Source of the DNA: Paludibacteraceae bacterium
GTDB taxonomy: Bacteria; Bacteroidota; Bacteroidia; Bacteroidales; Paludibacteraceae
DNA length: 50,046 nucleotides
Direction of reading: 5' to 3'
Assembly: GCA_017430235.1 (NCBI GenBank)
Contig: JAFRNH010000014.1
Span: 1 to 50,046, forward strand
Shown here: piece by piece, positions 1-50,046 of the stretch
Layout of the letters: each line of letters opens with the position of its first letter
How positions within the stretch are numbered: the stretch's first letter is position 1
Notes under the pieces: generated by a model
What the model was told of the DNA's origin: nothing
What the model saw: only the letters and a program-made list of their open reading frames with translations
Database searches by the model: none
Translations under genes and position numbers: made by a program

Positions 1-231
1 GTTGTATAAAAAGTTCTTTTGTTTTTGTTTCCTCGCCCAGGCCTCTTCCTTCGTTTATCACTCGGAATTGATGGTCGCCGGTTATTACCGGCACCCTTTC
101 CCTTGTATTTCTTTTGCTGTCTCGATCAATTTCCTCAAAGATCTCTCTTCTTCGTCCCTCCCGCCTCTCGCGGTGGTGCTTCCCTTGGAAAGCGAGTGCA
201 AAGGTATAACCTTTTTTATTCCCCTCCAAAA
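1..231 (-). promoter_or_regulatory. rRNA operon promoter and 16S leader (16S gene lies beyond the left edge)
   Basis: Read on the minus strand, TTTG (227-230) and TACCTTTG (199-206) are separated by 20 bases, an almost perfect Bacteroidetes promoter, with A-tracts upstream that resemble an UP element. Transcription should start near 191 and run off the left edge. The leader contains a GATCTTTGA segment and ends in CTTTTTATACAAC, the kind of sequence that directly precedes GAGTTTGATC in Bacteroidales 16S genes. Open frames here (for example 2-418 plus) have no family resemblance and are treated as non-coding. The 16S gene itself is not visible, so the assignment is an inference from the leader and promoter. 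Confidence 0.75.
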
Positions 232-351
232 CTTTCTCCCACTTTTTTTTGAAGTTTTTCTTAATGCGCTGATTCGTAGAGAGAAAAATTTTACAAGCAC
301 TATTCAATTTCAAAAGAAGATTACTCTATTATATCTCCCTGTCCATACAAA

Positions 352-394
352 TAAGAGAGAAAAAGAAGATGATGCATCTGATACATCATCCTCT
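352..394 (-). terminator. Intrinsic terminator after the OmpA gene
   Basis: On the minus strand a 14-bp stem (364-377 with 381-394, loop CAG) is followed by a T-rich run. Two positions are G-U pairs on the minus strand but would be C-A or A-C mismatches on the plus strand, so the structure serves the minus-strand operon that ends at 419. Confidence 0.8.
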
Positions 395-418
395 TCTATC
401 CTATATGCAAAAGAGTGA

Positions 419-2725
419 CTAATACTCTACTTCAAATTCAACACGACGATTCTTAGCTCTTCCTGCCGCCGTTTTGTTAGTCTTTATAGGCATTGTGTCT
501 CCTAATCCTGATGTTTCCATACGAGATGCAGCGACACCCTTTCTCTTCAAATAATTCTTCACTGAATTTGCTCTACCCAATGACAATTTCTTGTTCCACT
601 TAGGATTTCCTACATTATCTGTATGACCGACGATATAAAGCTTGTATGAAGGATTATTCTTCATGATCTTCGCAATATCATTCAATATCGGATAAGAACT
701 TCTTTTGATAACCGTTTTACCTGTTTCAAATTGAATACCCGTAAGAGCCTTTTTGAACACCTGTTTCATATTTATCTCCGGACATCCTTTATTCGAATCA
801 ACACCAGCCTCTTCTGGACAGTTATCCAAATAATCTGGCACGCCATCGCCATCGGTATCGATTGGGCATCCGAGCGAATCCACTTTCACGCCCTCTGGGG
901 TATTAGGACACTTATCTAAATAATCGAATATACCATCACCATCTGTATCAACTGGACATCCAAGGGAATCAACATTAACGCCTTCTGGTGTATTCGAACA
1001 TTTATCCAAATAATCTGGCACGCCATCACCATCTGTATCGAATGGACATCCTACGGAATCCACTTTCACATCATCTGGGGTGTCAGGACATTTATCCAAG
1101 TAATCTGCCACACCATCACCATCGGAATCAACTGGACAACCCAATGGATCCACATTCACGCCATTTGGTGTATCTGGACACTTATCCAAATAATCAGGAA
1201 TTCCATCTTTATCCGTATCTTTTGGACATCCAACAGAGTCAACTTCCACTCCTGGCAAAGTCTCCGGACACAAATCATATTTATCAGGAACTCCATCCTT
1301 ATCTTTATCACGTTTCCTAGTGCCAAAGAGGAATGCTAATCCGACGTTTGCTCTCATAAACCGAGTATTCGATGGAATCTTATAATCCTCAATCTTAGCA
1401 TACTTCAATGGTATATGGTCTAAACTTGCATACAAATTAACGGGACCTAAATTCAGATTCATACCTGCATTAAGATTATTCCATTCTCCATCAAACATAT
1501 TATAGGAGAGTGATAACGACACGAACCTACAAGGACGGAAATTTGTAGAAAGGACGAACTCTTCCCACGCTGTTCGACGGAAAAAATAAGTGGTCGACAA
1601 AAAGCCGAATCCTACCCTATCCTCCCATAAAGAATATTCCGCGCCCACATTTAGTTTGGTTGCCAAAGCAGAGCTGTACTTGTCTGGATTATCATTTATT
1701 TTATACATGTTCTCCAGTTCTTCACCATAATGTTTGTAATACTTAGTAGTGTCATCATTGATGTCAAACTGTACACCATCATAAACAAAATCACCTTTCA
1801 CATCTACCTGCAACAAATCTTTTTTCCAACGGACAAATCCAAGATCTAAAATGCTGGCAGAGACTTTCAATTCAGGTAAAATTTGGTAATTCACACCAAA
1901 ATCTATTGCCATACCATGTCCGCGAGGTTTCACGAAAGTACTTATCGGTTGATCCTCGTCGTACTCAACCTCTCCAAACTGATGGTCCTCATTAGGTACA
2001 AAACGAAGTCCCGGAACAGAGCCATGAATCGAAGCATCTCCTAAAAAGTGCCACTCATCTTCCGTTCCCGTCATATCCAAATCATAGAAATCTGTATATA
2101 CATTAGCATGACCTAAAAGGAATTTAAATTTACCACCAATGGATATTTTATCATTTATTTTATGAGAATACCCTGCAGCCACTTCCGAGAAAACGGACGA
2201 ACTAGCAGAGAGTTTATTCACTCTGAAATTATACACCTCATGATTGGCCATACCTTCAAAAACGATGGCTGGAATCTGATGAGGAATGATCATCATAGTC
2301 TGCATTCGGTTGGAAATTCCAAAGGTAAAGTATCCCTTTTCTTTGATTCTGAATCCAAAATCTATCAAATCAACCTGATAAGCTGCAAAAACACGTTCTT
2401 TAAATTTCAATTTATCCAGGAAATTCTGCATGCCGTCTGCATCCTTGTCCATAAAAAGCAATGTACGTTGTTCTCCATTCACCTCTTTGTTTTCAACCAA
2501 GTCACGGAATGTAAAACGGCTGTTACCACCCGACACCGCAATCGTAGACACCCCAGGCATACCTATATAAAACTTCCCAACTGGTTGAGAAGCTGGGCTC
2601 ACCTTATGCTGACGAGGATTTAGTTTATCGAAAAAAAGCGTATTACTCAATTGTGCGCTTGCCACCCAAGGGAGCAACATCATCACAAGAATCGCGATTA
2701 TTTTTGAATTTTTCATGCTTTTCAT
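419..2725 (-). CDS. OmpA family outer membrane protein with barrel domain and thrombospondin type 3 repeats
   Basis: A secreted protein of about 768 residues. It has a signal peptide (hydrophobic core ending VASAQ), an N-terminal region of about 440 residues rich in alternating beta strands that resembles the DUF5723-type barrel, six calcium-binding type 3 repeats of the form DxDxDGxxDxxDxC, and a C-terminal OmpA peptidoglycan-binding domain (VGHTDNVG, then LSLGRANSVKNYL and NRRVEFEV). The fourth repeat has CS where the others have CP. The likely role is to anchor the outer membrane to the cell wall. An in-frame ATG at 2749 overlaps the previous gene. The ATG at 2725 is preferred because GGAGG lies six bases before it and the signal peptide then starts cleanly. 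It shares an operon with the lipoprotein gene upstream. Confidence 0.85.
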   Translation of the reverse strand: MKSMKNSKIIAILVMMLLPWVASAQLSNTLFFDKLNPRQHKVSPASQPVGKFYIGMPGVSTIAVSGGNSRFTFRDLVENKEVNGEQRTLLFMDKDADGMQNFLDKLKFKERVFAAYQVDLIDFGFRIKEKGYFTFGISNRMQTMMIIPHQIPAIVFEGMANHEVYNFRVNKLSASSSVFSEVAAGYSHKINDKISIGGKFKFLLGHANVYTDFYDLDMTGTEDEWHFLGDASIHGSVPGLRFVPNEDHQFGEVEYDEDQPISTFVKPRGHGMAIDFGVNYQILPELKVSASILDLGFVRWKKDLLQVDVKGDFVYDGVQFDINDDTTKYYKHYGEELENMYKINDNPDKYSSALATKLNVGAEYSLWEDRVGFGFLSTTYFFRRTAWEEFVLSTNFRPCRFVSLSLSYNMFDGEWNNLNAGMNLNLGPVNLYASLDHIPLKYAKIEDYKIPSNTRFMRANVGLAFLFGTRKRDKDKDGVPDKYDLCPETLPGVEVDSVGCPKDTDKDGIPDYLDKCPDTPNGVNVDPLGCPVDSDGDGVADYLDKCPDTPDDVKVDSVGCPFDTDGDGVPDYLDKCSNTPEGVNVDSLGCPVDTDGDGIFDYLDKCPNTPEGVKVDSLGCPIDTDGDGVPDYLDNCPEEAGVDSNKGCPEINMKQVFKKALTGIQFETGKTVIKRSSYPILNDIAKIMKNNPSYKLYIVGHTDNVGNPKWNKKLSLGRANSVKNYLKRKGVAASRMETSGLGDTMPIKTNKTAAGRAKNRRVEFEVEY

Positions 2726-2741
2726 CTTCTGCCTCCTCCCT

Positions 2742-3500
2742 CTAATCATTTAACAATAATCTTGCCTTCATATAGGCACTTAAACTAACTTCCAAACCAT
2801 ATTTTTCATCAAGGTAGAGAGAGCCATCCAAAGGCATGGCTAAATGGTAGTTAACTTTTATATGATTTACTTTTTGAAGCATTTTGCTATCCTTTCCCGA
2901 GAATTCAAATGTAGCATCCGAATAATCAGCTTCTAACACTTCGTGCGTTTTTTTGTCAATGCTCGCACTTTTAACAGAGAGAGATTGTTTTAAAGATTTA
3001 ATCTCCTTTTGCTCTACAATGGGTAAATTAACGTTGTAATCAAATCCAACCGTATCGTCTCGCAAAAACAACAATTCCAACTTCACATTAAAAGGCAATT
3101 TGTTAATGATACGCAGTTTCAACTTCACGTCTTCCAACGAGTCCAATATTTCTCCCTTCCCAAAATAATTGCCAAAATCAACTCCCTTTATTGTATCACT
3201 TGCAGAGATATCCGTACCCGTAATCGCCGTCAAAGGCAAAGGAATATCTTTCTCATCTATCATCTTACTAATTTCATAAATAGAATCCATCGTTACAATA
3301 CTTCCAGATGATCCTCTATGTCTGAATACATCTTTTAATGTTAAATTCACACTGCCTATTGGAGCATCCAACGCAGTCTCTATCATCAAGCTATCAGCAT
3401 TCATGTTTTTCAAATCATACTCTTCCACCTCACAAGATGTAAGCATAAGAACAGCCATAGCTAAAACGGGAATTATATATCTTGTACAAAAACAATGCAT
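2742..3500 (-). CDS. Putative lipoprotein of unknown function
   Basis: 252 residues with a signal sequence and lipobox LTSC (Cys near residue 23), so it is probably lipid-anchored. The remainder is a beta-rich sequence without a catalytic motif I recognise. It is the first gene of a two-gene operon. Its stop overlaps the upstream in-frame ATG of the OmpA gene, and the preferred OmpA start is 16 bases further on. Co-transcription with an OmpA-type barrel suggests a role in the outer membrane or periplasm, but no function can be assigned from sequence. Confidence 0.75.
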   Translation of the reverse strand: MHCFCTRYIIPVLAMAVLMLTSCEVEEYDLKNMNADSLMIETALDAPIGSVNLTLKDVFRHRGSSGSIVTMDSIYEISKMIDEKDIPLPLTAITGTDISASDTIKGVDFGNYFGKGEILDSLEDVKLKLRIINKLPFNVKLELLFLRDDTVGFDYNVNLPIVEQKEIKSLKQSLSVKSASIDKKTHEVLEADYSDATFEFSGKDSKMLQKVNHIKVNYHLAMPLDGSLYLDEKYGLEVSLSAYMKARLLLND

Positions 3501-3543
3501 ACGGTTCTTATTTTTTAAAATTATCCAGTTATCATTATCTTTT

Positions 3544-3574
3544 CAAAATTACAACATAAATAGAAAAAAACAAA
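3544..3574 (-). promoter_or_regulatory. Promoter of the lipoprotein-OmpA operon
   Basis: Minus strand: TTTG at 3571-3574, 19-base spacer, TAATTTTG at 3544-3551. This matches the Bacteroidetes consensus TTTG-N19-TAnnTTTG and lies about 45 bases before the start codon. Confidence 0.7.
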
Positions 3575-3586
3575 AATTAACATATT

Positions 3587-6500
3587 TTATTTTACATTAA
3601 TCTTCACACTACCCGTATTTGTTGAAAATTCTGGCGCATATAAACACTGAGCAGAAGTGATTCCATTTGAATAATATCCGGCATGTGTCACCCATAATGA
3701 ATATTCAAAAACAAATGTTCCCTTCTCCAAATGGTCGAAGAAATAATACATGGCAGCATCCTTTGGCGACTGATAATAACAGGTTCCATCACTGCATCTG
3801 TACCCCGAGATCTGTGTCACAGGTTCCAAGCAACTTGCTCGTTGATCCTTCAATGAAACATAATCCATGTCTCGATCCGTCCGCAATGTGATTCGAATCA
3901 CCAGTTTGTCACCCACCTTCAGTTTTGTATTCTTATCTATCGTTTTCAATACGGGTTTACCACTCACATGTTCTTCTAGCATCACCATCTTCTCTACATG
4001 TAAAGCCGTTTTGTTTTTGAGGACCTTATCTATCTCTTCTTCAAACTGCCAGTACATCGCACCCCATGAGATATTACCGCCTTCTTCGCTCTTCAGCTCA
4101 ATATCTCCGTATGATGGAATGACATCTTTCCCTTCGATGATAGTTGAGAAATAACCTGTACCTGCTTCTGTCTGCTCGGGTTCGATTTGTTTGTTGCCCA
4201 TTTTAATCGTCACCTGATTATCCTTTGACAACCAATCGGATCCGCTTAACAACAAGACATTCAATGCATCCACATTGGCTATTGTATTTCCCCAGTTTTG
4301 AGTACGTTTCTGGTTGAGTAGCCACAAGCGCAGTTCATCTTGCTCTTTCTGTTGTGGATCTACCACCTCAAAGGCCTCCATGATTCTGGTATGAGTGGAA
4401 ATCGCTGCATCTTGCCAGAAATAACCACTTACATTCTTTTGCCAATACATACCCATTTCATCCGAGCTGGTTGAGAATTCACGCAATGATTCAACAACTT
4501 TCTTAGCTAACGACTGATTTCCATTTCGATACAATACGATGGCTGCCAATGCCTTTCCATTCAACGAGAAGTCTTTCCACTCTTTTTCAATCAATTTATA
4601 ATAAAAGTCATAAGCCTCACGAGCACTTGATTTGATTGCCACCTCTGAATATAGACTTCTTACTTGGTAATAATACAAATATTCCATACTGACGTATGCA
4701 TATTTTTGATAGTCCTTTGGATGATATTTCTTCAACCACTCATAGTCTCTCTGAATCTCACTATCCATGAAAGAAAGCGACGAAGTATAATCCATCTTAT
4801 TCAAGAAATCATTATCTACAATACCGGCCTTTCTCAACCGAGCGAAATTATCCAAAACGAACAACGTCACATGGCGACTCGGATTCATGCCTTTAAACCA
4901 TACGTAAGAACCTTCATCCGTTCTGTATTCCATCAGTTTATTCTCCCAATTCTGACACTTATTTTTCAAATCATTCAAATCGAAGAGTGTAGACAAACGT
5001 TGCTTCCGTTCTGTCTCATTTCTAGCTTCCAACACCCATGGTGTTTCATTCAGCAAGACATTCTTCACATCCTGATTCTTTTCCAAGTTAGACAATAAGG
5101 TCTCTTTATCCTTCCCCTGCTGTTTCCAAATCTGAATCACATTAAAGATTCGAGGGTTGGAAGTGGCAATGTGTCGAGCCATCAAAGTGGCAAAATGAGC
5201 AACTGAATAATTGATTGCATTCTCATGCTCCACAACCGCAATCGAAGGGAGTGATTGAACAGCATACCAGACTGGATTAGTTGCGAACTCCAGTTTCAAG
5301 AAGCGAGAAGAAAGGGTTTCAGAACGATTGTTCTTCAGTTGTTCAAACGAATAATTTTTAGTTTGTCCGCCTCTCACATAGACTGGCAAGGATTGTGTCA
5401 AGACGATTCTGTCTGATAAGATTGGAAGTAGAGTCTGTTCCGCATCAGAGAATCCATCTGACACAGCAGAGGTGCGAACCAACACGGCATCCCACTCTCT
5501 TGGCACTGCAAAGGAGAACTTTACAGAAGTGTTCACACCAGCCTCAACAGAAAATTTGACACTATTTTCCGCAATCGTTTGTTCTGTAACAGGATCTAGC
5601 AATTGGATCTTTGCCTTTCCTTTTTGAGCCGTTTCAGAGAGATTAATGATTTTAGCGGATAATACGCACTCGTCTCCCTTACGCAAGAATCGAGGAAGGT
5701 TCGGTGTAATCATAAAATCCTTTTGTGTCACCATCTGTTCCTGCAACTGATCGTAATACAAATCTTTTGTATGAGCCAAGGCCATGAAGTTCCAACGGGT
5801 AAGACTCTCAGGCATTTGGAAAGACAATATCACCTCCCCGTCTTTATTGGAATTTAATTGAGGATAAAAGAATGCAGTTTCCGCAAAATTGGTACGTGTC
5901 TTTGGCGCATCAGATTTTGCAGGTTCGTCACCCTTCCCCTCTGAGGAATTATTCTCCGCATTTATTTCTTTCTGAGATGCAGTCTTGTTAACGCCATTTG
6001 AAAACACATGCTCTTCTTCATCTTCTGCAGCAACCGCATATGCAACAGGCGCAGCTTCATCCTCAACCATATAAGCACCATCCGCATTTGCTACAGATTT
6101 ACTCATGGACATCATCCTTCGAGAGGCAAAACGATAACGATTCACATCCCCAGAAGGAAGCGACATCCAATCATCAAACTTCCAATTGATCACATAAAAG
6201 TTTCTATCTTTTTCCCAATAAACGGATGGACGACTCCAACTGTATTCACTCCAATATGGGAAACGGATATTTTTATAGTAGAACGGAGAGAACGACCAAT
6301 AATGACGAACAAACTGATCTAACGACGCATCATACATGGCTGCCAACACTTCAGACTCCTTCTCTTTCGGCACTGTAATCGTCCACGTCTCTTTAGAACC
6401 TGGCATCATCTTATCGCGGAAGACAGACAGTTTCATAGGAAACTTCCTGGACTCTTTCTTTTTATAAATGGTAAACGATGTGCTTTGACACTCGCCCTCA

Positions 6501-9316
6501 TTCACTAAGAAGAATTTCACATTTATCGCCGTTCCATTCTTTTTGTTCAACGAGAATGTAAATGATTTGGTTTCATTATTCAATGTCACCCAACGTTTCT
6601 CCACCTCCTTAAATTCATCATCTACAATCATCAGTAGATGAGCATTTTTCAAAGAGGAACCTATGCGAACCGTATATTTTTCATCATAATCCAAACTAAC
6701 ACTTGTAACCTTCTCCTGCCATAAAACAGTCTCAACAGGTGGGCAAGCATCATCTTCCCGATAGAGAATCACATTGTACGTCTGACTCACATCTCTTCCC
6801 TTATCATCCTTGGCAGACAACTTAACACTATATGAGCCGGATTTCCATTCCTTCGTCTGTTCCGCAATCACAAATCCATTCTGTGCATCAGACGAAACTG
6901 TACCAGTAGCAATGACAGTCTCTCCATTTTTTATTTCGTACGTCACATTTGCGTTCTGTCCGTCACCATTCAGATTCATCACCCTATATTTAACAGCAGG
7001 GAACTCATTCATTATTTCACGACTCTTAATGGATGAAGAGAACACAAGAGATCGATCACCCACCGTGACATAGATTTCCTCCTCATGTGTTTCACCATTT
7101 GCATCTGTCACCTTAGCATATACAGTGTATTGATAATAAGACAAATCCTCGTCTTCCTCTTTTTTCTGAGCTAAGAAAGAAACTGTAAATGTACCATCTT
7201 CCTTAATAGAAGACTCTCCCTCCTCAATAGTTTCTTCCATTCGATCAACAACTGGACGCCACCACCAAACGGAAGGTTTACGAACCACACGATATTCTAT
7301 TTTAGCCTCTGAAACTGGTGTACCCAACAGATAATCTGCACGACCAGAGACTACTATAGAATCACCAAAAGAAAAAGAGTTCGTCGGACGAGTCATCTTC
7401 ACCTCAAATGTCGGACGTTTATACTCTTCTACCCTAATAGAATGAGTCTCATTATCATCAACAGTCAACGAATAATGACCAGCCAAACCATTAGCAGGCA
7501 AGACGAAAGAGGAAGCGATGGAGCCCATCTCATTTGTGGTCAGTGTCTGTTTCCCCACCTCTTGATAGTTCGCATCATATAATACAACATTCACTGTTTT
7601 ATTAGGCACTACATACGAAGTATTTTCATCCTCCAGTTTGTAGTAAATCACTTTATAATAGACCGTTTGTCCTGGACGGTAAATAGAACGATCTGTAAAG
7701 ATGGCACAATACTGTCCTCGATTGTCAGAAGATTTATATTGATTTGATTCTCCAAGATAATCCCATTGTGGGTCGAAGAACGTATCTTTTCCTTTTTTCA
7801 AGAAAAAGCTCAATCGTTCACGTTTACTTCCCTTAATACGGGCAAAACCATTTTGGTCAGATTTTGCTTCATAAGATTTTTCATCTTTCAATCGATGACC
7901 TTCAATGGATACATCTTTTATAGGAGCCCCGCTTTTCGAATCCATTATGAAAAAATCTTCCGCAAAATCATCATACTTGGATCTTGTTCTAATGCAATAA
8001 AAATCGGACACTTCAAAAAAGCAAACATTATCTTTGCTCAATCGGATAGCATACGCGCCATAAGGCAAGGCATCTATCTCATAAATGGTATCCTTGGGAA
8101 TATAATAATTTGTCTTTTCCAAATTTAACGAATACTCCTTTATCAGTTCAGTCGGCATATCCCTACGATTGCTCCTTTCCTTATGAAATTCTTCCGAAGA
8201 GACTTTTAATTTATATAAAGAAAAAGAGGTCTTTGTCAAATTAGCATAATGCAATTTCAGCTTTATCTTATCTGTTGAATAAGGTTTACTTCCATACAAG
8301 GAGATAGATATAGAAGGTTGTTCCACCTCATTGATTATATTTTTGAGCGTACCTATTTTAGGATGATGTGGATATGCATCGATTCCCTCGTGACAAACAT
8401 CCAAAATACGCTGAGGGAGAGAAGGATTAAAATCTTCCGCATTACAATTCTGAAGTCTGTCTTTCAGCCACTCCTGACACAACGCTTCACGAATCAAAAT
8501 AGAAGCACGATGGTTCTTTTCTTTCGAAAGCAACTCTTGCAAGATGGTTTCCTTCTCCTTTTGTTGTTTATCTAGCGTATAAGTAGCTTGAATCCACTTC
8601 AATTTTGCATAAACATACGCGTCTCTTTCCGCATCATTAGCATGAAACTCCACCCAGCCGGCAAGAAACTTGTTCTTTTCTTCCTCTGAATAGATAGGAG
8701 TATATCGATTGTGTGATTCGACAATATCCGAAAGAATTAAATCGTAGAGTGTTGGTCGATAGATTCGGCTATCCTCACCCAAGGTCAGTATGGCTTCATA
8801 CTCCTCTGAAGGGACCTTCTTTAAGTTTTCATTCGACAAAGCCACACCCGTCAGTTCACGTATTTTATTTATAAATAGATTAGAAGGCCATTCGTTAATA
8901 TCTTCAGGGATAGAATCAGCCAAATCTGTACGGCGACCTATAAGATACCGATTACTGTAGTAGTAATTCCTATACAATCTAGCCAACATGTAGGTAGCCA
9001 TGGATTTTGCCACATCATCGTTCAATGACTGACAAAGTGCATTCATTTCCGCAGCGCAATCCACAAATGCAGAATCCTCAATGTTCTCTTTTAACTTACC
9101 ACGATAAGCAATGCATTTAATTCTTTGAGCATAATTATTTTCCGAAATGGATTTCTTTTCTATCGAATTGATTTTCTCAATAGCTGTTTTCGGATTTGTG
9201 TTTGCTATTTTTTCTACAGAAGTCCATTCAGACTTATAACTTGAAAAAGAAGAAAAGATACCCCACATAATTATTAACTTTATAAATAATTTAAAATAAT
9301 CAATCATTCTACTCAT
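3587..9316 (-). CDS. Bacterial alpha-2-macroglobulin family protein, apparently without a thioester
   Basis: A very large protein (about 1,909 residues from the preferred start) of the bacterial alpha-2-macroglobulin/MG2 family, thought to trap proteases in the periplasm. Visible parts are an N-terminal hydrophobic segment, a helical N-terminal region, an MG2 signature TDRSIYRPGQTVYYK near residue 540, a low-complexity acidic stretch (AEDEEEH..., around 1,090-1,130) like a bait region, and the A2M signature NFAETAFFYPQL near 1,142. Where family members carry the thioester Cys-x-Glu-Gln after a WYAVQSLP-like segment, this protein reads VVEHENAIN (about 1,361-1,369), with neither Cys nor Gln, so no thioester is expected. 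The frame extends to 9394. The start at 9316 is chosen because a TACCTTTA -7-like box lies at 9341-9348. No penicillin-binding protein gene accompanies it. Confidence 0.85.
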   Translation of the reverse strand: MSRMIDYFKLFIKLIIMWGIFSSFSSYKSEWTSVEKIANTNPKTAIEKINSIEKKSISENNYAQRIKCIAYRGKLKENIEDSAFVDCAAEMNALCQSLNDDVAKSMATYMLARLYRNYYYSNRYLIGRRTDLADSIPEDINEWPSNLFINKIRELTGVALSNENLKKVPSEEYEAILTLGEDSRIYRPTLYDLILSDIVESHNRYTPIYSEEEKNKFLAGWVEFHANDAERDAYVYAKLKWIQATYTLDKQQKEKETILQELLSKEKNHRASILIREALCQEWLKDRLQNCNAEDFNPSLPQRILDVCHEGIDAYPHHPKIGTLKNIINEVEQPSISISLYGSKPYSTDKIKLKLHYANLTKTSFSLYKLKVSSEEFHKERSNRRDMPTELIKEYSLNLEKTNYYIPKDTIYEIDALPYGAYAIRLSKDNVCFFEVSDFYCIRTRSKYDDFAEDFFIMDSKSGAPIKDVSIEGHRLKDEKSYEAKSDQNGFARIKGSKRERLSFFLKKGKDTFFDPQWDYLGESNQYKSSDNRGQYCAIFTDRSIYRPGQTVYYKVIYYKLEDENTSYVVPNKTVNVVLYDANYQEVGKQTLTTNEMGSIASSFVLPANGLAGHYSLTVDDNETHSIRVEEYKRPTFEVKMTRPTNSFSFGDSIVVSGRADYLLGTPVSEAKIEYRVVRKPSVWWWRPVVDRMEETIEEGESSIKEDGTFTVSFLAQKKEEDEDLSYYQYTVYAKVTDANGETHEEEIYVTVGDRSLVFSSSIKSREIMNEFPAVKYRVMNLNGDGQNANVTYEIKNGETVIATGTVSSDAQNGFVIAEQTKEWKSGSYSVKLSAKDDKGRDVSQTYNVILYREDDACPPVETVLWQEKVTSVSLDYDEKYTVRIGSSLKNAHLLMIVDDEFKEVEKRWVTLNNETKSFTFSLNKKNGTAINVKFFLVNEGECQSTSFTIYKKKESRKFPMKLSVFRDKMMPGSKETWTITVPKEKESEVLAAMYDASLDQFVRHYWSFSPFYYKNIRFPYWSEYSWSRPSVYWEKDRNFYVINWKFDDWMSLPSGDVNRYRFASRRMMSMSKSVANADGAYMVEDEAAPVAYAVAAEDEEEHVFSNGVNKTASQKEINAENNSSEGKGDEPAKSDAPKTRTNFAETAFFYPQLNSNKDGEVILSFQMPESLTRWNFMALAHTKDLYYDQLQEQMVTQKDFMITPNLPRFLRKGDECVLSAKIINLSETAQKGKAKIQLLDPVTEQTIAENSVKFSVEAGVNTSVKFSFAVPREWDAVLVRTSAVSDGFSDAEQTLLPILSDRIVLTQSLPVYVRGGQTKNYSFEQLKNNRSETLSSRFLKLEFATNPVWYAVQSLPSIAVVEHENAINYSVAHFATLMARHIATSNPRIFNVIQIWKQQGKDKETLLSNLEKNQDVKNVLLNETPWVLEARNETERKQRLSTLFDLNDLKNKCQNWENKLMEYRTDEGSYVWFKGMNPSRHVTLFVLDNFARLRKAGIVDNDFLNKMDYTSSLSFMDSEIQRDYEWLKKYHPKDYQKYAYVSMEYLYYYQVRSLYSEVAIKSSAREAYDFYYKLIEKEWKDFSLNGKALAAIVLYRNGNQSLAKKVVESLREFSTSSDEMGMYWQKNVSGYFWQDAAISTHTRIMEAFEVVDPQQKEQDELRLWLLNQKRTQNWGNTIANVDALNVLLLSGSDWLSKDNQVTIKMGNKQIEPEQTEAGTGYFSTIIEGKDVIPSYGDIELKSEEGGNISWGAMYWQFEEEIDKVLKNKTALHVEKMVMLEEHVSGKPVLKTIDKNTKLKVGDKLVIRITLRTDRDMDYVSLKDQRASCLEPVTQISGYRCSDGTCYYQSPKDAAMYYFFDHLEKGTFVFEYSLWVTHAGYYSNGITSAQCLYAPEFSTNTGSVKINVK

Positions 9317-9474
9317 ACGCAACGAATAATATTTCCCTCGTAAAGGTAATAATTTTTTATCATAAACGGAAATAATATAAAAATGGTATATCATTCCATT
9401 TTCAACTACAAGAAAAACAGTACCACAAAAAGTGAATTCTATAAATTCATCGTATATACAAATTTAGGCCCCAC

Positions 9475-10818
9475 CTAAATCCATTCATGCGGATTTAAAG
9501 CTGTACCGAGTTGATGCCAAGGCAACCATACATTATCTTTTTTATGGTAAACTTTTTCGGGTGTATGAAATGGAAAATTCTCGTAAGGTTCGCGAATTTC
9601 ATAGACCTCGGTCACTTGATCCAACGGGACATACAACTCGTAGTAACGCATACATTTATCATTATAATCTATTCTAGGATCAATCCCAAGCGTTATGCCA
9701 TCGGTTTCATTATCAAACATCAGAAAAATTGCTTTCTTTTCCGCATCAATACCTCCTACACGAGCCGTATATCCACGATATACAGCATAGATATAACTCA
9801 CACAATAAGCAGGGAAAGCATATGCATCTGAAACGCTTTTATAGTAATAATCCTTAATTCTCTTAAATCCTTGTTTCGACAACTCAGGCACGGAGCCAAT
9901 CAGATTTTTCCCATCTACATCGTATCGGAAAAGTCTATTCGAAATCCTAATTATTGGGTTAATAAAACCTGTATGGAACTTCCTTTTTTCTGGATATAAA
10001 TTAGCATAGACAACTTCGGAGAATGGAGACAAATTACTTATTTCCAATGTGTTGTATCTCCTTACATAATTATATACTAGACCTTTTATGTTTTGAGGAA
10101 TAGGAATCATGACTTCATTACGAGCAAATTTATTTATACAAAAATAGTCCAGATCTTCAATTTGCTTGTCACTGTATCGATAGAAATCATACATATCTTC
10201 ATAAGCATCATAGCTATAAAAATCATACTTTTCATGATATTCCTCATCAATACTAGATCCGATATAGATCGCCAAATTGTTCTTACTGTCCAGTATAAAA
10301 TTACAACTTGGATTTGTGCCGACATATAAATACGAAGATCTTCTTTCCAACATCAAAGAGGGTTTATTAACAATTAAATCTTCGATTTTCACCTCACCCG
10401 TAACATCATTCTCAGGCAATAACCTCTTATAAAACCTCCCGACATTTGAAGCAGCAGCCACCCCATTTTTCAGAGCTTCCTCAGCCCATTTCAAAGCCTC
10501 TCGATAGTTTTTCCGAACCCCCTCTCCTCGACCATAACAGCAAGCAAGGTAAAGTTGTGCCGGCGGATAATTCTGTTGAGCTGCCGACTGATATAAACGG
10601 AACGCTATACTTAAATTTTTCAAAACACCAGCGCCGGTGGAATATTGCCATGCCAGAAAATATTGAGCTTCCTTATGACCTTGTTTTGCAGCCAGACCAA
10701 ACCATTTAGCCGATTCCTTGTAATCGACATTCATGCCTTCGCCCGTATAATAACGACAACCCAATTTATATTGTGCCTCAACGTCCCCTTGAAGGGCTAG
10801 AGTATAAAGATCTACCAT
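9475..10818 (-). CDS. Sel1-repeat (TPR-like) protein with an uncharacterised C-terminal domain
   Basis: 447 residues without a signal peptide, so probably cytoplasmic. Residues 1-140 hold Sel1-like repeats (AQYKLGCRYYTGEG, AQYFLAWQYSTGAG, AQLYLACCYGRGEG). The following 300 residues are rich in Tyr, Asp and aromatic residues and match no domain I recognise. Sel1 repeats usually mediate protein-protein contacts. The gene stands alone: the trpB terminator lies before it and a gap of about 158 bases separates it from the alpha-2-macroglobulin gene after it. No clear promoter box is visible upstream. Confidence 0.75.
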   Translation of the reverse strand: MVDLYTLALQGDVEAQYKLGCRYYTGEGMNVDYKESAKWFGLAAKQGHKEAQYFLAWQYSTGAGVLKNLSIAFRLYQSAAQQNYPPAQLYLACCYGRGEGVRKNYREALKWAEEALKNGVAAASNVGRFYKRLLPENDVTGEVKIEDLIVNKPSLMLERRSSYLYVGTNPSCNFILDSKNNLAIYIGSSIDEEYHEKYDFYSYDAYEDMYDFYRYSDKQIEDLDYFCINKFARNEVMIPIPQNIKGLVYNYVRRYNTLEISNLSPFSEVVYANLYPEKRKFHTGFINPIIRISNRLFRYDVDGKNLIGSVPELSKQGFKRIKDYYYKSVSDAYAFPAYCVSYIYAVYRGYTARVGGIDAEKKAIFLMFDNETDGITLGIDPRIDYNDKCMRYYELYVPLDQVTEVYEIREPYENFPFHTPEKVYHKKDNVWLPWHQLGTALNPHEWI

Positions 10819-10860
10819 ACTACTATCTGTTCTAGTGAGTTCTATATTATTTTGAAATAA

Positions 10861-10890
10861 AACAGGAGCACTTCAGTAAGTGCTCCTGTT
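10861..10890 (-). terminator. Intrinsic terminator of trpB
   Basis: A perfect 13-bp inverted repeat (AACAGGAGCACTT with a 4-base loop) lies 20 bases after the trpB stop. On the minus strand the stem runs into TTTTATTT. Confidence 0.85.
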
Positions 10891-10909
10891 CTTATCAAAT
10901 GTATAATTA

Positions 10910-12277
10910 TTACTTAACAATCTTTTCCAACTTGCTTACATTGTTTTGGATCACCTCATCAGGCAACTCATAATTAGTAAGGTCGCCTGCGATGTATTGA
11001 TCGTAAGCAGACATATCTATCAATCCATGGCCAGACAAGTTGAACAAGATAACTTTTTGTTTGCCTTCCTCTTTAGCCTTCTTAGCCTCACGGATAGCAG
11101 CAGCAATTGCGTGAGAAGATTCAGGAGCAGGGATGATACCTTCAGCTCTTGCAAATAGAGTAGCAGCTTCGAACGTCTCGATTTGAGGGATATCAACACC
11201 TTTCATCATACCATCTTTAATCAACTGACTAACGATTGTTCCTGCACCATGATAACGAAGTCCGCCAGCATGAATATGCGCAGGAGCGAAGTTGTGACCC
11301 AAAGTAAACATTGGCAACATAGGAGTATAACCAGCCTCATCACCGAAGTCATATTGGAAGACACCACGAGTCAACTTAGGACAAGATGCAGGTTCTGCAG
11401 CATAGAACAATGTATTCTTTCCGTCCAAAATATTATGTCTCATGAATGGGAAAGAGATACCGCCGAAGTTAGAACCACCGCCAAAGCAACCGATGATGAT
11501 ATCTGGGTATTCGCCAGCCATTTCCATTTGTTTTTCTGCTTCTAGACCGATGATAGTCTGATGAAGTGTAACGTGATTCAACACACTACCCAATACATAT
11601 TTACAATTAGGAGTACCCATAGCCAACTCAACAGCCTCAGAGATAGCAGTACCCAAACTTCCTTGATAAGTAGGATTAGCAGTTAGGATATCTTTACCAG
11701 CGCGCGTACTCATACTAGGAGAGGCAATCACCTGTGCGCCGAATGTTTGCATAATAGAACGACGGTAAGGTTTTTGGTGGTAGCTTACCTTAACCATAAA
11801 GACAGCCAATTCCAAACCGAAAGCCTTAGCGGCATAAGAAAGAGCGGCACCCCACTGACCAGCACCAGTCTCTGTAGTAATGTTTGTCACACCCTCTTTT
11901 TTACAATAGTAAGCTTGAGCCAAAGCAGAGTTCAACTTATGAGAACCAACTGGGCTTACACTCTCATTTTTAAAATAGATATGAGCAGGTGTATCTAGTG
12001 CTTTCTCCAAGCCGTACGCACGAACCAACGGAGTGGAACGATAGCTCTTATACATATCACGAACTTCTTCTGGAATTTCGATCCAAGCATCTGTTGTATT
12101 CAACTCTTGTTCTGAACATGCACGATTGAAAAGACCACACATCTCTTCAAGTTTGATTGGCTGCTTTGTTTGTGGATTCAGCATTGGGAGAGGCTTGTTT
12201 TTCATATCAGCCACAATGTTATACCATGCTCTAGGTATCTCATTCTCCTGCAAGAAAAATCTTTTTTGTTTTTCCAT
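10910..12277 (-). CDS. trpB: Tryptophan synthase beta chain, TrpB2 type
   Basis: 455 residues. Tryptophan synthase beta condenses indole with serine using pyridoxal phosphate. Visible family features are the PLP lysine K114 in PVGSHKLNSA, the glycine-rich cofactor loop CFGGGSNFGG, the TETGAGQWG substrate loop and the C-terminal FNLSGHG segment. The N-terminal extension and these motif variants match the longer TrpB2 class rather than the classical TrpB1 (about 390-400 residues). No trpA or other trp gene is nearby, so it may salvage indole or act without a TrpA partner. It is preceded by a tryptophan attenuator (12312-12455), direct sequence evidence that tryptophan controls it. Confidence 0.93.
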   Translation of the reverse strand: MEKQKRFFLQENEIPRAWYNIVADMKNKPLPMLNPQTKQPIKLEEMCGLFNRACSEQELNTTDAWIEIPEEVRDMYKSYRSTPLVRAYGLEKALDTPAHIYFKNESVSPVGSHKLNSALAQAYYCKKEGVTNITTETGAGQWGAALSYAAKAFGLELAVFMVKVSYHQKPYRRSIMQTFGAQVIASPSMSTRAGKDILTANPTYQGSLGTAISEAVELAMGTPNCKYVLGSVLNHVTLHQTIIGLEAEKQMEMAGEYPDIIIGCFGGGSNFGGISFPFMRHNILDGKNTLFYAAEPASCPKLTRGVFQYDFGDEAGYTPMLPMFTLGHNFAPAHIHAGGLRYHGAGTIVSQLIKDGMMKGVDIPQIETFEAATLFARAEGIIPAPESSHAIAAAIREAKKAKEEGKQKVILFNLSGHGLIDMSAYDQYIAGDLTNYELPDEVIQNNVSKLEKIVK

Positions 12278-12311
12278 TTTCTACTATTATATCGTTAAAA
12301 ATTATTTTCAT

Positions 12312-12346
12312 AAAAAAAGCAGCAGGTCATGGAGGCCTACTGCTTT
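12312..12346 (-). terminator. Attenuator terminator hairpin in the trpB leader
   Basis: Minus strand: AAAGCAGTAGG (12336-12346) pairs with CCTGCTGCTTT (12316-12326) through 11 positions including one G-U, with a 9-base loop, followed by seven Ts (12312-12318). It lies before the trpB start, so it can end transcription prematurely. Confidence 0.85.
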
Positions 12347-12394
12347 ATATCGTTCGAACATTGCATATATCGATTGACGGATCCTCCATTTATA

Positions 12395-12442
12395 CTAGGA
12401 CCAGCGCCACCAACGTCTGCTATTATTCGTATATTGATTCAT
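12395..12442 (-). CDS. trpL: trp leader peptide (15 residues, three Trp)
   Basis: The frame ATG to TAG encodes MNQYTNNSRRWWRWS. Three of the last five residues are tryptophan, encoded in the run TGG TGG CGC TGG. The start lies about 13 bases after the predicted transcription start, and the stop lies five bases before the anti-terminator segment. This placement lets a ribosome at the stop mask segment 2, and a ribosome stalled at a Trp codon leave it free. It is a regulatory peptide and is not expected to have a function as a protein. Confidence 0.85.
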   Translation of the reverse strand: MNQYTNNSRRWWRWS

Positions 12443-12462
12443 ATCTATTTTCTTTATGCATA

Positions 12463-12492
12463 CAAATATAAAGTATTTTTCAATCGTACAAA
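12463..12492 (-). promoter_or_regulatory. Promoter of the trp leader and trpB
   Basis: Minus strand: TTTG at 12489-12492, 18-base spacer, TATATTTG at 12463-12470. The predicted start of transcription is near 12455, giving a leader of about 180 bases before trpB. Confidence 0.7.
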
Positions 12493-12585
12493 AATTTTTC
12501 ATACGAATTTTCAAAACACTCTTATTAATGGATTAGAATAATAGAGAAAGCAGACTCAATGTTCATAAAGGAGAACACACTCTCT

Positions 12586-12610
12586 GGTTGACAGGATTTC
12601 CTGTCAAGCC
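12586..12610 (-). other. Strong hairpin of unknown role between the PagL-like gene and trpB
   Basis: TTGACAGGA and TCCTGTCAA form a near-perfect inverted repeat, extended by a GG/CC pair across one bulged base. No T-run follows on either strand, so it is not an obvious terminator. It lies about 50 bases downstream of a possible small membrane-peptide gene and could be its mRNA 3' structure or a protein-binding site. Confidence 0.4.
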
Positions 12611-12656
12611 ATGCTGAAAAACCACTAAGATGATGGTCATATCAACAAAAACATCT

Positions 12657-12746
12657 CTAATCTTCATCGACGATCTTGGCTTTGTAAATAGAAATGCCCA
12701 AGACAATCCAATAAAAGAAAAACAAAAAAATAAACACAGCCGTCAT
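12657..12746 (-). CDS. Possible 29-residue single-span membrane peptide
   Basis: A short frame with an ATG start begins MTAVFIFLFFFYWIVLGISI and ends YKAKIVDED. It is one uninterrupted hydrophobic span of about 19 residues followed by a charged tail, as in known bacterial small membrane proteins. A good promoter (12820-12849) lies about 75 bases upstream, which is otherwise hard to explain in this gap. No ribosome-binding sequence stands out, and random AT-rich DNA easily yields Phe/Ile-rich frames, so this remains a candidate. No function can be given. Confidence 0.35.
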   Translation of the reverse strand: MTAVFIFLFFFYWIVLGISIYKAKIVDED

Positions 12747-12819
12747 ACAATATATAATTTAAGGTTACACAACATCAATGCATATGGTTTTCAAACGCTA
12801 TCTTTCAGCAAATCAAGAA

Positions 12820-12849
12820 CAAATGTACAGAAGTTTTTCAAAATTCAAA
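12820..12849 (-). promoter_or_regulatory. Promoter within the gap before trpB
   Basis: Minus strand: TTTG at 12846-12849, 18-base spacer, TACATTTG at 12820-12827. Transcription would start near 12812 and pass the 29-residue frame and the hairpin at 12586-12610. The downstream promoter of trpB is separate. Confidence 0.5.
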
Positions 12850-12932
12850 ACAAATTATCCATTTATTTATTATTTTTTTTCAAGGCAACAAAAATGTGAA
12901 TTCTTTGAAATTATCAAAAAAGTGCCTTTTCA

Positions 12933-14198
12933 TCAGTCTTTTTTCTCCTTCCCTTTCAATGTGTAACCAACGCTCCAAGTTATATACTGAGCTTTTGTAA
13001 AGTATACCGCTCTAACCCCCATCATACCAAAGAAATTTCCGTAAGGTTGTATTTTCACACCTATTTGTTCATACACACGAGGAATTCTTTCATCCTTGTG
13101 CCAGAATTCATATCCCACATTAGCAAAGACTGAGAAATAGGGCATTGTCACCTCTCCTTTCAAAGAGACACCCATAGAGAATCGGTCTTTTTTCTCACCC
13201 AGCCAAACTCGATTATAATAATGTTCATCATATTCATTGTAGACATAATCCGCACGAGCGCCAATACTTTCATCGTATTTGAAATCTAAACTTGGTCCAA
13301 ACTTATATTTGTAACTGCGAGTAAACATTGGAGCGTAACTGAATGCATAGACATGAAACAGATAATCTACGTATTGTGTTTTCAAATTTGTATTTTCCAT
13401 ATTGAAATATACCTGTCGGCAAGAGGTAGTCAGAATGAAATCATGATCAAGTCGATAAGGTCGACGAGTAGATTTGAATGAAGGACGAGGTGTGTCTCGA
13501 TCTTCATTAATTCTATATCCAACAGAAAGGAACGGATCCAACATGTTCATTCCCCTATTCGGCATTTTGAGTGCGCCATTGGAATAGTGGGTAAAATTAG
13601 CACCCAAACGGATGTCCCAATGGTCGGTCAACAAGAAACGCAAGTAAGTAGCCAAACAGACATGTATGTTATTGCTTCCACCGATGGCTACATTATCTTG
13701 GTTGGTAAATCTGTCGTAATGGTTCCAATTGGAGGAATAGCCTAAGTTTAACTCTCCATTCCAAGAAAACCATTTGGTGAAGCGAAAAAATTCTGAACCA
13801 TATAAAAAATAGAGGGAGAACGGATTTCCCAAACGTTCATCATTAAAATTCCCCACATGAAAACCAACACCGAAATATGGATTACGATAAGCTGCATGAC
13901 GCCAATCATCTTTTTTCAATCCCCACTGATATTGTATTCCCAAAGAAGAATAGTTTCTAATCTCATCATCTTGGTTATAAGTCCAACCTTGATTGGCAGG
14001 GTCTGGGTTATAATGACCTCCCTTTACAAGATCATTTGTAGAGAAAACCTTACCATAATCACCACGGATCTGCCATGACATGGAACGTGCTGTGGAATCT
14101 TTTTCCGCACTAACAGAAGATGACAAGAAAAGGAAACTGATGGAAAGAATGAGTACCAAGTTCCTTTTAGAACAGAATATTGATTTTAATTTCGCCAT
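12933..14198 (-). CDS. PagL-like lipid A deacylase (acyloxyacyl hydrolase family)
   Basis: 421 residues with a signal peptide (core LVLILSISFLFLSSSVSA) followed by an all-beta outer membrane barrel. The motif NFTHYSNG places H204 and S206 as in the PagL catalytic His-x-Ser-Asn, and the glycine/aromatic strands around it fit the family. PagL removes the 3-O acyl chain of lipid A in the outer leaflet. The protein is longer than enterobacterial PagL (about 170-190 residues), as is usual for Bacteroidetes members with a second half of further strands. The second half matches nothing else I know. It is transcribed alone. Confidence 0.75.
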   Translation of the reverse strand: MAKLKSIFCSKRNLVLILSISFLFLSSSVSAEKDSTARSMSWQIRGDYGKVFSTNDLVKGGHYNPDPANQGWTYNQDDEIRNYSSLGIQYQWGLKKDDWRHAAYRNPYFGVGFHVGNFNDERLGNPFSLYFLYGSEFFRFTKWFSWNGELNLGYSSNWNHYDRFTNQDNVAIGGSNNIHVCLATYLRFLLTDHWDIRLGANFTHYSNGALKMPNRGMNMLDPFLSVGYRINEDRDTPRPSFKSTRRPYRLDHDFILTTSCRQVYFNMENTNLKTQYVDYLFHVYAFSYAPMFTRSYKYKFGPSLDFKYDESIGARADYVYNEYDEHYYNRVWLGEKKDRFSMGVSLKGEVTMPYFSVFANVGYEFWHKDERIPRVYEQIGVKIQPYGNFFGMMGVRAVYFTKAQYITWSVGYTLKGKEKKD

Positions 14199-14217
14199 AC
14201 ATTTTCTAAAAACGGTG

Positions 14218-14225
14218 CAAAATTA
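14218..14225 (-). promoter_or_regulatory. -7 box before the PagL-like gene
   Basis: TAATTTTG on the minus strand, 20 bases before the start codon. No TTTG is present at the usual -33 distance, so this is only half a match. Confidence 0.4.
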
Positions 14226-14273
14226 CGAATTTTCCATCGAATAGAGATCTTTCTGCCCAACAAATAACGTGAG

Positions 14274-14316
14274 AAAAAAAGAGAGAGCACATCAAGAATG
14301 ACATACCCTCTCTTAC
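14274..14316 (-). terminator. Probable terminator of the glucan operon
   Basis: Minus strand: AAGAGAG (14308-14314) pairs with CTCTCTT (14279-14285) across a long loop and is followed by TTTTTTT. It lies about 30 bases after the stop of the GH57 gene. Confidence 0.5.
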
Positions 14317-14343
14317 CCTTACTTTGTGAAGAAAACTGAATTA

Positions 14344-15756
14344 TTAAGCCTTTAATCTATCTGTATCATCTGGTGTTAACTTAGGAATTGCCTTGGTTGA
14401 CTTCTTAGATGAAGTTTTCGGAGCAGACTTCTTTTTAGGTGCTGCCGTAGTTACATCTTTTTCCTTAGCTAACAACTTTTTATTTGTTTCCTCTAATTCT
14501 GCTATGATTTTTCCTTGAGCTTCAATGGTTTGTAGAAGTGAGTTTAATTCTTCATTGTCCACACCTTCAGGGAAGACGGAGTTCACACGTTCAATAAAAT
14601 CACTAAGCACGTTCATATAATTCATAAAGGCCTCGTATGGCGTATCATACGGACTAAAATGACTATGAACAGCTCCATCAGAGAAGTATTTAGTGGACAT
14701 GTAGTAGAAATGGTCACTCGACTGAAGATATAGCCAATCCTGAAGCAATCGTCTGTCATTTGACAAACGGACACGTTCGCCAATGGCATTTAACTTATCA
14801 AAGGCGGAGTGTTGTAATTCATTACCCAACCATGCGGAGAGGTCGCGTTCCTCGTCGGCCCATGACATTGCATAAGGGACATGAATTTGGTCTATCGGTT
14901 TTCTTTTTTCAATCACCATTGAAGGTGTTTGGAAATCAATGTTCATTTTATCTGCGAAATAAGGCAAGGCTTTTAAAAATTCGAAGATACCTGTACCTGC
15001 ACTTTGCAATTCACCGAAGGTCTCATAGTTCATAAATAGGTTGACAACATCCTCCGACTCAGGAGTATCCTTAATCCACTCCATAAATTTATCGGCAGTC
15101 AAAGGATACTGATTCCAACTCCAATCAGAAAAGCGGAAGGTTACGTCATCACTCAGTTTGAAGTTTTTCAATAAGATTTTCAGACGAGGATTGTTTGCAC
15201 AGCAATAAACATAGTTAGGACTTTTCCATCCCAAGACATGCTTAGCACCTTCTGTTATCATTCCTTTGAATCCCATGTTGGCCACACGTTCACCAATATC
15301 ATCAGAATAAATCAACTCTGTATTACGAAATACGGTTGGTTTATAGCCGAACAAATTCTGTATTTTTTTTACATGAGATTTCACCTGTATTTCAAACTCA
15401 TCGCTATCTTCAATCAAAGAAGAGAGAGAATGAGCGTATGTTTCAGCCAAGAACTCTACACATCCAGTTTTGGCTAAGTCTTTGAAAGAGTCAATAACCT
15501 CAGGGGCATACAATTCCATTTGTTCGAGAGCGATACCAGAGATGGAGTAAGCCACCTTGAATTTACCCTTTGTATCCTTAATCATCTGAAGGATCGTATT
15601 GTTGGCAGGCAAATAGCAGTTGTGCGCTATTCTTGTAATGATTTCCTCATTATTATAATCGTCATAATAATAGTGGTCACTACCGATATCGAAAAAACGG
15701 TATCGTTTTAATCGAAATGGTTGATGAACCTGAAAATAGAAACAAACTGACTTCAT
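14344..15756 (-). CDS. GH57 alpha-amylase-like protein, general acid/base Asp apparently replaced by Asn
   Basis: 470 residues, intracellular, third gene of an alpha-glucan operon. GH57 regions in order: VHQP (H11), CVEFLAET near 115, RNTELIY with E147 at the nucleophile position, and FMNYETFGE with N243 where active GH57 amylases carry Asp before YETFG. The codon is AAC, so the change is in the DNA as given. Family knowledge says this Asp is the general acid/base, and that amylase-like homologues lacking catalytic residues occur in Bacteroides. The C-terminal 70 residues form a short coiled coil and a Lys-rich tail. It may be a regulator, a glucan-binding protein or an enzyme with altered chemistry. 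Confidence 0.85.
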   Translation of the reverse strand: MKSVCFYFQVHQPFRLKRYRFFDIGSDHYYYDDYNNEEIITRIAHNCYLPANNTILQMIKDTKGKFKVAYSISGIALEQMELYAPEVIDSFKDLAKTGCVEFLAETYAHSLSSLIEDSDEFEIQVKSHVKKIQNLFGYKPTVFRNTELIYSDDIGERVANMGFKGMITEGAKHVLGWKSPNYVYCCANNPRLKILLKNFKLSDDVTFRFSDWSWNQYPLTADKFMEWIKDTPESEDVVNLFMNYETFGELQSAGTGIFEFLKALPYFADKMNIDFQTPSMVIEKRKPIDQIHVPYAMSWADEERDLSAWLGNELQHSAFDKLNAIGERVRLSNDRRLLQDWLYLQSSDHFYYMSTKYFSDGAVHSHFSPYDTPYEAFMNYMNVLSDFIERVNSVFPEGVDNEELNSLLQTIEAQGKIIAELEETNKKLLAKEKDVTTAAPKKKSAPKTSSKKSTKAIPKLTPDDTDRLKA

Positions 15757-15789
15757 ATATTATATATTTACATTATCTAAGATTATACA

Positions 15790-17055
15790 TCAATTCCAAC
15801 CGAGCACCTTGTTATACACTTGCCTAACCTTTTGGGCAGCGTATTCCCACTTAATTTCATCCACTTCTTTTTTACCCTCCACTTTAAGGAAATGATACAT
15901 AGAAGGATAAGTGATAATGGAATAGATGGCATCAGCCATGGCATCGATGTCCCAATAATCTATTTTGATGGCGTTCGATAAGATCTCCGCGCAACCAGAT
16001 TGTTTAGATATGATTGTAGGAACGCCCACCTGCATAGCTTCCAAAGGGGATATACCGAATGGTTCGGAGACAGAAGGCATAATATAAACATCGCTTGATT
16101 TAAGCATTTCATACACCTCTTTCCCTTTCAAGAAACCTGTGAAATGGAATCTATCTGAAATATTACGATAGGCAACGTGACGAATCATCTTCTCCATCAT
16201 ATCGCCGCTTCCAGCCATTACAAAACGCACATTTTTCGTGCGTTGCAAAACCCGATATGCAGCCTCAACGAAATACTCTGGACCTTTCTGCATTGTGATA
16301 CGTCCCAAGAATGTAACGACCTTATCTTTCGTTCCTTTTCGTGATTCTATTGCCATGATTTCCAGACTTAATGGTTCCACTGCATTATGAACCGTTGTCA
16401 CCTTTGCTGGGTCAATATGATATCGATTGATAACCGTCTCTCGTGTCAGATTACTAACAGTGATAATATGGTCTGCGTAATCCATACCCGTTTTCTCAAT
16501 ATTATATACAGTAGGATTCACGTTGCCTCTACTGCGATCGAAATCGGTTGCATGCACATGAATCACCAATGGTTTCCCCGAAACATTTTTCGCATGGATA
16601 CCTGCGGGGTATGTCAGCCAATCATGAGAATGAATAATATCAAAATCTAATGCGCGACAAACGACACCCGCCACTGCATCATAATTGCGGATCTCTTCTT
16701 GTAGATTATTTGGATAACGACCAGAAAACTCAACAGATCCTATGCCATTAACACCGATGTAATTATTATCCTCTCGAATACAATTCCTATAATGATAATA
16801 TTCATCTGTTGTGATTCTTCCATTTAATTCTTGGTTTAGGTAATTCCAATCAGGCTCTCTCCAACAAATAGGAATTTTATTTGCTGGAATGATTTTCAGA
16901 AAACTTTGATCTTCATCTCCCCAAGGCTTAGGCAGCATGAAAGAGATCTCCATGTCTTTTTGCACAGACATACCTCTCGTCAGGCCATAACTTGCCGTAC
17001 CCAAACCTCCAAGGATATGAGGAGGAAATTCCCAACCAAACATCAACGCCTTCAT
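15790..17055 (-). CDS. GT4 glycosyltransferase (glycogen synthase-like)
   Basis: 421 residues. The N-terminal half opens MKALMFGWEFPPHILGGLGTA-like, with the GGLG nucleotide-sugar loop of the glycogen synthase/GT4 group. HSHDWL and VHATDFDRSRGN follow. The C-terminal half has FLGRITMQKGPEYFVEA and the retaining E-x7-E motif in SEPFGISPLEAMQVGVPT. It is shorter than classical GlgA (about 480). It overlaps the debranching enzyme gene by 4 bases and is followed after 34 bases by the GH57 gene, so it most likely elongates an alpha-1,4-glucan such as glycogen. The sugar donor cannot be read from the sequence. Confidence 0.85.
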   Translation of the reverse strand: MKALMFGWEFPPHILGGLGTASYGLTRGMSVQKDMEISFMLPKPWGDEDQSFLKIIPANKIPICWREPDWNYLNQELNGRITTDEYYHYRNCIREDNNYIGVNGIGSVEFSGRYPNNLQEEIRNYDAVAGVVCRALDFDIIHSHDWLTYPAGIHAKNVSGKPLVIHVHATDFDRSRGNVNPTVYNIEKTGMDYADHIITVSNLTRETVINRYHIDPAKVTTVHNAVEPLSLEIMAIESRKGTKDKVVTFLGRITMQKGPEYFVEAAYRVLQRTKNVRFVMAGSGDMMEKMIRHVAYRNISDRFHFTGFLKGKEVYEMLKSSDVYIMPSVSEPFGISPLEAMQVGVPTIISKQSGCAEILSNAIKIDYWDIDAMADAIYSIITYPSMYHFLKVEGKKEVDEIKWEYAAQKVRQVYNKVLGWN

Positions 17056-19001
17056 ATATTATTCTTGTTGTAATTATTCAAAATTTTCAACGCTCTCAAC
17101 ACCTCTGCCACATTCATAGCGAAAGAGATTCCTCCCCTTCCCTTAAATGGCGGATTTCCGTCGTACATTTCAGCGAGTGTTCCGATACATCCAAGGCTCA
17201 TCTCCTCTTCAAATCCGATGAGCGTTCTCTCTGCGAAAGAAAATCCGCTGTTTTTATAGACCGTCAAATAAGCCTCCAGGTATGTGCCTATCAACCATGG
17301 CCACACCGCTCCTTGGTAGGCTGCCTGATCACGATCTTTTTGTGAACCATCACAAGTTCCATGATAATTTTGGCTCTTCGGACTCAACGAGCGTAATCCC
17401 TTAGGAGTAAGCAACTCCTTAGTGGAAATATCGACAATCGATTTTTTTTGCTTGTTTTCCAATGGAGAATATCTCAATGAAACAGCCCATAACATATTAG
17501 GACGAACAGAGACTTCTCGATAATCACCAGAGACAAAGTCGTATAGATAATAACCATTCCAGAAAGTAGGTGCAAAGCTCTCTTTCACCTTGTCTGCATA
17601 AAAGGTCAAACTCTCTGAAAAATAATCATCCCCATTCATAGCAGCCAACTCGGAAACAAAGCGAAGATCATTGTACCACAATGCATTAAACTCCACCACA
17701 TAACCGCTTCTTGGCGTTATTGGATGTCCGTCACACTCAGAATTCATCCATGTCACAGGCTTATCCCAACCGTTGACATACAACAATCCATTCTCATGAA
17801 CGAACAGATTCGGATGCCTTTGTTTTAAGATATATTCAATGATCTCCTTCAAAAACTCGCCATACATCCTCCATGCCAGTTCTCCGGTAGTAGCTTTTGC
17901 ATATTCTTGAACCGCCCACATGAGCCAGAGAAGAACATCTGGTTCTTCCAAACCTTGGACATCACGCTCTATCGGTTTACCATTCATGAAGTTTCGAATA
18001 CCAGGAATCATGGTTGCCATGATTTTCTCAAATCCTGACAAGTCGTCGAATGCCAAGGAGACTCCTGGCAGTGAGATAAACATATCCCGTGCCCGGCACT
18101 TGAACCATGGATATCCTGCCAACAGATATAACTCCTCAGGGTTTTTCCTGTTGAAAAACTGCTGAGCAGAATTTTTCAAGCAATTAAAGAAACTTGTTCT
18201 CGTTGTCCTTTTGGAAACCTCCTCGTAATAAATCTTAGGCATCTCCTCTGAACGAAGTTCACTGACTCCCGCAGAGAAAATCACCGACTCTCCACGCTTG
18301 ATAGGAACTTCAAAATAACCTGGAACAAAAAGATCTTCTTTAAAATAGTAACCTCTCTCCAACTCCATCGGATACTCAATGCCTTTATTCCAATTGGGTT
18401 GAGATATAAACTTCATTGGTTTATTGAACTGCATGTATAAAGTTGGATAACCTTGATACATACACATTGATATACCCGAATCTATCTCTCGATAGGATGT
18501 ATCCGCTTGGTAATTCTCCACACTCAGTTCATTCACATTACGGAACGCCAAGAACGGACTAAATCGAAGTATTGTTGGAGAATTCGCCTCTAACAACGTA
18601 TATTTTATTAAGATTCGGTTTTCAAACGACATGAAAACCTTTTCTTTCGACATAATCACACCACCCACTCTATAAATACCACAAGGCACCACATCACAAT
18701 TAAACTCACGCATGTATTTGTGGCCTTTCGGAGAATATTGATCGGGACCATATTTATGAATTCCCAAGTTGAATGCTGCACCATGCTGCACCACCGTCTC
18801 ATCGAGAGATGACAAAAGAACATGGTTGTCATTATCCATATTCTTGATAGGAATCACCAATAATCCATGGTACTTCCTCGTATTACATCCCACTACCGTG
18901 GTACAATGATAAGCACCTGACTTATTTGTGCGTAACATCTCTCGAGACAGCGACTGCTCAAGGTTTGTCAGCAGCATTTTGTCAAATCTTAGATAACTCA
19001 T
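17052..19001 (-). CDS. Amylo-alpha-1,6-glucosidase (glycogen debranching enzyme, GDE family)
   Basis: About 649 residues. The N-terminal domain carries TNKSGAYHCTTVVGCNTRKYHGLLV. The C-terminal (alpha/alpha)6 catalytic domain carries GYPWFKCRARDMFISLPG, NSECDGHPITPRSGYVVEFNALWY and the terminal AAYQGAVWPWLIGTYLEAY. Family knowledge: hydrolysis of alpha-1,6 branch points in glycogen. A GTG at 19040 extends the frame, but the family starts at MSYLRFDK, hence the ATG at 19001. It is the first gene of the three-gene glucan operon, and its stop overlaps the start of the GT4 gene. Confidence 0.9.
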   Translation of the reverse strand: MSYLRFDKMLLTNLEQSLSREMLRTNKSGAYHCTTVVGCNTRKYHGLLVIPIKNMDNDNHVLLSSLDETVVQHGAAFNLGIHKYGPDQYSPKGHKYMREFNCDVVPCGIYRVGGVIMSKEKVFMSFENRILIKYTLLEANSPTILRFSPFLAFRNVNELSVENYQADTSYREIDSGISMCMYQGYPTLYMQFNKPMKFISQPNWNKGIEYPMELERGYYFKEDLFVPGYFEVPIKRGESVIFSAGVSELRSEEMPKIYYEEVSKRTTRTSFFNCLKNSAQQFFNRKNPEELYLLAGYPWFKCRARDMFISLPGVSLAFDDLSGFEKIMATMIPGIRNFMNGKPIERDVQGLEEPDVLLWLMWAVQEYAKATTGELAWRMYGEFLKEIIEYILKQRHPNLFVHENGLLYVNGWDKPVTWMNSECDGHPITPRSGYVVEFNALWYNDLRFVSELAAMNGDDYFSESLTFYADKVKESFAPTFWNGYYLYDFVSGDYREVSVRPNMLWAVSLRYSPLENKQKKSIVDISTKELLTPKGLRSLSPKSQNYHGTCDGSQKDRDQAAYQGAVWPWLIGTYLEAYLTVYKNSGFSFAERTLIGFEEEMSLGCIGTLAEMYDGNPPFKGRGGISFAMNVAEVLRALKILNNYNKNNI

Positions 19002-19237
19002 ATACGTAACATTTTTACAATCAAAATACTCACCTTTCACCAGTTCGAATGGTCAAAATTCGTTCAAAGTCTAAATTTAGGCATTTTTATCTTAAAAAAC
19101 ATATTTTATTCACGTTTTTTTTGGTTTTAGTCCGAAAAAAAGAGAAAATTAAGGAATTTTTCATTTTGTAATCGTTTCCTGTTGTTGTTGTGAAAAATTT
19201 ATGGTTATTTTGTCATCTCATCAAATTCTTATGCATT

Positions 19238-20068
19238 ATGACTCTCATCGTTGATAGTGGTTCCACTAAAAGTGACTTTATATGGGTAGAAAAATCCAAA
19301 ATCATACGGCAAACTCAAGTTGCCGGCATTAACCCCTTCTATCAAACAGAAGAAGATATTTTTTCAACAATCAATGATGTCTGTTCCGCTGAAATAAAAA
19401 AACAAACCCATTCCGTATATTTCTACGGTGCTGGATGTGCATTCAAAGAGAAATGCGACATGGTGCAACGTCCGCTTCAAAAAACATTTCCCAACGCCTC
19501 AGTTGAAGTGTACAATGATTTACTAGGTGCAGCCCGCTCGCTATTCAACAAAAACGAAGGAATTGCATGCATTTTAGGAACAGGTTCCAATTCATGCCAT
19601 TACAATGGAGTGGAGATTGTCAAAAACGTATCTCCACTGGGATTCATACTTGGCGACGAAGGCAGTGGTGCCGTCATAGGGAAAAGACTTGTCAGCGACA
19701 TACTAAAAGGATTAGTCTCCTCAGAAATTTCAGAAAGATTCTTTCTCGAAGAAAAGACATCGCCAGCCGCACTGATGGAAAGCATCTACAAGCGACCCTT
19801 CCCCAATCGTTTTCTTGCGCAATTTTCCAAACATGTCTACAACCATAAGGAGGAACCTTACTTCCATCAGTTCCTTCTTGATTGTTTCCATGATTTCTTC
19901 CGCAGAAACATCAATCAATATTCCAAAGGACTACCAATAGGATGCATTGGTTCCATTGCTTTTTACTTTCAAAAAGAGTTGACCGAGGCAGCGGAAATCA
20001 ATGGAAGAAAGGTCTCTACAATTGAGAAGAGTCCGTTAGAGGGACTTGTTCTATACCACACGAAATAA
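19238..20068 (+). CDS. BadF/BadG/BcrA/BcrD ATPase family sugar kinase (N-acetylglucosamine kinase-like)
   Basis: 276 residues. The ASKHA nucleotide-binding fold is visible as the phosphate-1 loop LIVDSGSTKSDF at the N-terminus, ACILGTGSNSC in the middle and LGDEGSGAVIG. These match the Bacteroidetes N-acetylglucosamine kinase-like group that phosphorylates amino sugars. The frame extends upstream to a GTG at 19190, but the family begins MTLIVDSGSTKSD, so the ATG at 19238 is chosen. It diverges from the glucan operon across about 235 bases in which I find no consensus promoter for either side. Confidence 0.8.
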   Translation: MTLIVDSGSTKSDFIWVEKSKIIRQTQVAGINPFYQTEEDIFSTINDVCSAEIKKQTHSVYFYGAGCAFKEKCDMVQRPLQKTFPNASVEVYNDLLGAARSLFNKNEGIACILGTGSNSCHYNGVEIVKNVSPLGFILGDEGSGAVIGKRLVSDILKGLVSSEISERFFLEEKTSPAALMESIYKRPFPNRFLAQFSKHVYNHKEEPYFHQFLLDCFHDFFRRNINQYSKGLPIGCIGSIAFYFQKELTEAAEINGRKVSTIEKSPLEGLVLYHTK

Positions 20069-20108
20069 TCTAATATAAATACGTGACATCAAGAGAAGAT
20101 CCAAGAAA

Positions 20109-20137
20109 AAGGGCATCAAATTGAATTTGATGCCCTT
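20109..20137. terminator. Bidirectional terminator between convergent genes
   Basis: AAGGGCATCAAA and TTTGATGCCCTT form a perfect 12-bp stem with loop TTGAA. It lies between the sugar kinase gene (plus) and the secreted protein gene (minus), with A-rich and T-rich flanks. Confidence 0.8.
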
Positions 20138-20171
20138 ATCTCTTAAGTGAGTTTATATACTCCAAATATTA

Positions 20172-21326
20172 TTACTTGCTTTCTTGATTAGCAGCCGCTG
20201 CTGCAGCATCGTTTTCCATTCTCTTCTTATAAGCCTTCTCTGCTTTTATCCAAGTCATAGTCAACTTAGACATAGCCAAAGCGTCATCAAATCCAAGATC
20301 TGTTTCATCTGCTTTTACAAAGTAATCGTAAGCAGCCTGATAGTCTTTAATCAAAGCTGAATATACAGCCAAATTGTAGTACATAGCAGCTGCAATTTCT
20401 TTGTTTACTCTTGCTGTTTTGTCGGTCAAATTAGCCTCTTTCAATGCATTTTTCCATGCTGTTACAGATGGTTCTGCCATTTTTTTGAACTTATCAATTT
20501 GGCTATGACGTTTCTTGATGAACTCGTATGGTTCTGCAAATTGAGTGTAAGCATTGTTAATGTCAGAATAATCATAAGGACATTTTTTCTTTGTTTTTAC
20601 AGAATACATTTTGAAGTTAACCAAAGTACCACTTGCACCCACAACCTTTGCCAAGAATCCTTGATATCCACTCATGAACGTTTTCAAAGAATAATCCTTT
20701 GTTTTATCAGCCAAATTATTCTTTGCCATTTGTGGGTCTGGGCAAGCGTCAGATTCTATATCCTCCAAGAATGAAAGTGTATCTGAGAAAACCACTTGTC
20801 CGTTTCCGTCTTCAGTTTGGCTCATCACACGAATTGTGAATCCCATTTCAATCGTTTGTTTAGCGATAAACTTACGAGGTGCAGATGGTTGAGGTGTATT
20901 GTTCACTGAAGTACTTTGCTTCGGTGTATCATACCATTTGAATCTACCGATTTCCAAAATCACACTTTGTTGCTTTGTCTCCTTACGAGGACCTTGGCGT
21001 TTTTTGTTTGGATCCACCACATCAACCTTTGACTTTTTAAAGTAGGTATTATCCACAGATATAACGAAATCTGCTCCATCTGGATCGGGTACGCGATTCA
21101 AATACAAGCAACCCAAGTTCAATGCTTCTCCGATGTAGGCATTTTCCTTCGTCAAAGGAACAATATTGTCTGTCACAATTGCGTATGTTTCAGAAGTGTT
21201 TGGCATGTGACAATACGGATAGCCTGGAATGGCGAAAAAACCCATACGATTACGGTCGGACGTCTGACCCATTGCAAATGTCACCGCAAAAAAGGTTGCT
21301 AAAATGCTTAATAAAATTCTTTTCAT
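20172..21326 (-). CDS. Secreted protein of unknown function with a TPR-like C-terminus
   Basis: 384 residues with a clear signal peptide (LLSILATFFAVTFAMGQ). Residues 300-360 (AAAMYYNLAVYSALIKDYQAAYDYFVKADE) read as one or two TPR-like helical hairpins. The rest is mixed alpha/beta with basic linkers (KKRQGPRKETKQQ), and the tail is alanine-rich. I recognise no enzyme motif. A periplasmic location is likely. It is a single gene between the bidirectional terminator and 261 bases of sequence in which I see no other gene. Confidence 0.7.
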   Translation of the reverse strand: MKRILLSILATFFAVTFAMGQTSDRNRMGFFAIPGYPYCHMPNTSETYAIVTDNIVPLTKENAYIGEALNLGCLYLNRVPDPDGADFVISVDNTYFKKSKVDVVDPNKKRQGPRKETKQQSVILEIGRFKWYDTPKQSTSVNNTPQPSAPRKFIAKQTIEMGFTIRVMSQTEDGNGQVVFSDTLSFLEDIESDACPDPQMAKNNLADKTKDYSLKTFMSGYQGFLAKVVGASGTLVNFKMYSVKTKKKCPYDYSDINNAYTQFAEPYEFIKKRHSQIDKFKKMAEPSVTAWKNALKEANLTDKTARVNKEIAAAMYYNLAVYSALIKDYQAAYDYFVKADETDLGFDDALAMSKLTMTWIKAEKAYKKRMENDAAAAAANQESK

Positions 21327-21587
21327 TTTTTTACAACTTAAAAATTTACTTTATTATTAATTATCTATTTATTCATAAACCGTTCAAAAAACAGAAATCG
21401 TCCCAGTCAAATCAGATTCGTCATTAATGTCCAATTAACTACGAATCAGCTTCTTATATAAAAATTAAAAAACATTTCCATCTCATCTGTTTCATTTGCG
21501 AATTTCCTAATAATTCCTGAAACACACAAAGATTATCACAAGATTTTTGAAGGAGCCTAAAAAATGTTCATTCTAATAATTTTATTC

Positions 21588-23138
21588 TTATCTTTTTGAG
21601 GTCAACGTTACCAAAGGGACCAACATTTCCTCCATAGAAATACCTCCATGTTGGAAAGTGTTTTTAAAATAAGAAACGTAATAATTGTAATTATTAGGGT
21701 ATGCAAAGAAATCATCATTCTCCGCAAAGATATAGGTGGAACTCACATTTGGAGATGGAAGTCCTATCTTCTCAGGTTGTTTAACATCAAAAACCTCTTT
21801 TGCATTATAATCCAAATTTTTCCCCACCTTATAACGCAAATTAGTATTAGTGTTTCTATCTCCTATCACTTTCACTGCATTATTCACCTTAATCGTACCG
21901 TGATCCGTTGTAATCATCACTTTTGCTTTCTTCTCAGCCAACAAATGGAAGAAATCCACTATTGGAGAGTGTTGAAACCATGATTTGGTCAAAGATCGAT
22001 AGGCAGCCTCCGACGAAGCCAATTCTCGTATCATTTTTGAATCTGTTCGTGCGTGAGACAACATATCAACAAAATTAAACACGACAACATTCAGCTGATT
22101 CTTGGCATATTTGGGATAATCTGCCACCAATTTTTCACATGAAACAGAGTCGTTGATCTTATGATACGAAAATGTATATTTTTTTCTGAAACGCTCTATT
22201 TGTGTACGAATCAGTTCCTCTTCATAATTATTCTTTCCATCTTCTTCCTCCTCGTCCACCCAATATTGAGGGAACATTTTCTTTATCTGTAACGGAAGAA
22301 GTCCCGAAAATATCGCATTGCGAGCATATTGTGTAGCCGTAGGAAGAATTGCACAATACATATCTTCCGATTCTACTCTGAAATCATCATGTACTAATTC
22401 TCTGATGATTCGCCATTGGTCAAACCTGAAATTATCAAATACAATGAAAAAGAGGGATTCGTCATTGTCCAAAATAGGGAACAGTTTCTTTTTGAAGATA
22501 TCATGACTCATCATGGGTCTGTCACTTCCCTCTTCAAACCAACTTACGTAATTTCTTTTTATAAACTTCACAAAAGTAGAGTTTGCCTCCTCTTTCTGCA
22601 TGCGAAGCACTTCCGTCATTTGGTTTTCTGTCTGTTCCAATTCCAGTTCCCAATAGACCAACTTCTTATAGACTTCCATCCAATCCTGATAGGTGAAGGA
22701 ATCGTTTATTTGCATACCGATTCTACCAAACTCAGAACGATAATCATCTGTTGTGGTAGATGATATGATTTCTCGTTTGTTGACATTCTTTTTGATGGAC
22801 AACAATATTTGGTTGGGGTTAACTGGTTTTATCAGATAGTCAGCTATTTTCTTTCCTATAGCCTGATTCATCAAGTTTTCTTCTTCACTCTTGGTAATCA
22901 TGACAACAGGCACCATCGTATCTTTCTCCTTTATCAAAGACAAAGCCTCCAATCCACTCATACCTGGCATATTTTCATCCAAGAAGATGATGTCAAAATG
23001 GCTCTCCGATGATGCCATGACTGCATCCTCTCCATTATTGACACAAACAACCTCGTATCCCTTCTCCTCTAAAAATAGGACATGAGCCTTCAACAAGTCT
23101 ATCTCATCATCAGCCCATAATATTCGATCCTTTTTCAT
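21588..23138 (-). CDS. porX: PorX, response regulator with PglZ/alkaline phosphatase-like domain (type IX secretion control)
   Basis: 516 residues. The receiver domain (1-120) has the acidic pair D10-D11, phospho-acceptor D54 in FLDENMPG, T82 and K104, all conserved. A helical linker follows. The PglZ-type metal-dependent domain has FDNFRFDQW, NFVDMLSHARTDSK and MITTDHGTIKV, which supply its metal ligands. PorX works with the sensor PorY and sigma factor SigP to control T9SS genes in Porphyromonas gingivalis, and its PglZ domain is reported to be a phosphodiesterase. It starts 12 bases after porW, so the two are almost certainly one transcript. No porY or sigP lies in the window. Confidence 0.93.
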   Translation of the reverse strand: MKKDRILWADDEIDLLKAHVLFLEEKGYEVVCVNNGEDAVMASSESHFDIIFLDENMPGMSGLEALSLIKEKDTMVPVVMITKSEEENLMNQAIGKKIADYLIKPVNPNQILLSIKKNVNKREIISSTTTDDYRSEFGRIGMQINDSFTYQDWMEVYKKLVYWELELEQTENQMTEVLRMQKEEANSTFVKFIKRNYVSWFEEGSDRPMMSHDIFKKKLFPILDNDESLFFIVFDNFRFDQWRIIRELVHDDFRVESEDMYCAILPTATQYARNAIFSGLLPLQIKKMFPQYWVDEEEEDGKNNYEEELIRTQIERFRKKYTFSYHKINDSVSCEKLVADYPKYAKNQLNVVVFNFVDMLSHARTDSKMIRELASSEAAYRSLTKSWFQHSPIVDFFHLLAEKKAKVMITTDHGTIKVNNAVKVIGDRNTNTNLRYKVGKNLDYNAKEVFDVKQPEKIGLPSPNVSSTYIFAENDDFFAYPNNYNYYVSYFKNTFQHGGISMEEMLVPLVTLTSKR

Positions 23139-23150
23139 ACATTCCTCCCC

Positions 23151-26100
23151 TTAACGATTTAAATACAAACGCTTGTATAGTTCCATATATACATTGATAT
23201 TACCCGTCGTCTTCAACACCTCCAAATTGTCTTTGGAAATAATGATGTTACGATAAGGCACATTACCAAATGCTTTTTTAATTTCCATGTTTTTCACCAC
23301 CTGTTTCAAATATGAGATGGATAGATCCGCAGACGCCAAAGTACCCACCACAAACATCTGTGGAAAATCCTTAGTGGAATTTTCCACAACACTCAAATTT
23401 AGCAGTGCATGATTCGTAGAATTATATTTGTTTATGGCCGACAAGACACTCTCGCTATCTACACTTCCAGAAGTAACCATCATCACAAAATAGTGAGGTG
23501 CAGACGGATCATAAGTATACAATCCCTTATATTTCTTCAATTCTTTCTTCGGTTTGTCTTTTTCGTCAGAGACGACGGCAACCGAATCCTTCTTTGGTTC
23601 ATTAATCTGTGGCTTACTCTCCTCTACCTCTTTCTTCGGCAATTGAGGTTCTACTGTTTTTTCCGCACTTTCCGTATTTTTCTGTGGCTGATTCACAGTA
23701 GCTTCCTCTTTCTTATCCAATGGATTTTGAACCGGCGTTTCAGATTGCTTGTTGAGGTAAGATTCCAGTTTGTCATCTTGTTTTTGTTCTTCAACTGTCT
23801 CTTCCTTTTTCTCATCCACCAATTCTACGCTAACTCTATTATTACGTTTGCGCGACATGATACTATCTTTATAGAATTGCTCGTACTGTTCCAACGTATA
23901 ACCTTTGCCGATCAAATCCAAGTTTTCTGGTGTGATCAACAAATATTTGTATTCGGTACCCGACAACAACTTCTGAATACCCTCATCTGCTATTATACCA
24001 TTGATGTACCATAAAGCCTCATCGTAGTTATCCAAACCAGAAACGGACAATATACCACTCTTGATACTAATATCGAAGTCTTTAATTAAGAATTTCGTGA
24101 AATTGTACATTGCTGTTTCGTACAGCAACTTGTTCTGATCCACTTTTGCAGTATCGGTCAGCAAGTTAAATAAATATGGTGTTTGATAACTTACTGTAAA
24201 TCCTTTGTTGGAAACAACTCCCATCTCGGCAGCCTCCTCTTTTTGCGCCTCTTCACGAAGAGCCAACAAACTGCCCACATTCGTTCCCTCCGATGGAATA
24301 TTACCTTGATTGATAAGTGCCAAGATATCTTTCGCCATCGACGACACATCACTTGAAGGATAACGTTCCAACAAGTTGTTCAAAGCTGCAGCAAAAGTAT
24401 CCTTGCCCATTGTCTTACCAATAGACAATGAGTTGAGCAGTAAGAATTTCGGCATCAATGAGGAGACCGGATAATTTGTCTCCATATATTTTGTTTGTTG
24501 TTTTACTGTTTCGAAATCCCCCTTCAGATAAGCGGCATACGTTTGTTCATAAAGTGAATCCTGTTCCTCTTGCATACGTACCAACTTCTCCCTGAAATCT
24601 GGATTTGATAGAATCTTAGCATATTTGCTCTGAGGGTATTCGGCAATCAGACTACTCCTGTATTTATCAGACAGTGCATCGTCCTTTTGTTTGCCAGCGA
24701 TTCTATAGCAGCAATAATATGCATCCGCAGCTCTTGGATCGTTCGGGTAACGACGAATGAACTCTTCGTATGTCTCCAAAGCCTTAGGATAGTCTTGTAG
24801 TTTCTCATCATAAACGACCGCCATGTTAAAGAGTGCATTGGACAATTCCTCATGAGCCACCACCTTTTGATCATCATTAAATGGTATTTGGCGGAGATAA
24901 TACTCCGGACGTTTCGGGTTTTGTTCAGCAGGCATGGTTCGATCGCCCAATTCCGTATCTGTTTTTATAGAATCACCCGAAAGGACTCCCATAGATTCCA
25001 AATCCACCTTGTCTGCCAAATTCTCCTCAGCAAACACCATGATTGACTTGTTTCGACGGTTCCAGTAATCCTCCAAACGACGTTGACCAAATTTTTTACG
25101 GAATTCCAACTTACCTTTATCCACGGTGCTCTTATTATAGAAATACCATGAACTCTCTTGGTTCATACCCAACGCACGGCTATCCATGACAGCCATGTTT
25201 TCTATTTCCAATTCGAGTTGTTTCTGTTCCTCACGTTCTCTAGCCAATCGTTCTCGTTCACGTTTTTCTTCATCCACAATTTTTTGAATGGCACGACTTA
25301 TCGCAGCAGACAAATCCTGCTTCGAAGCACTTGCCAAATAGAGCAAACTATCCTGAAGAGTATAAACATCATAGTTCTGCACCAATTCATCTAACATAAC
25401 AGAGAGGCGAAAGACTCTCTCATAATCATCATGTTTCTGATCAATAATGGAAGAAGCCTCAGAGTAATATGGTTGAGCCTTCACATAATTTTTTTTGCCA
25501 TAATAGATATCACCCATAGTAATCAGGGTCTGTGCTTTTTCTCTACCATTGCGAACACTTGTATCGGCAGATGTTTGGTAATATGCTAATGCCTTTGTCG
25601 TATCTCCTTTAGAGAGATAAATATTACCCATCGCATAATAAATCTGATCCAGATAATCTGCATTATTACGGTTTTTCGCTAATTTTTCCAAACGTTTCAC
25701 CAAATCAGTGGAAGAGCCTGAAACGACTTCCGTTTGCAGAATGTTCGCATTGAAAGTCATTTGATAACTTGGATTTGCCTTGATTACTTTATCGTAATAT
25801 TCATACGCCTTCTCTTTATCGCCCTGCATTTGATACAATTGAGCGATAACAAAATTAAATCGAGTACGTTGAATTCTATTCTTTTCCGTTTCTACCGCCT
25901 TTAGCAAATGAGGCATAGCCTGCTGATACTCTTTCTGCGCCAAATATAGATCTGCACGAGCCCCTTGATAAAGATTGACAACATCAACAGGGAGTTCCTC
26001 CTCGTCTATCTTACTCAAAATCTCTTCCGCCTCATAATACCAGCCAAGCTCTTTCAAAGCTCGAGCCTTCCAGATAGAAGCCTTAAGTACTAACTTATCA

Positions 26101-26621
26101 TCCCCAGAAAAATGCTTTATAACGTATGTGAATGTAGCAGATGCTGCCAAATAATCATTGGAATAAAATTTGGCTTGTCCCATCAACATCCACACCTCAT
26201 CCATATATGTATTGAATTCCTCCTGATTGTAAAAAGCCACATAAGCAGGATCTCGCATTTTTTCATATTTCTTTTTCGGCTTTTTCTGCATGGAACGTTC
26301 TTGAACAGCCAATTCACACTTCTCTACTGTTCTTGTCATATCGCCTTTTGCCACGCCCTCCGTCGAAGGATCACTAATAGCAAATACTGGAATAATGTGA
26401 GAATAATCAGGAGAAAAACTCTCCTCCATCTTTTTATACCCCTTTTTAAACGACTCATTCGCATTATAATAGACATTATAACGCGTATTAATCGCCTGAT
26501 ACTTTCTATTAAAAGCAGTGTTTTTCTTCATATCGCATCCTACAAACAGCAATGCGACTGAAAGCAGAAGAAAATATATTCGTTTCCTTTTCAATTTTTC
26601 AACGTTTGGAAGGCTTCTCAT
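23151..26621 (-). CDS. porW: PorW/SprE, TPR lipoprotein of the type IX secretion system
   Basis: 1,156 residues. The lipobox LFVGC gives lipid-modified C29. The sequence after it (NTAFNRKYQAINTRYNVYYNANESFKKGY) is the characteristic PorW/SprE start. TPR arrays span about 130-420 and 600-760, separated by a charged coiled coil (EEKRERERLAREREEQKQ). A Pro/Glu/Lys-rich linker (about 950-1,060) precedes a conserved C-terminal domain with a final MELYKRLYLNR. PorW/SprE is needed for T9SS assembly or coupling in Porphyromonas and Flavobacterium. Its position directly before porX ties a structural component to the regulator. Confidence 0.88.
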   Translation of the reverse strand: MRSLPNVEKLKRKRIYFLLLSVALLFVGCDMKKNTAFNRKYQAINTRYNVYYNANESFKKGYKKMEESFSPDYSHIIPVFAISDPSTEGVAKGDMTRTVEKCELAVQERSMQKKPKKKYEKMRDPAYVAFYNQEEFNTYMDEVWMLMGQAKFYSNDYLAASATFTYVIKHFSGDDKLVLKASIWKARALKELGWYYEAEEILSKIDEEELPVDVVNLYQGARADLYLAQKEYQQAMPHLLKAVETEKNRIQRTRFNFVIAQLYQMQGDKEKAYEYYDKVIKANPSYQMTFNANILQTEVVSGSSTDLVKRLEKLAKNRNNADYLDQIYYAMGNIYLSKGDTTKALAYYQTSADTSVRNGREKAQTLITMGDIYYGKKNYVKAQPYYSEASSIIDQKHDDYERVFRLSVMLDELVQNYDVYTLQDSLLYLASASKQDLSAAISRAIQKIVDEEKRERERLAREREEQKQLELEIENMAVMDSRALGMNQESSWYFYNKSTVDKGKLEFRKKFGQRRLEDYWNRRNKSIMVFAEENLADKVDLESMGVLSGDSIKTDTELGDRTMPAEQNPKRPEYYLRQIPFNDDQKVVAHEELSNALFNMAVVYDEKLQDYPKALETYEEFIRRYPNDPRAADAYYCCYRIAGKQKDDALSDKYRSSLIAEYPQSKYAKILSNPDFREKLVRMQEEQDSLYEQTYAAYLKGDFETVKQQTKYMETNYPVSSLMPKFLLLNSLSIGKTMGKDTFAAALNNLLERYPSSDVSSMAKDILALINQGNIPSEGTNVGSLLALREEAQKEEAAEMGVVSNKGFTVSYQTPYLFNLLTDTAKVDQNKLLYETAMYNFTKFLIKDFDISIKSGILSVSGLDNYDEALWYINGIIADEGIQKLLSGTEYKYLLITPENLDLIGKGYTLEQYEQFYKDSIMSRKRNNRVSVELVDEKKEETVEEQKQDDKLESYLNKQSETPVQNPLDKKEEATVNQPQKNTESAEKTVEPQLPKKEVEESKPQINEPKKDSVAVVSDEKDKPKKELKKYKGLYTYDPSAPHYFVMMVTSGSVDSESVLSAINKYNSTNHALLNLSVVENSTKDFPQMFVVGTLASADLSISYLKQVVKNMEIKKAFGNVPYRNIIISKDNLEVLKTTGNINVYMELYKRLYLNR

Positions 26622-26745
26622 CCCCCATTTATTAGTTTAACAATGAAACCTCTTATAGCTACAAGAAGTCCTTATTTTTTACCCATGTCTACTTTCTATA
26701 ACTGAAAAATAGGACAAAAATTGCATTATTATGGATAATACATTG

Positions 26746-26753
26746 CAAAGATA
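26746..26753 (-). promoter_or_regulatory. -7 box of the porW-porX operon
   Basis: TATCTTTG followed by CAATG on the minus strand. The nearest TTTG lies only 12 bases upstream, so the -33 side is poor. The implied 5' leader is about 120 bases. Confidence 0.5.
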
Positions 26754-26831
26754 AATGAATAATTCCAAATTTTAAGTTTTATGTTCTGAAAAATACTATT
26801 TTTCAACTGAAAAAGACGTCTACCCTTGTAT

Positions 26832-26868
26832 AAAAAAAGAGGTTCCGTGCATCAGCACGAAACCTCTT
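26832..26868 (-). terminator. Terminator of the outer membrane barrel gene
   Basis: A 14-bp stem (26837-26850 with 26855-26868, loop of 4) followed on the minus strand by TTTTTTT. One position is a G-U pair on the minus strand but C-A on the plus strand, so it acts on the minus strand. Confidence 0.85.
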
Positions 26869-26889
26869 CATATTGTTTCTCTATGACAA

Positions 26890-27597
26890 TTAGAATGCCC
26901 AGCCCAAACGAAGTGTTGGAACAAATGTAGGAGAGAATGCAAATGTATGAGACTCAACATCTGACTCTTCTTTCTCTGTCTTTCCTTCTGTCACTGTTTC
27001 TGTGTATGAACCTTTTTGTACGTTAACACCAAAGCCTAAACCGATTTCTGCACCGATGAAAATGTTTTTAGCAAAATAATAGTTGAAACCAGTCAAACCA
27101 GAGAAACTGAAAGTATTGATTCCTGTAACAATGTTCTTGTTAGTAATCTTTGAATCTGTTGTTTCAATCACGTCCTTAGATGCTGTTGTACCAAAACCCA
27201 CCTCAGCTCCAATGTATGGTTCCAATTTTGGGGTTCCAGCAAATGAATAAGTGAAACCTGGATTGATTGTCAATAGAGATGTTCTATGTGTTTCTTTCGA
27301 CCAATCATTTCCAACACCTGTTTCATCTGCGCTCTTGTTGATTCCAAAACCTACACCTAAACGGATTTTAACCTTATCTGATGCAACATATACACCACGA
27401 AGTTGACCTCCAACTAAATTAACATCATCAAAGCCTGCTGATACTGGTGAAAAACCAATTTCAGCCATGAATTTTCCTTGGTCAGCCTTGAATTCATTTG
27501 ATACTGCTTGTTCCTCTGCACTAGTTGATTCTGTTGCTTCTTGTGCATTCATTGCCATAGAAGACAATAACAATACTGCTAAAAATACCTTTTTCAT
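26890..27597 (-). CDS. Outer membrane beta-barrel protein (porin-like, opacity family)
   Basis: 235 residues. The signal peptide MKKVFLAVLLLSSMAMNAQ is followed by an acidic stretch of about 25 residues and then alternating strands (FMAEIGFSPVSAG, KIRLGVGFGI, LEPYIGAEVGFGT, FIGAEIGLGFGV) ending in the aromatic C-terminus LRLGWAF typical of outer membrane insertion. It fits the small 8-strand outer-membrane-protein beta-barrel family. Its substrate or partner is unknown. It is a single gene with its own promoter and terminator. Confidence 0.8.
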   Translation of the reverse strand: MKKVFLAVLLLSSMAMNAQEATESTSAEEQAVSNEFKADQGKFMAEIGFSPVSAGFDDVNLVGGQLRGVYVASDKVKIRLGVGFGINKSADETGVGNDWSKETHRTSLLTINPGFTYSFAGTPKLEPYIGAEVGFGTTASKDVIETTDSKITNKNIVTGINTFSFSGLTGFNYYFAKNIFIGAEIGLGFGVNVQKGSYTETVTEGKTEKEESDVESHTFAFSPTFVPTLRLGWAF

Positions 27598-27679
27598 TTC
27601 ATGTTATTTTAATGAAAGTTCCTTTAACTATAGTCGAACGAAATGGGAACCATAACACGTCGTTGACTTATCTGAGTTA

Positions 27680-27687
27680 CAAATATA
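27680..27687 (-). promoter_or_regulatory. -7 box before the outer membrane barrel gene
   Basis: TATATTTG on the minus strand, 82 bases before the start codon. No exact TTTG at -33. The remaining gap up to the tRNA gene (27688-27943) holds the candidate small RNA described separately. Confidence 0.5.
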
Positions 27688-27814
27688 TGATTATTTAATA
27701 ACACTTCACGTTACTCCTCTCTGTTTTTTTCAACGAACGGGGCAAAGACATCAACGAACGATCATCGACACTTGCACCCCTCCTAAAATTAATTACAAAA
27801 ACTATTCCAAACGC

Positions 27815-27923
27815 AAAAAAAGCACGGACGTGCGTCTCCACGGTGCATCACAATTTATTTCAAACAATGATTTTATAGAATTCACCTTATTTTTTTTCTT
27901 TTTTTTCAAACAAAAAAATATTA
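27815..27923 (-). ncRNA. Candidate small RNA antiparallel to the tRNA gene
   Basis: The minus-strand half of the palindromic promoter (27930-27937) would start a transcript near 27922. The next features are a copy of the GGTGA-N11 element (27861-27887), then a GC-rich hairpin (27822-27846, GCAC...GTGC outer stem, GGA...TCC inner) followed by seven Ts (27815-27821). Promoter, about 105 bases without a coding frame, and a terminator-like end together suggest a small RNA. The hairpin is imperfect and no relative is known to me. Confidence 0.3.
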
Positions 27924-27937
27924 CCTTTGCAAAGGTA
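27922..27937. promoter_or_regulatory. Palindromic divergent -7 box, tRNA-Leu promoter
   Basis: TACCTTTGCAAAGGTA is a perfect palindrome that contains the -7 box TACCTTTG on both strands (27922-27929 plus, 27930-27937 minus). The plus copy lies 14 bases before the tRNA gene, right for its start of transcription. Upstream is a long T/A tract without an exact TTTG. Confidence 0.6.
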
Positions 27938-27943
27938 CATTAA

Positions 27944-28026
27944 ACCCGGGTGGTGAAATGGTAGACACGCTAGTTTCAGGTACTAGTGACCGCGAGGTTG
28001 TGTGAGTTCGAGTCTCATCCCGGGTA
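27944..28026 (+). tRNA. tRNA-Leu, anticodon CAG
   Basis: The acceptor stem ACCCGGG pairs with CCCGGGT. The D arm contains GGTGAAATGGTAGAC. The anticodon stem CTAGT/ACTAG holds the loop TTCAGGT with anticodon CAG. A long variable arm (TGACCGCGAGGTTGTG) marks a class II tRNA, and the T loop is TTCGAGT. CCA is not encoded. The CAG anticodon and long variable arm identify leucine. Confidence 0.95.
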
Positions 28027-28054
28027 CAACAAGTTAAAATGGGTTTCGTAGAAA

Positions 28055-31000
28055 ATGGGTATCGTGAAACAATCTTCTCTTTTCTTTATTGCGAAATTAT
28101 GCATTTTAGGAGTGTTACTTGGCGGCACATCCACAACTTGTCGTGCTCAAGATCCTGTTATACTGCCCGATTCTTGTTTCAAATCTGTTATATACCATCT
28201 GCAAGAGCAACATAGTATTTTAAAACAAAATAAGATTGGCTACGATAGCATCATCCCCATCAAATCGAAAAAAACAGTTCGCATCTATGCAAACAAATAT
28301 TTGGAAAGCATACCTTTTCGTGAAGAGGTGGTGAAATCGATAAAAGACTCCCTGAAAAAATATCTGACCAGCAATTACAGCAACTATAAGGTTGAGATGT
28401 ACATCAACAAATATGAGATATCAGACCTTGTACCCAATATTTACCGAGAGAATTACAAGATTGACAAAGAACGTCTTGAAAAGCACCGATCTGATGGTAC
28501 GGCTTTCGTCACAAACCTGAGTAATTGGTCTCAACCCACTCTCGGTTTGCTCAACAACAACCTTGCCGTATGGCCCAGTCACGGCTGGTATTACGAGCGC
28601 AAAGAAAACGAATGGGTTTGGCAACGTCCTCATCTGTTTAGCGTAACGGAAGACACCTATACGCTTGGATATGTTCTACCCTACCTCGTTCCTATGTTGG
28701 AAAACGCAGGCGCTTACGTCATGCTTCCAAGGGAACGCGACACACAACTCAACGAAGTAATCGTAGACAATGACGACCACGAGACATTCTTCTATGAAGA
28801 GTGTCATGACAAAGTAAACAAATGGAGACGAGGCGACACCACTGGATTCGCCAATCCTCGTGAACTATATCGTGAAGGAGAAAACCCTTTCTGCTATGGC
28901 ACATACAGAAAAATCAAAACCAGCAAAGAGGGTATGGGATATGCCAACTGGACTCCTGAAATTCCTGAATCGGGCGACTATGCCGTCTACATCTCCTATC
29001 ATTCATACGAGAACAGTGCCACCGACGCACACTATACCGTATACCACACGGGCGGTGCCACAGAATTCCTCGTCAACCAAAAAATGGGCGGAAGCACATG
29101 GATCTATTTAGGCACCTTCAATTTCAAGAAAGGTACCAACCCTAGCATCGGACGTGTGGAACTCTCTAACAAAAGCAAAAGCAACAACGATATCATAACG
29201 GCAGACGCCGTCAGATTCGGTGGAGGATATGGCAACATCGGTCGATTGAACCAACAAGACTCCGTCATCTACAGTAACAAACCTCGCTACTTAGAGGGCG
29301 CTCGTTACTGGCTTCAATGGGCTGGTTATTCAGACTCAATCTACAACAGAAACGATTACAAAGATGACTACAAAGATGACTATATGTGCCGTGGTCACTG
29401 GGTAAACGACCTCATCGGAGGTTCCTCCAAATCGCCTAACACCACAGGCAAGAACATTCCAATACAACTATCCATGGGATTCCACACGGATGCTGGTCAA
29501 GTGTTTAACGACAGCATCATTGGAACAATGTCCATCTATATGTCTGAGAGCAATGGTTCACGCAACTATGCCAACGGGCAACGCAGAATCGTCTCTCGCG
29601 ACCTAGCCGATATCATACAAACCCAAATTGTCAACGACATTCGAAACACCTACCGTCCCGATTGGACAAGAAGAAAGTTAACCGACGCATCTTACTATGA
29701 AGCAAGAGTGCCAGAAGTTCCCACATTCCTGTTGGAACTACTCTCCCATCAAAACTTCACCGACATGCGTTACGGATTAGACCCTCACTTCCGTTTCACT
29801 GTAAGTAGGTCTATTTACAAAGGTATACTGAAGTTCTTAGCCTACCAGCAAGAAAGAGAATACGTTATACAGCCTCTACCTGTAAATACGTTCGGTGCAG
29901 AATTTGTCAACGAGGAGAACAATGTGATACGCCTTAGTTGGGCGGCACAGCAGGATAGCCTCGAACCAACGGCGACACCAGACTATTACATCCTCTACAC
30001 AGCCAATGACGAAGGTGGTTGGAACAATGGTGAAATCATCCGTTCAACATTTACACATGTAACATTAGAGCCGAAAAAAATATACCGATTTAAAGTGACC
30101 GCCGTCAACAAAGGAGGTGAAAGTTTTCCTTCTGAAGAATTGGCTGTCGGATATGTGCCTAATACACCTAAAACGGCACTCATCATCAACGGTTTCCATC
30201 GTGTATCCGCTCCTGAGTGGTTTGACACACCAGACTACTCTGGATTCCTCGACAACCTAGATCAAGGCGTTCCCGACAAGTACGACCTCAGCTATACAGG
30301 CAGCCAGTACGCATTCAATAAAAGATCCAAATACAGGAACAATGCCAATCCTGGACATGGAGCTTGTTACGCTCTGTTTGAAAACGAAAAGATAGCAGGC
30401 AACACCTTCAATTTCACATATATTCATGGAAAAGCCATCATGGCTGCAGGTTACTCGTTTGTCTCTTGTAGCGACGAGGTGGTGAAAGCGGGACTGATTC
30501 GCTTGAAAAACTACAGATTCCTCGATTTGATTTTAGGCGAGGAGAAAAGTACTTTAGTCGGACAAGAGACTCGCTACCAACTGTTTCCTAGTAGTCTGAG
30601 ACAACCCATACGACAATATCTAATGAGACAGCAAGGTAACATCTATGTCAATGGAGCTTATGTTGCCTCCGATCTTTATGAGCGAGACTCATGCGACACA
30701 GAGGCTATCCAATTTGCAGAACGCGTATTGAAATACAAATTAGGTGAGAGTAAATTAAAAACAAAGGGATTGCTATCCAACTATTTCTCCCCATGGAAAA
30801 TATTCAAACAGAAATATTACCATTATTGCAACATTCCAAACTCTAAGCAATACGCAGTGGAGGTGCCGGATGCGCTCGACATATCCAACGGGTCCAAAGT
30901 GATTCACTCCTTCGAGGGAAGCAACCTTCCTGCCACCGTGGGCTATAACGGGCGATACAAAACCATCATCTCGTCTGTTCCTTTCGAAAGCATTGAAAGT

Positions 31001-31063
31001 GAGAAGGAAAGATTGAAGTTGATGAAAGAGATCATCCAATTCTTTGAGAAAAAACAAAATTGA
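28055..31063 (+). CDS. N-acetylmuramoyl-L-alanine amidase-type protein with golvesin-like and fibronectin III domains
   Basis: 1,002 residues, secreted (signal peptide ending STTCRAQ). An amidase_3-like fold appears to be split around a golvesin/xanthan lyase-like beta domain (about 300-390: YAVYISYHSYENSATDAHYTVYHTGG). The catalytic part resumes with LSMGFHTDAG (His ligand) and ends with FLLELLSHQNFTDM (Glu). An FN3 domain follows (about 620-710, ending FKVTAVNKGGESFPS), then a conserved C-terminal region with ALIINGFHRV. Similar Bacteroidales proteins are annotated as amidase or xanthan lyase, and cell wall cleavage is the likely role. The gene begins 28 bases after the tRNA-Leu with no terminator between, so it may share the tRNA promoter. 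Confidence 0.75.
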   Translation: MGIVKQSSLFFIAKLCILGVLLGGTSTTCRAQDPVILPDSCFKSVIYHLQEQHSILKQNKIGYDSIIPIKSKKTVRIYANKYLESIPFREEVVKSIKDSLKKYLTSNYSNYKVEMYINKYEISDLVPNIYRENYKIDKERLEKHRSDGTAFVTNLSNWSQPTLGLLNNNLAVWPSHGWYYERKENEWVWQRPHLFSVTEDTYTLGYVLPYLVPMLENAGAYVMLPRERDTQLNEVIVDNDDHETFFYEECHDKVNKWRRGDTTGFANPRELYREGENPFCYGTYRKIKTSKEGMGYANWTPEIPESGDYAVYISYHSYENSATDAHYTVYHTGGATEFLVNQKMGGSTWIYLGTFNFKKGTNPSIGRVELSNKSKSNNDIITADAVRFGGGYGNIGRLNQQDSVIYSNKPRYLEGARYWLQWAGYSDSIYNRNDYKDDYKDDYMCRGHWVNDLIGGSSKSPNTTGKNIPIQLSMGFHTDAGQVFNDSIIGTMSIYMSESNGSRNYANGQRRIVSRDLADIIQTQIVNDIRNTYRPDWTRRKLTDASYYEARVPEVPTFLLELLSHQNFTDMRYGLDPHFRFTVSRSIYKGILKFLAYQQEREYVIQPLPVNTFGAEFVNEENNVIRLSWAAQQDSLEPTATPDYYILYTANDEGGWNNGEIIRSTFTHVTLEPKKIYRFKVTAVNKGGESFPSEELAVGYVPNTPKTALIINGFHRVSAPEWFDTPDYSGFLDNLDQGVPDKYDLSYTGSQYAFNKRSKYRNNANPGHGACYALFENEKIAGNTFNFTYIHGKAIMAAGYSFVSCSDEVVKAGLIRLKNYRFLDLILGEEKSTLVGQETRYQLFPSSLRQPIRQYLMRQQGNIYVNGAYVASDLYERDSCDTEAIQFAERVLKYKLGESKLKTKGLLSNYFSPWKIFKQKYYHYCNIPNSKQYAVEVPDALDISNGSKVIHSFEGSNLPATVGYNGRYKTIISSVPFESIESEKERLKLMKEIIQFFEKKQN

Positions 31064-31131
31064 TATTAGTCAAGAAAATGAGGGGGGTAATTATATATCC
31101 GAGTTTCTTTCATTTCTCCAAAATATTAAAC

Positions 31132-31139
31132 TATCTTTG
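31132..31139 (+). promoter_or_regulatory. -7 box before the DUF4139 pair
   Basis: TATCTTTG lies 52 bases before the start codon. An imperfect TTTC (31108-31111) sits 20 bases upstream in place of TTTG. Confidence 0.55.
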
Positions 31140-31191
31140 GAATCTCATCATGTAAAATATCAGGTTTAAAACACAAAAACATACATATCAA

Positions 31192-33363
31192 ATGAAGCGA
31201 TTTATTCATCTAATTTTACTGTTAGCATTTGCGGCAAGCTATGCCAATGCAGCAGACACCCTAACAACACAATCGAAGATTGAAGAGGTGACTATTTACA
31301 AGCAAGGAGCAATGGTTGAGCGAACCGCACACGTGAAAATACCAGCGGGCGTATCAATCATAAAGATTCCCATGATCAGTCATAAACTTGACCAAAAGAG
31401 TGTTCAGGTTGGAATCTCCAATTCAGACATCACATTGGGAAAAGTAGATGTCATTATGGAGGTGACGAACAAAGATTCTTTCGTGAAAGCCAATAAAAAA
31501 TTGGTCGATAGGATATCCGTCGTAAGAGACTCTATCCAGATATTGACATCGCTAAAAAGCACATTGAAAAATGAAAAGAGAATTGTCATTTCCAATGATA
31601 ATATTGGAGGAAAGAAAGGATTCTCAGCAGAGCAACTAAGCGGCATTGCCTCCTTTATGAGAAAAGACCTCAACGAGATTGCCGACAACACATTGAAATA
31701 CGATCGATTGTATGATGACCTCACAAGAGAGTATCGCATTTCACGTCAGCAATTGCAACTGCTCGACGAACGTGCATTAAAGCCCAAAGCTGCCATCCTT
31801 CTTTCTCTGACCTCTCCTACCTCATCAGAGACCAACATCACCATTAGCTATATCATCAAAGATGCGCAATGGAAACCGTTTTACGAACTGCATGTTTTTG
31901 AAAAAACGGCCACAATGAATATTAACAAAAAGATTTTTGTATCACAGAAATCACAAGAGGATTGGAATGAAATCAAAATGACCGTGACGAAATCCAATCC
32001 AACAAAAAACAACAAGAAACCAGAGTTGACTCGCTACACACTTCCTCACCAAATCGTGACGTCCAAAAACACTCAAACCACAAAAGTATCTGAAAACAAC
32101 ATGGTAAAAGTTTTTGGTGTGGTACGTGATGAAAAAGGCAGTTTACAAGGTACGCATGTATCAGTCGGCAACATATCCACAGAAACAGACGCATCGGGAT
32201 TTTATGAAATATTAGCGCCTGCATATTCTACAATTGTATTTTCTCATTCAGGGCACTCTTCTATTCAACGGAAAACCACAAACGAGAATGTCAACATGAT
32301 AAATATTAATTTGGCGGAAGATGCCTCAAAAATATATGCAGAAAAAAACTATGAAATAGAGGAAGAGGCAGCAGAAACTGATATTACTGATATTATAGGT
32401 CTTAAAGGTAGTGTTGATAACGCCCTAAAAGGACGTGTTTCAGGAGTTCAGGTTTCTGCATCTTCAGGTCAGCCAGGTGCTGACTCAAGAGTGCGTATTC
32501 GCGGAACATCTACTTTAACGGGTGAGAATCAACCCCTATATGTCATAAATGGAATGCCAGTATCTGGTGATGAATTCCTAAACATTGATCAAAAAGACAT
32601 CGAGAGCATGGAAGTTCTAAAGGATGCATCAGCATTTGGCATCTATGGCTCACGCGCTGCAAATGGTGTCGTCATAATCACCACTAAAAAAGGTGCTAAA
32701 ACAGGAAGTGATTTATACAATTCCGTATTCTCCAATTTGGAAGATTATACGGAAACATCGGCAGGGTTAAACTCCATACCTTCTGATGGGGCGGAGCATG
32801 AAGCTGCACTACAGCAAGAGGAGATTTCTGTCCACTACACCTACTATGCGGCACCAAAAATCACACCTAACGTATATATGTTGGCTGAGATTCCGCACTG
32901 GAAGGATTTCCAGTTTTTGCCAGGCAAACTGAGAGTCTTCTCTGACAACACCTATACCGGCGAATCATATTGGACGCCAAAAGATATTGAAGACACACTT
33001 CATTTCTCTCTGGGCGTGGATAAGAACGTGGGAATAGAGAGACAATTACAAGTTACCAAACAAAAGAAGAATCTTTTCAACACAAGAGATAAGATCAAAA
33101 GAGAATGGCTCATCACTGTAAAAAACAACAAAGAAGTAACCATTGACATCACGGTAGAGGATCAGATTCCTGTTGCGCAAAGTGATGCCGTAAAGGTAAA
33201 CCTAATTGACAATGGAGGAGCCACACTGAACGAGTCGGATGGCAAACTGACCTGGAAGCTGAAATTAGCCCCAGGAGAAAAGAAAGAGATAAAATTCATA
33301 TACGAAGTGATAATCAAAGACAGTTCCGTTTATGACAGTTTAATAACCGATGAAAATTTATAA
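31192..33363 (+). CDS. DUF4139 (mucoidy inhibitor MuiA-like) protein with nested carboxypeptidase-regulatory and SusC-type plug domains
   Basis: 723 residues, secreted (signal peptide ending SYANAADT). Residues 25-130 are DUF4140-like, 130-205 a coiled coil, and DUF4139 begins near 210 ([19 protein letters not shown]). At residue 305 DUF4139 is interrupted by a carboxypeptidase D regulatory-like domain ([20 protein letters not shown]), then at 404-505 by a TonB-receptor plug of the SusC/RagA type with [30 protein letters not shown] and the hallmark [23 protein letters not shown]4139 then resumes to the end. No barrel follows, so it cannot be a transporter itself. Its tandem paralogue downstream lacks the plug. 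Confidence 0.85.
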
Positions 33364-33367
33364 TCTT

Positions 33368-35233
33368 ATGAAGGCACAATATATAATCAAATCAATATTA
33401 GCAGGATGTATTTCTCTCTGCTGCTTATCTACATTCGCCGCACAAGAAGCGACATCCAAAATAACCGACGTCATGGTCTATCCACAGGGAGCCATGGTTA
33501 GTCGTGTGGCCAACGTTAATGTAAAACCAGGACAGTCGGAGGTGAAGATACCATTAATAACTCCATTGCTTGATAAGAAATCTATTCAAGTAGGTATAAA
33601 GAGAGGAGATGTGACGCTTGTATCGGTCGATTATGATGTGGAAGTTCCCAACAGCAAGCAAATCACAAAAGAGGCCAATGCACTGAACAAAAGAGCAGGC
33701 ATTCTTCGTGACTCCATCGATATGCTAAAAGAGAAAAACAGCGTATTACGTAATGAACGTGAATTGATACTTAAAAGTAATAACATCGGTGGTGAAAACG
33801 GATTCACGGCAACGACTCTACAAGGCATCGCTTCATACGTCCGCAAAGACTTAAATGAAATTGCCTCACTTGAATACAAGAATCAAAAGAAGATCGAACA
33901 ACTTCAAAAAGAGCTGACTAGCAACGAACAAAAAGTCAATCTTCTATATGACAAACAGATCGAGCCAAAGAGTTTCCTCAAACTCACGTTAAGTGCTCGC
34001 ATGGGAACCAATTGCGACATCAACATTCAATACTTCGTAAGAAACGCATCTTGGATGCCTTTCTATGAAACAAGAATCACAAAAGCTGACAAGCACCTTC
34101 ATCTGATTCAGAAAGCATACGTCAGCCAAGGAAGCAAAGAGAATTGGGGAAATGTGAAACTATCCCTATCTCAAAACGATCCAACTGTCAGCAATGAGAA
34201 ACCAGAGTTGAAAAAGCATTTCATTCCCAATGGTTACAATGACTATAGAAGAACCAATAGTATGCCATCAGATGAGAAAGAGTACATAAAGGTTTTAGGT
34301 ATCGTACGAGATAAAGAAAACCCATTGAAGGGCGTACTCATCTCATGCGGAGAAGATATCAAAACAGAAACTGACGAAAATGGATACTACGAACTTTTGG
34401 TTCCAATCTACGCTCGTGTAAAATATGAATTTGTAGGATATCAAACCTTCACCACCTCAGCAGAGGGACAAAATGTTGCCGTTAGAAATGTGGAATTAGG
34501 TCCATATTCCAAATTGAGCAATACCATCGAGAGCAATCTGTTTATGGATTACGCATCTCAAAACAAGATTCAGATCAATAAGAGCAAGAGTCAAAGCAGT
34601 GATATGGAAGCTAACATACCTCAAATGGTCATTCGAAACTACATATCTGACATTGCAGGTAAGAACACGATTCCTGATGATGCAGCCGACCACGAGATTG
34701 TTGTAAAAGACATGTCCATCAATGCTGAATACAACTTTTTTGCCGTTCCGAAAATATCAAAGGATGTCTATCTCGTTGCATCCATTCCTGATTGGAAGAA
34801 ACTAGACTTGCTGGATGGTAAGGTGAAACTCTTCCTCAACAACATGTACATGGGCGAAAGTTTCATCAACACAAGACAGACAGAAGATACGCTTCACCTC
34901 TCCATCGGAAAGGATAGAGATTTGGCTGTTGATCGTAAGGAATTGAAGAACTACTCATCCAAGAATCTGACAAAGACAACAGACAAAACGGAGAAGATAT
35001 GGCAGATCACCGTTAAAAACAACAAAGCTGAGTCAGTGAAAATCACTGTTGAAGACCAATATCCAATCTCCACAACAGATGAAATCAAAGTGGAACTTAC
35101 GGAAAGCAGCGGTGCCGAGGTTGATCCAATAGAGGGAAAACTCACATGGAAACTCACCTTAAAACCAGGAGAGAAAAAGGAGTTGAAATTCTCTTATACA
35201 GTTAAATCCAAAACAGAGGTTTTTGTAGAGTGA
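33368..35233 (+). CDS. DUF4139 (MuiA-like) protein with carboxypeptidase-regulatory domain, paralogue without plug
   Basis: About 621 residues. The signal peptide starts at MKAQYIIKSILAG, which decides the start at 33368. An upstream ATG at 33350 overlaps the preceding stop. Architecture matches the previous gene: DUF4140-like N-terminus, coiled coil, DUF4139 (FVRNASWMPFYETRI), regulatory-like beta domain from about residue 306 (YIKVLGIVRDKENPLKGVL), and C-terminal DUF4139 ending TLKPGEKKELKFSYTV. Where the paralogue has a plug, this protein has about 60 unrelated residues. A tandem duplication is obvious from the shared blocks. The gap to the first gene is 4 bases, so both are one transcript. 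Confidence 0.85.
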   Translation: MKAQYIIKSILAGCISLCCLSTFAAQEATSKITDVMVYPQGAMVSRVANVNVKPGQSEVKIPLITPLLDKKSIQVGIKRGDVTLVSVDYDVEVPNSKQITKEANALNKRAGILRDSIDMLKEKNSVLRNERELILKSNNIGGENGFTATTLQGIASYVRKDLNEIASLEYKNQKKIEQLQKELTSNEQKVNLLYDKQIEPKSFLKLTLSARMGTNCDINIQYFVRNASWMPFYETRITKADKHLHLIQKAYVSQGSKENWGNVKLSLSQNDPTVSNEKPELKKHFIPNGYNDYRRTNSMPSDEKEYIKVLGIVRDKENPLKGVLISCGEDIKTETDENGYYELLVPIYARVKYEFVGYQTFTTSAEGQNVAVRNVELGPYSKLSNTIESNLFMDYASQNKIQINKSKSQSSDMEANIPQMVIRNYISDIAGKNTIPDDAADHEIVVKDMSINAEYNFFAVPKISKDVYLVASIPDWKKLDLLDGKVKLFLNNMYMGESFINTRQTEDTLHLSIGKDRDLAVDRKELKNYSSKNLTKTTDKTEKIWQITVKNNKAESVKITVEDQYPISTTDEIKVELTESSGAEVDPIEGKLTWKLTLKPGEKKELKFSYTVKSKTEVFVE

Positions 35234-35272
35234 AATAGAAAGCAAAATGCCATTCAAGTTGATCATGCAACA

Positions 35273-35303
35273 TTGTAAAATAGGCTGAAATTTCATACCT
35301 TTG
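35273..35303 (+). promoter_or_regulatory. Promoter of the GT2-DUF4922 operon
   Basis: TTG (35273-35275), 20-base spacer, TACCTTTG (35296-35303). Transcription should begin near 35310, directly before the GGTGA-N11-TCACC element, which would then lie at the 5' end of the mRNA. Confidence 0.65.
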
Positions 35304-35316
35304 TGATAATTTAATC

Positions 35317-35344
35317 AGGTGAGTTCTATAACATCACCGTTTTG
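35317..35344 (+). repeat. Conserved intergenic element, copy 1 (GGTGA-N11-TCACC, then GTTTTG)
   Basis: A 21-base inverted repeat with 5-base arms in the predicted 5' leader of the GT2 gene. Related copies lie at 48451-48476 (plus, before fabD) and 27861-27887 (minus, in a candidate small RNA). Copy 1 and copy 3 agree at about 25 of 29 aligned positions. It could be an operator or an RNA hairpin. Confidence 0.55.
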
Positions 35345-35370
35345 CAATATTTAACTTGAATTTTTCACTT

Positions 35371-36849
35371 ATGATTGACTGTTTCATTCCATACATTAAC
35401 GATGAAGTCACATCGCAAGCAATAAACGAACTTAAGCAAGAGCGTTGTGTCGGAGAGATTATCTTACTGGTACCAGAACAAGTGGCAACACCTCAATTGG
35501 GAGTACGCACGATTACGACCAACAATCCAGAGAGTTCTCGCGCCATCCGACTCATCACACTAATGTCTAAGAGCGAATATATCTTGTTCTGTCCCAAACC
35601 AGCCAAGATTATTTGGGGACAACATGGATTGGAACGCCTCAACCAAATTGCATCCTTCACACATGCCAGCATCATCTACTCCAACTATTATGTAGAGAAA
35701 GCTGGCAAACGAGAGGAATACCCTACGATCGACTATCAAATCGGCAGTGTTCGCGACGATTTCAATTTTGGTCCAATTGTTCTCATCAATCAGAAGCTAT
35801 TACAGAGAGAGTCATCTCACAACAAAGAGAACTACCGCTCTGCAGGATGGTACCGTTCACGATTGGCGATTACTTCACAGCAACCAGCCTTTCATATCAA
35901 CGAATACCTCTATACGCTCATCGAAGATGAATCAATAGCTGGAAATGGTCAGTTTGACTATGTAGATCCTCGCAACAGAGAGACTCAGATAGAGAAAGAA
36001 AGAGCATGTCTCAGCCATTTAAAAGAGATCAATGCCTATTTGGAACCAGAATTTAAGAGTGTCAATTTCGATGAAGAATCATTCAAAAACGAAGCGAGTG
36101 TCATCATTCCCGTTCGAAACAGAGCCAAAACCATTGCTGATGCCATTCAATCCGTATTGAGTCAGAAGACAAACTTCCCATTCAATCTCATCATCATCGA
36201 CAACCACTCCACCGATGGAACCAGCGACATCATTGAACAATATGCTAAAAAAGACAATCGTGTCATTCATATCATTCCTGCTCGCCACGATTTAGGCATT
36301 GGTGGTTGTTGGAACGAAGGTATTGAACATCCCGACTGCGGTAAGTTTGCCGTTCAGTTGGATAGCGATGATGTCTATCAGACAGAGAATACGCTACAAA
36401 CCATTGTCGATGCGTTCTACGAGCAAAAATGTGCAATGGTGATCGGCAGTTACACCATCACCGATTTTCAAATGAATCCTATTCCACCAGGATTGATCGA
36501 TCATAAAGAGTGGACTCCTCGAAATGGTCGCAACAATGCGTTACGCATCAACGGGCTGGGAGCTCCTCGCGCATTTTACACACCTATTCTCCGCAAGATT
36601 CATGTACCGAACACCAGCTACGGAGAAGATTACGCATTAGGACTCACCATCTCGCACGACTACCAGATTGGAAGAATCTTCGATTCACTATATCTATGCA
36701 GAAGATGGGAGGATAACTCTGATGCCTCATTAGACATCATCAAACAAAACAAAAACAACCAATACAAAGACAATTTGAGATCCATGGAGATCCTCAACCG
36801 AATAAAGATGAATTCCAAGAAAAACTCATCGTACAAACCAAAAAAGTAA
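35371..36849 (+). CDS. Family 2 glycosyltransferase
   Basis: About 492 residues. The GT-A fold occupies the C-terminal half: SVIIPVRNRAKTIADAIQSVL, IIIDNHSTDGTSD and the metal-binding FAVQLDSDDVY (DxD equivalent), then a GEDYALGLTISHDY acceptor-side motif. The N-terminal 230 residues look like a diverged second GT-A-like fold (EIILLVPEQ, LITLMSKSEYILF). A TTG at 35356 extends the frame, but the ATG at 35371 is preferred. The next gene follows after 4 bases, so the two belong together. The sugar and acceptor are unknown. Confidence 0.8.
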   Translation: MIDCFIPYINDEVTSQAINELKQERCVGEIILLVPEQVATPQLGVRTITTNNPESSRAIRLITLMSKSEYILFCPKPAKIIWGQHGLERLNQIASFTHASIIYSNYYVEKAGKREEYPTIDYQIGSVRDDFNFGPIVLINQKLLQRESSHNKENYRSAGWYRSRLAITSQQPAFHINEYLYTLIEDESIAGNGQFDYVDPRNRETQIEKERACLSHLKEINAYLEPEFKSVNFDEESFKNEASVIIPVRNRAKTIADAIQSVLSQKTNFPFNLIIIDNHSTDGTSDIIEQYAKKDNRVIHIIPARHDLGIGGCWNEGIEHPDCGKFAVQLDSDDVYQTENTLQTIVDAFYEQKCAMVIGSYTITDFQMNPIPPGLIDHKEWTPRNGRNNALRINGLGAPRAFYTPILRKIHVPNTSYGEDYALGLTISHDYQIGRIFDSLYLCRRWEDNSDASLDIIKQNKNNQYKDNLRSMEILNRIKMNSKKNSSYKPKK

Positions 36850-36853
36850 AGAA

Positions 36854-37738
36854 ATGATTGACTATAAGAAACTATATGACGGACAGTTGAAAGTATGGGA
36901 CGACTTTCGTAATCGTGTCAGTCAACTTGACACTGTTGAACTCCGCAAATTTGACATGGGCACATATAGCATATATGCGCAGTACAACCCAGCGAGAGCC
37001 GTATCATCAGGAGCCAAGCTAGATGCGAAAACAATAGCGAACAGAAAATGTTTTCTATGCGAATGCAATCGTCCTGCCATACAAGAAGGAATCCAATTGG
37101 ATGAAAAATTCACACTTTTGGTCAACCCATTTCCTATTCTGAAAGGACACATGACCATACCTATCAAGGATCATGAAGAGCAACAGATTCTTCCGCACAT
37201 TGGTTCTTTCATTACCTTCTGTAAGGAGTTGCCATCTCACACATTGCTTTACAACGGACCTAAATGTGGTGCTTCCGCACCCGACCACATGCATTTTCAA
37301 GCCGTATTAAAAGGGCAATTACCTTTTGAGGAAGAGTTAAAAACTGTCGAAGTCAGAGTATTGTCAGAGAATAAAGAGGGCACTATGGAGGAGTTTCTAA
37401 ATTATGGTAGAAAATGCATACACATAAAAAGTACCAAAGCCACATTGACGCAATCCTATTTTGAGCAACTCTACAAGCAGTTGCAGATGTTAGCAGGGAC
37501 TGACGACGAACCGTTAATGAATCTGTTTGGATTCTACGAAGGCAGTGAGTGGCATCTATTTGTATTTCCACGGAAGAAGCACCGTCCTACTCAATTTTTT
37601 GAGGAGGGCGAGAAGTATAAGATGATTAGTCCCGGCGCCATTGATGTGGCAGGTATTCTTGTGCTTCCAAGAAGAAATGATTTTGATGAACTCACCAAAG
37701 ATGTGATTGAAGATGTATTCTCTCAAGTATGCTATTAG
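36854..37738 (+). CDS. DUF4922 protein, HIT/GalT-like nucleotidyl phosphorylase fold
   Basis: 294 residues, no signal peptide. The motif APDHMHFQ (H145, H147) resembles the HxHxQ active-site block of HIT-superfamily nucleotidyltransferases such as GDP-L-galactose phosphorylase and GalT. CFLCECNRP at 60-70 has paired cysteines as in the GalT zinc site. Its partner is the GT2 gene 4 bases upstream. A reasonable inference is that the pair handles one nucleotide sugar, one making or degrading what the other uses. The substrate is not readable. Confidence 0.75.
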   Translation: MIDYKKLYDGQLKVWDDFRNRVSQLDTVELRKFDMGTYSIYAQYNPARAVSSGAKLDAKTIANRKCFLCECNRPAIQEGIQLDEKFTLLVNPFPILKGHMTIPIKDHEEQQILPHIGSFITFCKELPSHTLLYNGPKCGASAPDHMHFQAVLKGQLPFEEELKTVEVRVLSENKEGTMEEFLNYGRKCIHIKSTKATLTQSYFEQLYKQLQMLAGTDDEPLMNLFGFYEGSEWHLFVFPRKKHRPTQFFEEGEKYKMISPGAIDVAGILVLPRRNDFDELTKDVIEDVFSQVCY

Positions 37739-37753
37739 ATAAGCAATATGAGA

Positions 37754-37799
37754 AAACGCCCCTCGAAAATTTAATCGTCTTTTCGAGGGGCGTTTTTTA
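37754..37799. terminator. Bidirectional terminator between convergent operons
   Basis: A perfect 17-bp stem (37754-37770 with 37781-37797, core CGCCCCTCG) has a 10-base loop and ends in T-runs on both strands. It separates the DUF4922 gene from the SGNH-like gene. Confidence 0.92.
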
Positions 37800-37812
37800 T
37801 GTCAATACCATT

Positions 37813-38523
37813 CTATTCCTCTTCATCCAATCGCAAATAAGGTCTAAGTCTCTCTCTGAAAACGAAATATCCCTTTTGAGAAAAGTGGAAACCATCACCG
37901 ATGTTAAAATCAGCCTTCATGCAATCAAATTGTTCGATGTAGAAATCAATGAATAGATTCACGTAGGTTAACCCCTTATCCAAAGCATAAATCTTAATCA
38001 TCGTATTAAGAGCCTTTATGTTATTTATTGTGATTGCAGGATAGACTCTGTTATCCTCTGGGGTCACAGGCAAAACAGGAATGACAATGATCTCCGTTTG
38101 TGGCAATTTATTTTGCAACAGTTCTATATACGAAACAAAATCGTTATAGATCTCATTGACAGGAATTCCCATCTGCAAGTCCTGCACGCCCAACATTAAA
38201 ACTATCTGAGAAGGTGTATTATTATCAAAAATAAAAGCAGCTCTTTCAATCTCATCTTTTATTGTATTCTTGTATATCGCCAAGTTGGCAATTTTATTAG
38301 TACCAAAGAGGGATTTCCAGTTACACATCTGCATTCGCTCTTCACCAATAAATACAATATTTCCATCCTGATAAGAAGTAGAAAAAAGCATGTCTGTTTT
38401 CACACTTTGCTCTTCCGATTTTGTATTATCAACAGTCGACTGATGTCTGTATAACCAAATGCAAGCTATCACCAAGACAACATTGAGAAGAGCAGATACG
38501 ATGAGCCAAATTTTCTTTACCAT
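37813..38523 (-). CDS. SGNH/GDSL-like protein lacking the catalytic serine
   Basis: 236 residues with an N-terminal membrane anchor (7-24), periplasmic. The SGNH fold can be followed: block I IVFIGEERMQ where active enzymes read GDS, so E61-E62 replace the Asp-Ser; block II NLAIYKN without its Gly; block III GVQD with Q114 in place of Asn; block V DGFHFSQKGY with D210 and H213 kept. Three of the four name-giving residues are changed, so hydrolysis by the usual route is unlikely. It may bind a glycan or peptidoglycan ligand. It is the last gene of the porQ-cmk-ispH-glucosaminidase run and overlaps the glucosaminidase stop by one base. Confidence 0.75.
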   Translation of the reverse strand: MVKKIWLIVSALLNVVLVIACIWLYRHQSTVDNTKSEEQSVKTDMLFSTSYQDGNIVFIGEERMQMCNWKSLFGTNKIANLAIYKNTIKDEIERAAFIFDNNTPSQIVLMLGVQDLQMGIPVNEIYNDFVSYIELLQNKLPQTEIIVIPVLPVTPEDNRVYPAITINNIKALNTMIKIYALDKGLTYVNLFIDFYIEQFDCMKADFNIGDGFHFSQKGYFVFRERLRPYLRLDEEE

Positions 38524-39137
38524 TATTTTTCGTCTTTATTATCAACAGTCGTATTGTTTTGAAAAGCATTCTTTACAATATCAATAGGAGAACCCGATGT
38601 AGTTGGCTTTAGAACATATCGTTCTGGATGACGATCATATTCATACAACTCATATTGTTCAATCACATCAATTAGCAATTTGGAATAATTGGGATTTGTT
38701 GCATAGCCTGCTTTCTTCAAGCCTATAGCCCATGCCTTATAATCCTTAATCCAATAAGTGAATAAGAAAGAGTAGCGACTACGATTCACCAAAAAGAGAG
38801 AATGATCTCGGTAGGATGATTCCGCATCCAAATAAACTCGAAAGCAATCATCTTTCTTATCATCATCCTTAAGGAACGTATCTCCCACATAATCGCTGGT
38901 ACACTTAATGCCAAAATGGTTATTGGCAATCTGAGCCAAGTCGCTCTGTCCACTACCCGACTCCAAGATTCCCTGTGCTAAGGTTATGCTGGCAGGGATT
39001 CTGTATTCGTACATTTCACGAATCGCTATCTTGTAAAATTTTTCTATGTATGCAAGTGTCTCAGCCTTCGAACCAGCCTTCTGTCCGAACATACATGTCG
39101 GAACGAGAAGAAGAAGATATATGAGACAATAACGCAT
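38523..39137 (-). CDS. Glucosaminidase domain protein (peptidoglycan hydrolase, FlgJ-like)
   Basis: 204 residues, signal peptide ending TCMFGQ. The family PF01832 signature is present: IPASITLAQGILESGSGQSDLA with the catalytic Glu in ILESG, NNHFGIKC and YRDHSLFL, and AIGLKKAGYATNPNYSKLLIDVIEQY at the end. It should cleave the N-acetylglucosamine linkage in peptidoglycan in the periplasm. No LysM repeats are present, unlike some relatives. The neighbours are ispH upstream and the SGNH-like gene downstream. Confidence 0.88.
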   Translation of the reverse strand: MRYCLIYLLLLVPTCMFGQKAGSKAETLAYIEKFYKIAIREMYEYRIPASITLAQGILESGSGQSDLAQIANNHFGIKCTSDYVGDTFLKDDDKKDDCFRVYLDAESSYRDHSLFLVNRSRYSFLFTYWIKDYKAWAIGLKKAGYATNPNYSKLLIDVIEQYELYEYDRHPERYVLKPTTSGSPIDIVKNAFQNNTTVDNKDEK

Positions 39138-39160
39138 ATCGATAAAATTTTCGTTGTTAA

Positions 39161-40027
39161 TTATAAGATAACATTCTGTTCAATCTTTTGTTTCAACTCC
39201 TCCATCAACCATTTCGGTGTTGATGTGGCGCCACAAATGCCGACAGACTTCACCCCTTCGAAGATAGTGTAATCCACCTCTTCCAGATCTGAAATCATAT
39301 ATATATTATTGTTTACTTTTCTACACTCATCAAACAAGACCTTTCCATTCGAGCTCTCCTTTCCACTTACAAAAAGGATCAGTTCATGATGAGCCACAAA
39401 ATTGATGATCTGAGGTATTCTATTGGCCACTTGGCGACAAATGGTATCATTATACTCAAACGTGCCCTGCGGTTTCATTCGTTTTTTTATTTCCTCGACA
39501 ATCTTATTAAAGCCCTCTATGGATTTTGTTGTTTGGGAGAACAACCGAATATTTTTAGCATAATCCAATTTTGAGAGATCCTCCAATCCTTCTATGACGA
39601 TAGCGTTACCATCCGTTTGTCCAACTAACCCGTTGACCTCCGCATGAGCTTTTTTCCCATAGATTACCACTTGCGTGTTGCTTGGATCTGACTGTTCGTA
39701 TGCCTTTCTGATTCTTTTTTGCAAATTCAAAACCACAGGACAAGTAGCGTCGATGATTGTGAGACCATTAGCGCGTGCTTGTTGATAGGTAGCCGGAGGC
39801 TCACCATGAGCTCTAAAAAGAATCTTCTGTCCTTTTAAATGGTCGAAGGCATCTCTGTCGATGGTAATCAATCCCTTCTGCTCCAGTCTGCGCACCTCCA
39901 TACTATTATGGACAATCGCCCCCAAGCAGTGGAGTCGGTCCGACTTTGCCAATTCCTCCTCTGCCTTATTGATGGCCGTTACGACACCAAAACAGAATCC
40001 CGAGTTTGAATCTATCTCAATAATCAT
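39161..40027 (-). CDS. ispH: 4-hydroxy-3-methylbut-2-enyl diphosphate reductase
   Basis: 288 residues. IspH makes IPP and DMAPP from HMBPP, the last step of the MEP isoprenoid pathway. The three cysteines that hold the iron-sulfur cluster are all present: C12 (SGFCFGV), C96 (DATCPVV) and C197 (DTICRQV), the same positions as in E. coli. The substrate motif HGEPPA and the C-terminal GICGATSTP fit. It overlaps cmk by 4 bases in the porQ operon. Confidence 0.95.
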
Positions 40028-40710
40028 TTGGTTCTTTCCTCAAAACGTTGTAGCAACCACTCTTTTTGTTCTTGAATGGTCATATAGCTATTATCCAATT
40101 CTATGGCATCATCTGCTTTACGAAGCGGACTCTCCTCCCTATTCTGATCCAAATAATCACGTTGTTTTACATTTTCCAAAACTTCATCAAAGGAGACATT
40201 TTCGCCCTTCGTCTTCAACTCATCATACCGACGTTGTGCACGAATTTCAGGGGATGCAGTAAGAAAGATTTTCAGTTCAGCATCAGGGAAAACCACCGTA
40301 CCGATGTCACGTCCATCCATCACCACACCACGATCCACGCTATACGCCTGCTGTTGGGCAACCATCGCACGACGGACAAAGCCAATGGAACTAACAATAC
40401 TAACAGAATTGGAAACCTTCAACGAACGTATCTCGCTCTCAACATTTTCATCATTCAAATAGGTCTCATTTATCTGTTTTTCCGCATTATATCTGAAATC
40501 TATTTTAATCGATGGGATTGCCTCCTTCAATTTCTCTTCGTCAACAACACCATCGTTTATCCAATTGTTTCTCAAACAATATAAAGTGACGGAGCGATAC
40601 ATAGCGCCTGTATCAACATACGCATAACCGACACTCTTAGCCAAATCTTTAGCCATCGTACTCTTTCCGCACGAAGAGAACCCATCAATGGCTATTATTA
40701 TCTTTTTCAT
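40024..40710 (-). CDS. cmk: Cytidylate kinase
   Basis: 228 residues, cytoplasmic. It phosphorylates CMP and dCMP with ATP. The P-loop GFSSCGKST (10-18), [30 protein letters not shown] and the LID arginines in QRRYDEL are the family landmarks. Its start overlaps the end of porQ by 26 bases and its end overlaps ispH by 4, so translation is probably coupled. Confidence 0.95.
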
Positions 40711-41761
40711 TTTTCTTAAAAGAATCTATTGATGATGACAACGACAGTGTGAATGTGCCACCAGAAGGAGCATATTTCGCATACGCCGCGTCTAAATTAA
40801 ACTTATACACTTTCAATCCTGCGCCAAACGAGAAACCATTCATACCACGAGCCTCACTCAATGCATACTCTCGATTACGGCGATGATTATACGCCATATC
40901 AAAATGGAAGTTTTTACCAATCAACACCTCCACACCAAAAACGAGATGGCGAAACAACATATCTGCAAATTTTATCTCATTCTGATCCCTGTCTGTTTCC
41001 TCTAACGACAACAAAGAATTACTTTTCTCCGGTCTCTTGTAATCAAGCGACCAATCATTCAAATGATCATACGTAATGGAGAATCGAAATGGTGCATGCT
41101 CCAATCCCTTAGTGATACCCAACTGAATGTTCCATGGCAATCTCTCCGTATCCTGATCATCGTAATAATCTGTGAAACGGAATCCAAAATTACGAACAGA
41201 CAAGCCAACTGAAAAATCCCAATCTTTTTTATAGTAGTTAGCACCCACGTCAAATCCCAAGCCAAAACTACTATAAGATTCTATATGAGAGTAAACTGGT
41301 TTCATTGCCAATCCTACAGTAAAATTAGAACCCAAGTATCTTGCATATACCAAGTTCCATGCAAAATCACCAGCAGAAAATTCTTCTGTTGCATTGCCAT
41401 AGCGGTCATAGCCTTCCAAATCGCCATACCCCATAAACAAGAAATTAAATCCGAAATAATTCAAGCTATCCAATGCATAAGAGTAAGATGCCATTCCGCC
41501 ATTGGCATCAGCCAAGTAATTCACATAGCTCAATGAAATCTTACTATTCAATGAAGATGAGAGAAGTGCAGGATTCGTATAAAACTGATTCACATCATCC
41601 GACTGTACGGAAACGTTTTCTCCGCCCAAACCAGCCAATTTAGCATTAAATGGCAAATTTAAGAAGCGATAGACTCCCCCACCCGCATTTGCATTCACAC
41701 TTCCTATTGACAGCAGAGTAAAAGCCACTATCAGAAACGACTTAATATAACCTCGAAACAT
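40685..41761 (-). CDS. porQ: PorQ, type IX secretion system barrel protein
   Basis: About 358 residues with a signal peptide ([16 protein letters not shown]). It is a FadL-like all-beta outer membrane protein that opens with [24 protein letters not shown], a conserved PorV/PorQ-type N-terminus, and closes with FTLSLSSS. PorQ is part of the T9SS cell-surface attachment complex in P. gingivalis. The order porQ-cmk-ispH, as I recall it from P. gingivalis, supports the assignment. ATGs also occur at 41773 and 41767. The one at 41761 gives the most regular signal peptide. Confidence 0.88.
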
Positions 41762-41836
41762 ATACATGCACAATAAAAATTACGGATGAAAACATGAAAA
41801 GTTGCGATGATAAAAAACGGTTTCACATTTCCGCTC

Positions 41837-41844
41837 CAAATATA
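41837..41844 (-). promoter_or_regulatory. -7 box of the porQ operon
   Basis: TATATTTG on the minus strand, about 75 bases before the start codon. The -33 region would lie inside the end of the histidine kinase gene and has no exact TTTG. Confidence 0.45.
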
Positions 41845-41859
41845 ACATTTTTCTTTCCT

Positions 41860-44800
41860 TTATTCGATATCTTTCGCCTGATAAATCGGAATTTTCACAA
41901 AAAAAGTAGTTCCTTTATTCAATTCCGAATCAAACCAAATGTCACCGCCTGACGACAACAAAATATTCTTCACGATGGCAAGACCTAATCCCATACCACT
42001 CGTCTTAGTGGTGAAATTTGGTTGGAACATTTTACCTCTATTTTCCGGAGAAATACCACATCCATTATCTGTTATCTCGACAAATGCAGAATCATCTTTT
42101 TCATAAAAAGTGACATCAACACGTCCTTCCCGATTGGAAGGTATCGACTGAATCGCATTTCTAAACAAATTATTGAATATTTGCAACAACTGCTTATCAT
42201 CCATCCAAATGAATTCATGTTCATATCCATTTAAATTCAAATGGAATGATACATCCTCCGAATTATTGGCAAAGAGCTCTACGGTCGACTGTAATTTGTC
42301 CACAATATCCACTGCAGTATAACGCGCTTCGGAAGCTTTCGCAAATGAGGAGAATTCTGAAGCAATATTGGATAAATTATCAATCTGATCAATTAATATT
42401 TTAGAGGTTTTCTGAAAATATTCATCAAAATTGTCAGGATCCAACACTCTTTTCCTCATACATTGTTGCACACTCAGCTTCATCGGCGTCAGTGGATTCT
42501 TTATCTCGTGGGCTATACGACGAGCCATCTCACGCCATGCAAATTCACGCTCAGACCTCGCCAATCGGTCAGCACTATCCTGCAACTCCAGCACCATTTT
42601 ATTATACTGCTTAACCAAATCGCCAATCTCATCATTCTCTTGATAATCAATCAAAGAGTTTTCACCCGTCAGTCTGACCTGCGTGAATCGTTCTGACAAT
42701 AATACTAACGGCTTAGTTGTCCTTTTATTTAGTAACCAGATAATAAAAATTGAAATGATAGAGATAAACATATAGATATCCACCACCACAACAAGGATGT
42801 TAAATATCTCATTTTGAACCTGATAATAGGCTTTATGAGACATCAAACGAATATAACCAACACATTTATTTTGTAAGTTATATGCCTTTACATAGTGAGA
42901 ATAGCAATCGATAGAACGCACCGTCTCCTTTCTAAACAATTCTGGTAAGGTTTGGAATTTAATCACAGGATAAACCAGATGCGACTGCCGTTTATCCGCA
43001 TACATCACCAACGGACGCGAGGAGGCTTGCAGTCGACCATTCACATCATACAACACCACGTCTAATTGAAACAAATTGGAGAGTTCCTTTATCTTACTGA
43101 ACAATGTCATTCTCTGGTCCGACAAGTTGTCAGACAATCCAACCACAGCCTGCACATTCTGCTGAACTGCAATGGCATTCTCCTTAATCTCCGAGAACTG
43201 TGATTTCTCGTATTGATCCATAAAGAATGGGAAGGTGGCAACAGCAAGGACCATAAAGGCAGATATGATCGGAATGACAAACAACAACTGCATTCGCGTC
43301 AACAGAGATTTGCTTTTCTTCATCAGATTTTTTCGAATCTCCCTTAACGAGAAATAGACAATTGCGGTTAATACATACGCGGCAAACAAATAGGTGGTCA
43401 ATATCACGTATATATAGCTTTTCCGTTCTGGCACACTCACGACAGCAACACTTTTACCAGAATCAAACACATGAACGTAATGCGTATAATAATTCAAGAA
43501 GATTTTATAATCTTCCGAATCATTTTCTTCCGGATTAAGCCACGACATAAAGATTGGATAATGGAATTCACCATCCGAATAACTCAATTCTCCATTTAGA
43601 TATTTGGCTTTCGATAGATTTTCGAAGACCTTTGTTTGTCGAATGGATTGCTCCAACAAACTCACCCTATCATAGGTGGTTTTACGGTAGAATTTCAAAT
43701 AAACAGAAATCGAATCCATCTGAACATATCCCAAATAAGAGATGGCCAGTTTCTCATTTTGATTGGCATAGAATCGCGTCACATCCAATTGCCTCATCAT
43801 CGGAGCAATTGAATTAAAATCAGCATAAACAGCCTTCTCGAAATTAGGCTTTCGTAAATACAATGAATCGGATGGGGAACAGATCTGGACTTCAAAATCA
43901 TATTTGTCTTCAAAGATCTTGAAGTAGGCATCCCACAAATAGGTCTCCACCAAATCCTCCGTCTCCGAACTATTCAATCTCACCCATCGTATGAGTCGAG
44001 AATCGGTTATGAGAAATAGATTTTTATCTTTCAAAATTGATTCCGCAATTTCATCTTGGTATACACAATTATCTACACTAATCTGATTGGCCATCTGTTT
44101 GTATTGAGACTCCATTTTCAAGGTCGAATAATGATATGACAAACCAACTATCAAATTAATGAAGATGAATGATATTGGAGCGGAATAGAGGAATCCGCTG
44201 ATAGGATAATAGGTTTCATACAGGTCGATAAACAGAATCATACAAGAGACAAGAAGGAACAAAACCACCTCCAGCCATGATCCAAAGAAGGCATAAAAGC
44301 ATACGCATGCCGCAGTCAGTATCAAATGAATGTAAATGATTGTTCTCGTGTTTCGTTTGTCTTGATAAAACTTTTTCACTCGTGATATGAACCAATAGTA
44401 GAAATAGGCACCTATCAACTCCAACAGCAGTAGCAAGAAGGTCTCCACTCTCAATTCCTGAATAAAAGAGACTGCAACGTTCATGTTTGAATGATACACC
44501 ATGTCTTTGATGATTTCAAAGACGTAAATCAACAACAAGAAGGAGATGGTCTTCAATATCAGAATCATCATTTTCACATAGAGAGGAGGCATTGTGTCTG
44601 GGTTGATCACTTTGTTAGGAATCCTGTTTCTATATAAAAACAATAATCCATACAAGAACATGGCGTATGCGAACAAATGCGATACCGTAGGTGCAAACGC
44701 AGAGTGATAAGACAAAGTGGAGATGAAGTCATTCTCGAACCACAAGGTAGGATATCGGAAATAAGCATGTAAGAAAATGACTAAGAACCAGACAAAAAAC

Positions 44801-45624
44801 GCACCAATCATAGCATGCTTGTATCTTGCAGGATGCCATTTTTCCACATACTTGAGGAATGCATTGAGTATAAACAGGAACGAACATATCACAAGAAGCC
44901 AACAGACAACCGCTGCCACTAGATAGACAGTGTTTTCCTTATGAATCATCGTGTTTGACAAAGAGAAAAGATAATCGCCCTCCTTCGACGAAAAAGAGAG
45001 AACATCATCCTCTATTCCTTTTTCCGCAGAAATAATAACAGACCCAGGCAGTTGAAAAGCCTTCGCATAGTGATTGTTCAGACTGTTTTTTCGAGGGAAT
45101 ATATTGTCTTTAATCTTTATCAGAGCAACACATCTATATTCACGGAAGAATGACTGAAGAACCACCACATGAGCATTATCAGTCACATAATAAAATTCGC
45201 TGGCAAAATTAAAATCTGAAACGCCACGAAGAGCGACATCATTGCTTGTCCAAAATTCCAGTTGATCTCCCTGATAGATATGAAACGACACCTCTCTTCT
45301 CTCCGATTCCTCATATAGATCTTTCATCTGATAGAGTGCCGTGATATCTTCATTTTCCAGCACCTCCTTTATGCGACTAATTGTCTCCTCTGCATAAGTT
45401 TCCTTCTCCTGTAAAGTTTTATAAAATTCCTCTTGATTAACCTGAAAAACAGAAGTAGAATAGAAAAGATTTTCAAAAACGAAAAAAAGAAGTCCGAAAA
45501 CGAGCAAATAAAAGAGTGATGTAAAGATAACACCTCTCTTAAAAGAGGTTATCTTTCTAACAAGTTTCAACCGAAAATAACGGAATGTTCTTTTCACTTT
45601 TATATGCCAATCATTTGTTAACAT
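41860..45624 (-). CDS. Large NtrY-like membrane sensor histidine kinase (orphan)
   Basis: 1,254 residues. The N-terminus has one membrane span (about 30-50), a periplasmic sensor region to about 235, then at least eight further spans in two blocks (about 235-480). Another periplasmic region (about 500-735), a span, and further sensor and HAMP-like segments follow. H1039 lies in ARRIAHEIKNPLTPM, the NtrY/HisKA H-box. The ATPase lobe has NLFRNAIQSI, DNGCGISPENRGKMFQPNFTT, SGMGLGLAIV and KGTTFFVKIP. No response regulator gene is adjacent, so the cognate partner is elsewhere. It lies between porQ and rlmH. The signal sensed is not visible. Confidence 0.88.
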   Translation of the reverse strand: MLTNDWHIKVKRTFRYFRLKLVRKITSFKRGVIFTSLFYLLVFGLLFFVFENLFYSTSVFQVNQEEFYKTLQEKETYAEETISRIKEVLENEDITALYQMKDLYEESERREVSFHIYQGDQLEFWTSNDVALRGVSDFNFASEFYYVTDNAHVVVLQSFFREYRCVALIKIKDNIFPRKNSLNNHYAKAFQLPGSVIISAEKGIEDDVLSFSSKEGDYLFSLSNTMIHKENTVYLVAAVVCWLLVICSFLFILNAFLKYVEKWHPARYKHAMIGAFFVWFLVIFLHAYFRYPTLWFENDFISTLSYHSAFAPTVSHLFAYAMFLYGLLFLYRNRIPNKVINPDTMPPLYVKMMILILKTISFLLLIYVFEIIKDMVYHSNMNVAVSFIQELRVETFLLLLLELIGAYFYYWFISRVKKFYQDKRNTRTIIYIHLILTAACVCFYAFFGSWLEVVLFLLVSCMILFIDLYETYYPISGFLYSAPISFIFINLIVGLSYHYSTLKMESQYKQMANQISVDNCVYQDEIAESILKDKNLFLITDSRLIRWVRLNSSETEDLVETYLWDAYFKIFEDKYDFEVQICSPSDSLYLRKPNFEKAVYADFNSIAPMMRQLDVTRFYANQNEKLAISYLGYVQMDSISVYLKFYRKTTYDRVSLLEQSIRQTKVFENLSKAKYLNGELSYSDGEFHYPIFMSWLNPEENDSEDYKIFLNYYTHYVHVFDSGKSVAVVSVPERKSYIYVILTTYLFAAYVLTAIVYFSLREIRKNLMKKSKSLLTRMQLLFVIPIISAFMVLAVATFPFFMDQYEKSQFSEIKENAIAVQQNVQAVVGLSDNLSDQRMTLFSKIKELSNLFQLDVVLYDVNGRLQASSRPLVMYADKRQSHLVYPVIKFQTLPELFRKETVRSIDCYSHYVKAYNLQNKCVGYIRLMSHKAYYQVQNEIFNILVVVVDIYMFISIISIFIIWLLNKRTTKPLVLLSERFTQVRLTGENSLIDYQENDEIGDLVKQYNKMVLELQDSADRLARSEREFAWREMARRIAHEIKNPLTPMKLSVQQCMRKRVLDPDNFDEYFQKTSKILIDQIDNLSNIASEFSSFAKASEARYTAVDIVDKLQSTVELFANNSEDVSFHLNLNGYEHEFIWMDDKQLLQIFNNLFRNAIQSIPSNREGRVDVTFYEKDDSAFVEITDNGCGISPENRGKMFQPNFTTKTSGMGLGLAIVKNILLSSGGDIWFDSELNKGTTFFVKIPIYQAKDIE

Positions 45625-45669
45625 CAGAGCAAATTACGTGCCAAAAAGCCTATAAAATCAGAGTAAAAA

Positions 45670-46143
45670 TCACTCATGATGATAGGGTTCTCCTCGCAGT
45701 ATGGTCATAGCTCGATAGAGCTGCTCCACAAATATAAGTCTCACCATTTGATGCGAAAATGTCATTTTAGACAAAGACACCTTTCCATTGGCTCTTGCAT
45801 AGACATCCTGAGAAAAGCCATACGGACCACCCACAACAAAAACCAAACGTTTCAAACCTGCCACAGACTTCTTCTCTATAAATGAGGAAAATGCAACAGA
45901 GGTATATTCCACTCCCTTATCATCCAACAAAATAACCTCATCACTCTCCTGGAAGGACTTGAGTAACAGTTCTCCCTCTTTTTGTTTTTGGACCTCTTCT
46001 GTCAGATTTTTCGTGTTTTTTATATCGGGCAACTCCTCTATTTCGAAGGAAATATAAAATTTTAAACGCTTTTGATACTCAGTTATTGCATTTTTAAAAT
46101 TTAAATTATTAGTTTTGCCAACGGTTATGAGTGTAATTTTCAT
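45670..46143 (-). CDS. rlmH: 23S rRNA pseudouridine-1915 N3-methyltransferase
   Basis: 157 residues, the normal family size. This SPOUT methyltransferase modifies helix 69 of 23S rRNA. The SAM-binding FVVGGPYGF and C-terminal SLSKMTFSHQMVRLIFVEQLYRA plus YHHE are diagnostic. An ATG at 46155 extends the frame by four residues, but the family starts MKITLITVGKT, hence 46143. Confidence 0.95.
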   Translation of the reverse strand: MKITLITVGKTNNLNFKNAITEYQKRLKFYISFEIEELPDIKNTKNLTEEVQKQKEGELLLKSFQESDEVILLDDKGVEYTSVAFSSFIEKKSVAGLKRLVFVVGGPYGFSQDVYARANGKVSLSKMTFSHQMVRLIFVEQLYRAMTILRGEPYHHE

Positions 46144-46161
46144 GCTAAACAACATTTAACA

Positions 46162-46201
46162 CAAAAATAGTAACAAAAAGCGATTTTTTGCATTATTTTT
46201 G
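46162..46201. promoter_or_regulatory. Divergent -7 boxes between rlmH and the DUF4783 gene
   Basis: Minus strand TATTTTTG (46162-46169) points to rlmH; plus strand TATTTTTG (46194-46201) points to the DUF4783 gene. Neither has an exact TTTG at -33. The two start regions lie about 25-30 bases apart. Confidence 0.5.
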
Positions 46202-46248
46202 CAGATAAATTATTGTAATGGCATAAAACTATTAATAGAGAGTGTATT

Positions 46249-46635
46249 ATGAGAATTATAAAAATTGCTGTACTTACTTTAATCTCCTCGTTTTGGGGTT
46301 ATTCCCTACACGCTAATCCAACAGAAATAACGCAAGCCTTTGCAAGCGGGAACATATCAAAAATCGAATCCTATTTGAATAATACTGTGGATATCACGAT
46401 AGAGAAAAACTCCAATTCCTGTGATAGAACCCATGCTAAGACTTTACTCAACGATTTTTTTCGTAAGAATAGACCTACAAACTATTCTCTGACGAACAAA
46501 ACCGAAAAAGGCAAATCAGCCATCATACTTGGAAAACTGTACACCAACAGCGGAGAATATACCTTGTTCATTCTTACTCAAAAAGATGCAAACAAGGATC
46601 TCATTTACCAAGTGAAGATTACTCAACAAAAGTAA
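46249..46635 (+). CDS. DUF4783 family secreted protein
   Basis: 128 residues with signal peptide MRIIKIAVLTLISSFWGYSLHA. The small alpha/beta domain ITQAFASGNISKIESYLNNTVDI ... KTLLNDFFRKN resembles the NTF2-like fold of DUF4783. Its function is unknown. The order rlmH (divergent), DUF4783, nadC recurs in Bacteroidales, which supports a real gene. It is followed by nadC after 20 bases. Confidence 0.8.
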   Translation: MRIIKIAVLTLISSFWGYSLHANPTEITQAFASGNISKIESYLNNTVDITIEKNSNSCDRTHAKTLLNDFFRKNRPTNYSLTNKTEKGKSAIILGKLYTNSGEYTLFILTQKDANKDLIYQVKITQQK

Positions 46636-46655
46636 GTATTTTACCCTACTGATAT

Positions 46656-47507
46656 ATGAAAAGTGAAAATGATTTAATAGAAGACCTTCTCGATTTGGCT
46701 TTTGCTGAAGATATCGGAGATGGCGACCATACAACATTATGTTGCATTCCTGCTGACAAAATCGGGAAAGCTAAATTGTTTATCAAGGAAGATGGAATCC
46801 TTGCGGGCGTTGAAATTGCCAAAAAAGTATTCCATAAATTCGACCCCGACATGCAAGTGGAGGTGCTACTCAACGATGGCGCTCATGTAAAAAAAGGTGA
46901 CATCGCCTTCTATGTGACTGGTAAAGAGCAATCTCTACTTCAAACAGAACGTACCGTACTGAATATCATGCAACGCATGAGCGGTATCGCCACTCAGACG
47001 AATCGCTATGCTCAACTACTCGACGGACTTCACACAAAGGTGCTCGACACAAGAAAGACAACTCCTGGACTCCGAATACTCGAGAAACAAGCAGTGAAGA
47101 TCGGCGGTGGCGTCAACCATCGAATCGGTCTCTTCGATATGATACTTCTCAAAGACAACCATGTCGATGTCGCTGGTGGTATCAAAAATGCCATCAACAA
47201 AGCAAAAGAGTATCTGAAAGAGAAAGGCAAGAACCTTAAGATAGAAATTGAAGTTCGTAATTTCGACGAACTTCAAGAGGTGCTGGAAATTGGCGGTGTG
47301 GATCGTATCATGCTGGACAACTTCAGTGTGGAGGACACCAAAGAGGCTGTTCGTCGTATCAACCACCGATTCGAAACGGAATCATCCGGCGGCATCACAT
47401 TCGAAACACTTCGTAGCTATGCAGAATGCGGCGTCGACTATATTTCTGTAGGTGCACTCACCCACTCTGTCAAAGGATTAGACATGAGTCTAAAAGCTGT
47501 GAAATGA
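46656..47507 (+). CDS. nadC: Nicotinate-nucleotide diphosphorylase (carboxylating), quinolinate phosphoribosyltransferase
   Basis: 283 residues. It converts quinolinate and PRPP to nicotinate mononucleotide in de novo NAD synthesis. N-terminal AEDIGDGDHTT, central LNIMQRMSGIAT and DTRKTTPGLRILEKQAVKIGGGVNHRIGLFDMILLKDNH (substrate Arg/Lys/His), and C-terminal DRIMLDNFSVEDTKEAV and VDYISVGALTHSV are all as expected. Its stop overlaps the start of the nuclease gene by 4 bases. Confidence 0.96.
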   Translation: MKSENDLIEDLLDLAFAEDIGDGDHTTLCCIPADKIGKAKLFIKEDGILAGVEIAKKVFHKFDPDMQVEVLLNDGAHVKKGDIAFYVTGKEQSLLQTERTVLNIMQRMSGIATQTNRYAQLLDGLHTKVLDTRKTTPGLRILEKQAVKIGGGVNHRIGLFDMILLKDNHVDVAGGIKNAINKAKEYLKEKGKNLKIEIEVRNFDELQEVLEIGGVDRIMLDNFSVEDTKEAVRRINHRFETESSGGITFETLRSYAECGVDYISVGALTHSVKGLDMSLKAVK

Positions 47508-48415
47508 GAATTCCATTAAACATACTCATTGCTGCTCTCCTTTTATGCGGTTGCACGGGCATAAAAGACAACTCTCAACAACCTCAGACTAACGAGAGTT
47601 CCTCTTTATACCAACAAACCACAACGAATCAAAGCGAGCAAAACTCCTCGCAGAATGTCACACAAACGCAAAGAGGGGATATCATTTATACCCACTCCAC
47701 AAAAAAAGGAAAGCTTTATCACCATGAAAATTATTCGTTCTCCTATTCTGAAGAGGACGAACAATCGGAATGGGTAGGCTATGAGTTGACAAGAGAGGAG
47801 ACAAAGGGGAAACTACAACGAAAAGGTTCGTTCGAAGAAGACCCTATTGTCACAACCGAGTCGGCTCACCCTTACGAATACAGACAATGTGGATACACAA
47901 AAGGTCATCTTGCACCTGCTGCTGATATGAAGTTTGATCAAACAGCAATGAACGAATGTTTCTATACCAGTAACATTTCTCCGCAGAAGCAGAAATTCAA
48001 TGCGGGTATCTGGAACACGCTTGAGATGCAAGTCCGCCATTGGGCACAGGTGTTTAGCACAGTGTATGTGGTCACAGGACCTATTCTCACCAATGACTGC
48101 GAGAAGATTAGCTACACCAACAACCGTGGAGAAAAAGAGAGTAGCAAGATTACGATTCCAAAATATTTTTACAAGATTGTCTACGATTTTTCATACAAAG
48201 GGAAAGAGAAAATGATTGGTTTTATCGTCCCTCACGAAGGAGCACGCGGAAGCATCTTCGACTATGCTGTCACTGTTGACAAGATAGAAGAAGAGACGGG
48301 CATCGACTTTTTCCATAATCTTTCGAAAGCGAAACAAGCTGAGTTAGAAAGCCAAATCAATGTAGAAGCTTGGAAAAAATTCATTTACATAAATAACAAG
48401 TACAATAACCAATAA
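47504..48415 (+). CDS. DNA/RNA non-specific endonuclease (NUC1 family) lipoprotein
   Basis: About 303 residues. Starting at MRIPLNILIAALLLCGC gives a lipobox, so the enzyme would be anchored in the membrane. A Gln/Ser/Thr-rich linker of about 50 residues precedes the nuclease domain. The active-site block reads GYTKGHLAPAADM with the general-base H135. Classical members have DRGH where this has TKGH. The metal-binding FYTSNISPQKQKFNAGIWNTLE and VVTGPIL follow. An upstream in-frame ATG at 47426 lies within nadC and is rejected. Coupling to nadC may allow nucleotide scavenging but is not proof of it. Confidence 0.85.
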   Translation: MRIPLNILIAALLLCGCTGIKDNSQQPQTNESSSLYQQTTTNQSEQNSSQNVTQTQRGDIIYTHSTKKGKLYHHENYSFSYSEEDEQSEWVGYELTREETKGKLQRKGSFEEDPIVTTESAHPYEYRQCGYTKGHLAPAADMKFDQTAMNECFYTSNISPQKQKFNAGIWNTLEMQVRHWAQVFSTVYVVTGPILTNDCEKISYTNNRGEKESSKITIPKYFYKIVYDFSYKGKEKMIGFIVPHEGARGSIFDYAVTVDKIEEETGIDFFHNLSKAKQAELESQINVEAWKKFIYINNKYNNQ

Positions 48416-48425
48416 CCTAATAAAC

Positions 48426-48476
48426 CTCATGAAGTCGCATTCATGAGCGAAGGTGAGTTTTATCAATTCACCGTTT
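48426..48476 (+). repeat. Two hairpins before fabD, including copy 2 of the GGTGA-N11-TCACC element
   Basis: 48426-48447 is an 8-bp perfect stem (CTCATGAA, loop GTCGCA). 48452-48472 is GGTGA-N11-TCACC followed by GTTT, related to the copy before the GT2 gene. Here the stem extends to 8 pairs. The element ends 17 bases before the fabD start. No consensus -7 box is visible in this gap. Confidence 0.55.
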
Positions 48477-48493
48477 AAACAAAACAGTAAAAT

Positions 48494-49387
48494 ATGAAAG
48501 CATTTGTTTTCCCTGGCCAAGGTTCTCAATTCACAGGAATGGCCAAAGATTTGTACGATAACTCATCAATGGCAAAAGAGCTATTGGAACAAGCAAACGA
48601 CATCTTAGGATTCCGCATCACAGACGTGATGTTCGAAGGAAGTGCTGAAGATTTGAAGCAGACAAAGGTAACACAACCTGCAGTATTTCTTCACTCTGTT
48701 TTATTAGCTAAATCATTGGGTAATGATTTTCAGCCCGACATGGTAGCCGGACACTCATTAGGAGAGTTTTCCGCACTAGTAGCCAGTGGAGCTATTGATT
48801 TCAAAGATGGCTTGGTATTGGTTTCCAAGAGAGCAATGGCTATGCAGAAAGCATGTGAGAAGCAACCATCAACCATGGCAGCCATCCTTGGTTTACCAGA
48901 TGAGAAAGTAGAAGAGATCTGTGCCAGCATAAAAGATGAAGTTGTGGTACCAGCCAACTACAACTGTCCAGGACAATTGGTGATTTCTGGAACAATCGAA
49001 GGAATAGACAAAGCTTGTCAGTTGATGACAGAAGCAGGAGCTAAGCGAGCTCTTAAATTAGTGGTAGGAGGTGCATTTCACTCTCCATTGATGGAACCTG
49101 CGAAAGTTGAGTTGGAAGCAGCTATTCAAGCTACACAATTCAAGACACCAAAGTGTCCTATCTATCAAAACGTCACCACCCAAGGTGAGACCGATCCTGA
49201 AACAATCAAGAAGAACCTTATCAAGCAACTGACTGCTCCAGTTAAGTGGACACAATCCGTTCAGAACATGATTGCAGCCGGTGCCACATCATTCACCGAG
49301 GTAGGTCCAGGTGCCGTACTTCAAGGAATGATTAAGAAAATCACCAAAGGGATAGAACCGGAGATTGCGGTGAATGGGGTTAATTAA
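48494..49387 (+). CDS. fabD: Malonyl CoA-acyl carrier protein transacylase
   Basis: 297 residues, cytoplasmic. It loads malonyl groups onto acyl carrier protein for fatty acid synthesis. The oxyanion motif GQGSQ (8-12), nucleophile S88 in GHSLGEFSAL and the His in VGGAFHSPLM are conserved, as is NCPGQLVISG. Its length is normal. No other fab gene is adjacent within the window. The gene may be co-transcribed with nadC-nuclease or have its own promoter upstream of the two hairpins. Confidence 0.96.
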   Translation: MKAFVFPGQGSQFTGMAKDLYDNSSMAKELLEQANDILGFRITDVMFEGSAEDLKQTKVTQPAVFLHSVLLAKSLGNDFQPDMVAGHSLGEFSALVASGAIDFKDGLVLVSKRAMAMQKACEKQPSTMAAILGLPDEKVEEICASIKDEVVVPANYNCPGQLVISGTIEGIDKACQLMTEAGAKRALKLVVGGAFHSPLMEPAKVELEAAIQATQFKTPKCPIYQNVTTQGETDPETIKKNLIKQLTAPVKWTQSVQNMIAAGATSFTEVGPGAVLQGMIKKITKGIEPEIAVNGVN

Positions 49388-49410
49388 GATTTGAAATAAA
49401 TAACGACAAG

Positions 49411-49443
49411 ACGGGCGTTCATCCTTTGGACGCCCGTTTTTTG
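49411..49443 (+). terminator. Intrinsic terminator of fabD
   Basis: ACGGGCGT pairs with ACGCCCGT (8 bp, 11-base loop) followed by TTTTTT. It starts 24 bases after the fabD stop. Confidence 0.9.
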
Positions 49444-49487
49444 TTTGAAATATTTCAGAGAATTAAAAGAATTATTTTCTTTTACTG

Positions 49488-49495
49488 TATATTTG
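49488..49495 (+). promoter_or_regulatory. -7 box before the DUF2442 gene
   Basis: TATATTTG seven bases before the start codon, which implies a near-leaderless transcript. No TTTG at -33. Confidence 0.45.
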
Positions 49496-49502
49496 TAGAG
49501 TT

Positions 49503-49766
49503 ATGATAAAAATAAAAGAAGTTTGGGTGGATGACGTTGCCGTTTATGCGAAGACAGAAGATGGCGAGGTAGCCTACTATCTTTTTTCGCAGTGGCCATT
49601 ACTAAACAAAGCCTCAAAGGAAGAAAGAGAATACTTCTCCCTCTCCTATTCAGGTATTCATTGGCCTTAGTTGGACGAAGACCTCAGTTTCGAGGGGATG
49701 TTTTCTAACGCGAATCTTTGCAAACGTACAGCATCTGAAGATTCTGTTGTTTATTGTGCAGAGTGA
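49503..49766 (+). pseudogene. DUF2442 gene interrupted by an in-frame amber codon
   Basis: The frame encodes 55 residues starting MIKIKEVWVDDVAVYAKTED and ending YSGIHWP, then TAG at 49668-49670. The same frame continues LDEDLSFEGMF for another 31 codons to TGA at 49764. DUF2442 proteins typically read GIHW-x-x-LDEDLSFE without a break, so the TAG most simply replaces GAG (Glu). The reading frame is otherwise intact on both sides. DUF2442 proteins are small, often found beside DUF4160 toxin-antitoxin-like genes; none is visible here. It is either a recent nonsense mutation, a sequencing error or read through. Confidence 0.7.
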
Positions 49767-49977
49767 TAAAATTATTATTAACTAAAACTAGTAGAATTTG
49801 TGGGTTATAAATTTTCTCGTTAGAAGCAAGTCCTTTGGTCATGATGAAAGGATCTTCGCGAATGGCGTCCAATACTTTCTCCGCTGTACAATCACTCTTT
49901 TCCGTAGTGTCGTTACCATCAACATTTTCTCCGATTAAGACAACGTACCAATTTCGAAAACGGTTATTCTCGTTATC
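49705..49977 (-). pseudogene. Coding-looking minus-strand frame without a start codon
   Basis: Ninety codons are open between stops, ending at TAG 49705-49707. Segments such as RNWYVVLIGENVDG and AEKVLDAIREDPFIMTKG look like protein rather than noise. The only in-frame ATG falls in the middle (the M of FIMTKG). A -7 box at 49991-49998 lies just upstream, so the promoter remains but the start seems lost. Its 3' end overlaps the tail of the DUF2442 frame by about 60 bases. I do not recognise the family. A chance open frame remains possible. Confidence 0.35.
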
Positions 49978-49990
49978 TTATTTTTTACTA

Positions 49991-49998
49991 CAAAGATA
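49991..49998 (-). promoter_or_regulatory. -7 box before the startless minus-strand frame
   Basis: TATCTTTG on the minus strand. The -33 side is not a clear match. The remaining 48 bases to the window edge hold nothing I can name. Confidence 0.4.
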
Positions 49999-50046
49999 AG
50001 AAACAATCCCCATTTCGAATTTATTTTGGTTCCCATCTTGTAGAGA

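Follow-up and report, generated by a model that had tools for sequence, protein, structure and literature searches.

The enterobacterial trp attenuator (RF00513) combines tandem Trp codons, alternative pairings designated 1:2, 2:3 and 3:4, and a terminator. In other phyla, trp genes are governed by Trp-binding proteins, T-boxes or riboswitches, and Vitreschak and others (2004) reportedly predicted some attenuators in Bacteroidetes/Chlorobi. A group writing in 2010 stated that, prior to its own case in Firmicutes, it knew of leader-peptide systems only in Proteobacteria and Actinobacteria (PMC2965389). A Flavobacterium transcriptome gave strong clues of leader-peptide attenuation before amino-acid operons (PMC9723704), 5′ UTRs containing short ORFs were noted in Bacteroides thetaiotaomicron (PMC7366714), and a survey of seven Bacteroidetes/Chlorobi genomes detected no T-box (PMC2494555). 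The preliminary description of the locus considered here regarded amino-acid attenuators as little described in this phylum. That view needs correcting, since Trp-leader attenuation is already catalogued there: the Bacteroidete tryptophan peptide leader RNA, RF01692 (Bacteroid-trp), dates from 2010 (PMC2864571, Table 1). The Trp-leader design is known in the phylum (RF01692); what appears to be new is trpB2 as the regulated gene, since the open-access literature searched, as far as its accessible text goes, nowhere places that gene under an attenuator.

RF01692 resembles the trpB2 leader in its phylum and in having a Trp-rich leader (for example MNSILTVNKFWWWHLRIS), an antiterminator and a T-tailed terminator. 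Unlike the trpB2 leader, it precedes trpB1 of the trp operon, and its antiterminator is mostly TCGTGAG/CTCACGA. trpB1 followed it in 19 of the 20 loci read (from 45 places), the other one lying at a contig end. Since only two of nine operon loci scanned reached the cut-off, the RF01692 model covers only part of the trp-operon leaders. At E ≤ 0.001 it was found in 44 of 200 genomes of the family, 27 of them over the cut-off, and in none of 16 same-genus genomes. It had no match (gathering cut-off 49 bits) in the window, by which we mean the whole stretch of 50,046 nucleotides analysed here, from a Paludibacteraceae bacterium (genome G000).

Upstream of a trpB2 gene in this window lies a leader that is very probably a ribosome-mediated tryptophan attenuator, as judged from its sequence and that of its relatives. 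The features are as follows.

12463..12492, minus strand: promoter-like TTTG-N18-TATATTTG, from a pattern match and the placement of TAnnTTTG in relatives
12395..12442, minus strand: leader ORF of 15 codons, MNQYTNNSRRWWRWS and a stop, from translation
12412-12407 and 12403-12401, minus strand: leader Trp codons 11 and 12, and 14, from translation
12397-12395, minus strand: leader stop TAG, then 5 nt to ATGGAGG (12389-12383)
12397..12402, minus strand: segment 1 (GGUCCU), overlapping the end of the leader ORF, from the fold and from pairing in relatives
12380..12389, minus strand: segment 2 (AUGGAGGAUC), of which 12385-12380 pairs with segment 1 and 12389-12383 with segment 3
12329..12335, minus strand: segment 3 (CCUCCAU), which lies in the terminator loop and pairs in the antiterminator, from a 7-bp perfect inverted repeat
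12346-12316 with T-run 12318-12312, minus strand: intrinsic terminator before trpB2, −14.3 kcal/mol, z −3.8
10910..12277, minus strand: trpB2, a TrpB-like PLP enzyme of 455 aa, from NF009057, TIGR01415 and PDB chains
10861..10890, minus strand: intrinsic terminator 3′ of trpB2, with a 13-bp perfect stem, a 4-nt loop and a T-rich tail

The 15-codon leader with three Trp codons (all within four codons) and the stop 5 nt before the antiterminator segment are all present as first described, on the minus strand. The three alternative pairings and the T-tailed terminator are likewise there, with one correction: segment 3 is the loop of the terminator and not its 5′ arm. Helix 1:2 joins 12402-12397 to 12385-12380, helix 2:3 joins 12389-12383 to 12335-12329 (7 bp, perfect), and helix 3:4 joins 12346-12336 to 12326-12316 (11 positions, 91% complementary), all on the minus strand. 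Tandem Trp codons, a stop near segment 1, the three alternatives and a terminator before a structural gene are shared with RF00513, from which this locus differs in phylum and sequence, in the placement of segment 3 in the terminator loop and in the control of a single gene, trpB2. In the long gap between a PagL-like gene and the leader there is an inverted repeat, TTGACAGGA-TT-TCCTGTCAA (12588-12607), perhaps a terminator or operator.

The consensus promoter of the preliminary description is likewise present, as a promoter-like site. The pattern TTTG-N18-TATATTTG, which we take to be the Bacteroidota promoter consensus, matches at 12463-12492, but it is weak alone, with six matches in the window against 3.4 expected and at least six in 15 of 100 shuffles. 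In the comparison set of non-redundant leaders, 44 of 72 have TAnnTTTG at a distance of 15–110 nt 5′ of their first Trp codon, against 158 of 1,440 shuffles; the full two-part pattern occurs in only 18 of the 72. Scanning for an E. coli consensus promoter gave nothing useful at the leader site. From the promoter-like site, transcription would start about 15 nt 5′ of the leader ATG.

The product of the gene scores 693 bits against NF009057 (cut-off 366) and 595 bits against TIGR01415 (cut-off 519), and its residues 6–427 of 455 align with the solved TrpB2 chains PDB 4qys and 6hte, which bear the name tryptophan synthase beta chain 2; 6hul_B, which scores highest among solved chains, carries the depositors' name tryptophan synthase beta chain 1. 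GSHKLN and ETGAGQWG, which we take to be the PLP-lysine region and a loop, respectively, are kept by comparison with solved TrpB2 chains. Near-identical TrpB2 proteins occur in the uncultured Bacteroidales bacterium RUG11121 (100%) and in Paludibacteraceae bacterium RGIG7865 from water-buffalo reticulum (99%), and several of the next-closest come from Paludibacteraceae of sheep and yak rumen. The next large same-strand ORF past trpB2 encodes a Sel1-repeat protein, and trpB2 is probably monocistronic because the 13-bp perfect hairpin and its T-rich tail stand directly 3′ of it. Control of a solitary trpB2, as originally proposed, is supported, and neither trpA, IGPS nor TrpB1 was detected in the genome of the window (assembly 88% complete). 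When the trp-operon region of the related genome G014 (L299, flanks included) was compared with G000, only short repeats and one 43-base match were found; the absence of the operon from G000 may be an assembly gap. A 28-bp palindrome, GTAGAGACGCACGGCCGTGCGTCTCTAC, belongs to a repeat family present on many G000 contigs, and in G014 it sits just 5′ of the trp operon leader (L299:2722-2749).

Regions upstream of trpB2 were surveyed for short ORFs immediately 5′ of a T-tailed hairpin, irrespective of which residue was enriched, with the reverse complement and five rounds of dinucleotide shuffling as controls. The 171 regions comprised 51 loci and 120 stretches; L030 and L048, whose matches were truncated or lay at a contig edge, were excluded, and the trpB2 places outside the 171 include those of G096, G133, G137, G150 and G157. 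At least two Trp in five codons were found in 65 of 171 regions, in 0 of 171 reverse complements and in 1 of 855 shuffles, and at least three in 32, 0 and 0, respectively. The next residues at the lower threshold were Asn (58), Leu (51), Val (43) and Arg (42) and at the higher one Arg (13), Asn (12) and Val (12), counts that may include neighbours or other frames of Trp leaders. With two Trp required, a leader went undetected in 106 of the 171 regions; certain automatic calls, for example L064 and L140, may be false.

Within the genus, 12 of 14 trpB2-bearing genomes have the leader, which is thus not universal; G007 is without it, and none was seen in the 199 nt available upstream in G008. It is missing in four g4 genomes (G018, G074, G099 and G116). 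Roughly 20 of 80 named loci have a leader within 350 nt of trpB2, as judged by eye, and the named loci of Bacteroides, Parabacteroides, Paraprevotella and T. forsythia have no Trp leader within that distance. Across the phylum, 29 of 70 further trpB2 loci were read, and six (L340, L341, L343, L346, L347 and L350), all from other classes, show a Trp-rich ORF with a T-tailed hairpin 3′ of it; the four of the 29 that come from other orders within the same class show no such leader. In L013 and L014 the attenuator hairpin ends 244 nt 5′ of trpB2, as against about 40 nt, leaving space for a second promoter.

The trp operons of relatives carry leaders too. In L299 the order is trpB1-E-G-D-C-F-A, the TrpF-sized protein having no match at the cut-off used, and 13 of 14 relatives' trp operons read have a Trp leader and terminator of their own, with an antiterminator mostly of the TCGTGAG/CTCACGA type in L298–L311. 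The same-genus operon leader (for example L299, MERNFFKYWRWQGLRFENRKSDRVFLEANV) has the design of the trpB2 leader and differs in the gene it precedes and in its antiterminator (TCGTAAGT/ACTTACGA in L298, near-identical to L299). A model built from the trpB2 leader, R1, also picks up trp-operon leaders (context checked in G006, G054 and G056). Several R1 matches considered as attenuators were rejected, the second one in G000 (C106, L385) and those in L386, L387, L389–L393 and L396 reading as plain terminators. Another R1 match, L395:412-588 (G040:C68, about 28811-28987), is a leader rich in branched-chain residues, MIMKNLLNIVLVVVVVISEMK, with a T-tailed hairpin directly before ilvD, likely a Val/Leu/Ile attenuator in Bacteroidales. 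The leaders from other classes, together with at least one of the branched-chain type ahead of ilvD, suggest that leader-peptide attenuation in Bacteroidota exceeds one Rfam family. Just 3′ of the trp operon of G018, at a contig end, there is a match to a group II intron domain (RF00029; L304:13294-13382).

For the relation to trpA we compared 89 genomes of the family that were at least 90% complete and had the region read. Leader and trpB2 without detected trpA occurred in 13, leader with trpA in 17, trpA without a detected leader in 39 and neither in 20; as two Trp were required, leaders with one Trp, such as MKSVNSFFYWRSTNYHY (L018), were scored as absent. A link between the leader and a missing trpA was considered and dropped, there being no correlation (17/13 versus 39/20, Fisher p 0.49). 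Seven near-complete same-genus genomes with the trpB2 leader carry trpA as well; G005, G012 and G013 (99, 99 and 93% complete) have neither trpA nor IGPS. Because same-genus genomes have trpA and 13 of 14 operons have their own leaders, trpB2 appears to belong, as a second member, to a regulon that responds to Trp starvation. In the 13 genomes with leader and trpB2 in which trpA was not found, TrpB2 can hardly serve the normal de novo pathway, so indole salvage is the natural reading there.

A Trp attenuator might also be placed on a TrpB2 that is a spare beta subunit of de novo synthesis or that joins indole to another co-substrate, such as the O-phosphoserine used by some TrpB2. We consider this improbable, though by no means negligible: the seven same-genus genomes with trpA speak for a spare subunit, and the 13 near-complete genomes in which trpA went undetected speak against it. 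An earlier comparison adds that most trpB2 genes lying outside operons belong to species that also have a trpB1 within an operon (PMC1854888), which also favours the spare subunit. The Thermotoga TrpB2 and BT_RS23500 of B. thetaiotaomicron belong to the same enzyme family and convert indole to tryptophan (PMC11535334). In that study, BT_RS23500 helped an E. coli ΔtrpA strain only beside the wild type, which the authors attributed to indole cross-feeding (PMC11535334). Loci of the B. thetaiotaomicron type differ from the present one in that the named Bacteroides trpB2 examined are without a Trp leader within 350 nt. The preliminary description concluded from a response to Trp starvation that this TrpB2 makes tryptophan; the conclusion fits the regulation and the one published complementation of a relative.

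How far the RNA itself behaves as an attenuator was judged from folding and comparison. The 2:3 fold, computed on the stretch free behind a stalled ribosome, has an energy of −13.2 kcal/mol, against −14.3 for 3:4 and −6.2 for 1:2. Folded alone, 3:4 stands out from shuffled sequences (z −3.8), but for 1:2 and 2:3 z is about −0.5, within the range of shuffles; support for these two is therefore comparative. By its geometry, the 7-bp 2:3 helix, separated from segment 4 by only 2 nt, should preclude the full terminator stem, so 2:3 and 3:4 should be mutually exclusive.

Ninety-nine leaders were taken from 264 regions: 171 of trpB2, 80 named loci, in part from genomes already represented, and 13 trp-operon regions, the last picked for already having a leader. 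Thinning at 85% similarity left 73 (61 trpB2, 12 operon). In the 61 trpB2 leaders the linker pairs with its own hairpin at a mean of −19.5 kcal/mol, as against −14.1 for crossed combinations, and the ungapped helix score is 18.8 against 14.2; 0 of 20,000 permutations reached either value, a count that differs from a strict probability in that kinship among the 61 is handled by thinning alone. As the strongest linker-hairpin helix is other than 2:3 in some leaders (L006, L010, L117 and L120), this test concerns linker-hairpin pairing in general. Among the trp-operon leaders the own-versus-cross test is weak (680 and 2,278 of 20,000 for the two scores) because most of them share one antiterminator.

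Of 38 chosen leaders, 37 could be aligned for comparison of the segments. The letters of 2:3 differ while the pairing is kept: ATGGAGG/CCTCCAT in the window, AGGAGGGT/ACCCTCCT in L124, AGGTGGGT/ACCCACCT in L129, AGGTGGAT/ATCCACCT in L131 and L141, AAGTGGAG/CTCCACTT in L182 and CAAGGGA/TCCCTTG in L244. The 2:3 helices of L010, L015, L116, L119 and L146 are short. In the close set of 10 distinct sequences, 96% of the cells of 1:2 and 3:4 together are paired (reached by 0 of 500 shuffles), and their covariation score exceeds all 500 shuffles and every slide. Helix 1:2 has 95.6% of its cells paired and two pairs changed on both sides, and helix 3:4 has three such pairs; the total of five was reached by 5 of 500 shuffles. 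Further pair types showed no excess for 1:2 and 3:4 in this set (475 of 500 shuffles). The preliminary description had looked to relatives for conserved Trp codons and covarying stems, and both were found, except that 2:3 gave no significant covariation among the 10 sequences (77 of 500), being nearly invariant within the genus. Overall, the comparisons support the view that leader, Trp codons, terminator and pairings have been kept through sequence change.

These results bear on a rival account, in which a short transcript from upstream simply ends, constitutively, at the hairpin, the Trp codons are coincidental and trpB2 has its own promoter. The space left in L013 and L014 lends it something, as do 1:2 and 2:3, which alone fold no better than shuffles. 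Nevertheless we judge it very unlikely, given that 65 of 171 regions have a Trp cluster ahead of a T-tailed hairpin, against none of 171 on the other strand, and that linker-hairpin pairing is maintained despite sequence change; in the window, moreover, just 34 nt separate the T-run from the trpB2 start codon, and no TAnnTTTG was seen there by reading.

The leader peptide has the cores WWRW, WWRR, WWW and WRW across relatives and diverges outside this Trp/Arg core (MNQYTNNSRRWWRWS, MNVFKNYSKRWWRRF, MKTQSANKFWWRWS, MLQANAQYWWWQPFI). A functional small protein, with the hairpin as its terminator and no relation to trpB2, would account for an ORF with start, stop and conserved residues, but this can be set aside almost entirely, since the peptide diverges outside the core whereas the RNA pairing persists, and a similar design precedes the trp operon. 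Hardly any weight falls, either, on Trp being sensed by a Trp-binding protein, T-box or riboswitch instead of the ribosome, as on trp genes of other phyla, since such sensors do not call for UGG codons that are clustered, translated and set at a constant spacing from segment 2. At gathering score, Rfam (T-boxes included) gave nothing over the window but one tRNA, and no family at any of 20 trpB2 loci scanned; at E ≤ 10, region 12200-12600 gave three weak sRNA matches and no RF00513, T-box or other Trp sensor, and the T-box survey was negative for its seven genomes (PMC2494555).

In silico, the stalled ribosome was set at the first Trp codon, with a footprint taken to reach 11 nt past that codon. 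The mean fraction of the hairpin front paired upstream was 0.64 with the ribosome on Trp, 0.19 with it at the stop and 0.37 on naked RNA. The stalled value exceeded the stop value by over 0.05 in 71 of 73 leaders (op_L309, without a stop value, was scored 0), a difference that is partly trivial because a stalled ribosome leaves more sequence free. Shuffling the linker lowered the stalled value to 0.39; the observed one was higher in 70 of 73 leaders, and in 43 it was reached by 0 or 1 of 20 shuffles. The window's own leader gave 0.45 stalled, 0.16 at the stop and 0.11 naked, and its stalled value was reached by 3 of 20 linker shuffles (mean 0.29). A Trp codon cluster, an intrinsic terminator, a conserved antiterminator and, in silico, an antiterminator exposed by stalling and masked at the stop were thus all found.

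In the mechanism we propose, polymerase would initiate some 15 nt 5′ of the leader start codon, with a ribosome trailing behind. When Trp-tRNA is ample, the ribosome would get to the stop codon and cover segments 1 and 2; with no ribosome, segment 1 would pair with segment 2. In either case segment 3 would not be taken by segment 2, the 3:4 terminator would form and transcription would stop before trpB2. When charged Trp-tRNA is scarce, the ribosome would halt on the UGG codons, covering segment 1 and freeing segment 2. Segment 2 would then pair with segment 3, the future terminator loop, ahead of the synthesis of segment 4, allowing readthrough into trpB2. TrpB2 would then produce Trp, most likely from neighbours' indole in genomes without trpA; in genomes with the operon it might be a high-affinity second beta subunit. 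We infer stalling, readthrough and indole as the substrate here from the arrangement of the locus and its relatives.

Taking the phylum as a whole, we lean slightly towards the view that across Bacteroidota a stand-alone trpB2 forms a second arm of the response to Trp starvation, under an attenuator of its own, and that in trpA-less lineages it is the only tryptophan synthase, fed by indole. The role of the extra TrpB2 present in many bacteria and archaea is unsettled, and a conserved Trp switch on the gene alone names the relevant signal: the product would be needed when Trp is scarce. If this is right, the leader marks the physiological role of TrpB2, and trpA-less bacteria subsist on the indole of their neighbours, with a salvage enzyme that is on only when charged Trp-tRNA drops. 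The leader would then serve as a sequence mark for likely indole-scavenging bacteria of the rumen and gut, where indole cross-feeding matters.
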